Translations under genes and position numbers: made by a program | In this document: piece by piece, positions 1-64,000 of the stretch | Layout: every line of letters begins with the position of its first letter | Position numbering within the stretch: the first letter of the stretch is position 1 | Notes under the pieces: generated by a model | Seen by the model: only the letters and a program-made list of their open reading frames with translations | Told to the model about the DNA's origin: nothing | Databases searched by the model: none | NCBI RefSeq assembly: GCF_010731715.1 | Contig: NZ_AP022587.1 | Coordinates: 3,472,001 to 3,536,000, forward strand | Direction of reading: 5' to 3' | Length of the DNA stretch: 64,000 nucleotides | Source of the DNA: Mycobacterium stomatepiae | GTDB lineage: Bacteria; Actinomycetota; Actinomycetes; Mycobacteriales; Mycobacteriaceae

Positions 1-1
1 C

Positions 2-1000
2 GCCGAGGGCGGCTGGGTCTTGCCCTACCTGCCCAAGCCGTGGGGCCGGGCCTCCAGCCCGATCGAGCAGATCATCATCGCCCAGGAGTTCACCACCGGG
101 CGGGTGCGGCGGCCGCAGGTCGGCATCGCCGCGTGGATCATCCCGTCGATCGTCGCGTTCGGAACCGAGGAGCAAAAGCAACGGTTCCTGCCGCCGACCT
201 TCCGCGGCGAGATGATCTGGTGCCAGCTGTTTTCCGAGCCCGGCGCGGGATCGGACCTGGCCGGGCTGACCACGAAGGCGACGCGGGCCGACGGCGGCTG
301 GCGCATAACCGGCCAGAAGATCTGGACCACGGCAGCGCAGTACTCCCAATGGGGTGCGCTGCTGGCGAGAAGTGAGCCCAGCGCTCCAAAACATAACGGG
401 ATCACGTACTTCCTACTGGACATGAAGAGCGAGGGCGTGACGGTCAAGCCGCTGCGCGAGCTGACCGGGAATGCGATGTTCAACACGGTGTACATCGACG
501 ACGTGTTCGTGCCCGACGATTGCGTGCTGGGCGAGGTCAACCGGGGCTGGGAAGTCAGCCGCAACACACTGACCGCCGAGCGGGTATCGATCGGCAGCAG
601 CGACGCGAACTTCTTAGCGACCCTGCCGCAGTTCGTCGAGTTCATCCGCGACGGCCATTTCGACCAGGTCGCGCAACACCGGGCCGGGCAGTTGATTGCC
701 GAGGGGCATGCGGCGAAGGTGCTGAACCTGCGCTCGACGCTGTTGACGCTGGCCGGGGGCGACGCCATGCCGTCGGCGGCGATCTCCAAGTTGCTCTCGA
801 TGCGCACCGGCCAGGGCTATGCCGAATTCGCGGTGTCCTCGTTCGGTACCGATGCCGCGATCGGCGACCCCGATCAGCTGGCCGGCAAGTGGGGCGAGTA
901 CCTGCTGGCCAGCCGGGCCACCACCATCTACGGCGGCACGTCGGAGGTGCAGCTCAACATCATCGCCGAGCGGCTGCTGGGCCTGCCCCGCGACCCGTAA
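2..1000 (+). CDS. fadE6: Acyl-CoA dehydrogenase, FadE6-like, C-terminal part (5' end outside window)
   Basis: This is the C-terminal 332 residues of a flavin acyl-CoA dehydrogenase, which introduces a 2,3-double bond into acyl-CoA thioesters in the cytoplasm. The frame is open to the left edge, so the start is missing. The family signature SEPGAGSDLAGL lies about 75 residues into the visible part. The C-terminus ends in the usual YGGTSEVQ...NIIAERLLGLPR block that contacts the flavin and the dimer partner. The residue at the position of the catalytic Glu of medium-chain enzymes (IYEGT) is Gly here, as in many mycobacterial FadE proteins, so the catalytic base probably lies elsewhere. Position next to fadD2 matches fadE6 (Rv0271c) of M. 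tuberculosis. Family is certain; the fadE6 name rests on synteny. Confidence 0.85.
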   Translation, partial: AEGGWVLPYLPKPWGRASSPIEQIIIAQEFTTGRVRRPQVGIAAWIIPSIVAFGTEEQKQRFLPPTFRGEMIWCQLFSEPGAGSDLAGLTTKATRADGGWRITGQKIWTTAAQYSQWGALLARSEPSAPKHNGITYFLLDMKSEGVTVKPLRELTGNAMFNTVYIDDVFVPDDCVLGEVNRGWEVSRNTLTAERVSIGSSDANFLATLPQFVEFIRDGHFDQVAQHRAGQLIAEGHAAKVLNLRSTLLTLAGGDAMPSAAISKLLSMRTGQGYAEFAVSSFGTDAAIGDPDQLAGKWGEYLLASRATTIYGGTSEVQLNIIAERLLGLPRDP

Positions 1001-1004
1001 AAAA

Positions 1005-1042
1005 TCCATGCCGACCCGGGGCCGGTCCCAGGTCGGCATGGA
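1005..1042. terminator. Perfect 12-bp inverted repeat just after fadE6
   Basis: TCCATGCCGACC (1005-1016) and GGTCGGCATGGA (1031-1042) are perfectly complementary around a 14-nt loop, starting 5 nt after the fadE6 stop. There is no U-tract, which is common for mycobacterial terminators. It probably ends fadE6 transcription. Confidence 0.6.
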
Positions 1043-1055
1043 CGTCTATTGAGTT

Positions 1056-1102
1056 GGGGGGCCACGCCGGCCCGAGATTGTCAGACCGGCGTGGGTCCCC
1101 CC
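1056..1102. terminator. G/C-rich hairpin between convergent genes
   Basis: A run of six G followed by CCACGCCGG (1056-1070) pairs with CCGGCGTGG followed by a C run (1086-1102), with one bulged base and a 15-nt loop. It lies downstream of the minus-strand gene ending at 1181 and after the fadE6 hairpin, so it could terminate either convergent transcript. Confidence 0.5.
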
Positions 1103-1180
1103 AGGGATGCGGGTCGGCCAGCCGGTGAGTTGGCAGGACGAGGCCGGCCGACCCCGCGATCTTGGTGGCTCACCAGTTGG

Positions 1181-1525
1181 TCACCACCACGGGCGCCACC
1201 AGTTGCCCCAACCCCAGCCGGGGTGTCCCCAACCATGACCCCAGCCGCGGCCCCAACCGTCGCGGCCCCAGCCACCGCCGTGTCCCCAGCCACCGTGGCC
1301 ACCACCGGGACCCCAGCCGTGGCCGCCGCCTGGCCGCTCGGGAAGGATCCCGGGGCTCAGCGGTGCGCCGCCGTGCGGGCCGGCAATTTCGAACGTTGTC
1401 GCAGGGGCGGGCGGCGGCGCGGCCTGCGCCGCGGGGATGCCGCCGAATAGCATCGCCCCGGCGACCGCGCCGGCGCCGACGGCACCAGCGGCCGCGCCAC
1501 GGATCGATCGCAGTGAATTCCTCAT
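1181..1525 (-). CDS. Small secreted Gly/His/Trp-rich protein
   Basis: This 114-aa protein of unknown function has a clear Sec signal peptide. It runs basic start, Ala/Gly-rich hydrophobic stretch, then an AQA-type cleavage site near residues 34-36. After a Pro/Ala linker the mature C-terminal half (about 66-114) is almost only Gly, Trp, His, Arg and Pro, in loose GxGHGWG-like repeats, ending in WRPWW. A strong GGAAGGAGCT ribosome site sits before ATG 1525, which supports expression. The composition suggests an exported, low-complexity, possibly metal-binding or wall-associated peptide; this is inferred from His content only. I do not recognise a named homologue, and it does not belong to the tuberculosis order at this locus. 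Confidence 0.75.
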   Translation of the reverse strand: MRNSLRSIRGAAAGAVGAGAVAGAMLFGGIPAAQAAPPPAPATTFEIAGPHGGAPLSPGILPERPGGGHGWGPGGGHGGWGHGGGWGRDGWGRGWGHGWGHPGWGWGNWWRPWW

Positions 1526-2128
1526 GGTGAGCTCCTTCCGAGACCCCAGTTCCCGATGTCTCGAAACGCTACCAACAAATTGCTAGGCAAACAATGGCAA
1601 TGACCAAAATTCCGGCTGTGAATTACGCAACAATACAATTTTCTCTTACTTGCGCAATTCCTTATCTACATATCTTCTTACTGCATTTTCGATAATACTC
1701 ATTTGCGTTATTCAGGAACTCCGCGAGTACTGAGGTCAGCAGGTACTGAAGTCGCTGTCAGCACTGTTCAACAGCTATCTACTGATTAACTGAGGTACGG
1801 ATTTTAGCATCTCAGTAAATCATCAAATTCACATCACTATACGTTTCACGTAAGCGTGGTAGTGATGTCCAATCATGTCAGATAAATGGCCTTCTAGCAA
1901 GGAAACATGATTCCGTGCGCCGCACATCTAATCTGCTACAGCTAATTTCTATAGTTCCGCACGTCAGGGCCGGTATTAGTGGCCGGGGTCGCCGTGGCCC
2001 GCGGCGTTCGTCCGGAACACCCGAGGCCGCGCGACGCGACTTACGCTGATGTCAGTGAGACAATCAGTAGGCAACGTGCACGCAGCACTGATTTACTGAT
2101 CGGGACCCACGGGAGGGACGGTCGCCCA
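1526..2128. other. AT-rich intergenic island
   Basis: About 600 bases without a convincing gene. From about 1555 to 1970 the sequence is much richer in A/T than anything else in the window, with stretches such as AATTACGCAACAATACAATT. It contains most of the TACTGA repeats listed separately. The reading frame open from GTG 1979 crosses 2040-2100 with codons rare in mycobacteria (TTA, AGG, AGT), so I treat that part as non-coding. The composition suggests horizontally acquired DNA or a regulatory/partition site. Confidence 0.6.
1728..2099. repeat. Cluster of TACTGA/TCAGTA hexamers
   Basis: Exact TACTGA copies occur at 1728, 1744, 1780 and 2094, and the reverse complement TCAGTA at 1812 and 2064. 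Near copies are AACTGA at 1788, TCAGTG at 2052 and CACTGA at 2086. Six exact copies in about 370 bases is far above the roughly 0.2 expected for a hexamer on both strands. All lie upstream of the proposed RHH gene start at 2129. RHH proteins typically bind short repeated half-sites, so this is a plausible operator or centromere-like array. Confidence 0.5.
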
Positions 2129-2512
2129 GTGAGCTTCAACCCCGGCCACATCAGGCCCGGCGCCGGACCGGTCCGGGGGCAGATGTCCGCCACGACACCG
2201 GCCGGAGACAGCGCACCGACGGAACGCATCACCGGGTTCCGGCAGCCGCGGCCCCAGCGGATCGTCAGCCAGCCCGCCGATCCGAGGCCACGCCCGACCG
2301 GCGAAACACCACGCATCCAGCGGGCGCGTCGCACCGTCGATCTCCCCGCCGCTACCCACCAGGCCCTCGACATCTGGCAGCGTGAAGCCGCCGACCAACT
2401 GGGCGTCGCCCGTGTCACCGGGCAAGAGGTGCTGACCGCACTCATCGATCAGCTGCTCGCCGATCCCCAACTCGCGGCCCAGATCACCCGGGCCATTCAG
2501 GACCGGCGCTAG
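2129..2512 (+). CDS. Ribbon-helix-helix-like DNA-binding protein, plasmid-partition type
   Basis: With GTG 2129 as start the product is 127 aa. Residues 1-65 are Pro/Arg-rich and probably disordered. Residues 67-115 look like an RHH fold: a short basic strand (RRTVDLP), helix 75-90 (HQALDIWQREAADQ) and helix 97-111 (GQEVLTALIDQLLAD). Similar small proteins sit beside ParA in mycobacterial plasmids, but no ParA is present in this window. I prefer GTG 2129 because GGGAGGG lies 11-12 nt upstream and the codons before it look non-coding. The frame is open from GTG 1979 (177 aa). The orphan gene sits between fadE6 and fadD2, which are neighbours in M. tuberculosis. RHH assignment comes from pattern only. 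Confidence 0.6.
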   Translation: MSFNPGHIRPGAGPVRGQMSATTPAGDSAPTERITGFRQPRPQRIVSQPADPRPRPTGETPRIQRARRTVDLPAATHQALDIWQREAADQLGVARVTGQEVLTALIDQLLADPQLAAQITRAIQDRR

Positions 2513-2531
2513 GCCGCGGCACGACCTGCCG

Positions 2532-4211
2532 CTAGTCGACCTGCATTTCACGCAGCTCGCGCTTGAGGATCTTGCCGGTCGGGTTGCGCGGCAGTTCCTC
2601 GAGGAAGATGACCTCGCGCGGCACCTTGTAGCGCGCCAGGTGATCACGCACGTAATGCTTGATGGTGTCCTCGTCGACGTCGGCGCCTTCCTTCTTGACC
2701 ACGAACGCGCGCAGCCGGTGGCCCCACTCCTTGTCCTCGACACCGATCGCGGTGGCCTCCACCACGGCTTCGTGTCCGCTGATCAGATCCTCGACCTCGG
2801 CGGGGAACACGTTCTCGCCCCCGGAGACGATCATCTCGTCGTCACGGCCGCTGACGTACAGGAGACCGTGCTCGTCGAAGTAACCGACGTCGCCCGACGA
2901 CATCAAGCCGTCGATGATCTGCTTGTGCCCGCCGCCGGTGTAGCCCTCGAACGGGAAGGCATTGCCGACGAAGATGCGTCCCACGCCGCCCTGCGGCACC
3001 TCGTTGCCGTTGTCGTCGAGGATCTTGACCTTCACACCCTTGACGACCGGGCCAACCGTCGACGCATTCTTTTCCAGATCCTCGGGCCTGGCGATCGTGG
3101 CGAACGCGATCTCCGTCGAGCCGTACATGTTGTACACGACCGGACCGATGTCCTTCAGCGTGCGGGTCGCCAGCTCGGCACCCAGCTGTGAGCCCGACAC
3201 GAAGATGATCTTCAGGCTGGACAGGTCGGGCTTGGTGTCCATTTTTTCCAGCGCGTCGAGGAGGCGGGACAACATCACCGGCACCACGACCATGGCCGTC
3301 ACCTTGTGCTTCTCGATGTCTTCGAGCACCAGCGGCGGCTTGAATTTGCGCCGCAGCACCAACGTCGACCCCAGGAACATCGCGATGGTGGCGTGCAGAT
3401 AGCCGAGCGCGTGGAACATCGGCGCCGGCAGCGAGGTGATCTCGTTCGCCTTGAACGGAACGTGCGACAGGATGCCGCCGACGGGAGCCAGCGTGGGCGG
3501 GGTGCTGCGGTTCGCGCCCTTGGGCGTGCCGGTCGTCCCGCTGGTCAGGATGATGATCGACGCGTGCTTGGTGGCCTTCGGAGCGGGCTCTTTGCTGCTG
3601 CGCGCGATCAGCTCGGCGAGGGTCTCGTCGGCGCTGCCGGACGGCTCGTCGCTGTCCGGGTTGACCCCGAGTGCGCGCAGCTTACCCAGCGTCGGCTCGG
3701 CTTTGCTCACCGCGTTGCTGTACTCGTCGTCGTAGATGATGACCTTGGCGCCCTCGCGTTCGGACACCTCTTTGATTTGTGGTCCGGAGAATTCGCTGTT
3801 GAGCAGGATGATGCGGGCGCCGACCCGGGCCGCGCCGTAGTTGGCGATGACGAACCAGCGGTGATTGCGGGCCAGGATGGCGACGCCGTCGCCGCCCTTG
3901 ACGCCCTTGGCGATCAGGCCGTTGGCCACCGCGTGAGCGGCCTCGTCGAGCTCTTGATAGCTGAGCTCGCCCTCCTCGTCGATCAGCGCCGCGCGGTCGG
4001 GAGTGCGCCGGGCATTGAGCGAGGGCAGCATGCCGAACTCGCCCCACTTCATGATGTCGGCCGCCAGCACGGCGTAGTTCTGCGGCGGCTCCAGTTTGAA
4101 CGCTCCCGCCTCGAAGATCTTCCGTACGTAGTGCAGTTCGGCCGAGCCGCGTTCGACGTACTGCTGGAGCTTGGAAACGGCTTGACCGGGCAAGCCAGGA
4201 AGATTAGGCAT
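2532..4211 (-). CDS. fadD2: Fatty-acid-CoA ligase FadD2
   Basis: The 559-aa adenylate-forming enzyme activates fatty acids to acyl-AMP and then acyl-CoA. The ATP-binding P-loop TSGTTGTPKG, the YGSTE motif, the hinge motif (SGRDDEMIVSGGENVFP) and the C-terminal catalytic Lys region (NPTGKILKREL) are all visible. ATG 4211 is chosen because the protein then starts MPNLPGLPGQ, like FadD2 of M. tuberculosis (about 560 aa), with GGTGAGG just upstream; the frame is open to 4280 but that would run into the divergent polD2 start. It is transcribed divergently from polD2 with a short shared promoter region (4212-4269). Next to fadE6 it supplies acyl-CoA for beta-oxidation. Confidence 0.93.
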   Translation of the reverse strand: MPNLPGLPGQAVSKLQQYVERGSAELHYVRKIFEAGAFKLEPPQNYAVLAADIMKWGEFGMLPSLNARRTPDRAALIDEEGELSYQELDEAAHAVANGLIAKGVKGGDGVAILARNHRWFVIANYGAARVGARIILLNSEFSGPQIKEVSEREGAKVIIYDDEYSNAVSKAEPTLGKLRALGVNPDSDEPSGSADETLAELIARSSKEPAPKATKHASIIILTSGTTGTPKGANRSTPPTLAPVGGILSHVPFKANEITSLPAPMFHALGYLHATIAMFLGSTLVLRRKFKPPLVLEDIEKHKVTAMVVVPVMLSRLLDALEKMDTKPDLSSLKIIFVSGSQLGAELATRTLKDIGPVVYNMYGSTEIAFATIARPEDLEKNASTVGPVVKGVKVKILDDNGNEVPQGGVGRIFVGNAFPFEGYTGGGHKQIIDGLMSSGDVGYFDEHGLLYVSGRDDEMIVSGGENVFPAEVEDLISGHEAVVEATAIGVEDKEWGHRLRAFVVKKEGADVDEDTIKHYVRDHLARYKVPREVIFLEELPRNPTGKILKRELREMQVD

Positions 4212-4269
4212 AACCTCACCATATGTGACGCGGGTCGCATCGCGACCAGAAAATCCGCGTGGAATTACG

Positions 4270-5556
4270 ATGAACCGCATGACCGGTCCGGTGTCATTGG
4301 AGGTTGCCGGCCATCAGGTGACGATCGCGCACCCAGACAAAATCGTCTTCGATGCCCGTGGTGAAGCGGGGCCCTACACCAAGCTCGACCTGGTCCGCTA
4401 TTACCTCGCGGTCGCCGACGGAGCGTTGCGGGGAGTGGCCGGCCGGCCCATGATCCTGAAGCGCTTCGTCAAGGGGATCGCGCACGAGGCGGTGTTCCAG
4501 AAACGCGCCCCGGCGAAACGGCCGGACTGGGTCGACGTCGCCGAACTGCACTACGCGCGGGGCACGTCGGCCGCCGAGGCCGTGATCCACGACGCCGCCG
4601 GGCTGGCATGGGCGATCAACCTGGGTTGCGTGGACCTCAACCCGCATCCGGTGCTCGCCACCGACCTCGATCACCCCGACGAGCTACGCGTCGATCTGGA
4701 TCCGATGCCCGGCGTCGACTGGCGGGGGATCGTCGACGTGGCCCTGGTGGTGCGCGAGGTGCTGGAGGACTACGGCCTGGTCGGGTGGCCGAAGACGTCC
4801 GGTTCGCGGGGCTTTCACATCTACGCCCGCATCGCCCCACGGTGGGAATTCCGTCAGGTCCGGCTAGCCGCCCAGACCGTGGCCCGCGAGGTCGAACGGC
4901 GCGTTCCTAACGCCGCGACCAGCCGCTGGTGGAAGGAAGAGCGCGAGGGCGTCTTCGTCGACTTCAACCAGAACGCGAAGGACCGCACGGTCGCATCGGC
5001 CTACTCGGTGCGGGCCACCCCGGATGCCCGAGTGTCGACGCCGCTGCACTGGGACGAGGTCGCCGACTGCCGGCCGGAGGCGTTCACGATTGCCACCGTT
5101 GCCGACCGGTTCGCCGATATCGGCGATCCGTGGGCGGGGATGGACCCCTCTAACCAGGCAGCGGTCGGCGAGCTGGACCGGCTGCTGATGCTGGCCGAGG
5201 AAATGGGTCCGCCGGAGCGGGCGCCCCGCCGCTCGGGAAAGAGTGCCGACGGCCGGCGCCAGTCCTCGATGCCGCTGATCGAGATCGCCCGGACCAAGAC
5301 CAAGGACGAGGCGATGGCCGCGCTGGACACCTGGCGCGACCGCTACCCCGCCGTCGCCGAACGACTGCAGCCGTCCGACGTGCTGGTCGACGGCATGCGG
5401 GGGCCGAGTTCGATTTGGTACCGGATCCGGATCAACCTGCAGCACGTTCCGGCCGATCAGCGCCCGCCGCAAGAGCAGCTGATCGCCGACTACAGTCCCT
5501 GGGCGGGCCACACCCCGCCGCCTTCCGCGCCGGGCGACGCGGGTACCGAAAATTGA
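4270..5556 (+). CDS. polD2: LigD-POL-like primase/polymerase (PolD2 type)
   Basis: This 428-aa protein is a stand-alone member of the archaeo-eukaryotic primase family related to the POL domain of DNA ligase D. Metal-binding acids appear as DLDP (D142, D144) and VDF (D231). The nucleotide-binding motif KTSGSRGFHIY contains H183, and the family block QNAKDRTVASAYS...APLxW-like sequence follows. M. smegmatis PolD2 has RNA/DNA polymerase activity; Rv0269c occupies this place in M. tuberculosis. The C-terminal part (about 310-428) is a Lys/Arg- and Pro-rich tail with DTWRDRYPAVAERLQPSDVLVDGMRG. ATG 4270 follows GTGGAATTACG; ATG 4279 is also possible, while ATG 4225 would leave almost no room for the divergent fadD2 promoter. 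Confidence 0.88.
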   Translation: MNRMTGPVSLEVAGHQVTIAHPDKIVFDARGEAGPYTKLDLVRYYLAVADGALRGVAGRPMILKRFVKGIAHEAVFQKRAPAKRPDWVDVAELHYARGTSAAEAVIHDAAGLAWAINLGCVDLNPHPVLATDLDHPDELRVDLDPMPGVDWRGIVDVALVVREVLEDYGLVGWPKTSGSRGFHIYARIAPRWEFRQVRLAAQTVAREVERRVPNAATSRWWKEEREGVFVDFNQNAKDRTVASAYSVRATPDARVSTPLHWDEVADCRPEAFTIATVADRFADIGDPWAGMDPSNQAAVGELDRLLMLAEEMGPPERAPRRSGKSADGRRQSSMPLIEIARTKTKDEAMAALDTWRDRYPAVAERLQPSDVLVDGMRGPSSIWYRIRINLQHVPADQRPPQEQLIADYSPWAGHTPPPSAPGDAGTEN

Positions 5557-5576
5557 GACCGCCGAACTGAGCGGTC
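5557..5576. terminator. Small hairpin after polD2
   Basis: GACCGC (5557-5562) and GCGGTC (5571-5576) form a 6-bp stem with an 8-nt loop directly after the polD2 stop. It may be a weak terminator; there is no U-tract. Confidence 0.35.
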
Positions 5577-5626
5577 AGACCGAGCGGCGATGCAGGTCAG
5601 CGTCGGCGACGCGATACTCTCACGCG

Positions 5627-6628
5627 ATGCGACAGGGATGGAACCGGCGAGGGTTCTTGCAGCTCGCTGGTGCCGCTGTGGCCGCGGCGGCGGCCGGCGT
5701 GTCGGCGGGGTGCTCGGACCCCAAACCCAAGACGCCGAGCGCCCCGGGCGGCGAGGGCGTGACGATCACCCATGTCTTCGGCCAGACCGTCATCAAGTCG
5801 CCACCCAAGCGCGTGGTCAGCGCCGGCTTCACCGAACAAGACGATTTGCTCGCGCTCGGCGTCGTACCGATCGCGGTGACCAACTGGTTCGGTGATCAGC
5901 CGTTCGCGGTGTGGCCGTGGGCGCAGCCCAAGCTCGGTGGCGCGCAACCCGTAGTGCTGAACTTGGACAACGGAATTCAGGTTGACCAGATCTCGGGCCT
6001 CAAGCCCGATTTGATCGTCGCCATCAACGCCGGCTTGGACGCCGACACCTACCAGAAGCTGTCCGCGATCGCCCCGACCCTCGCGCAGTCCGACGGCGAC
6101 GCCTTCTTCGAGCCATGGAAGGACCAGGCCACCGCAATCGGCCAGGCGGTGTTTCAGGCCGACCAGATGAAGGCGTTGATCGATGGCGTCGACAAGCAGT
6201 TCATCGCCGTCGCCCAGAATCATCCGCAGTGGCGGACCAAGCGGGCGTTGCTGATGCAGGGCAGCCTGTTCCGGGGCACCGTGGTCGCCATCGCGGCGGG
6301 CTGGCGCACCGACTTCCTCAATCAGATGGGTCTGGTAATCGCGGACAGCATCAAGCCTTTCGTCACCGATCACCGCGCCGTCATCCCGCGCGATCAGATC
6401 AAGTCGGTGCTCGATTCCGCCGACGTGTTGATCTGGACGACCGAGAGTCCCGACGATCAGAAGGCGTTGCTGGCCGACCCCGAGGTGGCGGGGTCGCAGG
6501 CGACCGCGCAGAACCGCCACGTCTTCACGACCAAGGACCAGGCCGGTGCACTCGCTTTCGCCTCGCCACTGAGCTACCCGATGGTCGCCGACCAGCTGGC
6601 CCCGATGATCGGCAAAGTGCTCGGATAG
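5627..6628 (+). CDS. fecB2: Iron-siderophore ABC transporter substrate-binding lipoprotein FecB2
   Basis: A 333-aa periplasmic binding protein of the FecB/FhuD (PF01497) fold. The N-terminus has a twin-arginine-like RRGFLQLAG start, an Ala-rich hydrophobic segment and a lipobox VSAGC near residue 29, so it should be exported and lipid-anchored. The body shows the family pattern GVTITHVFGQTVI...PKRVVSAGFTEQDDLLALG, then ISGLKPDLIVAINAG and the long inter-lobe helix. Rv0265c (fecB2) is the syntenic match. No permease or ATPase lies beside it, so it must work with transporter parts encoded elsewhere. In M. tuberculosis Rv0266c-Rv0268c separate this gene from the polD2 orthologue; here only 70 bases do. 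Confidence 0.88.
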   Translation: MRQGWNRRGFLQLAGAAVAAAAAGVSAGCSDPKPKTPSAPGGEGVTITHVFGQTVIKSPPKRVVSAGFTEQDDLLALGVVPIAVTNWFGDQPFAVWPWAQPKLGGAQPVVLNLDNGIQVDQISGLKPDLIVAINAGLDADTYQKLSAIAPTLAQSDGDAFFEPWKDQATAIGQAVFQADQMKALIDGVDKQFIAVAQNHPQWRTKRALLMQGSLFRGTVVAIAAGWRTDFLNQMGLVIADSIKPFVTDHRAVIPRDQIKSVLDSADVLIWTTESPDDQKALLADPEVAGSQATAQNRHVFTTKDQAGALAFASPLSYPMVADQLAPMIGKVLG

Positions 6629-6728
6629 CCGCGGCACTTTGAGCATTCGGTAAGGCAGCTCTGGCAGTGCTCGAAAATCCCGCGCCGCCCCCTTTCGCCT
6701 GCCCCGATTCCGAAGTTACCGTTCAGTA

Positions 6729-7391
6729 ATGAGCGTGACGGATCTCCCCGCGGACGTGCCGACCGATCTGGTGGGCAACGTCGTTCTGGACTACGGCGAC
6801 CAGGCGCTGTTGGTGCAATGTGGCAGCACCGCAGAGGTATTGGCATGGGCGGACGCGTTGCGGGCGGCGGCGCTGCCCGGCGTACTCGGCATCGTTCCCG
6901 CCGCCCGCACGGTGCTGGTCAAACTCGGCGGCCCGCGCTATCAGGGAGTCATCCGGCAGCGACTGCGCAAACTGCGGGTCTCCGCCGAGACGGCCACCCC
7001 GGCGCAGCGCATCGCCGACGTGGTGATCGACGTCGTCTACGACGGTCCGGACCTCGGCGAGGTCGCCGGTCACACCGGGCTGACGATCGCACAGGTCATC
7101 GACGCCCACACTGCCACGCTGTGGCGAGTCGGATTCAGTGGATTCGCACCAGGTTTCGCGTACCTGGTCGACGGCGACCCGCGGCTGCGGGTGCCGCGGC
7201 ACGCCGAGCCACGCACCGCGGTACCGGCCGGCTCGGTCGCGCTCGCGGGCGAGTTCAGCGCGATCTATCCACGCCGTTCCCCGGGCGGCTGGCAACTCAT
7301 CGGTCACACCGACGCGGTCCTGTGGGACCTGATGCGATCCGATCCCGCGTTACTGACGCAGGGCATGTGGGTTCAATTCCGGGCCGTGTAG
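6729..7391 (+). CDS. pxpB: 5-oxoprolinase subunit PxpB (KipI-like)
   Basis: The 220-aa product belongs to the KipI / allophanate hydrolase subunit 1 family, now known as PxpB, part of the ATP-dependent PxpABC complex that opens 5-oxoproline to glutamate. Typical segments are LVQCG near the N-terminus, [36 protein letters not shown] (in parts) and the [11 protein letters not shown] motif at about 187-197. It precedes pxpC by only 15 bases, so the two are co-transcribed and probably form one complex. Rv0264c is the syntenic match. The PxpA (LamB/YcsF) subunit is not in the window. In Bacillus the homologue was first described as a histidine-kinase inhibitor, which is a less likely role here. 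Confidence 0.88.
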
Positions 7392-7406
7392 CGCAAGGAG
7401 TATGCC

Positions 7407-8309
7407 GTGACAAACCCCGTTGTCAGCCTCGAAATTCTGCGCACCGGACCGCTCGCCGTCGTCCAAGACCTCGGCCGGATCGGGCAGGCCCACCTCGGCG
7501 TCGGCCGATCCGGCGCCGCGGATCGCCGCTCGCACAAACTCGCAAACCGGCTGGTCGCCAATCCCGACGACCGCGCCACCGTCGAAGTGACCTTCGGGGG
7601 TTTCGCGGCCCGGGTACACGGCGGCGACGTCGACATCGCGGTCACCGGCGCCGACACCGACCCGTCGGTCAACGGAATCAAGTTCGGTACCAACAGCATT
7701 CATCATGTCCGCGACGGCCAAGTGATTTCACTGGGCACCCCGCGGGCCGGGCTGCGAACATACCTGGCGGTGCGCGGCGGCATCTCGGTGCAACCGGTGC
7801 TGGGCTCGCGCAGTTACGACGTGATGTCGGCGATAGGCCCGTCGCCGCTGTCCCCCGGAGACCACCTTCCGGTCGGCGCGCACACCGACGAATACCCCGA
7901 ACTCGACCAGGCTCCCGTAGCGGCCATCACGACCGAAACGGTCGAGCTGCTGGTGATACCCGGGCCCCGCGACGACTGGTTCGTCGATCCCGACGTCCTG
8001 GTACACACCGACTGGACGGCATCCGATCGCAGCGACCGGGTCGGGATGCGGTTGGTCGGCCGTCCGCTACAGTACCGCTTCCCCGACCGGCAGCTGCCCA
8101 GCGAGGGCGCCACCCGTGGCGCAATTCAGGTGCCGCCCAACGGATTACCGGTAATCCTGGGGCCCGATCATCCGATCACCGGCGGGTACCCGGTGGTCGG
8201 CGTGGTGATCGATGACGACATCGACAAGGTCGCCCAGGTGCGGGCGGGCCAGCAGGTGCGGTTGCATTGGGCACGACCACGGTCCCCGGTGGGCGCTCAG
8301 TCTCACTGA
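7407..8309 (+). CDS. pxpC: 5-oxoprolinase subunit PxpC (KipA-like)
   Basis: The 300-aa partner of PxpB, allophanate hydrolase subunit 2 / biotin-dependent carboxyltransferase family. Family motifs are [31 protein letters not shown] (split across residues 22-52), [19 protein letters not shown] and the C-terminal [19 protein letters not shown] 7407 is supported by AAGGAG at 7395-7400 with ideal spacing. The gene follows pxpB in one operon and matches Rv0263c. M. tuberculosis also has the eukaryote-like 5-oxoprolinase OplA nearby (Rv0266c), which is missing from this window. Confidence 0.88.
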
Positions 8310-8349
8310 ACCGACTCTCGTGATGCGGGCCCGGCGTCAAGACTGGTAG

Positions 8350-8904
<555 letters not shown>

Positions 8905-9115
8905 GTGTGCGCGAAATCTCCCCCACGCCAGGGCGATTCATCACACCGCGATTAGTTACGCTGTGAGTTGTGGTGGTCCCCGCGGCTGCTATTGTGGTGC
9001 AAGCCACACTGATTGACCGCCCTCACACCGACGGGCTCAGCAAGGTGAGCGGAAATTCACGCCCGGGTCATTGCGGGCATCGCTCGGGCAACAATGGATT
9101 CTTAGCGTTATCGGT

Positions 9116-10528
9116 ATGAGACTCTCGCTGGGCCGTTCGCATGTCCTTTCGAACTGGGACCCTGAAGATACGGCGGCCTGGGAGGCCGGCAACGACAAGA
9201 TCGCCCGTCGCAACCTGATCTGGTCGGTGGCCGCGGACCACATCGGCTTCTCGGTCTGGTCGATCTGGTCGGTGATGGTGCTGTTCATGCCGACGTCGGT
9301 GTACGGGTTTTCCGCCGGGGACAAATTCCTGCTCGGCGCCACCGCGACACTGGTCGGGGCGTGTCTGCGTTTCCCCTACACGTTCGCCACCGCGAAGTTC
9401 GGCGGGCGCAACTGGACGGTGTTCTCCGCACTGGTGCTGTTGATCCCGACCATCGGCACGATGATGCTGCTGGCCCACCCGGGTCTGCCGCTGTGGCCCT
9501 ATCTGGTGTGCGCGGCGCTGGCCGGCCTGGGCGGTGGCAACTTCGCGTCGTCGATGACCAACATCAATGCGTTTTACCCGCAACGCCTGAAGGGCTGGGC
9601 ATTGGCGGTCAACGCCGGGGGCGGCAACCTGGGTGTGCCGGTGGTTCAGTTGGTCGGCCTGCTGGTGATCGCGGCCGCCGGAAACCGTGAGCCCTACTGG
9701 GTGTGCGCCATTTACCTTGTGCTGCTTGCGATCGCCGGTATCGGCGCCGCGCTCTACATGGATAACCTGCAGCACTATCGCATCGACACCAACACCATGC
9801 GCGCGGTGCTGTCGGAGCCACACAGCTGGGTGATCGCGCTGCTTTACATCGGCACCTTCGGCTCGTTCATCGGTTTCTCGTTCGCGTTCGGCCAGGTGCT
9901 GCAGATGAACTTCGTTGCAAGCGGCGAGAACACGGCACAAGCGTCGCTGCATGCGGCTCAGATCGCTTTCCTGGGTCCGCTATTGGGCTCGATATCGCGG
10001 GTGTACGGCGGAAAGCTGGCCGACCGTCTCGGTGGCGGGCGGGTCACGCTCGCGGTCTTCTGTTCGATGATCCTGGGTGGCGGAATATTAGTCAGCGCGA
10101 GCACTTTCGGTAGTCACGGCGCGGGCCGGAGTTCGGGCGCCACGATGGTCGGCTTTGTGGTCGGCTTCGTCGCACTGTTCATCCTGTCGGGCATCGGCAA
10201 TGGGTCGGTGTACAAGATGATTCCGTCGATCTTCGAGGCGCGCAGTCACTTGCTGCAGATGGGCGAGGCGGAGCGCCGGCAGTGGTCTCGCTCGATGTCT
10301 GGAGCGCTGATCGGACTCGCCGGTGCGATCGGCGCCCTCGGTGGCGTCGGCGTCAATCTCGCGCTCCGGCAGTCGTATCTGCACAGCGGCACCGCGACGT
10401 CGGCGTTTTGGGCCTTCACGTTGTGCTACGTGGGCGCCTCGGTGCTGACCTGGGTGGTCTATGTCCGCCGTCCGCTCGAGGTGACCGCGCCGGAGGCCGC
10501 ACCGGGCGCTCGGCTCGCCACCGTATAA
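9116..10528 (+). CDS. narK3: Nitrate/nitrite MFS transporter NarK3
   Basis: A polytopic transporter of about 470 aa in the NarK/NNP branch of the major facilitator superfamily. Nitrate signature segments are visible: GLGGGNFASSMTNINAFYP and GIGNGSVYKMIPSIF. Arg and Gly-rich helices alternate with short loops, consistent with 12 membrane spans. ATG 9116 is chosen because residues then begin close to the conserved (L)GRSHVLSNWDPED start of NarK3; the frame is open to 9071. It matches Rv0261c by position and sequence. It should move nitrate in or nitrite across the cytoplasmic membrane and serve the nirBD nitrite reductase encoded downstream. A second, broken copy follows directly. Confidence 0.9.
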   Translation: MRLSLGRSHVLSNWDPEDTAAWEAGNDKIARRNLIWSVAADHIGFSVWSIWSVMVLFMPTSVYGFSAGDKFLLGATATLVGACLRFPYTFATAKFGGRNWTVFSALVLLIPTIGTMMLLAHPGLPLWPYLVCAALAGLGGGNFASSMTNINAFYPQRLKGWALAVNAGGGNLGVPVVQLVGLLVIAAAGNREPYWVCAIYLVLLAIAGIGAALYMDNLQHYRIDTNTMRAVLSEPHSWVIALLYIGTFGSFIGFSFAFGQVLQMNFVASGENTAQASLHAAQIAFLGPLLGSISRVYGGKLADRLGGGRVTLAVFCSMILGGGILVSASTFGSHGAGRSSGATMVGFVVGFVALFILSGIGNGSVYKMIPSIFEARSHLLQMGEAERRQWSRSMSGALIGLAGAIGALGGVGVNLALRQSYLHSGTATSAFWAFTLCYVGASVLTWVVYVRRPLEVTAPEAAPGARLATV

Positions 10529-10841
10529 CCCCTGATGGCGCGAAATGTATTGCACATCACCTCGAATTCAGCGAAAGCCCACTCCGGGTCGCTGCCCGGA
10601 TGGCTCCTCAGGGATCTACCAGACAACTGAAATTCAACTTTCAGGCGATATCCGCCCGAATGAGTTGACGCAGTTCGGTTCCGAATGTGAGCATCGGAAT
10701 TACACTAAGGCATGCTTCATCAATTCGAAGCGCCGACAAGGGCATTGATTACCTAGCTCACCACAGCTTTTCCCAACGATGGGCCGAACTGGTTGACGTC
10801 CAGACGATTTCGACCACTCGTTCACGAAAGGTGCAGATCGC
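10529..10841. promoter_or_regulatory. Intergenic region between the narK copies with an 18-bp palindrome
   Basis: 313 bases without a gene separate the two narK copies, long enough for an own promoter for the second copy. CTGAAA (10627-10632) and TTTCAG (10639-10644) form a perfect 6-bp inverted repeat around TTCAAC, a possible regulator site. A GAAAGGTG ribosome site precedes ATG 10842. Confidence 0.4.
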
Positions 10842-12238
10842 ATGGTCGGCAGCCACCGCATCACGGACTGGAATCCCGACGACATCGCTGCCTGGGAGGC
10901 AGGCAACGACAAGGTCGCTCGCCGCAACCTGCTGTGCACGATGGCCGGCGACCATGTCGCCTTCTCTATCTGGACGCTGTGGTCGGTGATGGTGCTGTTC
11001 ATGCCGATGTCGGTCTATGGCTTTTCTGCCAGCGACAAGTTGCTCCTTGGCGCCGTTGCCACGCTGGTCGGCGGCTGCGCCCGCATCCCCTACACCCTGG
11101 GCATCGCCAAGTTCGGCGGCCGCAACTGGACCGTGTTCTCGGCGTTCGTGCTGCTGATCCCGACCGCAGGACCATCGTCCTGCTGGCCAATCCCGGCCTG
11201 CCGTTGTGGCCGCATGTGATCTGCGCCGCACTGACCGGGCTGGGCGGCGGCAACTACGCCGCGTCGCTGGCCAACGTCAACGCGTTCTACCCGCAACGAC
11301 TCAAGGGCACGGCGCTGGCGATCAACGCGGGCGTCGGCAATCTTGGTGTCGCGGTGATCCAATTGGCCGGCCTGCTGGCGCTGGCCACCGCCGGCCACCA
11401 GGCGCCGTACTGGGTGTGCGCGGTCTACCTGGTGTTGCTCACCGCGGTCGGCATCGCGGCGGCGCTGTTCATGGACAACCTCGAGCACGGCGTCGAGCTG
11501 AACCACATGCGCTCGACCGTGTTCGACCGCGACACCTGGGTGATCTCGCTGCTCTACATCTGCACCTTTGGCTCCTGGATCGGTTTTTCCTTCGCGTTCG
11601 GGCAGGTCCTGCAGGTGAACTTCGGGGCCCACGGCGAAAGCGCCGCTCATGCGTCGCTGCATGCGGCTCAAATCGCGTTTGTCGGGCCGCTATTGGGCTC
11701 GCTGGCCCGCATCTACGGTGGTCGGCTGGCGGACCGCCGCGGCGGTAGCCGCGTCACCCTGGGCGTCCTGGCGGGCATGATCGTCGGCGCCGGGCTGCTC
11801 GTGGGCATCAGCACGGCCGGGGACCGCAGCGGCACCACGTCGTCGGCCGCAATGGTCGGCTACGTCATCGGGTTCATTGTTCTGTTCGTGCTGTCGGGAA
11901 TGGGCAACGGGTCGGTGTTCAAACTGATCCCGTCGGTGTTCGAGGCGCGCAGTCGGTCGCTGGATGTCGGCGAGGCGGAGCGCCGGCGGTGGTCGCGCGC
12001 CAAGTCGGGATCGCTGATCGGTATCTGCTCGGCGGTCGGCGCGCTCGGCGGCGTCGGAATCAACTTGGCGCTGCGCGAGTCCTACCTGCACGGCGGCACC
12101 GAGACGTCGGCGTATTGGCTGTTTCTGGTCTCCTATGTTGTCGCGGCGATCGTGACGTGGAGGATGTATGTGCGACGCCCGGAGTCGACGTTGCCCGCAC
12201 CGAATTCGGTGCTCACACCGGAGCCAGCTCCGGTGTGA
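10842..12238 (+). pseudogene. Second narK3-like transporter gene, frameshifted
   Basis: A tandem paralogue of narK3, interrupted by a one-base deletion near 11170. The first frame runs from ATG 10842 through the conserved GGRNWTVFSAFVLLIPTAG and then goes out of frame, ending at 11219. The frame then continues as ANPGLPLWPH...LTGLGGGNYAASLANVNAFYP to the normal C-terminus at 12238. Restoring one G in the GCAGGACC context would rejoin the protein into about 466 aa. All remaining NarK motifs are intact (GMGNGSVFKLIPSVFEARS), so the lesion is either recent or a sequencing error in a short G run. It would have the same nitrate/nitrite role as the first copy. M. tuberculosis has a single gene at this place. 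Confidence 0.82.
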
Positions 12239-12315
12239 CAATCCCCGCAACATGGGCAATGCCCAAGCAATCGCCAGGTAACGGCATGGAAACCTCACAG
12301 GCATACACAGGTCGT

Positions 12316-13461
12316 ATGGAGCAGCCCGCCTCACCACCGCTGACCGGCTATCGGATAGCGGTCACCTCGGCGCGCCGCTCCGAGGAGCTGTGCGCGTTGC
12401 TGAGCCGTCAAGGCGCTGAGGTCTCCAGCGCCGCCGCGATCAACATGATCGCGATGCCGGAAGACGAAGAACTGCAGAGCAATACCGAAGCGGTGATTGC
12501 CGATCCGCCCGACATCCTGGTCGCGCACACCGGGATCGGATTTCGCGGCTGGGTGGCCGCCGCCGAGGGTTGGGGCCTGTCGAACCAGCTCATCGGATCG
12601 TTGTCCAAGGCGCGGGTGCTGGCCCGCGGGCCGAAGGCGAAAGGGGCGCTGCGCGCCGCCGGCCTGCACGAGGAGTGGTCGCCGAAATCTGAGTCCTCCC
12701 AAGAGCTTCTCAAGTACCTGCTCGAATCGCGGTTGTCCGGTTCGCGTATCGCGGTCCAACTACATGGCACCGCCGACGCGTGGGACCCGTTCCCGGAGTT
12801 CATCGGCGGCCTGCGCGCCGCGGGCGCCGACGTGGTGCCAATCCGGGTGTATCGGTGGAAGTCCACGCCTTTGGGCGGCAACTTCGACCAACTGGTCACG
12901 GGAATCGCGCGACGCCAGTTCGACGCGGTCAGCTTTACCCCGGCGCCCGCCGCGGCGGCGGTCCTGGAACGCAGCCGCGACTTGAACATCGAAAGTCAGG
13001 TGATCGAGGCACTGTGCACCGATGTGCACGCGATGTGTGTCGGCCCGGTCACGGCACAGCCTTTGCACCGCAAGGGTATTCCGACGTCGGCGCCCGAACG
13101 AATGCGGTTGGGTGCCTTGGCCCGCCACATCGCCGAGAAGCTTCCGCAGCTCGGATCATGCAATGTCAATGCCGCGGGTCACGCGGTCGAGATCCGCGGC
13201 AACTGCGTGCTGGTCGACGGCTCGGTCCAATCGCTGTCCGGATCCGGCATGGCGGTGCTGCGGGCGCTGGCGCAGCGTCCCGGCGACGTCGTCGCCCGCG
13301 GCGATCTGCTACGGGTACTGCCCGGCAACAGCAACGACCCGCACGCCGTCGATACGGCCGTGCTGCGACTGCGAACTGCGTTGGGCGACAAGAACATTGT
13401 CGCAACGGTCGTCAAGCGCGGTTACCGGCTCGCGATCGACGAGCCGGTGGTGACGACGTGA
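12316..13461 (+). CDS. HemD-domain transcriptional regulator (Rv0260c type)
   Basis: A 381-aa fusion of an N-terminal uroporphyrinogen-III synthase-like domain (about 10-260) and a C-terminal OmpR-type winged helix (about 280-375). The C-terminal part has the pattern LSGSGMAVLRALAQRPG...LLRVLPG...VDTAVLRLRTALGD...VVKRGYRL. The HemD part shows the VTSARRSEELCALLSRQGAEV opening (in two pieces) and SFTPAPAAAAVLE. Length equals Rv0260c when ATG 12316 is used; ATG 12286 and 12259 are alternatives. Lying between narK3 and the sirohydrochlorin chelatase and near nirBD, it is the likely regulator of this nitrite-assimilation cluster; the HemD domain may sense a tetrapyrrole or retain enzyme activity. 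That role is inferred. Confidence 0.85.
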   Translation: MEQPASPPLTGYRIAVTSARRSEELCALLSRQGAEVSSAAAINMIAMPEDEELQSNTEAVIADPPDILVAHTGIGFRGWVAAAEGWGLSNQLIGSLSKARVLARGPKAKGALRAAGLHEEWSPKSESSQELLKYLLESRLSGSRIAVQLHGTADAWDPFPEFIGGLRAAGADVVPIRVYRWKSTPLGGNFDQLVTGIARRQFDAVSFTPAPAAAAVLERSRDLNIESQVIEALCTDVHAMCVGPVTAQPLHRKGIPTSAPERMRLGALARHIAEKLPQLGSCNVNAAGHAVEIRGNCVLVDGSVQSLSGSGMAVLRALAQRPGDVVARGDLLRVLPGNSNDPHAVDTAVLRLRTALGDKNIVATVVKRGYRLAIDEPVVTT

Positions 13462-14196
13462 GCGTGATCCTCGCCGCACACGGCACCCGCCGGACCGGCG
13501 GTGTCGCGATGGTCGGCGACCTGGCGGCACAGGTCAGCAGGCAGCTCGGCCGTGCGGTACGGGTTGCCTTCGTCGACGTCCTGGGCCCCACACCCAGCGA
13601 GGTACTTTCCGCGGTCCGGCGGCCGCCGGACCGTCGTGGTGCCCGCATTCCTGTCCCGCGGCTACCACGTCCGCACCGATATCCCCGCCCACGTGATGGC
13701 CAGCGGGCATCCCAATGTCATCGTGACGCCCGCGCTGGGCCCGGGTGGGGAGATCACTCGGATCCTCGCCGACCAGCTGATGAAATCCGGTTGGCGCCCT
13801 GGGGATTCGGTGATCCTGGGGGCGGCTGGAACATCGGACCCGATTGCCCGCGGGGATCTGCACACCACCGCGACGCTGTTGTCCGCGCTGACCGGATCAC
13901 GAGTTGCCCTGGGATTTGCGGCCATTGGCGATCCACCGATTACCGAAGCCGTCGAGATAGCGCGGGCCGACGGTGCGCGCCGCGTCGCGGTCGCTTCCTA
14001 TCTCCTCGCCGAGGGGCTGTTCCAGGACAAGCTGCGCAACTGCGGCGCGGATCTGGTCAGCGCACCGCTGGGAACCCATCCGCGGCTGGCCCGTTTGATC
14101 GCGAGCCGATTCCGCAGGGCGGTACCGGTGGCGGGCCGGCATCCCGTACTTCGATACCGCGCGGGCGCGCCGACGCCCGCAATGCTTGATCTTTGA
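13458..14196 (+). pseudogene. CbiX-like sirohydrochlorin ferrochelatase, frameshifted
   Basis: The gene starts at GTG 13458, overlapping the previous stop by four bases (GTGA), so it is translationally coupled. The first frame reads SVILAAHGTRR (with the chelatase His) through VAFVDVLGPTPSEVLSAV. At about 13615-13618 one extra C puts the rest (VVVPAFLSRGYHVRTDIPAH to the end at 14196) in another frame. Removing it would give about 245 aa, like Rv0259c. The family inserts iron or cobalt into sirohydrochlorin; here it would supply sirohaem for NirB. Both halves are well conserved, so the lesion is recent or a sequencing error. If real, sirohaem must come from another chelatase. Confidence 0.8.
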
Positions 14197-14220
14197 TCAC
14201 GCTCGGGTGATCCTGGCACC

Positions 14221-14670
14221 ATGCCCAGTCGCGAAGAGCCATCGCGTGGGCTCCTCGACCCGGTCGCGAAGATGCTGCGGTTGCCGTTCGGCACACCGGA
14301 ATTCATCGACCGGATCATCACCGGAGGGGTCAACCAGGTTGGCCGCCGAACGCTCTACATGCTGATTACCACGTGGGACGCCGCCGGTGGTGGCCCGTTC
14401 GCGGCCAGTGCGATCGCTTCCACGGGAATGGCCAAGACCGCCGAGATTGTGCAAAGCATGTTCATCGGACCGGTTTTCGGACCGGTGCTGAAATTGCTGG
14501 GCGCCGACAAGGCTGCGGTGCGGGCGTCGTTGTGCGCCTCGCAGCTGGTCGGACTCGGCATCATGCGCTACGGAGTGCGCTCTGAGCCACTGCATTCGAT
14601 GTCGGTCGACGCACTTATCGATGCCATCGGGCCGACGATGCAGCGATACCTGGTCGGCGATATCGGCTAG
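14221..14670 (+). CDS. TetR C-terminal-domain-like protein without a DNA-binding domain (Rv0258c type)
   Basis: The 149-aa product matches the position and size of Rv0258c, a conserved hypothetical. It looks like the ligand-binding, all-helical C-terminal half of TetR regulators, with the repeated Ala/Leu-rich helices FAASAIASTGMAKTAEIVQSM (in parts), ASLCASQLVGLGIMRYGVRSEPL and a final IDAIGPTMQRYL helix. There is no helix-turn-helix in front of it and no upstream in-frame extension, so it is unlikely to bind DNA alone. It may be a binding partner or a relic regulator. It is on the same strand as the HemD-regulator and chelatase, starting 24 bases after the latter, and converges with nirD. 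Confidence 0.65.
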   Translation: MPSREEPSRGLLDPVAKMLRLPFGTPEFIDRIITGGVNQVGRRTLYMLITTWDAAGGGPFAASAIASTGMAKTAEIVQSMFIGPVFGPVLKLLGADKAAVRASLCASQLVGLGIMRYGVRSEPLHSMSVDALIDAIGPTMQRYLVGDIG

Positions 14671-14714
14671 TGGCGATCGCAAGCGCGGCGCAGCCGGGCG
14701 CTGCGGGTCGCCAC
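14670..14714. repeat. Structured intergenic repeat, copy 1
   Basis: A 45-base element beginning GTGGCGATCGCAAGCGCGGC and ending GGGTCGCCAC. Outer arms GTGGCGA/TCGCCAC and inner arms GCGCAGC/GCGCTGC can fold into a long hairpin. It fills the gap between the convergent genes ending at 14670 and 14721 and even contains the last base of the stop codon. A near-identical copy lies at 36790-36836. It may act as a terminator or be a dispersed repeat family. Confidence 0.6.
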
Positions 14715-14720
14715 CTTCGG

Positions 14721-15077
14721 CTAGGCAGCCAGTCGCGCGATCTGGACTTCTCCCTCATCGGTGACGCGCACCCGATACACCGGCACCGACACCCGCGGGT
14801 CGTCCAGGCAGCAACCGTCTTCCAGGGCGAAAGCCTGTTTGAGAATCGGTGATTGGACGGTCGCACGACCGCCGCGGGCGCCGACGATGCCACGCGAGAT
14901 CACGGCCGCCCCGGAGAACGGGTCGACGTTGCCGACCGCGTGCAGCGACCCGTCGTCCAGACGAAACAGCGCTGCCTGGGAACCGTCGTCGAGCAGCACA
15001 CCGACTCCGCGTCCCGGGATGAGGTGGTCGTAGCTGCACGCGGTGGTCCACACCTGGATGTCGTTGACGAGTGTCAC
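14721..15077 (-). CDS. nirD: Nitrite reductase [NAD(P)H] small subunit NirD
   Basis: The 118-aa small subunit of the assimilatory NADH nitrite reductase. It has the Rieske-like NirD fold (LDDGSQAALFRLDDGSLHAV, VDPFSGAAVISRGIVG) but lacks the Cys/His cluster ligands of true Rieske proteins, as is normal for NirD. GTG 15077 is the start: the N-terminus VTLVNDIQVWTTACSYDHLI then aligns with M. tuberculosis NirD (Rv0253), and AGGAGG lies upstream. The gene follows nirB by 16 bases on the same strand, so they form one operon. The subunit supports electron transfer to the sirohaem site in NirB. Confidence 0.92.
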   Translation of the reverse strand: MTLVNDIQVWTTACSYDHLIPGRGVGVLLDDGSQAALFRLDDGSLHAVGNVDPFSGAAVISRGIVGARGGRATVQSPILKQAFALEDGCCLDDPRVSVPVYRVRVTDEGEVQIARLAA

Positions 15078-15093
15078 GCTCTGCCTCCTGAAC

Positions 15094-17658
15094 TCAAGAA
15101 CGGACCCGCGGCATGCCAATGGACACGGGGATTTTGCGCCCGGCATGCTCGGTGAATGTCACAGTCGAATCGATTTCGTCGGGCGCATTGACGAAGGAGA
15201 CAAACCGCGAAAGTTTGTCCGGGTCTTCGAGCACGCCCTTCCACTCGCATTCGTAGTTCGCCACGTGCCGCTCCATCGCGGCCTCGAATTCCTGGGCCAG
15301 ACCCAGGGAATCGTCGCACACGACCTCGCGCAGGTGGTCGAGACCGCCGTCCAGGGAGTCTACCCACGGGGCGGTGCGCTGCAGCCGGTCGGCGGTACGG
15401 ATGTAGTACATGAGGAACCGGTCGACGTAGCGGACCAGCGTCTCGGTGTCGAGGTCGCTGGCCAGTAGCTGGGCATGCTTGGGAGTCATGCCGCCGTTAC
15501 CGCCGACGTAGAGGTTCCAGCCCTTTTCGGTGGCGATGACGCCGACGTCCTTGCCGCGCGCCTCCGCGCACTCCCGGGCGCACCCCGAGACCCCCATCTT
15601 GATCTTGTGCGGTGCCCGCAGCCCTCGATAGCGCAGCTCCAAGTCGATGGCGAGCTGGACCGAATCCTGTTGGCCGTAGCGGCACCAGTCGGTGCCGACG
15701 CAGCTCTTCACCGTACGCAGCGCCTTCCCGTAGGCGTGGCCGGATTCCATGCCGCCGTCCACCAGGCGCTTCCAGATCTGCGGCAACTGGTCCACCCGGG
15801 CGCCGAATAGGTCGATCCGCTGGCCACCGGTGATCTTGGTGTAAAGCCCGAAGTCCTGGGCGATCTGGCCGATCAGGATCAGGTGCTCGGGCTTGATGTC
15901 ACCGCCGGGCACCCGGGGCACCACCGAGTAGCTACCGTTCTTCTGAATGTTGGCCAGGAAGTGGTCGTTGGAATCCTGCAGCGAGGCCTGCTCGCCCTCG
16001 AGGATGTGGTCCGAGCCGGTCGAGGCGAGGATGGAAGCGACGACGGGTTTGCAGATGTCGCAACCCTTTCCGCGACCGAACCGCTCCAGCAGACCGGAGA
16101 AGGTACGAATCTCGGTGGCCGTGATGATCTCGAAAAGCTCGGCGCGTGACTGGCTGAAGTGCTCGCACAGCGCCTTGGGCTGTTCCACGCCCTCGGCTTC
16201 CAGCAGCTGCTTGAGCAACGGGACGCACGACCCACACGACGTTCCGGCCGCGGTGCACGACTTCAGGGACGCGACGTCGCCGCAACCGTCGGCGATCGCG
16301 CACTTCAGCTGGCCCTTGGTGACGTTGTTGCACGAGCAGATCTGTGCCGAATCCGGTAGCGCGCCGACACCCAAAGCCGAGGCGCCGCCGGACCCCTCCG
16401 GTGCGATCAGCGCGAGCGGGTCGCCCGGCAGCTCGCTGCCGACCATCGGCCGCAACACCCCGTAGGTGGAAGCGTCGCCCACCAGCACCCCACCGAGCAG
16501 GGTCTTGGCGTCATCGGAGAGCACCAGCTTGGCGTAGGTCCGCTTCACCGCGTCGTTGATGACAACCTCGAGGCAGTTCTCGGTCACACCCGTCGCGTCG
16601 CCGAAGCTGGCGACGTCCACGCCCAGCAGTTTGAGCTTGGTGGACAGATCGGCTTCGGGGAATTCCGCTGCGCCGCCCAGCAACCGGTCCACCACGACCT
16701 CCGCGGAGGTGTAGCCCGGGCCGACCAGACCGTAGCAACGGCCATCGATTGCGGCCACCTCACCGACTGCGTAGATGTCGGGATCGCTTGTCCGGCAAGA
16801 CAAATCGGTGAGCACGCCGCCACGCTCGGCCCGCGCCAAGCCCGCCGCCACTGCCAGCTCGTCGCGCGGTCGGATGCCGGCGGCAAAAACCACCGGACCC
16901 GCCTCGATCACCGTACCGTCGGTCAGCCGCACCTGCGTCGCCGTCGAGCCATCCGCACGCGCAACGGATTCAATCGATTCGGTGCCGGTGCCGACGTGCA
17001 CCGCGATCCCGAGCTCGGTGACCATCCTGGCCAGCAGCGCACCGCCGGCCTCGTCGATCTGCTGGGCCATCAACCGGGGCATCATCTCGACGACGTGTGT
17101 TTCCAACCCGAACTGTCGCAAGGCATTCGCCGCCTCCAGCCCGAGCAGGCCACCCCCGATCACGACGCCGGCGGCATTGTGACCGTCGTCACGGGCTCGC
17201 TCGGCGGCGGCGCGGATCGCGTCGAGGTCGTCCAGGGTGCGATAGACGTGGCACGCGGGCAGGTTATGCCCAGGAACCGGAGGAACGAAAGCGTAGGAAC
17301 CGGTGGCCAGCACCAGGGCGTCGTACTCGAAGCGCTCACCGGACACGGTGACGACAGACTTTGTCGCACAGTCGATTTCGTCGGCTCGTGCGTTCAGCAG
17401 CAGCCGCACCCGCTCGTCGCCGGCGTAGTCGTTGCCGGGCAGCGCCAGCAGGCCGCGGTCCCAGCTTTCGGTGTACGAGGTCAATCCAACGCGGTCGTAG
17501 GCGGCATCGGCCTCTTCGGCCAAAACGGTGACGCACCAGGACCCGTCGGCGTCCCGGGCGCGCAGCGCCTCGACCAGACGGTGGCCCACCATGCCATGCC
17601 CGACCACAACCAGGTGACGGGCACCACAGTGCGCGCGCGTATTGGGGGCTGGGGTCAT
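15094..17658 (-). CDS. nirB: Nitrite reductase [NAD(P)H] large subunit NirB
   Basis: An 854-aa cytoplasmic enzyme that reduces nitrite to ammonium with NADH. Domain order: FAD-binding site (VVVGHGMVGHRLVEAL, about 16-31), NAD-binding site (GVVIGGGLLGLEAANAL, about 160), BFD-type [2Fe-2S] domain with the CSCNNVTKGQL and SCGSC cysteines (about 430-480), then nitrite/sulfite reductase half-domains. The sirohaem/[4Fe-4S] ligands appear as CVGTDWC and CARECAEARGKD. Length and order match Rv0252. ATG 17658 starts MTPAPNTRAHCG. The operon is transcribed divergently from hsp20, sharing the 17659-17883 region. I looked for a clear GlnR box upstream and did not find one by eye. Confidence 0.94.
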   Translation of the reverse strand: MTPAPNTRAHCGARHLVVVGHGMVGHRLVEALRARDADGSWCVTVLAEEADAAYDRVGLTSYTESWDRGLLALPGNDYAGDERVRLLLNARADEIDCATKSVVTVSGERFEYDALVLATGSYAFVPPVPGHNLPACHVYRTLDDLDAIRAAAERARDDGHNAAGVVIGGGLLGLEAANALRQFGLETHVVEMMPRLMAQQIDEAGGALLARMVTELGIAVHVGTGTESIESVARADGSTATQVRLTDGTVIEAGPVVFAAGIRPRDELAVAAGLARAERGGVLTDLSCRTSDPDIYAVGEVAAIDGRCYGLVGPGYTSAEVVVDRLLGGAAEFPEADLSTKLKLLGVDVASFGDATGVTENCLEVVINDAVKRTYAKLVLSDDAKTLLGGVLVGDASTYGVLRPMVGSELPGDPLALIAPEGSGGASALGVGALPDSAQICSCNNVTKGQLKCAIADGCGDVASLKSCTAAGTSCGSCVPLLKQLLEAEGVEQPKALCEHFSQSRAELFEIITATEIRTFSGLLERFGRGKGCDICKPVVASILASTGSDHILEGEQASLQDSNDHFLANIQKNGSYSVVPRVPGGDIKPEHLILIGQIAQDFGLYTKITGGQRIDLFGARVDQLPQIWKRLVDGGMESGHAYGKALRTVKSCVGTDWCRYGQQDSVQLAIDLELRYRGLRAPHKIKMGVSGCARECAEARGKDVGVIATEKGWNLYVGGNGGMTPKHAQLLASDLDTETLVRYVDRFLMYYIRTADRLQRTAPWVDSLDGGLDHLREVVCDDSLGLAQEFEAAMERHVANYECEWKGVLEDPDKLSRFVSFVNAPDEIDSTVTFTEHAGRKIPVSIGMPRVRS

Positions 17659-17779
17659 GCTTCGAGGCTAAAGGCCGGAAATTAAGGAAAACTCGCCGTA
17701 TGTATCGCTCGTATGACGTGCCTCTCACACCTCACAACTTCCTGTGTGATGTGTGTTCACTCCTGGCGAACGGGCAGGT

Positions 17780-17806
17780 GGAACTTTAGCGTGATCAACT
17801 CAAGTT
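17780..17806 (+). promoter_or_regulatory. Candidate SigE/SigH-type promoter overlapping a degenerate HAIR element, upstream of hsp20
   Basis: GGAAC (17780-17784), a 19-base spacer and GTT (17804-17806) resemble mycobacterial SigE/SigH promoters. Overlapping it, CTTTAGC (17784-17790), seven bases, then ACTCAAG (17798-17804) fits the HspR element CTTGAGT-N7-ACTCAAG with the right half perfect and the left half 5 of 7. In M. tuberculosis acr2 is controlled by SigE, SigH and HspR, so overlap of the two sites fits stress induction with repression. Confidence 0.5.
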
Positions 17807-17883
17807 TGTCTGTATAGCCGGCCGGCAAGGAGCCGGCCACAGCACACTCACAATGAAGTTCAAGCAAGCAAAAAGGAGACGCC

Positions 17884-18324
17884 ATGAGCAATCTCGCAGT
17901 GTGGTCGCGCCCGGCCTGGAACACCGACCGGTGGTTACGCGACTTTTTCGGCCCCGCCGCGGCGGCGGACTGGTACACGCCAGTGACCAGCGGTTTTAAC
18001 CCCGCGGCCGAGATCGTGAAGGACGGCGACGACGCGGTGGTCCGCCTGGAACTGCCCGGTGTCGACGTCGACAAGGACGTCAACGTCGAGATCGACAAGG
18101 GCCGCCTGGTAATCCACGGCGAGCACCGCGACGACCACGCCCAGGAGACGGACGGCCGGACGCTGCGCGAGATCCGCTACGGATCGTTCCGCCGCTCGTT
18201 CCAGCTGCCCGCGCATGTCACCGGCGAGGCCATCAAGGCCTCCTACGACGCCGGTGTGTTGAGCGTGCGGGTCACCGGTGCCTACGCCGGAACCCAGGCG
18301 CAGCGCATCGAGATCGCCAAGTAG
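17884..18324 (+). CDS. hsp20: Heat-shock protein Hsp20 (Acr2/HrpA type)
   Basis: A 146-aa small heat-shock protein, an ATP-independent chaperone that forms oligomers and holds unfolding proteins. The alpha-crystallin domain covers about 38-135: AEIVKDGDDAVVRLELPGVD, the VNVEIDKGRLVIHGEH strand pair and the conserved C-terminal SYDAGVLSVRVTGA (the A-x-x-x-G-V-L motif). The N-terminal arm is Trp/Phe-rich (VWSRPAWNTDRWLRDFFGP). A strong AAAAAGGAG precedes ATG 17884. Position next to nirB matches Rv0251c (acr2/hrpA). The upstream promoter element suggests heat and envelope-stress induction. A convergent hairpin follows. Confidence 0.93.
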   Translation: MSNLAVWSRPAWNTDRWLRDFFGPAAAADWYTPVTSGFNPAAEIVKDGDDAVVRLELPGVDVDKDVNVEIDKGRLVIHGEHRDDHAQETDGRTLREIRYGSFRRSFQLPAHVTGEAIKASYDAGVLSVRVTGAYAGTQAQRIEIAK

Positions 18325-18333
18325 CACGTCGAC

Positions 18334-18382
18334 CGTCGAGTTGTTGGGCAAAACCGCGAGGATAGCGCTCAACAACTCGACG
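18334..18382. terminator. Perfect 13-bp inverted repeat between convergent genes
   Basis: CGTCGAGTTGTTG (18334-18346) pairs exactly with CAACAACTCGACG (18370-18382), with a 23-nt loop. It lies 9 bases after the hsp20 stop and 9 bases from the end of the convergent DUF302 gene, so it likely terminates both. Confidence 0.6.
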
Positions 18383-18390
18383 TTGGCGTC

Positions 18391-18930
18391 TTACTGCGCG
18401 AATGCCTGATCCGCGTCAATTCCGATCAATCGCAACAGGTTTGCCACCTTGCGATCCAGGCTCTCACCCACTTTGGTCACCTCGGTGATACCGAGGCTGC
18501 CGAACGCCGGGCCGGGCTGGTCCATCGAGAAGATTGCATTGCCGTCGGTGTCGGCGTGGATCAGCAGACGTAAAGGCGCGTATAGCAAGGCTTTCGGGTC
18601 GTGGCGGTACATCGTCTCGGCGATTGTGTGGTTGCCGAGCAGATATTCCACTGCCTTCGTCGTATGGCCGGCAATGCTGAAAAAGGGCAGTGCGTTGATC
18701 TTCGCGTAGACCATCAGACCGTTCGGCCCGTTGGCGTCAGCGGCCGCAAGGACGTCGTCCCAGCTGCCGCCCCGCTCGGCGATCTCCTGCACCACGGACC
18801 GATCGACCGGTGGTGCGGCCTCCTCGAAAGCCGCGATGAACGCGTCGAATTCGATACCCGTGGCAATGTCGATGCGATTCATCGTGTGCGAGGCCACACT
18901 GAATTTCGCTGTCTTCGCGCTACTTGTCAT
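18391..18930 (-). CDS. DUF302 domain protein
   Basis: A 179-aa protein with a DUF302-type core near the C-terminus (about 70-165): KINALPFFSIAGHTTKAVEYLLGN, MYRHDPKALLYAPLRLLIHADTDG and the FSMDQPGPAFGSLG stretch that is typical of the family. The function of DUF302 is not settled; the fold is small and probably cytoplasmic, possibly binding a ligand. ATG 18930 has TTGAGG upstream; the frame is open to TTG 18942. It follows the broken quinone oxidoreductase by about nine bases on the same strand, so the two were probably one operon under the HxlR regulator. It is not part of the M. tuberculosis order here. Confidence 0.75.
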   Translation of the reverse strand: MTSSAKTAKFSVASHTMNRIDIATGIEFDAFIAAFEEAAPPVDRSVVQEIAERGGSWDDVLAAADANGPNGLMVYAKINALPFFSIAGHTTKAVEYLLGNHTIAETMYRHDPKALLYAPLRLLIHADTDGNAIFSMDQPGPAFGSLGITEVTKVGESLDRKVANLLRLIGIDADQAFAQ

Positions 18931-18938
18931 GGCATTCC

Positions 18939-19684
18939 TCAAATTTCGCTAGTCGGGTCCAAGACGATGACGCCGCGCACTTGACGGCGCTCCAGCCGCC
19001 GATGGGCCTCGGCGGCTTGGCTCAGGGGCAACACCTCGTCGACGTGAGACATGATCTGCCCAGTCTTGAGGCCGTCGGCCAGAAAGCGCAGCGCGTTGCC
19101 GATCAGCTCCGGCCGGTCGTAGAACACCGGCAGGTAGAAGCCGATCAGGGCTTGCGATCTGGTCATCAGTCGGCGCGGCGCGAACGGCTCGCCGGGTCCG
19201 CGAGTGGAACCGAGCAACAGATACCGGCCGAAAGTAGCCAGCGCGTCGAAGTTTTGCTCGAAACCTCTCCGCCGATCGACTCGATCAAGACGTCGACGCC
19301 GCGACCGGAAGTCAGCTCGCGCACCTGCTCGGTCCAACCAGGTTCGTCGTAGGAGATTGCCGCGTCGGCTCCCAGCGCCTTGACGAATTCGCGCCGTTGC
19401 GCGGTACTGGCTGTCCCGATCACCGGCCCGGCGCCGAGTGCCTTGCCGATCTGCACCGCAAGGCTGCCCACTCCCCCCGCCGCGCCGTGCACCAGCAGCG
19501 ACTCACCGGCCCGCAGCGTGGTCGAAGCCTGCAACAGCAGGTGCGCACACGCGATGTCGGGGAAATTGACCCCGACGGCCGCGGTTTCGATCAGCAGCTG
19601 CCGAGTCCCGGGCGTCGGGTCTGGAAGTTCGACGTACTCAAGCACTTCCGGCCCACCGAATCGGTCGTAGCTGACTGCCTTCAT
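18939..19684 (-). pseudogene. Quinone oxidoreductase (zinc-independent MDR family), doubly disrupted
   Basis: Remnant of an NADPH:quinone oxidoreductase-like gene. The N-terminus MKAVSYDRFGGPEVLEYVEL is normal, but FPDI is followed directly by AHLLLQASTTLRAGE. About 80 residues of the catalytic GroES-like domain are therefore missing, an internal in-frame deletion near 19550. The nucleotide-binding motif HGAAGGVGSLAVQIGKALGA is intact. Near 19263 one base is lost (probably a T of GTTTTC), moving the C-terminal part (FEQNFDALATFGRYLLLGS to the stop at 18939) into another frame. Total coding length is about 247 codons instead of about 325. Two independent lesions make a true pseudogene likely, even if the frameshift were a sequencing error. 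Confidence 0.82.
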
Positions 19685-19699
19685 CTCGGCCTATCCGAT

Positions 19700-19750
19700 G
19701 GTTCGGTGAACGAACTTAACGATTTGAACTATGCGGTTCGGTGAATGAAC
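19700..19750. promoter_or_regulatory. Two direct repeats, each palindromic, in the HxlR/quinone-oxidoreductase promoter
   Basis: GGTTCGGTGAACGAAC (19700-19715) and GGTTCGGTGAATGAAC (19735-19750) match at 15 of 16 bases and are 35 bases apart. The first contains a perfect GTTCG-N5-CGAAC palindrome. They lie in the 88-base region between the divergent gene starts at 19684 and 19773, and are good candidates for HxlR binding sites. Confidence 0.6.
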
Positions 19751-19772
19751 CAGCAAGGGGTAGTATCGACCC

Positions 19773-20267
19773 GTGGCTCTCCCCCGTGAATACCCCGACG
19801 AGAACTGCCCGATCGCACGATCGCTGGAGATCGTCGGCGAGCGGTGGACATTGCTGATCGTGCGCGATTTCTTTTACGGGGCGCGCCGGTTCAGCGATCT
19901 TCACAGCCACCTCGGCATTCCCAAGGCGGTGCTCGCCGACCGGCTGGCATTCCTGGTCGCCGAGGGTGTACTGACCAAGAATGGCAACGAGTACCGGCTC
20001 ACCACAAAGGGCATGCAGCTGTGGCCACTGATCTGGTCGATGATCACGTGGGGCCGAGAGCACCTGCTGGACAAGCCGACCCGCACGTATCAGCACACGG
20101 AATGCGGCGGCGTGATCGGGCCCGACCGCGTCTGCCAACAATGCGGGCAGACCCCCGAGGTCGGTGATCTCATCGTCCACCCGCCACGGCGTCCACACGA
20201 TCCGAACCGCGACGATCCGGTCAGCCGCGCGCTGCGCCGGCCACACCGGATGCTGGAACCGATCTAG
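19773..20267 (+). CDS. HxlR-family transcriptional regulator
   Basis: A 164-aa winged-helix regulator. The HxlR domain covers about 12-95 and begins with CPIARSLEIVGERWTLLIVRD. The recognition helix region is FSDLHSHLGIPKAVLADRLAFL, followed by the wing GVLTKNGNEYRLTTKG. The C-terminal tail has a zinc-ribbon-like set TECGG...CQQCG (about 110-130), seen in some HxlR proteins. It is divergent from the decayed quinone oxidoreductase, the usual target arrangement for HxlR regulators of quinone or electrophile response, with paired palindromic repeats between them. Start is GTG 19773. The regulator is intact although its presumed target is broken. Confidence 0.87.
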   Translation: MALPREYPDENCPIARSLEIVGERWTLLIVRDFFYGARRFSDLHSHLGIPKAVLADRLAFLVAEGVLTKNGNEYRLTTKGMQLWPLIWSMITWGREHLLDKPTRTYQHTECGGVIGPDRVCQQCGQTPEVGDLIVHPPRRPHDPNRDDPVSRALRRPHRMLEPI

Positions 20268-20271
20268 CCGG

Positions 20272-21033
20272 TCAGCCCCAGCGGGCCAGCAACTCCTTGG
20301 CCCGGCCGGCCAGCGCGGATTGCAAGAACGGGCCGAAACTGATCCGGGCAACACCCAGCGGGCCGAACGACGCCGGGTCGTCTCGGTCGGGCAGCGCGAT
20401 CGCATTGATCGGCAAAGGCAGCTCAGTTGCCAAGCGCCGCAACGTCTCCGGGTCGTGTCGACCAACCGGGTAGAGGACGTCGGCGCCGGCGTCGGCCGCC
20501 TCGGTCAGTCGTGCCACGGCCCGCTCGACGCGATCCGAATCGTCACCGTCGTTGCGCAGGAACAGATCGGTGCGGGCATTGATCACCACGCGCACCCCGG
20601 CCGCATCGGCGGCCGACCGCAACGCGCCGACCAATTCGGCATGCTCCCGGGCGGACCGCAGTCGCTTGTTCTCGGCGTGCACGGTGTCCTCGATGTTGAG
20701 CCCGACGGCGCCGACGCTCAACAGGCCGTCGATCAGCCGCTGTGCTGGCTGGCCGTAGCCGGACTCGATGTCCACCGACACCGGAACGTCGACCGCCGTG
20801 GTGATCTGGGCGACGCGGGTGAGCACATCGTCGAAGGACATGCCCTCGGCGTCGGTTTTGCCGATGGAGCCGGCCAGCGGATGGCTGCCGACGGTCAGGG
20901 CGACGAATCCGGCATCCGTGGCCAGCCGCGCCGACCAGGCATCCCACACGGTCGGCAGCACTACCGGGTTGCCGGGTTGATGCAATTCCAGCAGCGTCGC
21001 CGCGCGCTCCGCGGCATCGGCCTGACCTGTCAT
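20272..21033 (-). CDS. PEP mutase / isocitrate lyase superfamily protein
   Basis: A 253-aa TIM-barrel protein of the PEP mutase/isocitrate lyase superfamily, whose members cleave or rearrange C-C or P-C bonds of 2-oxo- or 2-hydroxyacids with Mg2+. Seen motifs: VVLPTVWDAWSARLATDAGF at the N-terminus, the metal-binding SVDIESGYG (about 91-99), GLNIEDTVH and NARTDLFL. The KKCGH loop of isocitrate lyase is absent, so it is more like oxaloacetate decarboxylase or carboxyPEP mutase types; the exact substrate cannot be told. It converges on the HxlR gene with only four bases between stops. M. tuberculosis has a similar protein elsewhere (Rv1998c, by recall). Confidence 0.8.
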   Translation of the reverse strand: MTGQADAAERAATLLELHQPGNPVVLPTVWDAWSARLATDAGFVALTVGSHPLAGSIGKTDAEGMSFDDVLTRVAQITTAVDVPVSVDIESGYGQPAQRLIDGLLSVGAVGLNIEDTVHAENKRLRSAREHAELVGALRSAADAAGVRVVINARTDLFLRNDGDDSDRVERAVARLTEAADAGADVLYPVGRHDPETLRRLATELPLPINAIALPDRDDPASFGPLGVARISFGPFLQSALAGRAKELLARWG

Positions 21034-21143
21034 GTGTTTGCTCCGCGATCTCGGCGAGTCATCTGTCCGACGTCAGTCCTGCACGATGGATAGTATCGAA
21101 AGTCATATGTGATTCTTGACATCCTCAGCCCCTAGGAGATCCC

Positions 21144-21440
21144 TTGTCCACCACGACTGAACTCGCCGAACTGCACGATCTCATCGGCGATTTGCGGCGG
21201 TGCGTGAGCTCCTTGAGGTCGCGCTACGGCGACAGTCCGGCGATGCGCCGAATCGTCATCGACGCCGACCGCATCATCAGCGATGTCGATTTACTCGACA
21301 CCGATGTTTCGGAGCTGGACTTGGCGCGAGCCACTGAGCAGCACTCCGGCGAAAAGATCACCATTCCCGACACCCAGTACGACACCGACTTCTGGCGCGA
21401 TGTCGACGACGAGGGTGTCGGGGGTCACAATCGCTCCTGA
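21144..21440 (+). CDS. Conserved hypothetical protein (Rv0250c type)
   Basis: A 98-aa acidic protein, close in size to Rv0250c (97 aa), which is next to sdh1 in M. tuberculosis. It begins with a TTG start after TAGGAGA. The N-terminal half is helical (ELAELHDLIGDLRRCVSSLR...MRRIVIDADRIISDVDLL), and the C-terminal tail is acidic (DTQYDTDFWRDVDDEGV). No known domain is recognised. It is encoded just upstream of the sdh1 operon in the same direction with a 79-base gap and might be co-regulated with it. Confidence 0.75.
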   Translation: MSTTTELAELHDLIGDLRRCVSSLRSRYGDSPAMRRIVIDADRIISDVDLLDTDVSELDLARATEQHSGEKITIPDTQYDTDFWRDVDDEGVGGHNRS

Positions 21441-21480
21441 TATTCCAAGCCCCCGTTAAATCGGAGGGCGTGGTCTTGTA

Positions 21481-21509
21481 CTCTTCGACCAACAGCCCTG
21501 TTCGAAGAG
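21481..21509 (+). promoter_or_regulatory. 8-bp hairpin covering the sdhC ribosome-binding site
   Basis: CTCTTCGA (21481-21488) pairs with TCGAAGAG (21502-21509) around a 13-nt loop. The right arm overlaps the Shine-Dalgarno AGAGG (21506-21510) that serves ATG 21520. If it forms in the mRNA, it would limit translation of the first sdh1 gene. Confidence 0.4.
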
Positions 21510-21519
21510 GAACATTTGC

Positions 21520-22347
21520 ATGAGCGCACCTGCGGCGAACCGTCCTGCGTCCGGCATCTTTTCACCGACGCGCGCCCAAATTCCGCATCGGACACTGCGT
21601 ACCGACCGTTGGTGGATGTCGCCGTTGCGCGTCGACCTCGGCTTCGCCGCATTCCTAATCTATGCGACGGCGCGCGGGTTGCAGAAGGCCTATTTCTTCG
21701 TCCCGCAGTACCACTACCTGACGCCGTTCTACTCGCCGTGCATGGCCAAGGCGTGCGGCGAGGCCAGCGAATTCTGGCCGCAGATCCTGCCGGACTGGTG
21801 GTTTGTGCCGTACGCGGCGCTGACGTTGCCGTTCCTGCTGCTGTTCCGGCTGACCTGCTACTACTACCGCGGCGCCTATTACCGCACGGTGTGGCAGTCG
21901 CCCACCGCCTGCGCGGTGGCCGAGCCCCGCGTGCACTACACCGGCGAGACGAAGCTCCCGCTGGTCATCCAGAACACCCACCGCTACTTCTTCTACATCG
22001 CCGGCATCATCTCGGTGATCAACACTTACGACGCCATCGTCGCGTTCCACTCCGAGACCGGGCCCGGCGGATTCGGTTTCGGCCTGGGCAACATCGTCCT
22101 GCTCGGCAACGTCATCATGCTGTGGGTCTATACGCTGTCCTGCCACTCGTGCCGGCACGTCACCGGTGGGCGGCTCAAGCACTTCTCCAAACACCCTGTG
22201 CGGTATTGGATCTGGACCCAGGTCAGCCGGCTCAACACCCGGCACAAGATGTACGCGTGGATCACCCTGGGCACGCTGATGCTCACCGACGCCTACGTGG
22301 CACTGGTGGCCAGCGGCACCATCTCTGACCTGAGATTTGTTGGCTGA
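21520..22347 (+). CDS. sdhC: Succinate dehydrogenase 1 membrane anchor subunit (SdhC of Sdh1)
   Basis: A 275-aa integral membrane protein with about five hydrophobic spans (VDLGFAAFLIYATARGL, WWFVPYAALTLPFLLLF, YFFYIAGIISVINTY, IVLLGNVIMLWVYTLSC, WITLGTLMLTDAYVALV). It anchors the flavoprotein and iron-sulfur subunits and passes electrons to menaquinone. In M. smegmatis Sdh1 the anchor is haem-free and holds a membrane-embedded Rieske-type cluster. The CHSCRH motif at residues 208-213 is a likely part of that site (inferred), possibly together with the CMAKAC segment near 68. Rv0249c is the syntenic match. First gene of the sdhCAB operon. Confidence 0.9.
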   Translation: MSAPAANRPASGIFSPTRAQIPHRTLRTDRWWMSPLRVDLGFAAFLIYATARGLQKAYFFVPQYHYLTPFYSPCMAKACGEASEFWPQILPDWWFVPYAALTLPFLLLFRLTCYYYRGAYYRTVWQSPTACAVAEPRVHYTGETKLPLVIQNTHRYFFYIAGIISVINTYDAIVAFHSETGPGGFGFGLGNIVLLGNVIMLWVYTLSCHSCRHVTGGRLKHFSKHPVRYWIWTQVSRLNTRHKMYAWITLGTLMLTDAYVALVASGTISDLRFVG

Positions 22348-22383
22348 CAAGCCCTTTAAGCACAACAAGCTGAGCGAGGTTTT

Positions 22384-24300
22384 ATGACTGAGGTCGAACG
22401 GCACTCCTACGACGTGGTCGTGATCGGTGCCGGCGGCGCGGGTTTGCGCGCGGTCATCGAAGCGCGTGAACGTGGTCTCAAGGTCGCGGTGGTAACCAAG
22501 TCGCTGTTCGGCAAGGCCCACACAGTGATGGCCGAGGGCGGCTGCGCAGCGTCCATGGGTAACACCAACCCCAAGGACAACTGGAAGACCCACTTCGGCG
22601 ACACGATGCGCGGTGGCAAGTTCCTCAACAACTGGCGGATGGCCGAACTGCACGCCAAGGAGGCACCGGACCGGGTCTGGGAGCTCGAGACCTACGGAGC
22701 GCTGTTCGACCGCCTCAAGGACGGAAAGATCAGCCAGCGCAACTTCGGTGGGCACACCTACCCGCGGCTGGCACACGTCGGTGACCGCACCGGCCTGGAG
22801 CTGATCCGCACCATGCAGCAGAAGATCGTCTCGCTGCAGCAGGAAGACTTCGCCGAGCTCGGCCACTACGAGGCGCGGATCAAGGTCTTCGCCGAATGCG
22901 CCATTACCGAGCTACTCAAAGACGGTGACGTGATCGCCGGGGCGTTCGGCTACTGGCGTCAAAGCGGCCGGTTCGTCGTCTTCGACGCCCCCGCTGTGGT
23001 GCTGGCCACCGGCGGTATCGGCAAGTCGTTCAAGGTGACATCGAACTCCTGGGAGTACACCGGCGACGGCCACGCGCTGGCGCTGCGGGCCGGCGCGACG
23101 CTGATCAACATGGAATTCATCCAGTTCCACCCGACCGGCATGGTCTGGCCGCCGAGTGTGAAGGGGATCCTGGTCACCGAGGGTGTACGCGGTGACGGCG
23201 GGGTGTTGAAGAACTCCGACAACAAGCGCTTCATGTTCGACTACATCCCGCCGGTGTTCAAGGGGCAATACGCCGAATCCGAGCAAGAAGCCGACCAGTG
23301 GCTCAAGGACAACGACTCGGCCCGCCGCACTCCTGACCTGCTGCCCCGCGATGAGGTTGCCCGCGCGATCAACTCCGAGGTCAAGTCCGGTCGCGGCACC
23401 CCGCACGGCGGTGTCTACCTGGACATCGCCTCCCGGTTGACGCCCGACGAGATCAAGCGCCGGCTGCCGTCGATGCACCACCAGTTCATGGAGCTCGCCG
23501 GCGTCGACATCACCAAGGAGCCGATGGAAGTCGGACCCACCTGTCACTACGTGATGGGCGGGGTCGAGGTCGACCCCGACAGCGGCGCGGCCACCGTCGC
23601 CGGTCTGTTCGCCGCGGGCGAATGCTCGGGCGGCATGCACGGCTCCAACCGGCTGGGCGGCAACTCGCTGTCGGACCTGCTCGTCTTCGGCCGCCGCGCC
23701 GGGCTGGGCGCCGCCGACTACGCGCGCGCCCTGGCCAGTCGTCCGACCGTCAGCGAGGACTCGATCGAGGCGGCGGCGAAGCGCGCCCTGGCTCCCTTCG
23801 AGGCACCGACCAACGGCACCGCCGCGGAGAACCCGTACACGCTGCAACACGAACTGCAGCAGTCGATGAACGACCTGGTCGGCATCATCCGCAAATCGGA
23901 GGAGATCACCGAGGCGCTGGAACGACTCACCGCGCTGCGGGAGCGGTTCAAGCACATTCACGTCGAGGGGCACCGCGAGTACAACCCCGGCTGGAACCTG
24001 GCCATCGATCTGCGCAACCAGCTACTGGTCAGCGAATGCGTGGCCAAGGCGGCGCTGATGCGCACCGAGAGCCGCGGCGGACACACCCGCGACGACCACC
24101 CGGGCATGGACTCGTCGTGGCGCAAGGTGTTGCTGGTCTGCCGCGCCGGCGGCGGCGACGACGTGATTCCCGACGTCACCGTCACCCGCGAGGACCAGGT
24201 GCCGATGCGGCCCGACCTTTTGGAGCTCTTTGAGATCTCCGAGCTGGAAAAGTACTTCACCGACGAAGAGCTGGCCGACCACCCAGGACGGAGAGGCTAA
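22384..24300 (+). CDS. sdhA: Succinate dehydrogenase 1 flavoprotein subunit SdhA
   Basis: A 638-aa flavoprotein that oxidises succinate to fumarate. The FAD dinucleotide fold starts YDVVVIGAGGAGLRAVIEA. The FAD-linking region HTVMAEGGCAASMGN, the substrate-site segments FIQFHPTGMVWP and TEGVRGDGG, and the C-terminal ESRGGHTRDDHPGMD are all present. It follows sdhC by 36 bases. Its stop overlaps the sdhB start by one base (TAATG at 24298-24302), which implies translational coupling. Rv0248c is the syntenic match (about 646 aa). Confidence 0.94.
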   Translation: MTEVERHSYDVVVIGAGGAGLRAVIEARERGLKVAVVTKSLFGKAHTVMAEGGCAASMGNTNPKDNWKTHFGDTMRGGKFLNNWRMAELHAKEAPDRVWELETYGALFDRLKDGKISQRNFGGHTYPRLAHVGDRTGLELIRTMQQKIVSLQQEDFAELGHYEARIKVFAECAITELLKDGDVIAGAFGYWRQSGRFVVFDAPAVVLATGGIGKSFKVTSNSWEYTGDGHALALRAGATLINMEFIQFHPTGMVWPPSVKGILVTEGVRGDGGVLKNSDNKRFMFDYIPPVFKGQYAESEQEADQWLKDNDSARRTPDLLPRDEVARAINSEVKSGRGTPHGGVYLDIASRLTPDEIKRRLPSMHHQFMELAGVDITKEPMEVGPTCHYVMGGVEVDPDSGAATVAGLFAAGECSGGMHGSNRLGGNSLSDLLVFGRRAGLGAADYARALASRPTVSEDSIEAAAKRALAPFEAPTNGTAAENPYTLQHELQQSMNDLVGIIRKSEEITEALERLTALRERFKHIHVEGHREYNPGWNLAIDLRNQLLVSECVAKAALMRTESRGGHTRDDHPGMDSSWRKVLLVCRAGGGDDVIPDVTVTREDQVPMRPDLLELFEISELEKYFTDEELADHPGRRG

Positions 24301-25046
24301 TGAGCTACGACGCGACGATGCGGGTGTGGCGCGGCGACGATGTTGGCGGCGCACTGCAGGATTTCACGGTCGAGGTCAACGAGGGCGAAGTGGTGCTCGA
24401 CATCATCCATCGCCTGCAGGCGACCCAGACTCCGGACCTCGCGGTGCGATGGAACTGCAAGGCGGGCAAGTGCGGATCCTGCTCGGCCGAGATCAACGGT
24501 ATGCCGAAGCTGATGTGCATGACCCGGATGTCGTCGTTCGCCGAGGACGAGGTCGTGACGGTCACTCCGCTGCGCACCTTCCCGGTGATCCGCGACCTGG
24601 TCACCGACGTCTCGTTCAACTACGAAAAGGCCCGCGAAATCCCGTCTTTCGCGCCGCCCAAGGACCTGCAGCCCGGCGAGTACCGGATGGCGCAGGAGGA
24701 CGTCGCGCGCTCGCAGGAGTTCCGCAAGTGCATCGAGTGCTTCCTGTGCAACAACGTGTGTCACGTGGTCCGCGACCACGAGGAGAATAAGAAGTCCTTC
24801 GCCGGTCCACGCTTTTTGATGCGGGCCGCCGAGCTGGAGATGCACCCGCTGGATACACTCGACCGGCGCGAAATGGCGCAGGAGGACTTCGGCCTCGGGT
24901 TCTGCAACATCACCAAGTGCTGCACCGAGGTGTGCCCGGAACACATCAAGATCACCGACAACGCGCTGATCCCGATGAAAGAGCGGGTTGCCGACCGCAA
25001 GTACGACCCGATCGTCTGGCTGGGCAACAAGCTGTTCAGGCGCTAG
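24300..25046 (+). CDS. sdhB: Succinate dehydrogenase 1 iron-sulfur subunit SdhB
   Basis: A 248-aa protein carrying three iron-sulfur clusters that pass electrons from the FAD to the membrane anchor. The N-terminal [2Fe-2S] ligands are CKAGKCGSCSAEINGMPKLMC (split: C, C, C near 60-68 and C at 78). The C-terminal ferredoxin-like part has CIECFLCNNVC and, further on, CCTEVCPEHI for the [3Fe-4S] and [4Fe-4S] clusters. Length equals Rv0247c (248 aa). Last gene of the operon; a divergently oriented flavin reductase ends 51 bases downstream on the opposite strand. Confidence 0.94.
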   Translation: MSYDATMRVWRGDDVGGALQDFTVEVNEGEVVLDIIHRLQATQTPDLAVRWNCKAGKCGSCSAEINGMPKLMCMTRMSSFAEDEVVTVTPLRTFPVIRDLVTDVSFNYEKAREIPSFAPPKDLQPGEYRMAQEDVARSQEFRKCIECFLCNNVCHVVRDHEENKKSFAGPRFLMRAAELEMHPLDTLDRREMAQEDFGLGFCNITKCCTEVCPEHIKITDNALIPMKERVADRKYDPIVWLGNKLFRR

Positions 25047-25097
25047 ACGCCCTCATCGTTTTCGCCGAACGTGCACTGCCGGCGAGACGCCGAGGGC

Positions 25098-26641
<1,544 letters not shown>

Positions 26642-26740
26642 GGTTCCATTATCGCCGCAGGTAAAGCACCTGTCGAAGCCGTGACCTGGGACTTCCCAAC
26701 CGGTTGGTTAATTAGGCAATGAAATCTAGCTCACATTGAC

Positions 26741-26791
26741 TTGCGCCGACCGATCCAGCAGCTATATTTAGCGGTGTTACTGGTGGGTAAC
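26741..26791 (+). promoter_or_regulatory. fadE5 promoter with TTAC-N6-GTAA palindrome
   Basis: TTGCGC (26741-26746) and TATATT (26763-26768), 16 bases apart, are good SigA-type -35 and -10 boxes. Just downstream lies the palindrome GTTACTGGTGGGTAAC (26776-26791, arms GTTAC/GTAAC). It overlaps the expected transcription start, as for a repressor site. The same TTAC-N6-GTAA pattern occurs between fadA2 and fabG4. Confidence 0.55.
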
Positions 26792-26842
26792 TTAGCCGAA
26801 GCACCCAACCACACCGTGGCATTCTCAACGAGGAGGAGAGTA

Positions 26843-28678
26843 GTGAGCCACTACAAGAGCAACGTCCGCGACCAGGCATTCAACCTGTTCGAGGTGTTGG
26901 GCGTCGACCAAGCGCTCGGCCAAGGCGCATTCAGCGACCTGGATGTCGACACCGCCCACGAAATGCTGACCGAAATGAGCCGGCTGGCCGAGGGGCCGAT
27001 CGCCGAGTCGTTCGTCGACGGCGACCGCAATCCGCCGGTTTTCGACCCCAAGACGCACACGGTGACGCTGCCGGACTCGTTCAAGAAGTCGATGCGCGCT
27101 CTGTTCGACGGCGGCTGGGACAAGGTCGGCCTGAAAGAGGAGCTCGGCGGCATGCCGATGCCCCGCGCGCTGCAGTGGGCCCTGATCGAGCACATCCTCG
27201 GCGCCAACCCCGCGGCCTACATGTACGCGATGGGCTCGGGCATGGCCGAGATCTTCTACAAGAACGGCACTGACGAGCAGAAGAAGTGGGCCGTGCTCGC
27301 TGCCGAGCGCAATTGGGGCGCCACCATGGTGCTGACCGAGCCGGACGCGGGCTCCGACGTCGGCGCCGGCCGCACCAAAGCGGTCCAGCAGGAGGACGGC
27401 ACCTGGCACATTGACGGCGTCAAGCGGTTCATCACCTCCGCCGACTCCGACGACTTGTTCGAGAACATCATGCACTTGGTGCTGGCCCGCCCCGAGGGCG
27501 CGGGACCTGGGACCAAGGGGTTGTCGCTGTTCTTCGTGCCGAAGTTCCACTTCGATCACGAGACCGGCGAGCCGGGTGAGCGTAACGGCGTGTTCGTCAC
27601 CAACGTCGAGCACAAGATGGGTCTGAAAGTCTCCGCCACCTGCGAGCTCTCGCTGGGCCAGCACGGCGTGCCCGCAGTCGGCTGGTTGGTGGGCGAGGTG
27701 CACGACGGTATCGCGCAGATGTTCGACGTCATCGAGCAGGCCCGAATGATGGTGGGCACCAAGGCTATTGCCACCCTGTCGACCGGCTACCTGAACGCAC
27801 TTGAGTACGCCAAGGAGCGCGTGCAGGGTGCCGACATGACGCAGATGACCGACAAGACGGCTCCGCGCGTAACCATCACGCACCACCCGGACGTGCGGCG
27901 CTCGCTGATGACCCAGAAGGCGTACGCCGAGGGTCTGCGCGCGCTGTACCTGTTCACCGCGACCTACCAGGACGCGGCCGTCGCCGAAGCGCTGCACGGC
28001 GTGGACGCCGACCTCGCGGTCAAGGTCAACGACCTGATGCTGCCGATCGTCAAGGGCGTCGGCTCCGAGCAGGCCTACGCAAAGCTGACCGAGAGCCTGC
28101 AGACATTCGGTGGGTCCGGTTTCTTGCAGGACTACCCGATCGAGCAGTACATCCGCGACGCGAAGATCGACTCGCTCTACGAGGGCACCACGGCGATCCA
28201 GGCGCAGGACTTCTTCTTCCGCAAGATCGTCCGCGACAAGGGTGTGGCGCTGGCGCACGTGTCCGAGCAGATCCAGAAGTTCGTCGACGCCGAGACCGGT
28301 AACGGCCGGTTGAAGACCGAGCGCGAGCACCTGGCCAAGGCTCTGGAAGACGTCCAGGCCATGGCGGCCACCCTGACCGGTTACCTGATGGCCGCGCAGG
28401 AGGACGTCACCAGCCTGTACAAGGTGGGTCTGGGCTCGGTGCGCTTCCTGATGAGCGTCGGCGACCTGGTGATCGGCTGGTTGCTGCAGCGTCACGCCGC
28501 GGTGGCCGTGGCCGCGCTTGACGCCGGCGCCAGCGGCGCCGAGCGGTCCTTCTACGAGGGCAAGATCGCGGTGGCGTCGTTCTTCGCGAAGAACTTCCTG
28601 CCGCTGCTGGCCGGGACCCGCGAGGTGATCGAGACGCTGGACAACGACATCATGGAGCTCGACGAGGCCGCCTTCTAA
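26843..28678 (+). CDS. fadE5: Acyl-CoA dehydrogenase FadE5
   Basis: A 611-aa acyl-CoA dehydrogenase, one of the main mycobacterial enzymes for long-chain and medium-chain acyl-CoA. It has the long N-terminal extension ([20 protein letters not shown]) typical of FadE5. Motifs: [13 protein letters not shown] (FAD/substrate-binding signature), the phosphopantetheine-region residues in [20 protein letters not shown], and [16 protein letters not shown] with the catalytic-type Glu in YEGT. GTG 26843 gives exactly the 611 aa of Rv0244c and follows GAGGAGGAGAG. It carries its own promoter with a palindromic operator and ends at a strong terminator. With fadA2 and fabG4 downstream on both strands it forms a beta-oxidation cluster. 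Confidence 0.95.
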
Positions 28679-28697
28679 GCGACTCGCCTGAGCAGGC

Positions 28698-28733
28698 AAA
28701 ATCCCCCGCTTCCACGCTGAAGCGGGGGATTTT
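28698..28733 (+). terminator. Strong intrinsic terminator of fadE5
   Basis: A perfect 14-bp inverted repeat, AAAATCCCCCGCTT (28698-28711) and AAGCGGGGGATTTT (28720-28733), with an 8-nt loop. The A-tract on one side and T-tract on the other make it a classical terminator able to work in both directions, unusual for mycobacteria. Confidence 0.88.
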
Positions 28734-28750
28734 GGGTCGTGGGGACGGGA

Positions 28751-28803
28751 TACGAAAAAGACCGCCGCTGGATCCCCTCAAACCAGCGGCGGCCCTTTTC
28801 GTA
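28751..28803. terminator. Second hairpin, bidirectional type, downstream of fadE5
   Basis: CCGCCGCTGG (28762-28771) pairs with CCAGCGGCGG (28783-28792). Outside it TACGAAAA (28751-28758) pairs with TTTTCGTA (28796-28803). The T-tract follows the stem on the plus strand and the A-tract gives the same on the minus strand. It lies between convergent fadE5 and fadA2. From 28804 to 28988 I see nothing else. Confidence 0.75.
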
Positions 28804-28988
28804 CGCCCGTCGTTTTTCATACCGGCGGTCGAATCAGGGATGCCCCGTGTTGCCGTCGGGGTCGGGGGGTCAGACCACAACACGGGACAATCCGCAGGAA
28901 CGGTTACCCATCCCTTGCCATTGCTAACCCGCTGTGACGAACGTCATCGCCGCCGCGGTGCGCCGACAGGCCGCCTGCGGGGCGTAGG

Positions 28989-30329
28989 TCAGGCCTCCAA
29001 AATGGCGGCCACACCCTGCCCGCCGGCCGCGCAGATCGAGATCAGCGCGCGCACCGGACCAGTACTCTCCGCCTTCTTCTCGGCCAGCTGCTTGGCGGCC
29101 TGGGCGAGAATCCGCCCGCCGGTGGCTGCGAACGGGTGGCCGGCGGCCAGCGACGAGCCGTTGACGTTGAGTTTGGACCGGTCGATCGACCCCAGCGCGG
29201 CGTCCAGCCCCAACCGCTCCTTGCAGTACTCCTCGGACTCCCACGCCTGCAGATGCGCCAGCACCACCGACGCAAAGGCCTCGTGGATTTCGTAGAAGTC
29301 GAAATCCTGCAGCGTCAGCCCGTTGCGGGCCAGCAGCCGCGGTACCGCGTACGTCGGGGCCATCAGCAGCCCGTCGCGTCCGTTGACGTAGTCGACCGCG
29401 GCGGTCTCGGAGTCCACCAGGTAGGCCAGCGCGGGCAACGAATGCTCGGCGGCCCACTCCTCGGTGGCCAGCAGGGCGACGGAGGCACCGTCGGTCAACG
29501 GTGTCGAGTTACCGGCCGTCATCGTCGCGTCGCCGGCCTTCACCCCGAAGACCGGGCGCAGCGTGGCGAGCTTCTCGGCGCTGGAGTTGGCCCGCAGATT
29601 GTCGTCGCGGTACAGCCCCAGGAAGGGTGTGACCAGGTCGTCGAAGAAGCCGCGGTCGTAGGCGGCGGCCATGTTGTGGTGGCTGGCAACGGCCAACTCG
29701 TCCTGGTCCACCCGCTTGATCCCCATCTGCTTGGCAGTGATGGCGGCATGCTCGCCCATCGACAGCCCGGTGCGGGGCTCGCTGTTCGCCGGAATTTCGA
29801 CGCCCAGGGTGGCGGGCAGCGTGCCCACCAGCTTCAGCCGTTGCAGGTTTGACTTGGAGCGGCGCAACTTCAGCAGGGTGCGGCGCAGGTTGTCACCCAG
29901 CCCGATCGGCGGGTCGGACGTGGTGTCCACGCCGCCGGCCGCGGCGACGTCGTAACGGCCCGACGCGATCCCGTCGGCCGCCGCAATGGCTGCCTGCAGG
30001 CCGGTGCCGCATGCCTGCTGGATATCGAATGCCGGTGTGTAAGAAGACAATTCGGCGCCCAGCACGCACTCGCGCATCAGGTTGAAGTCGCGGCTGTGCT
30101 TGAGCACGGCTCCGCCGACGACCACGCCCAGTCGCTGGCCACCCAGTCCGAACCGGTCCACCAGCCCACCCAGGGCCGCGGTGAACATGTCCTGATTCGA
30201 CGCCTCGGCGTAAGCGCCGTCTGATCGCGCGAACGGAATGCGACTGCCGCCCAGCACGGCGACCCGGCGCCGGGACTTCACACTCGCCTGAGCAACCGAA
30301 TCACTTGTCGCAGAACTTGCAGGGGCCAC
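28989..30329 (-). CDS. fadA2: Acetyl-CoA acyltransferase (thiolase) FadA2
   Basis: A 446-aa thiolase that cleaves 3-ketoacyl-CoA in the last step of beta-oxidation. The nucleophilic Cys is in [14 protein letters not shown] (about residue 96). The active-site His is in [14 protein letters not shown], and the C-terminal motif CAAGGQG supplies the second Cys. The conserved [19 protein letters not shown] is complete. GTG 30329 is preferred because the protein then starts VAPASS, like FadA2 of M. tuberculosis (Rv0243), and TTGGAG is six bases upstream. ATG 30335 would sit directly on that ribosome site. The gene is divergent from fabG4 with a shared palindromic operator. Confidence 0.93.
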
Positions 30330-30388
30330 GTTCATCTCCAATTTTCAGTTTGGGGGATTGGCCGTTGGGGCCCATACTACCCACGGTT

Positions 30389-30404
30389 GTTACTCTGCAG
30401 TAAG
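30389..30404. promoter_or_regulatory. TTAC-N6-GTAA palindrome between fadA2 and fabG4
   Basis: TTACTCTGCAGTAA lies at 30390-30403 in the 129-base region between the two divergent genes. It has the same TTACT/GTAA arms and six-base core spacing as the site at fadE5. A single regulator, possibly TetR-type and fatty-acid responsive, could therefore control both units. Confidence 0.55.
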
Positions 30405-30458
30405 TTCGTCCTCGATACGGTTGCCCTGTACGGCACTCAAGAAACGGAAGGCAGCTCA

Positions 30459-31823
30459 GTGGCTCCCAATCGTTCGTCCGATCTGTTCTCGCAAGTCGTC
30501 AACTCCGGCCCCGGATCCTTCCTGGCAAAGCAACTTGGTGTTCCACAACCCGAGAACCTGCGCCGTTACCGAGCCGGTGATGCGCCGCTGTCCGGATCGT
30601 TGCTGATCGGGGGTGACGGCAGGATCGTCGAGCCGCTGCGGGCGGCGCTGGACAACGACTACGACGTGGTCGGCAACAATCTGGGTGGCCGCTGGGCCGA
30701 CCGGTTCGGCGGGCTGGTTTTCGACGCCACCGGCATCACCGCGCCCAGCGGGCTGCGTGCGCTGCACGATTTCTTCACACCGCTGCTGCGTAATCTTGGC
30801 CACTGCGCCCGCGTCGTCGTGGTCGGCACCACACCCGATGCCGCGGGCAGCACCGACGAGCGGATCGCGCAGCGCGCACTGGAGGGCTTCACCCGATCGC
30901 TGGCCAAGGAGCTGCGCCACGGCTCTACCGTGGCGCTGGTTTACCTGTCGCCGGAGGCCAAACCGGCCGCGACAGGCCTGGAATCGACTCTGCGGTTTAT
31001 CCTTTCGGCGAAATCGGCCTACGTCGACGGCCAGGTCTTCTACCTGGGAGCCGACGACGCCACTCCGCCGGCGGACTGGGACAAGCCGCTGGATGGCAAG
31101 GTTGCGATCGTGACCGGCGCCGCCCGCGGCATCGGCGCGACGATCGCCGAAGTATTCGCCCGCGACGGTGCCCGCGTCGTCGCGATCGACGTGGAATCCG
31201 CCGCCGAGGCGCTGGCCGAAACCGCGAGCCGGGTGGGCGGCACGGCGCTGTGGCTCGACGTCACCGCCGACGATGCCGTCGACAAGATCACCGAGCACCT
31301 GCGCGACCACTACGCCGGGCGTGCCGACATCCTGGTCAACAACGCCGGCATCACTCGCGACAAGCTGCTGGCCAACATGGACGACGCGCGCTGGGACGCC
31401 GTCCTGGCCGTCAATCTGCTTGCTCCGCGACGTCTTACCGAAGGCCTGATCGAAAACGGCAGCATCGGAGAAGGTGGCCGGGTGATCGGTTTGTCGTCGA
31501 TGGCCGGCATCGCCGGCAACCGCGGGCAGACGAATTACGCCACCACCAAGGCCGGGATGATCGGCCTCACTCAGGCGCTAGCGCCGGGACTGCACGAGAA
31601 GGGCATCACGATCAACGCCGTGGCGCCGGGCTTCATCGAAACCAAGATGACAGAAGCCATTCCGCTGGCCACCCGCGAGGTGGGCCGCCGGCTGAACTCG
31701 CTGTTCCAGGGTGGGCAACCGGTCGACGTCGCCGAGACGATCGCCTATTTCGCCAGCCCGGCGTCAAACGCGGTGACCGGCAACGTTATTCGTGTCTGCG
31801 GCCAGGCCATGCTGGGCGCGTAG
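30459..31823 (+). CDS. fabG4: High-molecular-weight 3-ketoacyl-CoA/ACP reductase FabG4
   Basis: A 454-aa NADH-dependent ketoacyl reductase with an N-terminal flavodoxin-like domain (1-200) and a C-terminal short-chain dehydrogenase domain (about 210-454). The latter has the cofactor site [12 protein letters not shown], the catalytic Ser in [11 protein letters not shown] and the YATTK pair (Tyr and Lys). GTG 30459, with GGAAGG upstream, gives the same length and start ([13 protein letters not shown]) as M. tuberculosis FabG4 (Rv0242c). It is followed by htdX 26 bases on, forming an operon for reduction and dehydration of long-chain acyl-CoA or for the reverse steps. Confidence 0.95.
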
Positions 31824-31849
31824 GTTTCTCAAGGCTTGAGGAGAACGCG

Positions 31850-32695
31850 ATGAATCAACCAAGCGGCCTGCGTAACATGCTGCGAGCGGCCGCCGGGGCG
31901 CTTCCGCTGGTGTCCCGGTCGGATCAGCTGCCCAGCCGCATCGTGACCGTCGACGAGCTGCCTATCGACCAGACGAACGTGGCCGAGTACGCCGCGGTTA
32001 CCGGTCTGCGCTACGGCAACAACGTGCCGATTACCTATCCGTTTGCGTTGACCTTCCCAGCGCTGATGTCTTTGGTGACGGGGTTTGACTTCCCTTTCGC
32101 CGCAATGGGTTCGGTGCATACCGAGAACCACATCACGCAGTATCGTCCGATCGCGGTGACCGACACCGTCGGGGTGCGGGTGCATGCCGAGAATCTGCGT
32201 GAGCACCGCAAGGGCCTGCTGGTCGACCTGGTGACCGACGTACGTGTCGGCAACGAAACCGCGTGGCACCAGGTGACGACCTTCCTGCATCAGCAGCGCA
32301 CCAGCTTGTCCGACGAACCCAAACCGCCACCCCAGAAACAGCCAAAGCTGCCGCCGCCGCCCACGGTGCTGCGCATCACGCCGGGCCAGATCCGCCGCTA
32401 CGCCGTCATCGGCGGCGATCACAACCCGATCCACACCAATCCGATCGCCGCCAAACTATTCGGGTTCCCGACCGTCATTGCGCATGGAATGTTCAGTGCC
32501 GCAGCAGTATTGGCTAATATCGAAGCTCGAATCCCGGACGCGGCGAAGTACTCGGTGCGGTTCGGCAAGCCGGTGATCCTGCCCGCGACCACGGGCCTCT
32601 ACATCGACGAAAACGACCAGGGGTGCTGGGAGCTTTCGCTGCGCAATATCGCCAAGGGCTATCCACATCTGACCGGCAACATCCGGCCCCTGTAG
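31850..32695 (+). CDS. htdX: (R)-3-hydroxyacyl dehydratase HtdX
   Basis: A 281-aa double-hotdog protein of the MaoC-like hydratase 2 family, catalysing the reversible hydration of trans-2-enoyl-CoA/ACP. The C-terminal hotdog carries the catalytic dyad in GGDHNPIHTN (D190, H195) and the AHGMFSAAAVL helix. The N-terminal repeat (about 25-150) lacks these residues, and a Pro/Lys/Gln linker (160-175) joins the two. ATG 31850 follows GAGGAGAACGCG. It matches Rv0241c (280 aa) and is co-transcribed with fabG4. Confidence 0.92.
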   Translation: MNQPSGLRNMLRAAAGALPLVSRSDQLPSRIVTVDELPIDQTNVAEYAAVTGLRYGNNVPITYPFALTFPALMSLVTGFDFPFAAMGSVHTENHITQYRPIAVTDTVGVRVHAENLREHRKGLLVDLVTDVRVGNETAWHQVTTFLHQQRTSLSDEPKPPPQKQPKLPPPPTVLRITPGQIRRYAVIGGDHNPIHTNPIAAKLFGFPTVIAHGMFSAAAVLANIEARIPDAAKYSVRFGKPVILPATTGLYIDENDQGCWELSLRNIAKGYPHLTGNIRPL

Positions 32696-32703
32696 TACTC
32701 GGC

Positions 32704-33971
32704 TCAGCCGGCGCGTTCGTCATGCTTCTGCGCGCGCACACTCAGCAGCTTTTTCAGTCCGTGCGCACCGGTGGCGGTCAACAGAAAAACAAAGAACAGC
32801 CATAGCGGCGGCCGGGCCAGCTCCCAGACGAAGATCGCGGCCCAGATCGGTGAGCCCTGGGTAACCGCGAGCACCCCGGCGGCACCGGCCAATGACACCG
32901 CCGGCACGTGCAGGTGTGTCCCGGCAAGCCAATTGATCGTCAACACCAGCAGGGTGCCCGTTGCAGCGCCGGTGGCCAGCGACGGTGTCAGCATGCCGCC
33001 GGCCCCGCCGGCGCGCAGGAACAGCGCGGTCAACAATGGCTTCAACACCAGGATCGCGGCCGCCGCCGTCAGCGTCAGACCGCTGGCCAGGCTGACCGTC
33101 AGGATGCTGCGGCCATTGCCGGGCAGTTCGGGCCACCAGTGCGAGCAGATGCCCATCACCAACCGGCGCCGGCCAGCCCGGGGATCAGCACCCAGCTGCG
33201 GATCTGTGGGGCGGGGCGCGCCGCCTCCATCAGCCGGTTGAACGCCAGCCCCACCGCGAGAGCGAACGGGGCCAGCAGCAGCCCGTGCGCGGTCAGCAGG
33301 TAGGTGGACTCCCCGATCGGCCAGTTCAGGTTGGGCTGATCGCGGGTGTCGGCCGAGCCGATCGCGACGGCCAGGCTGGAGGTGAGGACGGCCGCACCCA
33401 GCGCCCTGGGATGCCAGGTGTTGAGCATGATCCGCGCCGAGAACAGCGCGCCGGCCAGCGGCACGGCGTACACCGCGCCCAAGCCGGCGCCGGTCGCGCA
33501 GGCCAGCAGGATCTCGCGGTCGCGTACCGACAGCCGCTTGAGCCAGCCAGTCGCGAAATCGCCGAGCGCCGCGGCTAATTGGCGGGGAGCCCCCTCCCGG
33601 CCCAGCGATGCCCCCGAGCCGACCAGCAGCACCTGCAGCATGGCGTCGATGCTCCAGGACAGCCGCGGTATCGAGTCATGGCGGGCGATGGTTCCGGCCA
33701 GTGGTGGCACGTCGGCACGGCGCCGCAGGATCCACCAGCCCAGTCCGGCCAGCCCGGCACCGACCATCGGCCCTAGCACTCGGCGCACCGGACTGCTGCC
33801 GGCGACTCCGGCCAGCAGGGTGCCGAAACCGTAGTTGTAGGTCAGGTGCTCAACGAAGCGCAGCACGAACGTCGTCGACAACCCGGCGACCCCGGCCAGC
33901 AACCCAACAATGACCACGGCACAGAAGAAGTCGACATTGCGGCCCGAGCTGGCGGCGGGGACGCGGGGCAC
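32704..33971 (-). pseudogene. ClC-family chloride channel/transporter gene, frameshifted
   Basis: Two adjacent frames together encode one ClC protein. The N-terminal part (start 33971) has the ClC signature GSGASLGREGAPRQL with the gating Glu, and AVYAVPLAGALF. Its frame stops at 33156 after PGLAGAGW. The C-terminal part (VMGICSHWWPELPGNGR through GGAGGMLTPSLATGA and GSPIWAAIF) continues in another frame to 32704. One base is missing near 33163 in a CCAACCGG context. Restored, it would be about 421 aa. ClC proteins move chloride, some in exchange for protons. The gene lies between htdX and the Rv0238-type TetR; by recall M. tuberculosis has vapBC24 there instead. Confidence 0.8.
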
Positions 33972-33980
33972 TGCATGAAT

Positions 33981-34610
33981 CTAGCCCGCGGTGCGGGTCG
34001 AAGCGCTGACGTCCGGATCCACCGGCACTCCACGCAGGCCGTGCCAGAACAGGTCGATCATCAGCTCCGCGGCCTCGTCGACGTCGATGTCGCCGGTGGA
34101 CAGCCGGTTGGCCATCGCCTCGCCGGCGCCCACGAGCGCAACGGCCATCATCTGGTGCTCGGCGTCGGTCCGCGGCGCGCGGCTGTTCTCCCGCACCAGA
34201 CCCGCAACCAGCTCGATGATCTGCTCGCGTCCCTCGCGCACGGTGTGGGCGAACGCCTGCGAGCTGATGGCCTGGGTATACATCACGATCCAGGACGCCC
34301 GGTTGGCGTCGATGTAGCGCAGGAATGACCCGATGGTGTTCTGCAGCAGGTCGCGCGGGCTCTGGGTGAAATCGATGTCGGCGCGCACCGCCTCGATGAA
34401 CCGGGTCAGCTCGCGGGTCAGGCAGGCGCCGAACAAGTCCTCTTTGGAGCCGTAATACAGGTACAGCATCGGCTTGGAGATCTCCGCCGCGGCGGCGATG
34501 GTGTCCATCGAGGTCTCGTGGTAGCCATTGACCGAGAACATCTGCACGGCGGCGTCGAGCATCTGCTGTTCCCGGACAGCGCGCGGTAGCCGCTTGGTAC
34601 CACCTGCCAT
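33981..34610 (-). CDS. TetR-family transcriptional regulator (Rv0238 type)
   Basis: A 209-aa TetR protein. The N-terminal helix-turn-helix covers about 10-60: REQQMLDAAVQMFSVNGYHE, TSMDTIAAAAEISKPMLYLYYGSKEDLF. The C-terminal ligand domain is helical with a Trp-containing helix (RASWIVMYTQAISSQAFAHTV). It is downstream of lpqI on the same strand, 66 bases apart, and matches Rv0238 (about 204 aa) by position. The ligand and targets are unknown; a small GAGCCC/GGGCTC hairpin (34625-34639) lies in front of it. Confidence 0.88.
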   Translation of the reverse strand: MAGGTKRLPRAVREQQMLDAAVQMFSVNGYHETSMDTIAAAAEISKPMLYLYYGSKEDLFGACLTRELTRFIEAVRADIDFTQSPRDLLQNTIGSFLRYIDANRASWIVMYTQAISSQAFAHTVREGREQIIELVAGLVRENSRAPRTDAEHQMMAVALVGAGEAMANRLSTGDIDVDEAAELMIDLFWHGLRGVPVDPDVSASTRTAG

Positions 34611-34676
34611 CGCTGCGCCCTTTCGAGCCCTTCGGGCTCTGCCAATCTGACTACAGGGTAACGATCGGGCAGCGGA

Positions 34677-35828
34677 TCAGTGTCCACACGTCCGAGCGGG
34701 TCCCTTCATCGTCGCCACCCGCACCAGCGATTGGTCGACCGCCGGCAACGCCAATTCGCCTGCGGATACCGCCTTTTCGAGCCGGTCCAGGACGGCGGGG
34801 ACTTCGTCGGTTGTCACCCACAGCGCGACGTCGGTGCCCGCCTGCAAAGTCCGCAGCACCGCTTCGGCCACGCCGAACCGGTCGGAGATCGCCGCCATGC
34901 TGGACAGGTCGTCGCTGAACACCGGACCGTTGAAGGGCGGTGCCCCGTAGCCGATGCCATCGCGCAGCAACTGCACCGCCGGACGGCTCAGGCTGGCCGG
35001 GTCGTCGCCGGTGAGCCCGGGAACCTGCAGGTGACCCACCATGACGGCGACCGGTGTCACGGTGGTCAGCGTCCGGTACGGCACCAGATCGCTGGTTTGC
35101 AGGTCGGCCAGCGACGGCGTGAGCACCCCGCCCTTGTGCGAGTCGCCGGACCCGTGCCCGTGGCCGGGGAAGTGTTTGAGCACCGGCAGCACTCCGGCGT
35201 CGCGCAAGCCTTGCGCGTAGGCCCCGGCGTAGGCGGTGACGGTCGCCGGGTCATTGCTGAACGAGCGGTTGCCGATCACGGCGTCGTCGGGCTCGTCGGA
35301 GACATCGACCACCGGCGCGAAGTCGATCGTGATGCCCAGGTCGCGCATCTTCTTGCCGCGCTGTGCCGCCTGTTCGCGGACCTGCTCGACGGTCTGGGTC
35401 TTGGCCAGCTCGCGCGGCGACGGCGCCGTGCCGATCAGCGACTTCAGCCGGGACACCCGGCCACCTTCCTCGTCGACGCTGACGGCCAGCGGCAGCGGCC
35501 CCGCGCTGCCCGCGATCTCTGCCAGCGGGCCCTGATAGATGCCCAGGTCCGTCCAGCTGCCGATGAAGATGCCGCCGACGTGGTAGCCGTTGACCACGGC
35601 GCGGGCGTCATCGGCGTCTTTCACACCAACCATCAGCAGCTGGGCCAGCTTGTCGCGGATCGACAGTTTGCCTGGCAGCGACGTGGGGTCGGAGCAGACC
35701 GGCGGCGCCGGCGGTGCGGCGAGCACCTTGCTGCTGGTGGTCGCGGGGGGCCGGGCGGCGTCGTGGCCACATGCGACCAACAACGCCGAAGCCGCGGCCA
35801 GCACGGCCAGAGTGCGCGGAAAAGCCAT
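34677..35828 (-). CDS. lpqI: Beta-N-acetylglucosaminidase lipoprotein LpqI (NagZ-like, GH3)
   Basis: A 383-aa exported glycoside hydrolase family 3 enzyme. The signal peptide ends in a lipobox LLVACG at about residue 20, so it should be lipid-anchored outside the membrane. The GH3 catalytic loop of NagZ enzymes, KHFPGHGHGSGDSH, lies near residue 217 and carries the general acid/base His-Asp pair. Other motifs: VSVDEEGGRVSRL and NDPATVTAYAGAYAQGL. It removes N-acetylglucosamine from muropeptides in peptidoglycan recycling. M. tuberculosis LpqI (Rv0237) is 388 aa. Confidence 0.93.
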   Translation of the reverse strand: MAFPRTLAVLAAASALLVACGHDAARPPATTSSKVLAAPPAPPVCSDPTSLPGKLSIRDKLAQLLMVGVKDADDARAVVNGYHVGGIFIGSWTDLGIYQGPLAEIAGSAGPLPLAVSVDEEGGRVSRLKSLIGTAPSPRELAKTQTVEQVREQAAQRGKKMRDLGITIDFAPVVDVSDEPDDAVIGNRSFSNDPATVTAYAGAYAQGLRDAGVLPVLKHFPGHGHGSGDSHKGGVLTPSLADLQTSDLVPYRTLTTVTPVAVMVGHLQVPGLTGDDPASLSRPAVQLLRDGIGYGAPPFNGPVFSDDLSSMAAISDRFGVAEAVLRTLQAGTDVALWVTTDEVPAVLDRLEKAVSAGELALPAVDQSLVRVATMKGPARTCGH

Positions 35829-35955
35829 CGGAACATGGTGTCACGACGGGTACGCGCATCGGTCGGCCCCATCGGGCGGATTCCACGCGCACCGGCGCCG
35901 GCCGGGGTTAGGTTGGCGACAAGGCCATCACCGACCGGTAAGGGAGGAGCCAGCG

Positions 35956-36216
35956 ATGACCGCTTTCACGCTGGCAGCCGCGGCAGGCATCGCCGCGGGT
36001 CTGGCAATCGGCGCCGTCGCCACCGTTGGCGTCACACTCACCGCCGAGGACCGCACCCTGGTCCCGGCCCGAGCCCCGTCCAGCCCGTCCTCGCCCTATC
36101 TCGTGCAGTACGGCGACCGCTGCGTCGGTGGGTATTGCCTGCCGTGCAACAGTCCGGAGGACTGCCTGAACCAGATACCGCCGGTGCCGGGACTGCCGCC
36201 GGAACTGCAGCCCTGA
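35956..36216 (+). CDS. Small secreted/membrane protein, DUF2613-like, copy 1
   Basis: An 86-aa protein with an N-terminal hydrophobic segment (TLAAAAGIAAGLAIGAVATVGVTL, residues about 5-28) of the DUF2613 type and a short outer tail with four Cys (CVGGYCLPCNSPEDC) that could make two disulfides. ATG 35956 has GGGAGGAGC upstream. A TAGGTT -10 box lies 47 bases before it, the same arrangement as in the next two genes. It is the first of three tandem paralogues in front of aftD. Function unknown. Confidence 0.75.
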   Translation: MTAFTLAAAAGIAAGLAIGAVATVGVTLTAEDRTLVPARAPSSPSSPYLVQYGDRCVGGYCLPCNSPEDCLNQIPPVPGLPPELQP

Positions 36217-36303
36217 CGCGACTCGCGGTTCGGCGGACAACGGCGCTCGTCGCCCGGCGCGGTTAGGTTGGCCACAGACTCACTGGCAAGGGAGGAGCCA
36301 GCG

Positions 36304-36510
36304 ATGGCGGGTTTCGCGCTGGCCGCGGCGGCCGGTATCGCGGCGGGGCTGACGATCGGAGCCGCCGCGACCGTCGGCGTCACGTTCGTCGTCGAGGACC
36401 ACCGGGTGGTGCCGGTGCAGACCGCACCGGCGACTCTGAACCCCGCGGGCCCGTATCTGGTGAACTACGGCTCTCGGTGTTGGCACGGACATTGCGTGCC
36501 GTGGCCGTGA
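36304..36510 (+). CDS. Small secreted/membrane protein, DUF2613-like, copy 2
   Basis: A 68-aa paralogue of the previous gene: MAGFALAAAAGIAAGLTIGA then TVGVTFVVEDH and a two-Cys tail (RCWHGHCVPWP). The leader region repeats that of copy 1, with GGTTAGGTTGGC and GGGAGGAGCCAGCG directly before the ATG, so gene and promoter were duplicated together. Function unknown. Confidence 0.75.
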   Translation: MAGFALAAAAGIAAGLTIGAAATVGVTFVVEDHRVVPVQTAPATLNPAGPYLVNYGSRCWHGHCVPWP

Positions 36511-36595
36511 GTCGCCGGCCGGGAGGCGAACAGCCCTTCTGCTAGGTTGACTTTTGGGTAGTCCCCCGTGACCACCGCGAAACCCGAGGAGACCG

Positions 36596-36769
36596 ATGAA
36601 CCGGATCATTGCGCCCGCCGCCGCGAGCGTGGTGGTTGGTTTGTTGCTGGGCGCGGCCGCGATCTTCGGAATCACCCTGATGGTGCAACAGGACACGAAG
36701 CCGCCACTTCCCGGGGGCGATCCGCAGTCGTCAGTGCTCAACCGGGTCGAATACGGCAACCGTAGCTAG
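36596..36769 (+). CDS. Small secreted protein Rv0236A type (DUF2613), copy 3
   Basis: A 57-aa protein, the same length as Rv0236A of M. tuberculosis and very similar by recall: MNRIIAPAAASVVVGLLLGA, then IFGITLMVQQDTK, and the end NRVEYGNRS. The hydrophobic N-terminus may be an uncleaved anchor or signal. No Cys is present, unlike copies 1 and 2. A GAGGAGACC ribosome site precedes ATG 36596. TAGGTT at 36543-36548 repeats the promoter of the other two copies. It lies directly before aftD, as in M. tuberculosis. Confidence 0.82.
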   Translation: MNRIIAPAAASVVVGLLLGAAAIFGITLMVQQDTKPPLPGGDPQSSVLNRVEYGNRS

Positions 36770-36836
36770 CGGCGATCGCAAGCGCGGCCGTGGCGATCGC
36801 AAGCGCGGCGTAGCCGGGCGCAGCGGGTCGTCGCCA
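36770..36836. repeat. Structured intergenic repeat, copies 2a (partial) and 2b
   Basis: A partial copy (CGGCGATCGCAAGCGCGGCC, 36770-36789) is followed by a full copy at 36790-36836. The full copy matches the element at 14670-14714 except for a few bases. The arms again allow a hairpin. It separates the DUF2613 gene from aftD and could be an attenuator or terminator. Confidence 0.6.
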
Positions 36837-36887
36837 TCCGGCCCAGCGGAGGCCCGTACTCCGCCTGCGGCGGACTCGGCCGCGGGC

Positions 36888-39800
36888 TTGTCGGTTACTC
36901 CACTGTCGCGGCGCTGGCTCTTTCTGGTCGGCGCAATCTCCCTGGCGCTGACGTTCGCGCAGTCGCCCGGTCAGGTGTCCCCCGATACCAAGCTGGACCT
37001 GACCGCCAACCCGCTGCGCTTCCTGGCCCGCGCCACCAACCTGTGGAACAGCGAGCTGCCGTTCGGCCAGACGCAGAATCAGGCCTACGGCTACCTGTTT
37101 CCGCACGGCGCCTTCTTTGCGATCGGCCACCTACTCGGCGTGCCCGGCTGGATGACGCAGCGGCTGTGGTGGGCGTTGCTGTTGACGGCCGGCTTCTGGG
37201 GATTGCTGCGGGTCGCCGAGGCGCTGGGGATCGGTAGCCCGTCGTCGCGGGTGATCAGCGCGGCCGCGTTCGCACTGTCCCCGCGGGTGCTGACCACGCT
37301 CGGCTCAATCTCGTCGGAGACCTTGCCGATCATGCTGGCGCCGTGGGTGTTGCTGCCGACGATCCTCGCGTTGCGAGGGACCCCGGGCCGGTCGGTGCGC
37401 GCGCTGGCCGGCCAGGCCGGGCTGGCGGTCGCGCTGATGGGCGCGGTGAATGCGATCGCCACGCTGGCGGGTTGCCTGCCTGCGGTGATCTGGTGGGCCT
37501 GTCATCGGCCCAATCGGTTGTGGTGGCGCTACACCGCGTGGTGGGCGTTGAGTCTGGTGCTGGCGATGCTGTGGTGGGTCGTCGCGCTGGTGATGCTGCG
37601 TAACGTCAGCCCGCCGTTCCTGGACTTCATCGAATCCTCGGGGGTGACGACGCAGTGGTCGTCACTGGTCGAGATGCTGCGCGGCACCGACAGTTGGACG
37701 CCGTTCGTGGCCCCGAATGCGACCGCGGGCGCGCCGCTGGTGACCGGCTCGGCGGCCATCCTGGCGACCTGCCTGGTCGCGGCGGCCGGTTTGGCCGGAC
37801 TGGCCAGCGCCGCGATGCCGGCCCGCGGACGGCTGGTGACGATGCTGCTGGTCGGGGTGGTGTTGATGGCCGTCGGCTACAGCGGCGGGCTGGGCTCGCC
37901 GCTGGCGCATCAGGTGCAGCTGTTCCTGGACGCCGCGGGCGCACCGCTGCGCAATGTGCACAAGTTGGAATCGGTCATCCGGATCCCGATCGTGCTGGGT
38001 GTCGCGGCGTTGCTGGGCCGGGTGCCTCTTCCTGGTTGGGGGCCGGGCAGTGCGCCGAGAGCGCAGTGGCTGCACGCGTTCGCCCACCCCGAGCGCGACA
38101 AGCGGGTCGCCGCGACGGTGGTAGTGCTGACCGCGCTGACGGTGAGCACCTCGCTGGCGTGGACCGCGCGGCTCACTCCGCCGGGCACGTTCAGCGCCAT
38201 CCCCCGCTACTGGCACTACGCCGCCGATTGGCTTACCGCGCACAACACCGGGGCGCCCACCCCCGGGCGAGTGCTGGTGGTGCCGGGGGCGCCGTTCGCC
38301 ACGCAGACGTGGGGCACCACCCACGACGAACCTCTGCAGGTGCTCGGCAGTGGCCCGTGGGGTGTGCGCGACTCGATCCCGTTGACCCCGCCGCAGACCA
38401 TCCGGGCGCTGGATTCCGTGCAACGCCTGTTCGCCGCCGGCATCCCGTCCGCCGGGCTGGCCGATACCCTTGCTCGCCAAGGAATTTCGTATGTCGTGGT
38501 GCGCAACGACCTGGATCCCGACTCGTCGCGTTCGGCGCGCCCGATCCTGGTGCACCGCACCCTCGACGGATCGCCGCGACTGGAGAAGGCGGCGCAGTTC
38601 GGTGAGCCGGTGGGCCCCGGGACGCTGCCCGGGTTCGTCGCCGACAGCGGTCTGCGCCCGCGCTATCCGGCCGTCGAGATCTACCGAGTGGTGACCCCCG
38701 GCAATCCCGGCGCACCCTACTTCGCCGACATCGACGGATTGGCGCGCGTCGACGGCGGGCCCGAGGTGCTGTTGCGTCTCGACGAGCGGCGCAGACTGTT
38801 GGCCCGGCCGCCACTGGGTCCGGTGCTGCTGACCGCCGATGCCCGCGGCGCAGGGCTGCCGGCGCCGGTCGTGACCGTGACCGACACCCCGGTGTCGCGT
38901 GAGACCGACTACGGCCGCGTCGACGAGCACTCGTCGGCGATCAGGGCCGAGGGCGACGCCAGGCACACCTTCAACCGGGTGCCCGACTATCCGGACCCCG
39001 GCGCCGACGTGGTGTACGGCGCCTGGAACGGCGGGCGGATCACGGTCTCGAGTTCGTCGTCGGATTCCACCGCCATGCCCGACGTCGCCCCGGCGACCTC
39101 CCCCGCTGCGGCGATCGACGGCGACCCGGCCACATCGTGGGTGACCAATGCCCTGCAGGCCGCCGTCGGGCAGTGGCTGCAGGTCAACTTCGACCATCCG
39201 GTGACCAACGCGGCGCTGACCCTGACACCCAGCGCGACGGCCGTCGGCTCCCAGGTGCGACGCATCGTGATCGACACCGCCACCGGCAGCACCACGCTGC
39301 GCTTCGACCAGCCCGGTAAGCCGCTCACCGTGGCGCTGCCGTACGGCGAAACACCGTGGGTGCGAATCACCGCCGCCGGCACCGACGACGGATCCAGCGG
39401 CGTGCAGTTCGGCGTCACCGACCTGTCGATCACCCAGTACGACGCCTCCGGTTTCGCGCATCCGGTCGACCTGCGGCACACCGTGCGGGTGCCCGGGCCG
39501 CCAGGGGGTTCGGCGATCGCGGGCTGGGACCTGGGCTCGGAACTGCTCGGCCGGCCGGGTTGCGCCGCGGCCGGCGACAGCGTGCGCTGCGCGCCGTCGA
39601 TGGCGCTGGCCCCGGAGGAGCCGGTCAATTTCAGCCGCACGCTGACCGTTCCCGCGCCGATATCGGTGACCCCACGGTTGTGGGTACGGCCTCGGCAGGG
39701 CCCCAACCTCGCCGACCTGATTGCCGAGCCGAATACCACTCGTGCCCAGGGCGATTCGGATACTGTCGACGTCCTCGGCTCGGCTTACGCGGCCACCGAC

Positions 39801-41135
39801 GGTGATCCCGCCACCTCCTGGACCGCGCCGCAGCGGGTGGTGCAACACAAGAGCGCCCCAACCCTGACGCTGATGCTGCCGCGACCGACCGAGGTCACGG
39901 GGCTGCGGCTGCTGCCCAGTCGCTCGACGTTGCCCGCCCAGCCGACGGTGGTGGCCGTCAACCTCGGCGACGGCCCGCAGGTCCGCAAATTCGCGCCGAG
40001 CGAACCGGGGGGCGAGCCGCACACGCTGTCGCTGTCGCTGCGACCCCGGGTGACCGACACCGTCACCGTCAGCCTGCTGGACTGGCAAGACGTCATCGAC
40101 CGCAATGCGCTGGGCTTCGACCAACTCAAGCCGCCCGGGCTGGCCGAGGTCGCGGCGCTGGGACCCGACGGCAACCCGATCGCCCCCGCCGACGCGGCGC
40201 GCAACCGGCCGCGCGAGATCGTCGTCGACTGCGACCACGGCCCGGTCATCGCGGTCGCGGGCCGGTTCGTGCACACCTCGATCCGGACCACCGCGGGTTC
40301 GCTGCTGGCCGGCGAGCCGATTCCCGTCAGCGCCTGCGATTCCACTCCGATCGCGCTGCCGGCGGGGCAACAGGAATTGTTGATCAGCCCCGGCGCCCGG
40401 TTCGTCGTGGACGGGGTGCAGCTTTCTACCCCGAACACCACCGAATTGCCCTGTGGCACAAGTCTTTCGGCGGTGCCCGCCGCGACCGGCGGGTGGGGAC
40501 CCGACCGTCGCGAGGTCCGGGCCCCGGCGTCGCCCACTTCCCGAGTGCTGGTCATTCCCGAGAGCATCAATCCGGGCTGGGTGGCCCGCACCAGCACCGG
40601 CGCCCGGCTGACGCCCGTTGCCGTCAACGGGTGGCAACAGGGCTGGGTAGTGCCGGCCGGAGATCCCGGCACGATCACGCTGAGCTTTGCGTCCAACTCG
40701 CTGTACCGGGTCGGCCTGGCCGCGGGCCTGGCCTTACTGCCGCTGCTGGCCGCGCTCGCGTGGTGGCGCCGGCGCGGAGGTTCCGACGACCCACCCGCAT
40801 CGCCGTGGTCGCCCGGCCCCTGGGCGGCGGTGCCATTGCTGGCGGCCGGAGCGCTGATCGCCGGCGTTGCCGGGGTCGTGGTGATCGGCAGTGTCATCGG
40901 CCTGCGGTACGCGCTGCGCCATCGCGAGGGGCTACGCCACCGGGTCACCGTCGCCGCCAGTGCGGGCGGATTGATTCTGGCCGGGGCGGCACTGTCGCGA
41001 CAGCCCTGGCGATCGGTCGACGGGTACGCGGGCCATTCCGCGAGTGTGCAACTGCTTGCCTTGATTTCGTTGGCTGCGGTCGCCGCCTCGGTGGTCGCGT
41101 TGCCGGATCATGGACGGGCGGCACACAACGAGTAG
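36888..41135 (+). CDS. aftD: Arabinofuranosyltransferase AftD
   Basis: A 1415-aa multi-pass GT-C glycosyltransferase that adds arabinofuranose units from decaprenyl-phospho-arabinose to arabinogalactan and lipoarabinomannan on the outer side of the membrane. The first periplasmic loop has the acidic residues expected of the active site (SPDTKLDL, D33 and D37). About 11-12 spans follow to residue 430. Then comes a long extracytoplasmic part with at least two discoidin/carbohydrate-binding-like modules, each marked by a DGDPATSW motif (near residues 742 and 968). Terminal membrane spans end the protein. TTG 36888 gives the MSVTPLSRRWL start, near that of Rv0236c (1400 aa). Essential in M. tuberculosis. 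Confidence 0.94.
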   Translation: MSVTPLSRRWLFLVGAISLALTFAQSPGQVSPDTKLDLTANPLRFLARATNLWNSELPFGQTQNQAYGYLFPHGAFFAIGHLLGVPGWMTQRLWWALLLTAGFWGLLRVAEALGIGSPSSRVISAAAFALSPRVLTTLGSISSETLPIMLAPWVLLPTILALRGTPGRSVRALAGQAGLAVALMGAVNAIATLAGCLPAVIWWACHRPNRLWWRYTAWWALSLVLAMLWWVVALVMLRNVSPPFLDFIESSGVTTQWSSLVEMLRGTDSWTPFVAPNATAGAPLVTGSAAILATCLVAAAGLAGLASAAMPARGRLVTMLLVGVVLMAVGYSGGLGSPLAHQVQLFLDAAGAPLRNVHKLESVIRIPIVLGVAALLGRVPLPGWGPGSAPRAQWLHAFAHPERDKRVAATVVVLTALTVSTSLAWTARLTPPGTFSAIPRYWHYAADWLTAHNTGAPTPGRVLVVPGAPFATQTWGTTHDEPLQVLGSGPWGVRDSIPLTPPQTIRALDSVQRLFAAGIPSAGLADTLARQGISYVVVRNDLDPDSSRSARPILVHRTLDGSPRLEKAAQFGEPVGPGTLPGFVADSGLRPRYPAVEIYRVVTPGNPGAPYFADIDGLARVDGGPEVLLRLDERRRLLARPPLGPVLLTADARGAGLPAPVVTVTDTPVSRETDYGRVDEHSSAIRAEGDARHTFNRVPDYPDPGADVVYGAWNGGRITVSSSSSDSTAMPDVAPATSPAAAIDGDPATSWVTNALQAAVGQWLQVNFDHPVTNAALTLTPSATAVGSQVRRIVIDTATGSTTLRFDQPGKPLTVALPYGETPWVRITAAGTDDGSSGVQFGVTDLSITQYDASGFAHPVDLRHTVRVPGPPGGSAIAGWDLGSELLGRPGCAAAGDSVRCAPSMALAPEEPVNFSRTLTVPAPISVTPRLWVRPRQGPNLADLIAEPNTTRAQGDSDTVDVLGSAYAATDGDPATSWTAPQRVVQHKSAPTLTLMLPRPTEVTGLRLLPSRSTLPAQPTVVAVNLGDGPQVRKFAPSEPGGEPHTLSLSLRPRVTDTVTVSLLDWQDVIDRNALGFDQLKPPGLAEVAALGPDGNPIAPADAARNRPREIVVDCDHGPVIAVAGRFVHTSIRTTAGSLLAGEPIPVSACDSTPIALPAGQQELLISPGARFVVDGVQLSTPNTTELPCGTSLSAVPAATGGWGPDRREVRAPASPTSRVLVIPESINPGWVARTSTGARLTPVAVNGWQQGWVVPAGDPGTITLSFASNSLYRVGLAAGLALLPLLAALAWWRRRGGSDDPPASPWSPGPWAAVPLLAAGALIAGVAGVVVIGSVIGLRYALRHREGLRHRVTVAASAGGLILAGAALSRQPWRSVDGYAGHSASVQLLALISLAAVAASVVALPDHGRAAHNE

Positions 41136-41221
41136 CCTCTGCGGCTTTGGCTATCCGTTTATCGGCTGGTTGACTGGATACGCGGAATGGTGTGACGGTC
41201 ACCATCCGGGGAGCTATGGCC

Positions 41222-42661
41222 ATGGAATGGTTTGCGGCATCCGACGACTGGTTGGGCAGATTCGTGCTCGAGCGCGGCGTGGCGGCCATCTACCTGATCG
41301 CGTTCGTCGCGGCCGCGCTGCAGTTCCGCGCACTGATCGGCGAGCACGGAATCCTGCCGGCACCAAGGTATTTGGCACAGCAGTCGTGGTGGCGGACCCC
41401 GAGCATCTTCCAGCTGCACTACTCCGACCGGCTATTCGCCGGCGTCAGCTGGTTCGGGGCGGCGTTGTCGGCGGCCGTTGCCGGTGGCGTGGCCGACGCG
41501 GTTCCGTTGTGGGCCGCGATGTTGGTGTGGCTGACGCTGTGGGTGCTCTACTTGTCGATCGTCAACGTCGGGCAGGCGTGGTACTCGTTCGGCTGGGAAT
41601 CCCTGCTGCTGGAAAGCGGCTTCCTGATGATCTTTCTCGGCAACGATCGAGTCGCGCCGCCGGTGCTGACGTTGTGGATGGCACGACTGCTGCTGTTTCG
41701 GGTCGAGTTCGGCGCCGGCCTGATAAAGATGCGCGGCGACCCGTGCTGGCGCGACCTGACCTGCCTGTACTACCACCACGAAACCCAGCCGATGCCCGGG
41801 CCGCTGAGCTGGTTCTTTCATCACCTACCCAAGCGGTTGCATCGAATTGAGGTGGCGGGCAATCACTTCGCGCAGCTGGTGGTGCCGTTCGGGTTGTTCG
41901 CGCCGCAGCCGGTGTCCAGCGCGGCCGCGACGATCATCGTGGTCACGCAGCTGTGGCTGGTGGCCTCCGGCAATTTTGCGTGGCTCAATTGGCTGACGAT
42001 CATCCTGGCGTTCGGCGCCATCGACGACTCTCGCGCGGCGCAGCTGTTGCCGATACCCGGACATTCGCCGCCGCCGGCGCCGCCGTTGTGGTTCGTCGGC
42101 GCGGTGGTCGCGTTCGCGGCTTGTGTGCTGTTCCTGACCTACTGGCCGGTGCGCAACATGTTGTCCCCGCGCCAGCGAATGAACATGTCGTTCAACTCCT
42201 TTCATTTGGTGAATGCCTACGGCGCGTTCGGCAGCATCGGCCGGGTCCGCCGGGAGGTGGTAATCGAGGGAACCGACGAGCCGCGACTCACCGCGCAGAC
42301 GGTCTGGAAGGAATACGGATTCAAAGGAAAGCCCGGGGCGGTCGGACGGGTGCCGCGCCAATGGGCGCCCTATCATCTGCGGCTGGACTGGCTGATGTGG
42401 TTCGCCGCGATCTCGCCGGGCTACGCCCAGCCGTGGCTGAAGCCGTTCTTGCAACGGCTGCTGCGCAATGACCGGGCCACGCTACGGCTGTTGCAGCACA
42501 ATCCCTTTCCCGACTCACCACCACATTACGTGCGGGCGCAGCTCTACCAGTACCGCTTCACCACACCGGCCGAGCTGCGGAGCGATCGGGTGTGGTGGCA
42601 TCGTGCGCTGGTGAGCCAATATGTTTCGCCGATGACGCTGGCTTCTCCCCCTGCCGGCTGA
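41222..42661 (+). CDS. Polytopic membrane protein, lipase-maturation-factor-like (Rv0235c type)
   Basis: A 479-aa membrane protein of the lipase maturation factor family. ATG 41222 is chosen because GGGGAG lies eight bases upstream and the protein then begins MEWFAASDDWLGRFVLERG, like Rv0235c (about 482 aa); the frame is open to 41192. Several hydrophobic spans occupy the first two thirds. The motif NVGQAWYSFGWESLLLE, followed by FGAGLIKMRGDPCWRDLTCLYYHHETQP, is a family hallmark. The C-terminal third is hydrophilic (EGTDEPRLTAQTVWKEYGFKG). In animals and some bacteria such proteins help lipase folding; no lipase lies beside it here. It follows aftD, perhaps in one operon. Confidence 0.85.
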   Translation: MEWFAASDDWLGRFVLERGVAAIYLIAFVAAALQFRALIGEHGILPAPRYLAQQSWWRTPSIFQLHYSDRLFAGVSWFGAALSAAVAGGVADAVPLWAAMLVWLTLWVLYLSIVNVGQAWYSFGWESLLLESGFLMIFLGNDRVAPPVLTLWMARLLLFRVEFGAGLIKMRGDPCWRDLTCLYYHHETQPMPGPLSWFFHHLPKRLHRIEVAGNHFAQLVVPFGLFAPQPVSSAAATIIVVTQLWLVASGNFAWLNWLTIILAFGAIDDSRAAQLLPIPGHSPPPAPPLWFVGAVVAFAACVLFLTYWPVRNMLSPRQRMNMSFNSFHLVNAYGAFGSIGRVRREVVIEGTDEPRLTAQTVWKEYGFKGKPGAVGRVPRQWAPYHLRLDWLMWFAAISPGYAQPWLKPFLQRLLRNDRATLRLLQHNPFPDSPPHYVRAQLYQYRFTTPAELRSDRVWWHRALVSQYVSPMTLASPPAG

Positions 42662-42729
42662 GCCGCCGATCCTGACACGCTCCGGCAGCAGTATGGCCGC
42701 TAGCCCTGAGCCATCAGTTGCACGTGCGA

Positions 42730-43197
42730 TCAGCCAAGTCTGCTGATGTCCGTAATGAGCTGGGACACCACCGAGATCGTGGCAATTCGCCGACCCGTAT
42801 CGTCATCGAGGTCCGCGCCCAGAACGGCGTTCGTCTTCGTCAGCTTCAGCACTCGGCCTGTCGCCAGATAGGATTTCGCCGTTCCGCCGCGCAGGATCGT
42901 GACCGTCATGCTCAACGTCGGGCACGGGCAGCCTGTCACCAGCGAGCCGCAATGGGTGGCCGTCTGATCCAGCATCTCGGCCATCGACCCGCCGCTGAGT
43001 TGAGCGAAATTGAAGGCGCCGGGCCCCGGTTCATAAGACATACGCAGCCATCGCTCCTCGCGGCTGCCGTCGAGAAACCTCGCATTCAGCGCCGAAAGGT
43101 TCGGTGTCAGGTGTTTGTTGGCATGCGCAACCCAGTCCGCATCGGACAGCGCGGCGCCGGGTTGGCCGAATAGACCCAGGTATCCAGTGACATCCAC
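42730..43197 (-). CDS. Hotdog-fold thioesterase-like protein (PaaI family)
   Basis: A 155-aa single hotdog-domain protein. The long central helix SMAEMLDQTATHCGSLVTG, followed by the strands LSMTVTILRGG and KSYLATGRVLKLTKTNAVLGADL, is the PaaI-thioesterase pattern. The active-site Gly/Asp arrangement resembles acyl-CoA thioesterases, but the substrate is unknown. It is the first gene of the accessory block between Rv0235c and gabD1 and is transcribed divergently from the second R2lox gene with a 146-base promoter region that contains two palindromes. Confidence 0.75.
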   Translation of the reverse strand: MDVTGYLGLFGQPGAALSDADWVAHANKHLTPNLSALNARFLDGSREERWLRMSYEPGPGAFNFAQLSGGSMAEMLDQTATHCGSLVTGCPCPTLSMTVTILRGGTAKSYLATGRVLKLTKTNAVLGADLDDDTGRRIATISVVSQLITDISRLG

Positions 43198-43242
43198 GTC
43201 TGTCAGGTTAGAACGATTGAACTTTCCGCCGTGGCTGATGCG

Positions 43243-43283
43243 CTTGACGTATCAAGTCGTGCGTGTTCTGTCCAAGCGCTTGG
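43243..43283. promoter_or_regulatory. Two palindromes upstream of the second R2lox gene
   Basis: CTTGACGTATCAAG (43243-43256, arms CTTGA/TCAAG) and CCAAGCGCTTGG (43272-43283, perfect 12-bp palindrome). Both lie in the divergent region between the hotdog gene and R2lox. They could be operators; no matching regulator lies directly beside them. Confidence 0.4.
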
Positions 43284-43343
43284 CCATCGTCCCGGCCCGG
43301 CGTCACCATCGAATCACAGCACACGGCTGAGGGGGTCTGTCAG

Positions 43344-44294
43344 ATGACACGTAGACATTCGGGCTCGCTGCTGGCGGGCGGATTCAACTGGGATAGCTTG
43401 CCGTTACGGCTATTCGCCGGGGGCAACGCCAAGTTCTGGGATCCCGCCGACATCGACTTGTCCCGTGACCGCGCTGACTGGGAACAGCTGACCGATGAGG
43501 AACGGCGCCTCGCCTTGCAACTGCGCGTCCAATTCGTTGCCGGGGAGGAGGCGGTGACCGAGGACATTCAGCCCTTCATCGCGGCCATGCGGGCCGAAGG
43601 CCGGCTGGGTGACGAGATGTATTTGACGCAGTTCGCCTTCGAGGAGGCCAAACACACCCAGGTGTTCCGCATGTGGCTCGATGCCGTCGGAGAGACCGAC
43701 GATCTGCAGGCCTACCTCGAGCCGCTGTCCGCGTACCGGCGCATCTTTTACGAGGAGCTGCCAAAATGCCTCAACGCGTTGACAATCGACCCGTCACCGG
43801 TCGCGCAGGTAAGGGCATCCGTGACCTATAACCACGTCGTCGAGGGCATGATGGCGCTAACCGGCTACCACTCGTGGCACAAAATCTGCGCGGGACGCAA
43901 CATTCTTCCCGGCATGCGGGAACTGGTTCGGCGCATCGGCGACGACGAGCGACGGCACATGGCCTGGGGCACCTTCACCTGCCGGCGCCACGTCGCCGCC
44001 GACGACGCCAACTGGGCCGTGTTCGAGGCGCGGATGAACGAGCTCATCCCGCTGGTCATGCAAGCGACCGAACAGGCGTATGCCACGTTTAGCGATCCCG
44101 TCCCGTTCGGCTTGGACCTAGACGAGTCGCGCCAGTACGCCTCCGACAGGGGTATGCGACGGTTCGGCACCATCGCCAGTGCCCGCGGCCGACCGCTCGG
44201 CGAGATCGACGTCGACTACTCGCCGCTGCAGCTAGAGAACGCCTTCGCCGACGAGGACGAAAAGGCCCTGACGGCAACGGCATCGGTGAGATGA
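43344..44294 (+). CDS. R2-like ligand-binding oxidase (R2lox), second copy
   Basis: A 316-aa ferritin-like di-metal protein, paralogue of the canonical R2lox at 50508-51443. In R2lox a Mn/Fe centre activates oxygen, binds a long-chain fatty acid and forms a Val-Tyr ether cross-link. All ligands are present at the M. tuberculosis Rv0233 positions: E68, E101, H104, E167, E202 and H205, as well as cross-link partners V71 and Y162. Residue 176 is His instead of the Tyr in the canonical copy. It starts at ATG 43344, and its stop overlaps the next gene by four bases (ATGA). It lies in the accessory block. The name nrdB is used for such genes but they are not ribonucleotide reductases. Confidence 0.88.
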
Positions 44295-45187
44295 GAGTCA
44301 TCGGGATTGCGGCGGCGGCCGCCATTGCGTTGGCACCGTTCTCGGTGTTGGCAACGGCAGCCGGCGTGGCGCAGGCGGCGCCGGTTGCGCAATATCGCAT
44401 ACCGACCGGCCCCACACTGCCGACGCCCACCGACTACCGTGACGCAGGCGCAGACCCTACCGGTCATTCCGCCAACTCCTCGGCGCCCGAATACAATTCC
44501 GACGGGCACGCTGAAGAGGATACGAGTCCGTCCTGGTGGCCCTCGGCGCTGCACTACGGGGTATTGATGACAGCGGTGGGCCTTGCCGCCTGGGCTATCG
44601 GATTGTCGTCACATCGCGCCGCTGGCACACCTCGGATCCGGCCCCGACCGGAGCGCCGCCGGGCGCCCAGTGCTGCATCGACCGTCAGACCCGCGCCCGC
44701 GTTTCCGACGATTGATCCGCCGGACTCGGAGACAAAGAGAAGGGTGCTGGTCGAGGCGGCCCATCGATGCGCGATCCCCACCTGCCGGCGTCCAACGACC
44801 GAGATAGCGCACATCGTGTCTGAGTCGCAGCGCCGTGGCGAGTCGTTCGAAAACCTCATCACGTTATGCCCGGACTGCCAAGAGAAAGAAATCGATCCGC
44901 GGTCGATCCGCATGTACAAGCGCAATCTCGGGATCTTGAACAGTCGCTACTCTGATTTCGAACGCCGGTTGTTCGATCAGATCGCGGAGACCGGCCGGAC
45001 ATCCTTCGTCGTCCAGGCGGGCTTGGAGATCCCTCTGCTGCACGCGGTCAATGATGGGATTTTGAAACAAGTCGAACTATCGCCCGTACCGGCCCAACGC
45101 GGTGAACCGATCCAGTATCGATATGAAGTCGTCGATGCTGGGCTGGACTTCGTCGGCCGATACATGCGGGGCGAAGACATTTCATGA
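44291..45187 (+). CDS. Membrane-anchored HNH-domain protein
   Basis: A 298-aa protein with an unusual layout. Residues 1-29 form a Sec signal (Ala-rich core, cleavage after AQA). Residues 30-85 are a Pro/Ser-rich outer segment, 86-106 one membrane span ([19 protein letters not shown]), and 109-125 an Arg-rich stretch that predicts a cytoplasmic C-terminus. Residues 149-202 form an HNH nuclease-like zinc domain: C160, C165, H174 (IAHI), N188 (ENLITLC), C193 and C196. The last position of the usual CxxCH is Gln197, so activity is uncertain. The tail 203-298 ends in a winged-helix-like LKQVELSP...[17 protein letters not shown] overlap with R2lox implies coupled translation. Function unknown. Confidence 0.8.
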
Positions 45188-45215
45188 GGTCCCCCGGCCG
45201 CCGTACGAAAAGGCC

Positions 45216-46370
45216 TTACTTCTGGTAGGACAGCGCTCCCGTCCCGGCGAGCTTGCCGCCCTCGACGATCAAGTACTCCGGGCGGATCGGCGTGCCGGCG
45301 AACCAGTTTTCCAGGATCTCCCGGGTGCCCGCGGCGTACCGGGCCTGCGCGGACAGCGTGGTACCCGAAACATGGGGCGTCATCGCGTTATTCGGCATGG
45401 TCCGCCACGGGTGATCGGCCGGTGGCGGCTGCGGGAACCACACGTCGCCGGCGTAACCAGCGAGCTGGCCGCTGCGCAATGCGGCCGCGATCGCCTCGGG
45501 TACGGTTTCCTCGCCGCGGGCGGTGTTGACGATGTAGGAGCCGCGCCGCATCGTTCCCAGCAGCCGCTCGTTGAACATCCGGCGGGTCGCCTCGTACAGC
45601 GGTGAGTGGATCGACACGATGTCGACCGAGCGAACCAGCGACTCGACGTCCGGGTGGAATGTGACGTTGAGTTCCTTCTCGACCTCCGGCGACAGCCGTC
45701 GTGTGTCGGTGTAGTGCAGATTGACGTCGAACGGCGCCAGCCGGCGCAGCACCGCACGCCCGATCCGCCCGGCGGCGATCAGCCCGACGTCCATGCCCTC
45801 CAGGTCGTAGGCACGCTCCACGCAATCGGCGATGTTCCATCCGCCCTCGGTGGCCCACCGGTGTGACGGGACGAAATTGCGCACCAGCGTGAGGATCTGC
45901 ATCACCGTGTGCTCGGCGACGCTGATGCTGTTGCTGTAGGTCACCTCGGCGACGGTGATTCCGTGCTGCTGGGCGACGTCGAGGTCGACGTGGTCCGAGC
46001 CGATGCCCGCGGTCAGCGCGAGCTTGAGCCGGGGCGCCTTCTCGATCCGCTCCTTGGTCAAGTAGGCCGGCCAAAATGGTTGGGAAATCACGATATCGGC
46101 GTCGGGCAGCTCGCGTTCGAACTCCGAATCCGGCCCGTCCTTGTCCGACGTCACCACGAGTTCGTGGCCCGCGTCTTCGAAGAACTTGCGCAGCCCGAGC
46201 TCGCCGGAGACGCAACCGAGGAGCTCGCCGGGAGTGAAGTCGATGCTCGACGGGGTCGGCACGGTGCTGCCGTCGGGATAGCCCTGGATCGTCGGGATGC
46301 TGTCGCGGGCGTACTTCGACGGGTATCCGTCGACCGGGTCCGGGTAGAGCACCATCACGCACTTCGCCAT
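45216..46370 (-). CDS. fdh: NAD-dependent formate dehydrogenase
   Basis: A 384-aa metal-free formate dehydrogenase that oxidises formate to CO2 with NAD+, related to the Pseudomonas sp. 101 and Mycobacterium vaccae enzymes. Catalytic residues are in place: N147, R285 (VNTARG), D309, Q314 and H333 (TPHVSGTTLSAQ). The Rossmann motif is GLIAAGRIG (about 196-204), and D222 after it favours NAD+ over NADP+. ATG 46370, with GAGGAGAAG upstream, aligns with the family start (MAKCVMVLYPDPVDG); the frame is open to 46499 but would overlap the LysR gene. It follows the LysR regulator and the TPP enzyme in the same direction. It would supply NADH from formate. Confidence 0.93.
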   Translation of the reverse strand: MAKCVMVLYPDPVDGYPSKYARDSIPTIQGYPDGSTVPTPSSIDFTPGELLGCVSGELGLRKFFEDAGHELVVTSDKDGPDSEFERELPDADIVISQPFWPAYLTKERIEKAPRLKLALTAGIGSDHVDLDVAQQHGITVAEVTYSNSISVAEHTVMQILTLVRNFVPSHRWATEGGWNIADCVERAYDLEGMDVGLIAAGRIGRAVLRRLAPFDVNLHYTDTRRLSPEVEKELNVTFHPDVESLVRSVDIVSIHSPLYEATRRMFNERLLGTMRRGSYIVNTARGEETVPEAIAAALRSGQLAGYAGDVWFPQPPPADHPWRTMPNNAMTPHVSGTTLSAQARYAAGTREILENWFAGTPIRPEYLIVEGGKLAGTGALSYQK

Positions 46371-46467
46371 CGGCTTCTCCTCTTGCTGGGTGACTGCGTT
46401 CCAGCTTTCGCCGCCGGCATCGGCGGTGTCCAAGACGGAGTTCCGACCGGCCGATAGGCCGCACCGA

Positions 46468-47385
46468 TCAGGCCTGGTGAGGTCGGCCGAACATGTCACC
46501 GATGCTGGCGTCCCGCGCGGTCTGGACCAATGCGCGCGTCACCACCGAACCGGGTTCTTCCGCATTGGTGACCAGCACCATCGGGGCGGTGATCGACGGC
46601 TCGTGCAGCCTCAGCACCGAAGCCCCGGCCGGCACACCCAGGGCGCGAATCCAGGTCTGCGGCACGATGCTCGCCCAACGGCCGGTGCCGACGTGGGCGA
46701 AGAGTGTGGCGACAGAATCGGTTTCGAGTTGTGGGGTCACCGCAAGGCCCTGCCCGGCCAGTGCGTCGTCGATGACACGGCGACCGCGCATCCCGACGGT
46801 GAGCAGGCACAGCGGAAAGGCCAGCGCGTCGGACCAACTGATGGAGTCGGACTTGCCCGCGAGCAGGTCGCCGCCCACGATCAGCACCTGGTGCTCCTGG
46901 TACAGCGGGGTGACCTGCAGCGCATCCGTATCGTGACGATCCGGATACAGAATCCCCGCATCCAACTCGAACCGGCGGATTCGTTCGATGATCCCCGCCG
47001 AGCGAAGATTGGTCTCCGCCCGTACCCGCACCAACGGGTGCGCGGCACAAAACGAATCCGTCAGCAGCGCAACAGTAGTGGCCGCGTTGGGCACCACTCC
47101 CAACCGCAGCTCGCCGACCAGGCCGGTCTGCAATGCCGTGACCTCCAGCGTGAGTGCGTCGCGATCGGCCAGGATGCGCCGGGCCCAATGGACGAGCCTT
47201 TCCCCTTCCGGGGTGAGCCCCTCGAACTTCTGACCACGCCGGACCAGCGGGACCTTCAGCTCGTGTTCGAGCTTGCGGATGGCCTCCGACAACGCCGGCT
47301 GAGATACATGACAGGCATCCGCGGCGCGAGCGAAATGACGCTCCCGGGCGAGCGCTACGAAGTACTCAAGCTGGCGAAACAGCAT
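46468..47385 (-). CDS. LysR-family transcriptional regulator
   Basis: A 305-aa LysR regulator. The N-terminal winged helix (about 1-60) reads LFRQLEYFVALARERHFARAADACHVSQPALSEAIRKLE (in pieces). The C-terminal periplasmic-binding-like effector domain (about 90-295) includes GELRLGVVPNAATTVALL and EPSITAPMVLVTNAEEPGS. It lies between the TPP enzyme, five bases upstream, and the formate dehydrogenase, 97 bases downstream, all on the minus strand. It may therefore regulate the formate dehydrogenase or the whole set; the effector is unknown. Confidence 0.9.
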   Translation of the reverse strand: MLFRQLEYFVALARERHFARAADACHVSQPALSEAIRKLEHELKVPLVRRGQKFEGLTPEGERLVHWARRILADRDALTLEVTALQTGLVGELRLGVVPNAATTVALLTDSFCAAHPLVRVRAETNLRSAGIIERIRRFELDAGILYPDRHDTDALQVTPLYQEHQVLIVGGDLLAGKSDSISWSDALAFPLCLLTVGMRGRRVIDDALAGQGLAVTPQLETDSVATLFAHVGTGRWASIVPQTWIRALGVPAGASVLRLHEPSITAPMVLVTNAEEPGSVVTRALVQTARDASIGDMFGRPHQA

Positions 47386-47390
47386 GAACG

Positions 47391-49037
47391 CTAAAGCGTT
47401 TCGTCCAACTCGCCGAGCCGGTCGGTCAGTCGTAGGTTCTCCGAGTAATCCACCGGGCAGCAGATCAGCGACACCCCGTCGTCGGCGAGCGCGGTCTGCA
47501 GCGTCGGCAACAGCTCGTCGGCGGTGTTAATCCGATACCCTTTGGCACCAAAGCTTTCGGCGTACTTGACGATGTCGGGGTTGCCGAACTTCACGTAGTA
47601 GTGGGCGCCGAGCTCGAGGTCCATCTTCCATTCGATCAGCCCGTAACCGCCGTCCTCCCAGATCAGCACCACCAGCGGTATCTTCTCCCGCGCGGCGGTC
47701 TCGATTTCCTGCGAATTCATCAGGAAGGCGCCATCGCCCACCACGGCGAGCACCTTCGACTCGGGTCGTGCTAGCTTCACGCCGAGCGCCCCCGGCAGCG
47801 CAAAAGCCATGGTGGACAATCCATTCGAGACCAAACAGGTGTTGCGCTCGTAGGTGGGGTAGAGCCGCGCCATCCACATCTTGGTCGCTCCGGTGTCGAC
47901 CAGCACGACGTCGCTACGGCCCAGCGCGGCCCGGATGTCGGCGACCACCCGTTGCGGCGCCAACGGGTAGCGCGAATCCTGTTGTCCCCGAGCGAATTCG
48001 TCGGCAAGCAGACCGGACCCCGGCACGTCGGTCTCGTCGGCGCAGTGGTGGCCGGCCAGCGCCTCGGTCAGCGCTCTGAGCGAGGCACTGATGTCGCCGA
48101 TGATCCCGACGTCGACCGAGTAGTGCATGTCGACCTCGGCCGGGAAGCGGTGAATGTGGATGATCTTCTTGTCGGCCTGCGGGTTGATCCGAATGGGGTC
48201 AAATTCCTGCAGTTCATAGCCGACCGCGACCACGACGTCGGCGTTGTCGAACCCGAAGTTGACGTAGTCGTGCCGCATGAACCCGATAGTTCCGATGCTG
48301 TTGGGGTGATCGTCGGGCATGACGCCCTTGCCGTGGAAGGTATTGGCGACCTGGAAGCCGAACTCCTCGGAGAACCGGACCAGGGCCGCGGTGGCGTCGG
48401 CGCGCGCAGCGCCGTGCCCGGCCAGCACGACCGGGCGCTTGGCGTTGCGCAGGATGTCGACCGCGCGTTCGATCTGCCCGGGAGCCGGCGCCTCGGCGCG
48501 GACCACGTTGCGCGGTAGCGGGGTCAGGTCGTAATCGGCCTCGTCGGCGTCGATTTGCTCGGGCACGGCGAGGTACACCGCCGCCGGACGCTCGGCCTCG
48601 GCGACCTTGAACGCCTTGCGGAACATCTCCGGGATCGCGCGCGCGGTGGGCACGCCGTCGGCCCAGCGGGTGATCGGGGCGAACATCGAGACCAGGTCGA
48701 CGTACTGATGCGACTCCTTGTACTGGCGGTCCTCGCCGACCTGCGCGGAGATCGCGACCATCGGCGTGCTGTTGGTCGTCGCGTCGGCGACCCCGAGCTG
48801 CATGTTGATCGCACCCGGACCCAACGTCGCCGAGACCACTGCAGCACGGCCGGTCACGCGGCCGTACATCTCGGCCATGAACGCCGCGGCCTGCTCGTGC
48901 CGGGTGAGCACGTAGCGGATCTGCGAAGACGCCAGGGCCTGCACGAATCGGATGTTCTCCTCACCCGGCAGCCCGAACACCACCGAAACGCCCTCGTTTT
49001 CCAGGCACTGAACCATCAGCCGAGCGGCTGTACTCAT
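47391..49037 (-). CDS. Acetolactate synthase-like thiamine-pyrophosphate enzyme
   Basis: A 548-aa TPP enzyme most like catabolic acetolactate synthases (AlsS). The activating Glu is in TRHEQAAAFMAEMYG (about 49). The TPP motif is VVGDGAFLMNSQEIETAARE followed by LVVLIWEDGGYG, where the usual NN end of the motif is ED. The C-terminus KYAESFGAKGYRI...CPVDYSENLRL is AlsS-like. Two pyruvate to acetolactate plus CO2 is the likely reaction, but related enzymes act on oxalyl-CoA, glyoxylate or sulfopyruvate, so the substrate is open. It is the first gene of a three-gene minus-strand set with LysR and formate dehydrogenase and is divergent from gabD1. Confidence 0.82.
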   Translation of the reverse strand: MSTAARLMVQCLENEGVSVVFGLPGEENIRFVQALASSQIRYVLTRHEQAAAFMAEMYGRVTGRAAVVSATLGPGAINMQLGVADATTNSTPMVAISAQVGEDRQYKESHQYVDLVSMFAPITRWADGVPTARAIPEMFRKAFKVAEAERPAAVYLAVPEQIDADEADYDLTPLPRNVVRAEAPAPGQIERAVDILRNAKRPVVLAGHGAARADATAALVRFSEEFGFQVANTFHGKGVMPDDHPNSIGTIGFMRHDYVNFGFDNADVVVAVGYELQEFDPIRINPQADKKIIHIHRFPAEVDMHYSVDVGIIGDISASLRALTEALAGHHCADETDVPGSGLLADEFARGQQDSRYPLAPQRVVADIRAALGRSDVVLVDTGATKMWMARLYPTYERNTCLVSNGLSTMAFALPGALGVKLARPESKVLAVVGDGAFLMNSQEIETAAREKIPLVVLIWEDGGYGLIEWKMDLELGAHYYVKFGNPDIVKYAESFGAKGYRINTADELLPTLQTALADDGVSLICCPVDYSENLRLTDRLGELDETL

Positions 49038-49116
49038 CCGCCACCTCCCTCCAGGAACGATAGTGGCAGGCTAGGGGTTGGACTTTCCGTAACCATCGCA
49101 AGCGAGGGGTGTGAGC

Positions 49117-50493
49117 ATGGCGATCGCGACCATCAACCCGGCCACCGGCGAAACCGTAAAGACGTTCACGCCGGCTACCGACGACGAAGTCGAAGCGGCC
49201 ATTGCCCGCGCACACGCGCGGTTCCTGGACTACCGCCACAACACCACCTTCGCCCAGCGCGCGGAGTGGGCCAACGCCACGGCTGACCTGCTGGAGGCCG
49301 AGGCCGACGAGGTCGGGGCCATGATGACCCTCGAGATGGGCAAGACCCTGAAATCGGCCAAGGGCGAAGCACTCAAGTGCGCTAAGGGTTTTCGCTACTA
49401 CGCCGAGAACGCCGAGAAGTTGTTGGCCGACGAGCCCGCGGAAGCTTCCAAGGTCGGCGCGAAAAGGGCCTACACCCGGTGGCAGCCGCTCGGTGTGGCG
49501 CTGGCCGTGATGCCGTGGAACTTCCCGCTCTGGCAGGCCGTGCGGTTCGCCGCGCCGGCGTTGATGGCCGGCAACGTCGGTCTGCTCAAGCACGCCTCGA
49601 ACGTGCCGCAGTCGGCGCTGTATCTGTCCGACGTGATCGCCCGCGGCGGGTTCCCGGCCGACTGCTTCCAGACGCTGCTGGTGTCGTCCAGCGCCGTCGA
49701 GCGCATCCTGCGCGACCCCCGGGTCAAAGCGGCCACCCTGACCGGCAGCGAGCCGGCCGGCCAATCCGTCGCCGCGATCTGCGGTGACGAGATAAAACCC
49801 ACCGTGATGGAGCTCGGCGGCAGCGACCCGTTCATCGTGATGCCGTCGGTGGACCTCGACGAAGCGGTCAAGACCGCGGTCACCGCACGGACGCAAAACA
49901 ACGGCCAATCTTGTATCGCCGCCAAGCGATTCATCGTGCACACCGACATCTACGACGCCTTCGTCGACAAGTTCGTCGAGCGGATGGCCGCGCTCAAGGT
50001 CGGTGACCCGACCGACCCGGACACCGACGTAGGACCCCTGGCCACCGAGTCGGGCCGCGACGAGATCGCCAAGCAGGTCGACGACGCCGTTGCGGCCGGT
50101 GCCAAGGTCCGTCTCGGCGGCAAGACTCCCGACCAACCGGGCTGGTTCTACCCGCCGACGGTGGTCACGGATATCTCCAAGGACATGGCGCTCTACACCG
50201 AGGAGGTGTTCGGCCCGGTCGCCTCGATGTATCGCGCCTCGGGCATCGACGAGGCCATCGAGATCGCCAACGCGACCACGTTCGGCCTGGGATCCAATGC
50301 TTGGACCAACGACGAGGCCGAGCAGCAGCGGTTCATCGAAGACATCGAGGCCGGGCAGGTCTTCATCAACGGGATGACGGTGTCCTATCCGGAGCTCGGG
50401 TTCGGCGGCGTCAAGCGGTCCGGCTACGGCCGCGAGCTGGCGGGCCTGGGCATCCGCGCTTTCTGCAACGCCAAGACCGTCTGGGTCGGCTAA
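49117..50493 (+). CDS. gabD1: Succinate-semialdehyde dehydrogenase GabD1
   Basis: A 458-aa aldehyde dehydrogenase that oxidises succinate semialdehyde to succinate with NADP+, joining 4-aminobutyrate or 2-oxoglutarate-derived semialdehyde to the TCA cycle. The catalytic Cys is C266 in NNGQSCIAAKRF, and the activating Glu is in VMELGGSDPF. The cofactor motif TGSEPAGQSV and MPWNFPLWQ are present. ATG 49117, with GAGGGG seven bases upstream, gives the start MAIATINPATGE; GTG 49111 is too close to the ribosome site. Rv0234c (457 aa by recall) is the match. It restarts the conserved gene order after the accessory block. Confidence 0.92.
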   Translation: MAIATINPATGETVKTFTPATDDEVEAAIARAHARFLDYRHNTTFAQRAEWANATADLLEAEADEVGAMMTLEMGKTLKSAKGEALKCAKGFRYYAENAEKLLADEPAEASKVGAKRAYTRWQPLGVALAVMPWNFPLWQAVRFAAPALMAGNVGLLKHASNVPQSALYLSDVIARGGFPADCFQTLLVSSSAVERILRDPRVKAATLTGSEPAGQSVAAICGDEIKPTVMELGGSDPFIVMPSVDLDEAVKTAVTARTQNNGQSCIAAKRFIVHTDIYDAFVDKFVERMAALKVGDPTDPDTDVGPLATESGRDEIAKQVDDAVAAGAKVRLGGKTPDQPGWFYPPTVVTDISKDMALYTEEVFGPVASMYRASGIDEAIEIANATTFGLGSNAWTNDEAEQQRFIEDIEAGQVFINGMTVSYPELGFGGVKRSGYGRELAGLGIRAFCNAKTVWVG

Positions 50494-50507
50494 ACGACCG
50501 CCTTCGG

Positions 50508-51443
50508 CTAAACGGTCGCCAGCGCCCGCTCGTCCTCCTCGGCGAAGGTGTCCTCGAGCTGCAGCGGCGAATAGTCCAGGTCGATCTCGCCGAGCGGGCG
50601 ACCGCGGGCGCTGGAGATGGTGCCGAACCGGCGCATGCCCTTGTCGGAGGCGTACTGCATGGACACGTCCGTCGACAGCCCGAAAGGCATCGGGTCGTAC
50701 AGGGCGAAGCCCTCCTCGATCAGGCGCAGGCCGAGCGGCATCAGCTCGTTCATCCGCGTTTCGAAGACACCCCAGTTGGCGTCGTCGGCGGCGACGTGGC
50801 GCCGGCAGGTGAAGGTGCCCCACGCCATGTGGCGTCGCTCGTCGTCGCCGATGCGCCGGACCAGCTCCTGCATGCCGGGCAGGATGCCGCGGTCGACGCA
50901 GATCTTGTGCCAGATGTAGTAGCCGGTCAGCGCCAGCATGCCTTCGACCATGTGGTTGTAGGTCACCGACGCCCGGACCTGCGCGGCCGGCGACGGATCG
51001 ACTGACAGCGCACTCAGACACTCCGGCAGTTCGTCGTAGAAAATCGTGCGGTAGGTCGGGACGTCGTCGAGGAGGTCGTTCAGGTCCTCGGTGACGCCGA
51101 CGGCGTCGAGCCACATGCGAAACACCTGGACGTGCTTGGCCTCCTCGAAGGCGAACTGCGTCAGGTACATCTCGTCGCCGATTCGGCCCTCGGCCCGCAT
51201 CGCGGCCATGAACGGCTGGATGTCCTGGGTCACCGATTCCTCGCCGGCGATGAACTCGGCGCACAGCAGGGTGGCGTAGCTGCGTTCGTCGTCGGTCAGG
51301 CGTTCCCAGTCCTGCCGGTCACGGGAAAAGTCGATGTCGGCCGGATTCCAGAATTTTGCATTGCCTCCCGCAAACAGCTTGAGCGGCAAGCTATCCCAGT
51401 TGAGACCGCCTTGGGTCATTGAGGCAATTCGGGTGCGGTTCAT
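50508..51443 (-). CDS. R2-like ligand-binding oxidase (R2lox), canonical copy
   Basis: A 311-aa Mn/Fe di-metal oxidase homologous to Rv0233 (314 aa), in the syntenic position next to gabD1 and the TetR gene. Metal ligands E68, E101, H104, E167, E202 and H205 and the cross-link residues V71 and Y162 are conserved ([33 protein letters not shown]). It binds a fatty-acid-like ligand and probably oxidises an unknown substrate. The start ATG 51443 overlaps the stop of the upstream TetR gene by four bases (ATGA), so they form an operon. A paralogue lies at 43344-44294. Confidence 0.92.
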
Positions 51444-52129
51444 GTGACCTCCTCAGATCGCATTGGGGCTGGGTTATCGGAGGTATTCGGTGTCGCGAAC
51501 GCGGCGATCAGCACCGCGACCAGCCTGCGCACGGCTAGCGCCGGCTGTTCGGGGCTGGGCTCGTCGAGGCCGAGAATGGGGTCCAGGCCGCGCATGTAGG
51601 GGGCCAGCGCCAGGTGCGGAAAGATCAGCAATAGCAGCGACAGCAGCGCGTCGGTGTCGGCGTCGGTGCGCAGATCGCCGCGGGTTTGGGCGCCGTGCAC
51701 CAGCGGCCGCAGCACCTCCAGGTAGTGGCGGTGGATGACGCTGCGCACGCTGATGCGGGCGTCGGTATCGACCTCCAGGGTCGCCGCGGCGTGCAGCGAT
51801 CTTTCCCGCGGGTGCTCGGCGAAGTAGGCGACCCAGCCGTCGAGCAGCTCGGTGAGAAATTCGAAGAACGGCCGGTTCGGGTCGAGCTCGCGGATCAGAC
51901 CTTCCATGTAGCCGCGCATTCGCTGACTGCCGATGTCGGCGATGAACGCGAACAGGTCGCGCTTGTCCGCGAAGTACTGGAACAGGCTGCCCTTGGCGAC
52001 CCCCGCGCGGCGTGCGATGACGTTCAAGCTGCCACCGGAAAACCCGTGCGCCCCGAACTCGGCCTCGGCGGCCTCGATGATGGCCGTGCGTCGAGCGGGG
52101 TCGACCCGCGCCCAGGTAACCGTCGGCAT
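51440..52129 (-). CDS. TetR-family regulator (Rv0232 type) upstream of R2lox
   Basis: A 229-aa TetR protein, the same length as Rv0232 by recall. The DNA-binding part reads [20 protein letters not shown], then [26 protein letters not shown] (about 10-60). The ligand domain is helical and carries [23 protein letters not shown]. Translationally coupled to R2lox by an ATGA overlap, it probably controls this two-gene operon. The palindrome ATGACC-N3-GGTCAT 18 bases upstream of its start is the likely operator for autoregulation. Confidence 0.88.
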
Positions 52130-52146
52130 CTCGCCTCCTTGCGTCG

Positions 52147-52161
52147 ATGACCAGTGGTCAT
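52147..52161. promoter_or_regulatory. Palindrome ATGACCAGTGGTCAT upstream of the Rv0232-type TetR gene
   Basis: A perfect 15-base palindrome (arms of six, centre AGT) lies 18 bases upstream of the TetR start at 52129. Size and place are typical of TetR operators. Confidence 0.6.
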
Positions 52162-52261
52162 TCTACGGTGAGCTACGTCACAGTCAAGCGCCTAATCCCG
52201 GCATCGGATCACCGCACGGGCGGACTACGACGTGGCCGAGCGTCCCGCCGGAGCCATAATT

Positions 52262-52888
52262 ATGAACGTCATGTTCAGTAATGAGGAAAAGGCACCGATA
52301 CCGGTGGACCAACCCCGGGCCCGCCCGGGCCGACCACGCAGCCAGGAGTCCCGGGTGGCCGTGCTGAGTGCGACGTCGGAGCTGATGCACGAGGTCGGCC
52401 TGCGAGCGATGACGACCGAGGAGATCGCCGCCCGGAGCGGGGCAAGCAAGGCAACGATTTACAAGTGGTGGCCCAACAAGTACGCCCTGGCCGTCGAGGC
52501 CTTTCTGTCGGAGATGGCGATCGAGTCGGCCGATCACGACACCGGATCGGCACGCGAGGACTTTCGCCTGGCGCTGCGCGGCATGACCCGCTTGTATACC
52601 AGCGAGAGCGGCCGCGCCTACGCCCAACTCATCGGTGAAGCGCAATTCGACCCGCAAGTCGGCGCGCAGCTGCGCGAGTATCTGGTGGGCTCACGGCGCA
52701 AACTGGTCCGGGCGATTTGGGATCGCGGTGTCGCCAGGGGCGAATTGCGCGCGGACATCGACCCCGAGGTCGCGATCGATCTGATCTTCGGGCCCGCGAT
52801 GTATCGACTAGTCGCCGGCCACGCTCCCCTTGACGACGCCAGCGCCGACGCGATCGTCGACGCGGCGATGCGCGGACTGGGCAACTGA
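52262..52888 (+). CDS. TetR-family regulator upstream of aquaporin-like gene
   Basis: A 208-aa TetR protein with the helix-turn-helix at about 32-80 (RVAVLSATSELMHEVGLRAM, TTEEIAARSGASKATIYKWWPNK). A TetR C-terminal domain of the AcrR_16 type follows (FRLALRGMTRLYTSESGRAYAQL, in pieces). ATG 52262 has CCGGAG at ideal distance; GTG 52304 with GAGGAAAAGG is an alternative and would place the TGAAC palindrome (52263-52277) fully upstream. Divergent from the other TetR gene and followed by the aquaporin-like gene, with a palindrome in front of each. Not part of the M. tuberculosis order here. Confidence 0.83.
   Translation: MNVMFSNEEKAPIPVDQPRARPGRPRSQESRVAVLSATSELMHEVGLRAMTTEEIAARSGASKATIYKWWPNKYALAVEAFLSEMAIESADHDTGSAREDFRLALRGMTRLYTSESGRAYAQLIGEAQFDPQVGAQLREYLVGSRRKLVRAIWDRGVARGELRADIDPEVAIDLIFGPAMYRLVAGHAPLDDASADAIVDAAMRGLGN
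52263..52277. promoter_or_regulatory. Palindrome TGAAC-N5-GTTCA at the start of the TetR gene
   Basis: TGAAC (52263-52267) and GTTCA (52273-52277) around GTCAT, flanked by near-symmetric ATTA and GTAAT. It overlaps the first possible start codons, so it could be an autoregulatory operator if translation begins at GTG 52304. Confidence 0.4.
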
Positions 52889-52925
52889 GACCGAGGTCAC
52901 TAGCTCTGGCCGGAAACTGCGATTA

Positions 52926-52940
52926 GTTTAGAAACTAAAC
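52926..52940. promoter_or_regulatory. Palindrome GTTTAG-N3-CTAAAC between TetR and aquaporin-like gene
   Basis: A perfect 6-bp inverted repeat with AAA in the centre, 38 bases after the TetR stop and upstream of the aquaporin-like gene. It is in an A/T-rich stretch that could hold the promoter. Likely the site where the preceding TetR protein controls the channel gene. Confidence 0.55.
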
Positions 52941-53028
52941 GTTCAGTATTTGATTGGAGCAGCGCCATGGCGTTCACCGCCCCGCGTGCCGCCACGCACG
53001 CGCAGACCTCGAAAGCACGCCCCGGACG

Positions 53029-53655
53029 GTGCACAAACTTCTCGTCGAGTTCATCGGGACGTTCTTCCTGGTGTTCACCGTCGGCGCCACTATCCGCGCC
53101 GCCGCGCCGCTGGCCCCGTTGGCAATCGGCGCGGTGCTCATGGTGATGGTCTACGCCGGCGGCCACATTTCCGGCGGCCACTACAACCCGGCGGTGACGG
53201 TGGCGGCGCTCGTCCGCCGGCGAATCGGTGCCGCTGAAGCGGCGGGCTACTGGGCAGCGCAACTCAGCGCGGGGCTCCTCGCGGCTGTCGTCGCCGGTGC
53301 GACGATCAGCGCATCGCCAGTCCACACGGTTGCACCCCGCGGTCATGGCATGACGAGTGCGCTCATCGTCGAATTCCTCTTCACCTTCGCCCTGGCCTAT
53401 GTCGTGCTGAACGTCGCAACCAGCAAGGACCACCCCCACAACTCCTTCTACGGGCTGGCGATTAGTTTCACGGTGGTCGTCGGCGCGGTGAGCGTGGGTG
53501 ATATTTCCGGCGGTGCGTTCAACCCCGCCGTGGTAGTGGGAGGGGCAGCGATGGGGCTGCTCGGCTGGTCGACGCTGACCTACCTCGTTCCGGAGCTGAT
53601 CGGCGCCGTGGCCGCCGGCCTCGTCTTCCGCGCGCTCAACCCGGCCGATCGGTGA
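53029..53655 (+). CDS. Aquaporin/glycerol facilitator family channel (MIP)
   Basis: A 208-aa MIP-family channel with six membrane spans and both pore motifs: GGHYNPAVTVAAL (NPA 1) and SGGAFNPAVVVG (NPA 2). Aquaporins and glycerol facilitators pass water or small neutral solutes. The start is uncertain. GTG 53029 gives MVHKLLVEFIGTFFLVF, a normal first helix, but no good ribosome site lies before it. The ATG at 52968, with TGGAGCAGC upstream, looks like the natural start but is in another frame, so a one-base insertion between 52968 and 53029 is possible. The frame of this entry is open to TTG 52954. A TetR gene and a palindrome precede it. Confidence 0.78.
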   Translation: MHKLLVEFIGTFFLVFTVGATIRAAAPLAPLAIGAVLMVMVYAGGHISGGHYNPAVTVAALVRRRIGAAEAAGYWAAQLSAGLLAAVVAGATISASPVHTVAPRGHGMTSALIVEFLFTFALAYVVLNVATSKDHPHNSFYGLAISFTVVVGAVSVGDISGGAFNPAVVVGGAAMGLLGWSTLTYLVPELIGAVAAGLVFRALNPADR

Positions 53656-53873
53656 CCGGCACGCAATGAGTGACGACGGACCCGAATACAAGGCAGCACA
53701 AGCGATTTCGACAATCACACTCGCACTGGACGACCCCTTATCTGACCCCACTGTAAGGACGAACGAAATCGCAATCACAACCAGGAGATCGACCAGCCCG
53801 CTCGAATGCGCGGCCAGCCGCGCCGTGTGCCTCGAAAGCGCGGCCAGCCGCACACTCGGCGACTGCCGATGAG

Positions 53874-55583
53874 CTACGGCCGCATCTGGTAGGCGCCGTT
53901 GATCGGCAGGACGTGGTCCTTCCACACCTGGTCGTAGCGCGCCTGGTCGAACACCGGGCGGCGGATCATCCGCATCGCGAAGCGGGCCTGCGCATCGGTC
54001 GTCGCCGACTTGTCGCTCAATTCGACTGCGTAGGTATTGAAGTCGCGCACCAGCACCGCGAAGATCTCGTCGATCAGCGCCTCGTCGCAGCCCTTTTCGG
54101 ACCCGGACAGCGGGGCCTCCTCCAGGATCAGCTGCGCGTAGGGCACCGTGGCGAACAACTGGCCAACCCCGAAGGCGAAGTCAATATCTTTCTGCTGCAC
54201 CGCATCTGGCGTAGCCGAGGCCAGCATCTCGGCCAGCACGTCGATCTGCTCGCGCAGCAGGGCGACGTTGGGCAGGTGCGCGAAGCTGTCGAACGGCGCC
54301 CGCCAATCGTGGAAGCGGACCTTGCCCAATCCCCCGGTCGGGCCCTGGTTGAACAGGAACGAGTCGTCGGCAGCCTCGTCGCGGCGACCGATCAGCGGCA
54401 ATCCGCTGTGCGGCGCGAACAGGTAGTTGGGCATGAACTTGGCCAGCAATCCGATGTTGATATGCACCGTGCCTTCCAGCCTGGGCAGCAGCCCGATCTC
54501 GCGGGCCATGGCCTCGAAGATGGTGTCCTTCTCGACGCCCTTGGCGGCGATGACGTCCCACAGGGCGGTGATCACCCGCTCGCCTTCGCTGGTGATCTTC
54601 GCCTTGGTGAGCGGGCTGTAAAGCAGGTAGCGACGGTCGTCCGGCGACGCGCTGCGCATGTAGTCGGAAGCGCGAGTGGCGACCATCTTCATCGCGATCA
54701 GGCGTGCGTAGGCGTCGGTGAGCAGGCGCCGCACATGGGTGAAGTCGGTGACGACGGTCCCGTACAGGTAACGGTTGGACGCATGGGTGACGGCCTCGTA
54801 CATCGCGTGGGTGCACATGCCGACCGCACCCCAGCCGAGGTTGTACTTGCAGATGTTGACGGTGTTGAGCGCGGCGTGGAACGCCCCGGGGCCACGGTGC
54901 AGCAGGTCGGCCTCGGTGACCGGATAGTCGCGCAGCCCATAATTGGCGACGTAGTTCTGCGAGTTGACCACGTTCTTGATCAGCTCGTAGCGGTCGTGCT
55001 GGGAGTCGGCGGCGAAGAACACGTACTCGTCCGTGTCGCCGATCTTGCCGAACGTCGACACCATCCGCGCGACGTTGGCGTTGCCGATGTAGTACTTCTC
55101 GCCGCTGGCGGTCCAGCCGCCCTCGGCGGGCGTAAGGATCATGTCGGTCTGGTAGACGTCGGCGCCGTGGCTTTGCTCGGACAAACCGAACGCGAACACC
55201 TCGCCGGCTTCCAGCTGGGCGGCGGCCTTGCGCTTGGCGTCCTCGTTGTCGCTCATCCAGATCGGCCCCAGGCCAAGGGCGGTGACCTGGAAGGGGTACC
55301 AGTAGTTGAGCCCGTAGAACCCGACGATTTCGGCGAACTCGCTGATCCGGTAGGTGTCCCAGCGGCAATCCGAAGCACCGTACTCCGAGGGCGTCAGCAG
55401 CGAGGCGAAGATGCGCTCGCGCCCGATGTGGTCCAGGAAGTCGGAGTACCAGGCCCGCGCGTGATCGTCGGCCTTCAGCCGCGCCTTGCCCCGGGACTCG
55501 AAGAAGTCCACGGTGGCGGCCATGATCTCCCCGGATCGAGCATCGGGATACTTACGGTTCAACTGGTTGGGGTTGAGCAGCAT
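53874..55583 (-). CDS. fadE4: Acyl-CoA dehydrogenase FadE4
   Basis: A 569-aa flavin acyl-CoA dehydrogenase, one residue longer than FadE4 (Rv0231, 568 aa by recall). The motif FAFGLSEQSHGADVYQTDM takes the place of the common TEPxxGSD signature, and ARLEGTVHINIGLL is the C-terminal flavin-binding block (here LEGTVHINI). The N-terminus MLLNPNQLNRKYPDARSGEIM is characteristic. The substrate of FadE4 is not known to me. It is transcribed divergently from php with a 120-base gap. The 218 bases between its end and the aquaporin-like gene (53656-53873) hold no convincing gene. Confidence 0.92.
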   Translation of the reverse strand: MLLNPNQLNRKYPDARSGEIMAATVDFFESRGKARLKADDHARAWYSDFLDHIGRERIFASLLTPSEYGASDCRWDTYRISEFAEIVGFYGLNYWYPFQVTALGLGPIWMSDNEDAKRKAAAQLEAGEVFAFGLSEQSHGADVYQTDMILTPAEGGWTASGEKYYIGNANVARMVSTFGKIGDTDEYVFFAADSQHDRYELIKNVVNSQNYVANYGLRDYPVTEADLLHRGPGAFHAALNTVNICKYNLGWGAVGMCTHAMYEAVTHASNRYLYGTVVTDFTHVRRLLTDAYARLIAMKMVATRASDYMRSASPDDRRYLLYSPLTKAKITSEGERVITALWDVIAAKGVEKDTIFEAMAREIGLLPRLEGTVHINIGLLAKFMPNYLFAPHSGLPLIGRRDEAADDSFLFNQGPTGGLGKVRFHDWRAPFDSFAHLPNVALLREQIDVLAEMLASATPDAVQQKDIDFAFGVGQLFATVPYAQLILEEAPLSGSEKGCDEALIDEIFAVLVRDFNTYAVELSDKSATTDAQARFAMRMIRRPVFDQARYDQVWKDHVLPINGAYQMRP

Positions 55584-55703
55584 GCGCCAGACGGTACGCC
55601 GATGTGCGGACTCGCGGTATCAGCCGGCCGACGGCCAGGAAATCCGGGTTGTCGCCCCAATTGCCTCTGTTGACAACAGCCACCCCGGCCTAGCATCAGC
55701 GAC

Positions 55704-56683
55704 GTGTCCGAACTAAATACCGCGCGCGGATCCATCGATACCGCCGATCTCGGCGTGACGCTGATGCACGAGCACGTGTTCATCATGACCACGGAGATCG
55801 CGCAAAACTATCCGGAAGCCTGGGGCGACGAGGAGAAACGGGTCGCTGACGCCATCGAGCGCCTCAACGAGCTCAAGTCCCGGGGCGTGGATACCATCGT
55901 CGACCTCACCGTGATCGGGCTCGGCCGCTACATCCCCCGCATCGCCAGAGTCGCGGCGGCTACCGAGCTGAATATCGTTGTCGCAACCGGGTTTTACACC
56001 TACAACGACCTGCCGCTGCGGTTCCATTACGAGGGCCGGGCGGGTTACTCGGCGGCCCGGAGATCATGGTCGACATGTTCGTTCGCGACATCGAGGAAGG
56101 CATCGCCGACACCGGCATCAAGGCCGGAATCCTCAAATGCGCCACCGACGAACCCGGCGTCACCCCCGGCGTCGAGCGAGTGCTGCGTGCCGTCGCCCAG
56201 ACCCACAAGCGCACCGGGGTGCCGATTTCCACGCACACCCACGCCGGATTGCGCCGGGGCCTCGAGCAGCAGAAGATCTTCGAAGAAGAGGGCGTCGACC
56301 TGAGCCGGGTGATCATCGGGCATTCGGGCGACAGCACCGACATCGGCTACCTCGAGGAACTCATCGCGCCCGGGTCGTACATCGGGATGGACCGGTTCGG
56401 CATCGACGCGTATCTCCCGTTCGAGGACCGGGTGAACACGGTGGCGCAAATGTGCGAACGCGGTCACGCCGACAAGATGGTGCTCTCGCACGACGCCAAC
56501 TGTTACTTCGACGCGCTGCCCGAAGAGATGGTCGAGCAGATCATGCCGAACTGGAACTACCTGCACATCCACAACGACGTGATCCCCGCCCTGAAGGAGC
56601 GCGGCGTCACCGACGAGCAACTGCACACCATGCTGGTGGACAACCCGCGTCGCATCTTCGAGCGTCAAGGCGCATATGAGTGA
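55704..56683 (+). pseudogene. php: Phosphotriesterase-related protein Php, frameshifted
   Basis: An amidohydrolase-fold enzyme related to phosphotriesterase-like lactonases, split by one missing base near 56053. The first frame (GTG 55704) has the metal-binding HxH (TLMHEHVF, H22 and H24) and runs through ATGFYTYNDLPLRFHYEG. The second frame continues GGPEIMVDMFVRDIEEG, GILKCATDEPG (bridging Lys), THTHAG and GMDRFGIDAY to the stop at 56683. Rejoined it would be about 326 aa, as in Rv0230c. All metal ligands are present across the two parts, so the lesion is recent or a sequencing error. The stop overlaps the next gene's start by eight bases. Confidence 0.82.
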
Positions 56684-58157
56684 GCCGGTCCCGCCGATCG
56701 GTACCCAGATTTCGGCGCTCGCCGAACTAGCCCCCGACGAGCCGGCAGTCACCTGTGACGGCCTGACCATCACCCGAGGCGAACTCGACCGCTCGACAAA
56801 CCGGCTGGCCCGCGCCTATGCCGAGCGCGGCGTCGGCGTCGGCGATTACGTGACGATGGTGCTGCCCAACTCGGTCGAGTGGATCCAGGCCGCCGTGGCG
56901 TGCTGGAAGCTCGGCGCGGTACCCCAGCCGCTGTCGGCTCGACTGCCGGCCGCCGAGCTGGCCGGCCTGCTGCAGTTACGCCCGCCCACCTTGCTGGTAG
57001 GTCCGGAAAGCCACGAAATCCCCAGTGTGCCAGCCGGTTTCATACCCGACCCAGCATTGTCCGACGCCGGCTTACCCGAAGCCGTCTCACCGGTGTGGAA
57101 GGCGATGGGGTCAGGTGGCAGCACGGGCCGCCCCAAGCTGATCGAATCCGGCGACGACAGCCGGATACCGGCGGCGATTGGGTATCCGCTGGGCGCACAG
57201 GAGGGCGACACGTCGCTGCTCCCGGTTCCGTTGTCGCACAACACCGGTTTCACCACGGCGACGATCGCGTTGCTGATGCGCCACCACCTGGTGCTGATGA
57301 GCCGGTTCGACCCGCACCAATTCCTGCGGCTGATCACCGACCACCGCGTGACGTTCCTGACGACCGTGCCGACGATCATGCAGCGGACACTGCCGGTGTA
57401 TCAGGCCGACCCGTCGGCCTACGACCTCTCGTCGATCCGACGGTTCTGGCACCTGGCGGCGCCTTGCCCGCCGGCGATCAAGCAGGCGTGGATCGACCTG
57501 CTGGGTCCGGAAAAGGTCTGGGAGCTCTACGGCGGCACCGAATTACAGGCACTGACCTTCATCTCGGGTGACCAGTGGCTGACGCACCGCGGCTCGGTGG
57601 GCGTCGTCGTCGCCGGCGAGATGAAGGTGCTCGACGACGACGGAAACCCCTGTGCGCCCGGCGTGGTGGGCGAGATCTACATGCGCCCGAGCCCGGGCAG
57701 CGCGCCCACGTATCGCTACGTCGGGGCGAAAGCGAAAAGCCGCGACGGCTGGGACTCGCTGGGCGATCTGGGCTACTTCGACGACGAGGGGTTTCTGTAT
57801 CTGTCCGACCGGCGGGTCGACATGTTCACCGTCGGCGGCCGCAACGTGTATCCCGCGGAGATCGAGAACGCGCTGTCGGCACACCCGGAAGTGTTGTCCT
57901 GCTTGGTCGTTGGCGTCCCGGACCCGAACGCCGGCGATTTGGGCCAGGTGCCCTACGCGCTGGTGCAGACGACCGACAGCTCGACGTTGGACGCCGCCGG
58001 CGTGCAGGAGTTCCTGCGCGCCAACATCTCCGGCTACAAGGTGCCGCACACCGTCGAGTTCGTCGACGCGTCGTTGCGCGACGATGCCGGCAAGGCCCGG
58101 CGATCGGCGGTCCGGGCCGAGATCATCGCGCGAATACCGGCCGCCGAAGCGGGCTGA
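56676..58157 (+). CDS. AMP-dependent acyl-CoA synthetase
   Basis: A 493-aa adenylate-forming ligase. ATP-binding loop GSGGSTGRPKL, YGGTELQ, the hinge motif YLSDRRVDMFTVGGRNVYPA and the C-terminal catalytic Lys in DAGKARRSAVR are seen. It resembles the bile-acid/steroid-type CoA ligases (short N-terminal domain, about 500 aa), but the substrate cannot be told. ATG 56676 overlaps the end of php by eight bases, so it is in one operon with the lactonase-like gene; a ring-opened hydroxyacid from php could be its substrate (inference). It has no counterpart next to php in M. tuberculosis as I recall. Confidence 0.85.
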   Translation: MSEPVPPIGTQISALAELAPDEPAVTCDGLTITRGELDRSTNRLARAYAERGVGVGDYVTMVLPNSVEWIQAAVACWKLGAVPQPLSARLPAAELAGLLQLRPPTLLVGPESHEIPSVPAGFIPDPALSDAGLPEAVSPVWKAMGSGGSTGRPKLIESGDDSRIPAAIGYPLGAQEGDTSLLPVPLSHNTGFTTATIALLMRHHLVLMSRFDPHQFLRLITDHRVTFLTTVPTIMQRTLPVYQADPSAYDLSSIRRFWHLAAPCPPAIKQAWIDLLGPEKVWELYGGTELQALTFISGDQWLTHRGSVGVVVAGEMKVLDDDGNPCAPGVVGEIYMRPSPGSAPTYRYVGAKAKSRDGWDSLGDLGYFDDEGFLYLSDRRVDMFTVGGRNVYPAEIENALSAHPEVLSCLVVGVPDPNAGDLGQVPYALVQTTDSSTLDAAGVQEFLRANISGYKVPHTVEFVDASLRDDAGKARRSAVRAEIIARIPAAEAG

Positions 58158-58206
58158 CCAGAGATCACCAAGAATCCTCCAAGCCCGTCACACCACCATC
58201 TGGGCC

Positions 58207-58686
58207 ATGGAGATCGAGCCTTTGAGTACCGAGCTGATCGAACGCTATCTGCGGTCGCGACACTTGCGATTCTTCTGCAGCGACGACGGCGAGGAATTCA
58301 TGATGGTGTTGTCCAACTACGAGCGGGGCAAGCTGCACGTGAACCTGCGGATCAACGGGTTGCGGCGCGACATCCTGGAGATCTCGGTCAGCCCCGCCGG
58401 GTACTACCCGGCCAGCGACCGTCCGCGCCTGATGGAACTGGTGAACGACTGGAACCGCGATACCCATTGGCCCAAGGCGTTTGTCCGCGAGACGGCGCAG
58501 CCAAGCCACGTCAGCGTGGTCGGTGAGAGCGCCTACCTGCTGACCGATGGCATCCACCTGGATGGACTGGGCAACTTCATCAAGTCCACCGCCGAATACG
58601 GGACCGACCTGATCGAGAAGATCGAACGGGCCATCAGCCTGCCCTCCGCCGATGCCTTGGAAGAATGGATGGACCGCACCAGCTAG
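58207..58686 (+). CDS. YbjN domain-containing protein
   Basis: A 159-aa protein with a YbjN/type-III-secretion-chaperone-like fold: an N-terminal helix (ERYLRSRHLRFFCSDDGEEF), alternating strands (LHVNLRINGLRRDILEISV), and the YbjN-typical RLMELVNDWNRDTHWPKAFV and GNFIKSTAEYGTDLIEKIE helices. YbjN proteins are small cytoplasmic proteins linked to stress and to protein binding; the exact role is unknown. It starts at ATG 58207, 49 bases after the ligase. Its stop shares the palindrome CTAG with the stop of the convergent acyltransferase gene, a four-base tail overlap. Confidence 0.8.
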   Translation: MEIEPLSTELIERYLRSRHLRFFCSDDGEEFMMVLSNYERGKLHVNLRINGLRRDILEISVSPAGYYPASDRPRLMELVNDWNRDTHWPKAFVRETAQPSHVSVVGESAYLLTDGIHLDGLGNFIKSTAEYGTDLIEKIERAISLPSADALEEWMDRTS

Positions 58687-59858
58687 GGCGCTATGGCGTC
58701 CGCCTCGGCATCCATCGCCTGCGCGGCCGGCCTCTCCCGTTTCTCCCAGCGCCGCAACGCCTCCCGGCACGGCGATTCGACCAGCGCGTAGCTCACCGCC
58801 GCGATCGCGAAACCGAAGATCAGCGTCAGCATCAACACCGTCGGCATGTGGCCGGTGAACGGGAAGATGCCGATCACCGGGAAGACCATGGCCAGGGCGG
58901 CCAGGTGCCAGATGAACAGGCCGTAGGACCAGCGCCCCAGGGTGACCATCCCGGTGGTGCCCAACAGCCGGTGCCGGGTGTCGACCCGATCCAGCACCAG
59001 CGGCGCGACCAACGCGAACGCGACGATCGAGCCCATCGAGGTCTTCACCGCGAACTGCGTGGCGGTCCCCGGGATCAAGCCCTCGGGACCCGCCAGCGGC
59101 GAGGCAGCCACCAGGAACGCGGCCAACGCGATGACGGCCATCAGAACCCGGCGGCGCGCTATGCGCACTGCCAGCCCGACCGGGCTGTAAACCCACTCGG
59201 CCAGCAGCATGCCGGCGGCGAACCAGGAAAAGAAGGCCGGCGGCCAGTTCAGCGGGTTCCCGGATTCCGTGTGCAGCGGCACCCAGCCCCACGCCCAGCT
59301 GAGCGCACCCAGCGCGGCGATCACCGGCACCCGGGCCCGCACCGGAATGCGGCGGGCCAATAGCGCGAGAATCGGCAGCGCCAGATAGAAACTGACCTCC
59401 ACCGACAGGCTCCACATCTGCGTCAGACCGCCGGTCAGGGTGAGCGGCACATAGATCTGGGTGAGCGCCAGGTTTGCCAGCCACACCGTGAGGCTGGCGT
59501 GGTCCGCGTCGGGCAGCAGGGTGAGGATCACGACGACGGCCACCAGATAGGCCGGCATGATGCGGACCCCCCGCGATCGCAGGTAGTGGCCGGTGGGCGG
59601 GCCCTTGGAACCATCTGGTCCCAGATCCCGGGCCGCCGCCGCATGGCCGCGCCAGAGCAGGAACCCCGACAACGCGAAGAACACCGCCACGGCGAGGTCG
59701 AAGCGGCCGAACAGCCTTCCGTCGACACCGCTGGAGTGACCGGTCTGGAAGGCCACGTGGGTGATGACCACGCCCATGGCCGCGCAGGCGCGCATACCCT
59801 CGACAGCGGGCAGGAAGCTGCGGGTTCCGCCCACCGGGTGGCTATCGGTCACGATCAC
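58683..59858 (-). CDS. Acyltransferase 3 family membrane protein (Rv0228 type)
   Basis: A 391-aa integral membrane acyltransferase of the acyltransferase 3 / OafA family. The N-terminal motif FLPAVEGMRACAAMGVVITHVAF has the catalytic-type His in the first span. Then come FFALSGFLLWRGHA, RGVRIMPAYLVAVVV, TQMWSLSVEVSFYLALPIL, and about ten spans in all. Such proteins move acyl groups onto exported sugars or lipids. Rv0228 (about 407 aa) is the syntenic match. With Rv0225-0227-type neighbours it belongs to a cell-envelope gene group. GTG/ATG 59858 starts MIVTDSHPVGG. Confidence 0.88.
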   Translation of the reverse strand: MIVTDSHPVGGTRSFLPAVEGMRACAAMGVVITHVAFQTGHSSGVDGRLFGRFDLAVAVFFALSGFLLWRGHAAAARDLGPDGSKGPPTGHYLRSRGVRIMPAYLVAVVVILTLLPDADHASLTVWLANLALTQIYVPLTLTGGLTQMWSLSVEVSFYLALPILALLARRIPVRARVPVIAALGALSWAWGWVPLHTESGNPLNWPPAFFSWFAAGMLLAEWVYSPVGLAVRIARRRVLMAVIALAAFLVAASPLAGPEGLIPGTATQFAVKTSMGSIVAFALVAPLVLDRVDTRHRLLGTTGMVTLGRWSYGLFIWHLAALAMVFPVIGIFPFTGHMPTVLMLTLIFGFAIAAVSYALVESPCREALRRWEKRERPAAQAMDAEADAIAP

Positions 59859-59948
59859 AGTCTGCCTCCGCGCTGTTACCTGCCGAATCGGGTACTGCTG
59901 TTAGGGTCGAACGGATTTGCCTCGAGCATTAAGGGAGGGCACAGCAAC

Positions 59949-61235
59949 GTGAACCGAGCGGTTATGTTGCGGTTCGCCGCGTGCGGAATCATCGGACTCG
60001 GGGCTGCCCTGCTGATTGCCGCGTTGCTGCTGGCGACCTACACCACCAGCAGGATCACCAAGATCCCCCTGAACATCGACACCACGCTGGTCGGCGACGG
60101 CACCGGCACCGCACTCGACACCGCGTCGCTGTCCGGCGATCACTTCATCATCAACCAGAACGTGCCGCTGGTTTCCCAACAGCAGATCAGTGTCGAGTCG
60201 CCGGCCAACGCCGACGTGGTCACGCTGCAGGTCGGCAGCACGCTGCGGCGCACCGACAAGCAGAAGGACACCGGGCTGCTGCTGGCGATCGTGGACACCG
60301 TCACGCTCAACCGCAAGACGGCGATGGCCGTCTCGGACGACACCCACACCGGCGGCGCGGTCCAGAAACCGCGCACCATGAACGACGAGAACCCGCCCAC
60401 CTCGATGCCGGTGCGCCACGACGGCCTGTCCTACCGATTCCCGTTCCACACCGAGAAGAAGACCTACCCGTATTTCGACCCGATCGCGCAGAAGAGCTAC
60501 GACGTCAACTACAACAGTCAAGAGGACGTCAACGGCCTGACTACCTACAAGTTCACCCAGAACATCGGGTACAGCGCCGACGGCAAGCTGGCGGCGCCGG
60601 TGAAGTACCCGTCGCTGTACGCCGGCGACGAAGACGGCAAGGTGACGGCCTCCGCCGCGATGTGGGGCCTGAAGGACGTCGACCCGGCAGAGCAGGTCAC
60701 GATGACCCGCTACTACGCGGCGCAGCGGACCTTCTGGGTGGACCCGGTCTCGGGCACGATCGTCAAGCAGGCCGAGCACGCCAACCACTTCTTCGCCCGC
60801 GATCCACTGAAGCCAGAGGCAACGCTGGCCGACTACAAGGTCACCTCCAACGAAGACACGGTGGAGTCCCAGGTGAACGCGGCCCGCGACGAGCGCGACC
60901 GGCTCGCCCTGTGGTCGCGGGTCCTGCCGATCACGTTCACCGCGGTCGGCCTGATCGCGTTGGTCGGCGGCGGATTGTTCGCGTCATTCAGCCTGCGGAC
61001 CGAGAGCGCGCTGACCGATCCCGGCCTGGACCGCGGCGACGAGGAGTTCTTCGGTCGCAGTGGGCTCGAGGAACGGGTGCCCGGCGCCGAAGCCGAGACC
61101 GAGAAGCTGCCGGCGCAGCCCTCCGAATCACATGACGACCCCGATCCGCCGCCCGGCTCCGATCCGCCCCACAGCGAGGCGTCCGAACCCGGGCCGTCGG
61201 AACCCAATCCTTCCGGCCCGCCCGACCGGGACTAG
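59949..61235 (+). CDS. DUF3068 (PorA-family-like) membrane protein, Rv0227c type
   Basis: A 428-aa protein anchored by an N-terminal span (about 8-30, GIIGLGAALLIAALLLATY) and a second near 330-350 (VLPITFTAVGLIALVGGGLF), with a large extracytoplasmic domain between. It is of the DUF3068 type: TRYYAAQRTFWVDPVSGTIV and DGLSYRFPFHTEKKTYPYFD are characteristic. The acidic, Pro-rich C-terminal tail (about 370-428) is cytoplasmic and probably disordered. GTG 59949 with GGGAGG upstream starts VNRAVMLRFA; ATG 59964 is possible. Rv0227c (421 aa by recall) is reported essential in M. tuberculosis. It leads into the next membrane gene, 18 bases on. Confidence 0.85.
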   Translation: MNRAVMLRFAACGIIGLGAALLIAALLLATYTTSRITKIPLNIDTTLVGDGTGTALDTASLSGDHFIINQNVPLVSQQQISVESPANADVVTLQVGSTLRRTDKQKDTGLLLAIVDTVTLNRKTAMAVSDDTHTGGAVQKPRTMNDENPPTSMPVRHDGLSYRFPFHTEKKTYPYFDPIAQKSYDVNYNSQEDVNGLTTYKFTQNIGYSADGKLAAPVKYPSLYAGDEDGKVTASAAMWGLKDVDPAEQVTMTRYYAAQRTFWVDPVSGTIVKQAEHANHFFARDPLKPEATLADYKVTSNEDTVESQVNAARDERDRLALWSRVLPITFTAVGLIALVGGGLFASFSLRTESALTDPGLDRGDEEFFGRSGLEERVPGAEAETEKLPAQPSESHDDPDPPPGSDPPHSEASEPGPSEPNPSGPPDRD

Positions 61236-61253
61236 CCCGCGGTTGCGCCGACG

Positions 61254-62993
61254 GTGACCGCACCATGGCGCCGGGCGGTGCAATGGGCTCTTCCCGGATA
61301 TGCGCTGACCCTGGCGCTCCTGGTGCTGGCGCCGTTGCTGCGGCCGGGGTATCTGTTGCTGCGCGACGCGGTGTCCACGCCGCGCTCGTACCTGTCGGAT
61401 ACCGCGCTGGGGCTGACGGCGCCGCCGCGGGCGACGCCGCAGGACTTCGCGGTGGCGCTGGCCTCGCACCTGATCGACGGCGGCGTCGTGGTGAAGACGC
61501 TGCTGGTCCTGGGCCTGTGGTTGGCGGGCTGGGGAGCCGCACGACTCGTCGCGGCCGCGCTGCCCTGCGCCGGAATGGCCGGCCAGTTTGTCGCGGTCAC
61601 GCTGACGATCTGGAATCCCTACGTCGCCGAACGCCTTCTGCAGGGGCACTGGAGTCTGCTGGTCGGCTACGGCTGCCTGCCCTGGGTGGCGACGACGGTG
61701 CTGAGGCTGCGCGCCGGCGATGCCGGCTTTTTCGCGCTGGCGTTCTGGATCGCGCTGGCCGGCCTGACACCGACCGGACTGATGCTGGCCGCTACCGTCG
61801 CGCTGGTCTGTGTCGCCGCACCCGGGACCGGGCGGGGCCGCTGGCTGTGCGCCGCCGCGGCGTCGGGTGCCGCGCTGGTCGCGGGGCTGCCGTGGCTGGT
61901 GGCCGCGGCGACGGGGTCGTCGTTGTCGGTGCCCAAGGCCGCCTCCACGATCGGGGTTCTCGCGTTCGCGCCGCGCGCCGAGCCCGGCCTGGGGACGCTG
62001 GCCAGCCTGGCCAGCCTCGGCGGTATCTGGAACGGCGAGGCCGTACCCAGCTCGCGCGCAACGCTTTTCGCGGTGCTTTCGGCGCTGGTATTGCTGGGCT
62101 TGGTGGCGGCCGGGCTGCCGACGGTGCTCCCCCGGCCGGCGGTGGTACCGCTGTTGGTGCTCGCGGTGGGATCGGTGGTGATACCTGGCGCGCTGGCCAC
62201 CGGCCCAGGCCTGCATCTGCTGGCGGCCGTGGTCGACGCCGCGCCCGGCCTCGGGGTACTGCGCGACGGGCAGAAGTGGGTCGCGCTGGCGGTGCCGGGC
62301 TACGCGCTCGCGAGTGCCGGTGCGGTGGTGACGCTACGACGGTGGCTGCCTCCCCCGGCCGACGTCGGCACGGCGCTGGTCGGCTGTCTCGCGCTGATCG
62401 CGGTGTTGCCCGACCTGGCGTGGGGTGTCGGAGCGAAGGTCGAACCGGTGCACTACCCGCCGGGGTGGGTGGCCGTGACGGCGGCGATCAACCGTGCGCC
62501 CGCGCCGGTCGCGGTGCTGCCCGCGGGCTCGATGCGGCGCTTTACCTGGTCGGGTGCGGCGCCGGTGCTGGACCCGCTGCCCCGCTGGCTGCGCGCCGAC
62601 GTGCTGAGCACCGGCGACTTGGCGATCTCCGCGCGGGTGGTGCCCGGCGAGGGCAACCGCGCCCGGGCGGTCCAGGAGTTGCTGCTGTCCGGGCCTGCGC
62701 CGGCGGCGCTGGCGCCGGCGGGTGTGGGGTGGCTGGTCGTCGAATCGGACAGCGCGGGTGACATGGGCTCGGCCGCGCGCACCCTCGCCGGGCTCACGCC
62801 GGTGTACCGCGACGACGAATTGACCCTGTACCGAATCGGCGGCAACACCGCCGGGGTGCCGGCGGCCCGGCGCCAGGCAACCCTGATCGCGCACCTGGCG
62901 TGGCTGGGGCTGCTGCTCGTCGGTGGCGGCGGCGCGGTGGTCGCCACTTGGCGGCGCAGGCGCGGCCGCGAAGCGGTTAAACCAGGCCGCTGA
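61254..62993 (+). CDS. Polytopic membrane protein, Rv0226c type
   Basis: A 579-aa protein with about 10-12 membrane spans, rich in Ala, Gly, Leu and Val. An early loop with RDAVSTPRSY and the later IWNPYVAERLLQGHWSLLVGY segment resemble GT-C-like integral membrane proteins, but no confident catalytic motif is seen. The C-terminal 180 residues are partly soluble (NRAPAPVAVLPAGSMRRFTW). It follows Rv0227c-like gene by 18 bases, so they are co-transcribed. Its end overlaps that of the convergent glycosyltransferase by 17 bases. Rv0226c (576 aa) is the syntenic match. Confidence 0.83.
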   Translation: MTAPWRRAVQWALPGYALTLALLVLAPLLRPGYLLLRDAVSTPRSYLSDTALGLTAPPRATPQDFAVALASHLIDGGVVVKTLLVLGLWLAGWGAARLVAAALPCAGMAGQFVAVTLTIWNPYVAERLLQGHWSLLVGYGCLPWVATTVLRLRAGDAGFFALAFWIALAGLTPTGLMLAATVALVCVAAPGTGRGRWLCAAAASGAALVAGLPWLVAAATGSSLSVPKAASTIGVLAFAPRAEPGLGTLASLASLGGIWNGEAVPSSRATLFAVLSALVLLGLVAAGLPTVLPRPAVVPLLVLAVGSVVIPGALATGPGLHLLAAVVDAAPGLGVLRDGQKWVALAVPGYALASAGAVVTLRRWLPPPADVGTALVGCLALIAVLPDLAWGVGAKVEPVHYPPGWVAVTAAINRAPAPVAVLPAGSMRRFTWSGAAPVLDPLPRWLRADVLSTGDLAISARVVPGEGNRARAVQELLLSGPAPAALAPAGVGWLVVESDSAGDMGSAARTLAGLTPVYRDDELTLYRIGGNTAGVPAARRQATLIAHLAWLGLLLVGGGGAVVATWRRRRGREAVKPGR

Positions 62994-64000
62994 CGAACTC
63001 GCCGGCTTGCACGCCTTCCAGCACGGCACGCATCGCGTCGGCGCTCTGCGTCCAGGAGAACTCTCCGCTGCGCGCCTGCGCCTTAGCCCCGAGCTGATCG
63101 CGCAGCACCGGATCGCAGAGCAGCTCTTCGAGGCGATCCACCAGCTCGGCGCGGTTGTCCACCAACACTCCGGTCACGCCGTCGACGACCGAGTCGCACA
63201 AGCCGCCCGAGGAGCGGTAGCCGATGGTCGGCACCCGGTGCTGTGCGGCCTCGACGACCGCCAGGCCCCAGCCCTCCTTGCGCGAGGGCAGCACATGCAC
63301 CCAAGCCCCTTGCAGCACATGGTGTTTGGTCATGTCGTCAACGTGCCCATGGAAAGTCACCGCGTCGCTGATGCCCAGGCTGCGAACATGGTCGACAAGG
63401 CGCTGGCGCCACCAGCCGTCGCCGACGATATCGAGATGCAGTTCCGGCAGCCCTGGAACACGCCGTCGCAGCTCGGCAACCGTCTCCAGGGCGTCCTCGA
63501 TCTGCTTGTGCGGCACCAGCCGCGAGAGCACCACCACCCGCGGCACGGGCGAGCGCGGGCCGTCCAACGACCGCGGCGGCGCCTCGTCGAGACCGTTGCG
63601 CACCACCGCGATCCGTTCGTTGGCCGCGCCCAGGGCGACCAGGTCACGCGCCGACGGCAGCGACACCGTCAGGTACTGATTGCGCCGGTGCAGCCGCGGC
63701 GACAGCCACGACTCGACAAACCAGCCCAGCCGGCCGAACAGCGGCCCGGCCACCGGCCACTGCTCGCGATGGCAGTGGTGTACCAGCACCACCACGCGGC
63801 GGCCGTAGAGCAGCCGGGCGCAGAACGGCAATCCGTTCTGCGAGTCGACGACCACGTCGGGCCGCACTGCCCGCAGCGGTCCGAGCCCGATGCGCGCCAG
63901 GGCCATCGCCAGCAACGCGAACACGTAGACGGAGTAGCGCCCACCCGAGCGGCTGATCCGCACGCCGTCGACCACCTCGCGGCGGGGCGCTCCCGGGTAG
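62977..64000 (-). CDS. GT4-type glycosyltransferase, Rv0225 type (5' end outside window)
   Basis: At least 340 residues of a glycosyltransferase family 4 enzyme; the reading frame is open to the window edge, so the N-terminus is missing. The nucleotide-sugar-binding C-terminal Rossmann domain is complete: VVVLSRLVPHKQIEDALE, LDIVGDGWWRQRL, VTFHGHVDDMTKHH and the E-x7-E motif in PSRKEGWGLAVVEAAQ. The visible N-terminal domain includes DVVVDSQNGLPF and VVLVHHCHREQWP. It probably adds a hexose to an envelope lipid or polysaccharide. Rv0225 (384 aa by recall) is the match. Convergent with Rv0226c-like gene. Confidence 0.9.
   Translation of the reverse strand, partial: YPGAPRREVVDGVRISRSGGRYSVYVFALLAMALARIGLGPLRAVRPDVVVDSQNGLPFCARLLYGRRVVVLVHHCHREQWPVAGPLFGRLGWFVESWLSPRLHRRNQYLTVSLPSARDLVALGAANERIAVVRNGLDEAPPRSLDGPRSPVPRVVVLSRLVPHKQIEDALETVAELRRRVPGLPELHLDIVGDGWWRQRLVDHVRSLGISDAVTFHGHVDDMTKHHVLQGAWVHVLPSRKEGWGLAVVEAAQHRVPTIGYRSSGGLCDSVVDGVTGVLVDNRAELVDRLEELLCDPVLRDQLGAKAQARSGEFSWTQSADAMRAVLEGVQAGEFVSGLV

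Follow-up and report, generated by a model that had tools for sequence, protein, structure and literature searches.

Why should a gene for an R2-like ligand-binding oxidase (R2lox) run, through four shared bases, into a gene for a membrane protein with an HNH domain? The window that raises this question, the whole stretch of 64,000 nucleotides analysed here, sits in the complete 6.21-Mb chromosome of Mycobacterium stomatepiae. From 36888 its gene order is a 1415-aa protein that we take to be AftD-like, a lipase maturation factor family gene, a 4HBT thioesterase-like gene on the opposite strand, the second R2lox copy (here R2loxA; 43344..44294, forward strand) and the gene of the HNH protein (here HNHtm; 44291..45187, forward strand). 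NAD-dependent formate dehydrogenase-like, LysR, acetolactate synthase-like and succinic semialdehyde dehydrogenase genes follow, and then R2loxB and a TetR regulator. The other genomes that carry the pair have it at this site too, between the lipase maturation factor gene and the acetolactate synthase-like gene. Of the formate dehydrogenase-like, LysR and acetolactate synthase-like genes that occupy 45216-49037 between the two R2lox copies of the window, only the last was seen there in two of these carriers (G216 and G109), and in a third (G131, locus L032) a 4HBT thioesterase-like gene flanks the pair on both sides (8526-8993 and 11403-12038), as after a local duplication. The intergenic region between the divergent thioesterase-like gene and R2loxA (43198..43343, delimited by the ends of the two open reading frames) likely holds the promoter of R2loxA and HNHtm. 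A partly conserved block was found upstream of R2loxA in an alignment of seven genomes; a palindrome at 43243-43256 was not conserved in the other six.

The earlier note on this DNA had described the R2lox as complete, and our results agree. R2loxA encodes 316 aa, from an ATG at 43344 to a stop that ends at 44294, and was identified from an NCBIfam model, a structure match, alignment and a tree. Its score with the NF006201 model for R2lox is 599.7 bits (cut-off 346), and its residues 1-312 align with the best solved relative, 3ee4 from M. tuberculosis. All six metal ligands are kept (E68, E101, H104, E167, E202 and H205, the first carboxylate being Glu), as is the ether cross-link pair (V71 and Y162); these positions were taken from the GkR2loxI residues named in the accessible text of PMC6060897 and PMC10867098 and were matched by eye in the alignments. 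According to the accessible parts of PMC6060897, PMC4118035 and PMC10867098, an Mn/Fe cofactor, a bound fatty acid and two-electron oxidation are established in R2lox relatives. By analogy with its family, R2loxA would be expected to take a long-chain fatty-acid-like ligand and to activate oxygen. What R2lox does physiologically is stated as unknown in what is accessible of PMC6060897 (2018) and PMC4118035 (2014), and alkane oxidation was later claimed for one Geobacillus R2lox protein, as far as the accessible text of PMC10867098 goes. R2loxA thus resembles the R2lox of M. tuberculosis (3ee4) and Geobacillus GkR2loxI in its metal ligands and Val-Tyr cross-link pair and, against 3ee4, over its full length. 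It differs from them in its clade, which is separate, in being an additional copy, and in its coupling, which is to a membrane gene downstream and not to a TetR gene upstream. In a tree of 23 R2lox rows, in which two rows from one genome (G075) carry a stop as X, the eight R2loxA proteins group together (support 99/97), separately from the usual-site copies.

HNHtm, a protein of 298 aa recognised from its open reading frame, Pfam, homology and a predicted structure, begins at an ATG at 44291, and the bases ATGA (44291..44294) are common to its start and the R2loxA stop, the overlap that had been reported before. This arrangement strongly implies that the two proteins are co-produced. The architecture proposed in the earlier note, from signal peptide to winged-helix-like tail, is borne out by hydropathy, Pfam and a structure model built on 56 sequences. 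A signal peptide (residues 1-29, 44291..44377) is predicted from hydropathy, from an AQA/AP cleavage site recognised by eye and from a match to a family of mycobacterial membrane proteins. The outer segment that follows (residues 30-82, 44378..44536) is mostly low-confidence in the model and is therefore probably disordered; it varies in length between genomes and is largely missing in G216. The membrane span (residues 83-107, 44537..44611) is a helix in the model, and the two hydropathy peaks of the protein fall at residues 3-21 and 87-105. An Arg/Pro-rich linker, assigned to the cytoplasm on sequence and charge (residues 108-145, 44612..44725), leads to a zinc-ribbon HNH domain (residues 146-198, 44726..44884) seen in the alignment, in the model and in a Pfam match at 159-199 (PF01844, 26.6 bits, cut-off 21.4). 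In the model the HNH domain is followed by helices and strands up to residue 293, taken here as a helix and a winged-helix-like C-terminal part (residues 203-293, 44897..45169), and in a fold comparison residues 206-296 align with winged helices. All these segments are on the forward strand. The 30 residues after the second hydropathy peak hold eight K/R and one D/E, and the stretch before it (from residue 31) holds two K/R and eight D/E, a trend common to the four other orthologues. Hydropathy and charge strongly suggest that the HNH and winged-helix-like part faces the cytoplasm, in line with the earlier placing of the HNH part on the cytoplasmic side.

The same note had gone further and seen in HNHtm a nuclease-like domain. 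The four zinc cysteines (C160, C165, C193 and C196), the first His (H174) and the middle Asn (N188) are kept, and the cysteines are present in all five HNHtm proteins paired with R2loxA and invariant or nearly so in wider alignments. The third catalytic residue, a His or Asn after the last zinc cysteine, is however replaced by Q197, and by Q in all five paired proteins. When HNHtm is aligned with one of its nearest stand-alone relatives (48% identity over 170 columns), the first gap takes out five residues directly behind the last zinc cysteine; the relative has H and four more there, so that the deletion can be placed at C196-Q197 (44876..44881, forward strand). The position after the last zinc cysteine reads CQ in 95, CH in seven and otherwise, or not at all, in 18 of the best 120 of 538 HNHtm-like proteins. 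In genome loci of the family it reads CH in 77 of the 79 readable (one of the 80 kept, L096, had no reading frame and was dropped), the two CQ loci being mycobacterial HNHtm, and all four solved HNH relatives examined read CH. In the accessible portion of PMC3765158, Asn77 of the Gme HNH protein of Geobacter occupies the matching place behind a zinc ligand, and both activity and folding were judged to depend critically on it. With the third residue lost, HNHtm most likely cuts poorly or not at all; the glutamine makes cutting improbable, if still possible, and a working nuclease is not supported. HNHtm would more probably be a DNA-binding protein tethered to the membrane. The missing residue, like the second R2lox 6 kb further on, went unmentioned in the earlier note.

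What kind of gene could have given rise to such a protein? A search that scored 7997 candidates found 538 proteins matching HNHtm at E<=0.001, the best 120 of which, the window's own among them, were examined. When one genome per species was scanned, 112 relatives turned up in genome contigs. Almost all of the 80 loci kept encode proteins that stand alone, come from many phyla and are mostly 160-220 aa long. Viral contigs gave 22 relatives, the seven of these that were read as proteins being stand-alone reading frames of 171-208 aa. These stand-alone HNH and winged-helix-like proteins (about 170 aa; many phyla, some viral contigs) share the zinc cysteines, the first His and the Asn with HNHtm, and the nine nearest are 43-50% identical to it over the cytoplasmic part; unlike HNHtm, they have no membrane part and retain the third HNH residue and its four followers. 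The mycobacterial proteins group together (100/100) in a domain tree of 123 rows, and most of the CQ readers fall in a branch of 97 rows (95/95). Of the 11 CH or RH readers among the best 120 of 538, eight lie outside that branch and three inside it (P0037, P0071 and P0101).

The membrane part points elsewhere. Many of the weak HNHtm matches in other genomes are longer reading frames (about 420-520 aa) that share the signal peptide and carry a C-terminal WWPSAL-type span, and the window's own genome has one full relative at another place. These proteins have a large outer domain in contrast to the short one of HNHtm, and no HNH part; three of them were scanned and matched no Pfam family above cut-off. 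Since its signal peptide and span match this family, HNHtm gives the impression of an HNH part joined to both ends of a mycobacterial membrane protein. We therefore propose that the HNHtm family arose when a stand-alone HNH and winged-helix gene became joined behind the signal peptide and span of such a protein. Among the best 120 of the 538 matches, 41 start like the window's protein, 66 have a different leader before the same signal peptide, presumably resembling a protein-kinase glycine loop, and 13 have internal starts; in one protein the fusion partner is the start of a GMC oxidoreductase. The varied N-terminal leaders of these relatives are seen in P0025, P0035, P0066 and others.

The distribution of the pair was surveyed in 396 Mycobacterium genomes, one per species, with six candidates scored per genome, so that weak relatives may be missed. 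HNHtm is matched at E<=0.001 in 40 of these genomes, in most by the signal peptide or span only and in some by the HNH part only. A long HNHtm is found in six: G000 (the window), G363, G131, G109, G216 and G256. It lies directly behind R2loxA in five of the six, with the ATGA overlap in G000, G131 and G109 and with gaps of one base in G363 and four bases in G216. In G256 it is near a contig end with no R2lox there, and the reading frames upstream are, we assume, integrase-like and transposase-like. R2loxA itself is present in eight genomes (84-100% identity), the R2loxA of the other carriers being 84-93% identical to the window's; in the remaining three of the eight (G163, G075 and G249) a formate dehydrogenase-like gene directly follows R2loxA and no HNHtm was found. 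The HNHtm of G363 matches, from an internal start on, a protein of M. florentinum, which places that genome in or near the M. simiae complex. A second draw centred on G363, apparently of the same genome sample, gave no new carrier, and among 100 mixed relatives the window's own HNHtm was the only one found. The co-occurrence expected in the earlier note thus stands in part: five of the six long HNHtm genes are behind an R2loxA, yet only six of 396 genomes have one and three of the eight R2loxA genes are without it. The pair is conserved, though in few genomes, and either gene can also be found without the other.

The usual mycobacterial R2lox copy, R2loxB (50508..51443, reverse strand; assigned by the NCBIfam model and the tree), is outside the pair and is used here for comparison. 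It overlaps by four bases a TetR regulator (51440..52129, reverse strand; ORF ends, Pfam), and this ATGA overlap is present in 12 of 14 loci examined. A regulatory partner for R2loxA is less strange because the ordinary R2lox overlaps TetR, and R2lox made with a DNA-binding partner may be a repeated theme. Upstream of the TetR and R2loxB genes there is a perfect palindrome (52147-52161) that is also present in the five other genomes compared, and the same genome has another exact copy next to a type III polyketide synthase-like gene. We considered whether the two R2lox loci share an operator and rejected this, the palindrome being absent upstream of R2loxA with up to two mismatches allowed. 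A general tie of extra R2lox copies to HNH genes was also rejected: in 30 loci from 18 genomes with several copies, tblastn of the loci with 1.5-kb flanks found no HNHtm, the sole match being of 29 residues at E 0.39, and HNHtm matches in these 18 genomes never extend beyond the signal peptide or span. Other extra copies have features of their own. One lies behind an AMP-binding (acyl-CoA ligase-like) gene in a stretch of 3936 bases that is 100% identical in three species-level Mycobacterium genomes (G164, G393 and G260; loci L207, L208 and L209), the result of either recent transfer or contamination. Same-score R2lox matches to this copy occur in four more genomes (G061, G099, G119 and G367), and L203, L204 and L205 resemble a second set of identical stretches. 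G367 has two tandem R2lox genes at the usual site (L157, 8716-10731) and two further copies elsewhere.

We propose that the signal peptide inserts HNHtm so that a short disordered stretch would lie outside while the zinc-ribbon HNH and winged-helix-like part stays in the cytoplasm, and that loss of the third residue would have left it a DNA-binding protein at the membrane with little or no cutting activity. In one species group its gene lies directly behind a duplicated R2lox, and from the inferred coupling both are very probably translated from one message. HNHtm would thus be made alongside R2loxA, its most likely job being to tether or regulate DNA at the membrane, and this job may not depend on R2loxA in all carriers. 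To this explanation as a whole, a nuclease-derived, membrane-tethered DNA-binding protein co-translated with R2loxA in one species group, we would give an even chance on the sequence evidence. A closer relationship is possible but rather unlikely, namely that the two proteins form a working unit in which a fatty-acid-like ligand is oxidised or bound by R2loxA, and HNHtm either anchors the enzyme at the membrane or reads its state and changes transcription through the winged helix. The close coupling in five genomes by three kinds of junction, kept while R2loxA has diverged to 84-93% identity, and the TetR coupling of the ordinary R2lox in 12 of 14 loci are in its favour. So is purifying selection on both genes: in ten genome pairs R2loxA has a dN/dS of 0.11-0.14 and the cytoplasmic part of HNHtm one of 0.16-0.38, which indicates purifying selection on that part. 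The whole of HNHtm nevertheless evolves faster than R2loxA (0.29-0.47; signal peptide and outer segment 0.25-0.78, linker 0.49-1.24, and a span value of 0.42-2.39 that, over 25 codons, is too noisy to use). The three R2loxA genes without HNHtm, the HNHtm of G256 without R2loxA, and the presence of R2lox (E<=1e-60) in 275 of 396 genomes with HNHtm behind one in only five also argue against a unit. The gene trees match poorly. A branch of G000, G363 and G216 is rejected by the R2loxA DNA (p 0.0001). One of all five carriers, and hence a single gain of HNHtm, is not firmly rejected (p 0.07), which speaks for the unit. The HNHtm domain tree has G000, G363 and G216 in one branch of seven rows (94/94) without G109 and G131; there a branch of G000, G363 and G109 is not rejected (p 0.22), nor is one that adds G131 (p 0.07), and the five paired proteins as one branch are rejected (p 0.02), although some metagenome rows may be paired too. 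This mismatch hints at exchange of HNHtm between lineages. The most specific version, in which R2loxA would oxidise a membrane lipid with oxygen and the nuclease-impaired HNHtm would read the ligand or enzyme state, bind chromosomal DNA and switch genes, we regard as quite improbable.

Two other readings were weighed. HNHtm might be an active membrane-bound nuclease against incoming DNA, as in phage defence, which had also been suggested for this locus and which we consider very unlikely. The first His, the Asn and the zinc cysteines are kept, and the fold is akin to the HNH domains of CBASS Cap5 and McrA. HNHtm is nevertheless only 16-24% identical to the HNH domains of Cap5 (HNH-SAVED), EcoKMcrA and IscB, is without their SAVED, modified-base or RuvC part, has no Pfam match to SAVED, and scores 26.4 bits against the IscB RNA-guided endonuclease model (cut-off 175). 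Unlike them it has lost the third residue, whose equivalent was judged critical in the Gme HNH protein (accessible portion of PMC3765158). Pfam found no defence gene and no CD-NTase family member among eight neighbouring genes scanned; PADLOC gave weak HNH matches only (best E 5.6e-4); 50,697 phage records held no HNHtm match and 72,556 plasmid records one distant match; and the viral relatives that were read are all stand-alone. We therefore set this reading aside, a defence role having no support beyond HNH kinship. Or HNHtm might be a decaying passenger gene that by chance lies behind R2loxA. It was lost or never gained in three of eight R2loxA genomes, its outer part is much shorter in G216, and its third-position GC (0.71) is below that of both neighbours (0.81 and 0.88), though the 4HBT gene, at 0.74, comes close. 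Since all five paired genomes have an open frame, the cytoplasmic dN/dS is well below 1 and the family is large (538 matches), HNHtm appears to be more than a chance reading frame, and decay is highly improbable.

The favoured reading, a tethered DNA-binding protein, has a parallel in ToxR and CadC, membrane-tethered one-component regulators in which one span joins an outer part to a cytoplasmic winged helix. HNHtm would have the same layout if its winged helix binds DNA: its span and charge pattern fit such a regulator, and DNA binding is predicted. The likeness is one of layout; the order of HNHtm is opposite, with the outer part N-terminal behind a signal peptide, and it adds a zinc-ribbon HNH. 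The earlier note knew of no described system joining such an oxidase to a membrane-bound nuclease-like domain, and our literature searches, mainly of open-access papers, agree: among the papers listed there was none on an R2lox-HNH pair or on a membrane-tethered HNH winged-helix protein. Should the pair be a chance operon only, there would remain a mycobacterial family of membrane-tethered HNH proteins, on which these searches found no paper. HNHtm itself would represent a nuclease module that moved to the membrane and lost a catalytic residue, a testable path from cutting to binding. For R2lox, a co-translated partner would offer a concrete handle on one branch of the family.
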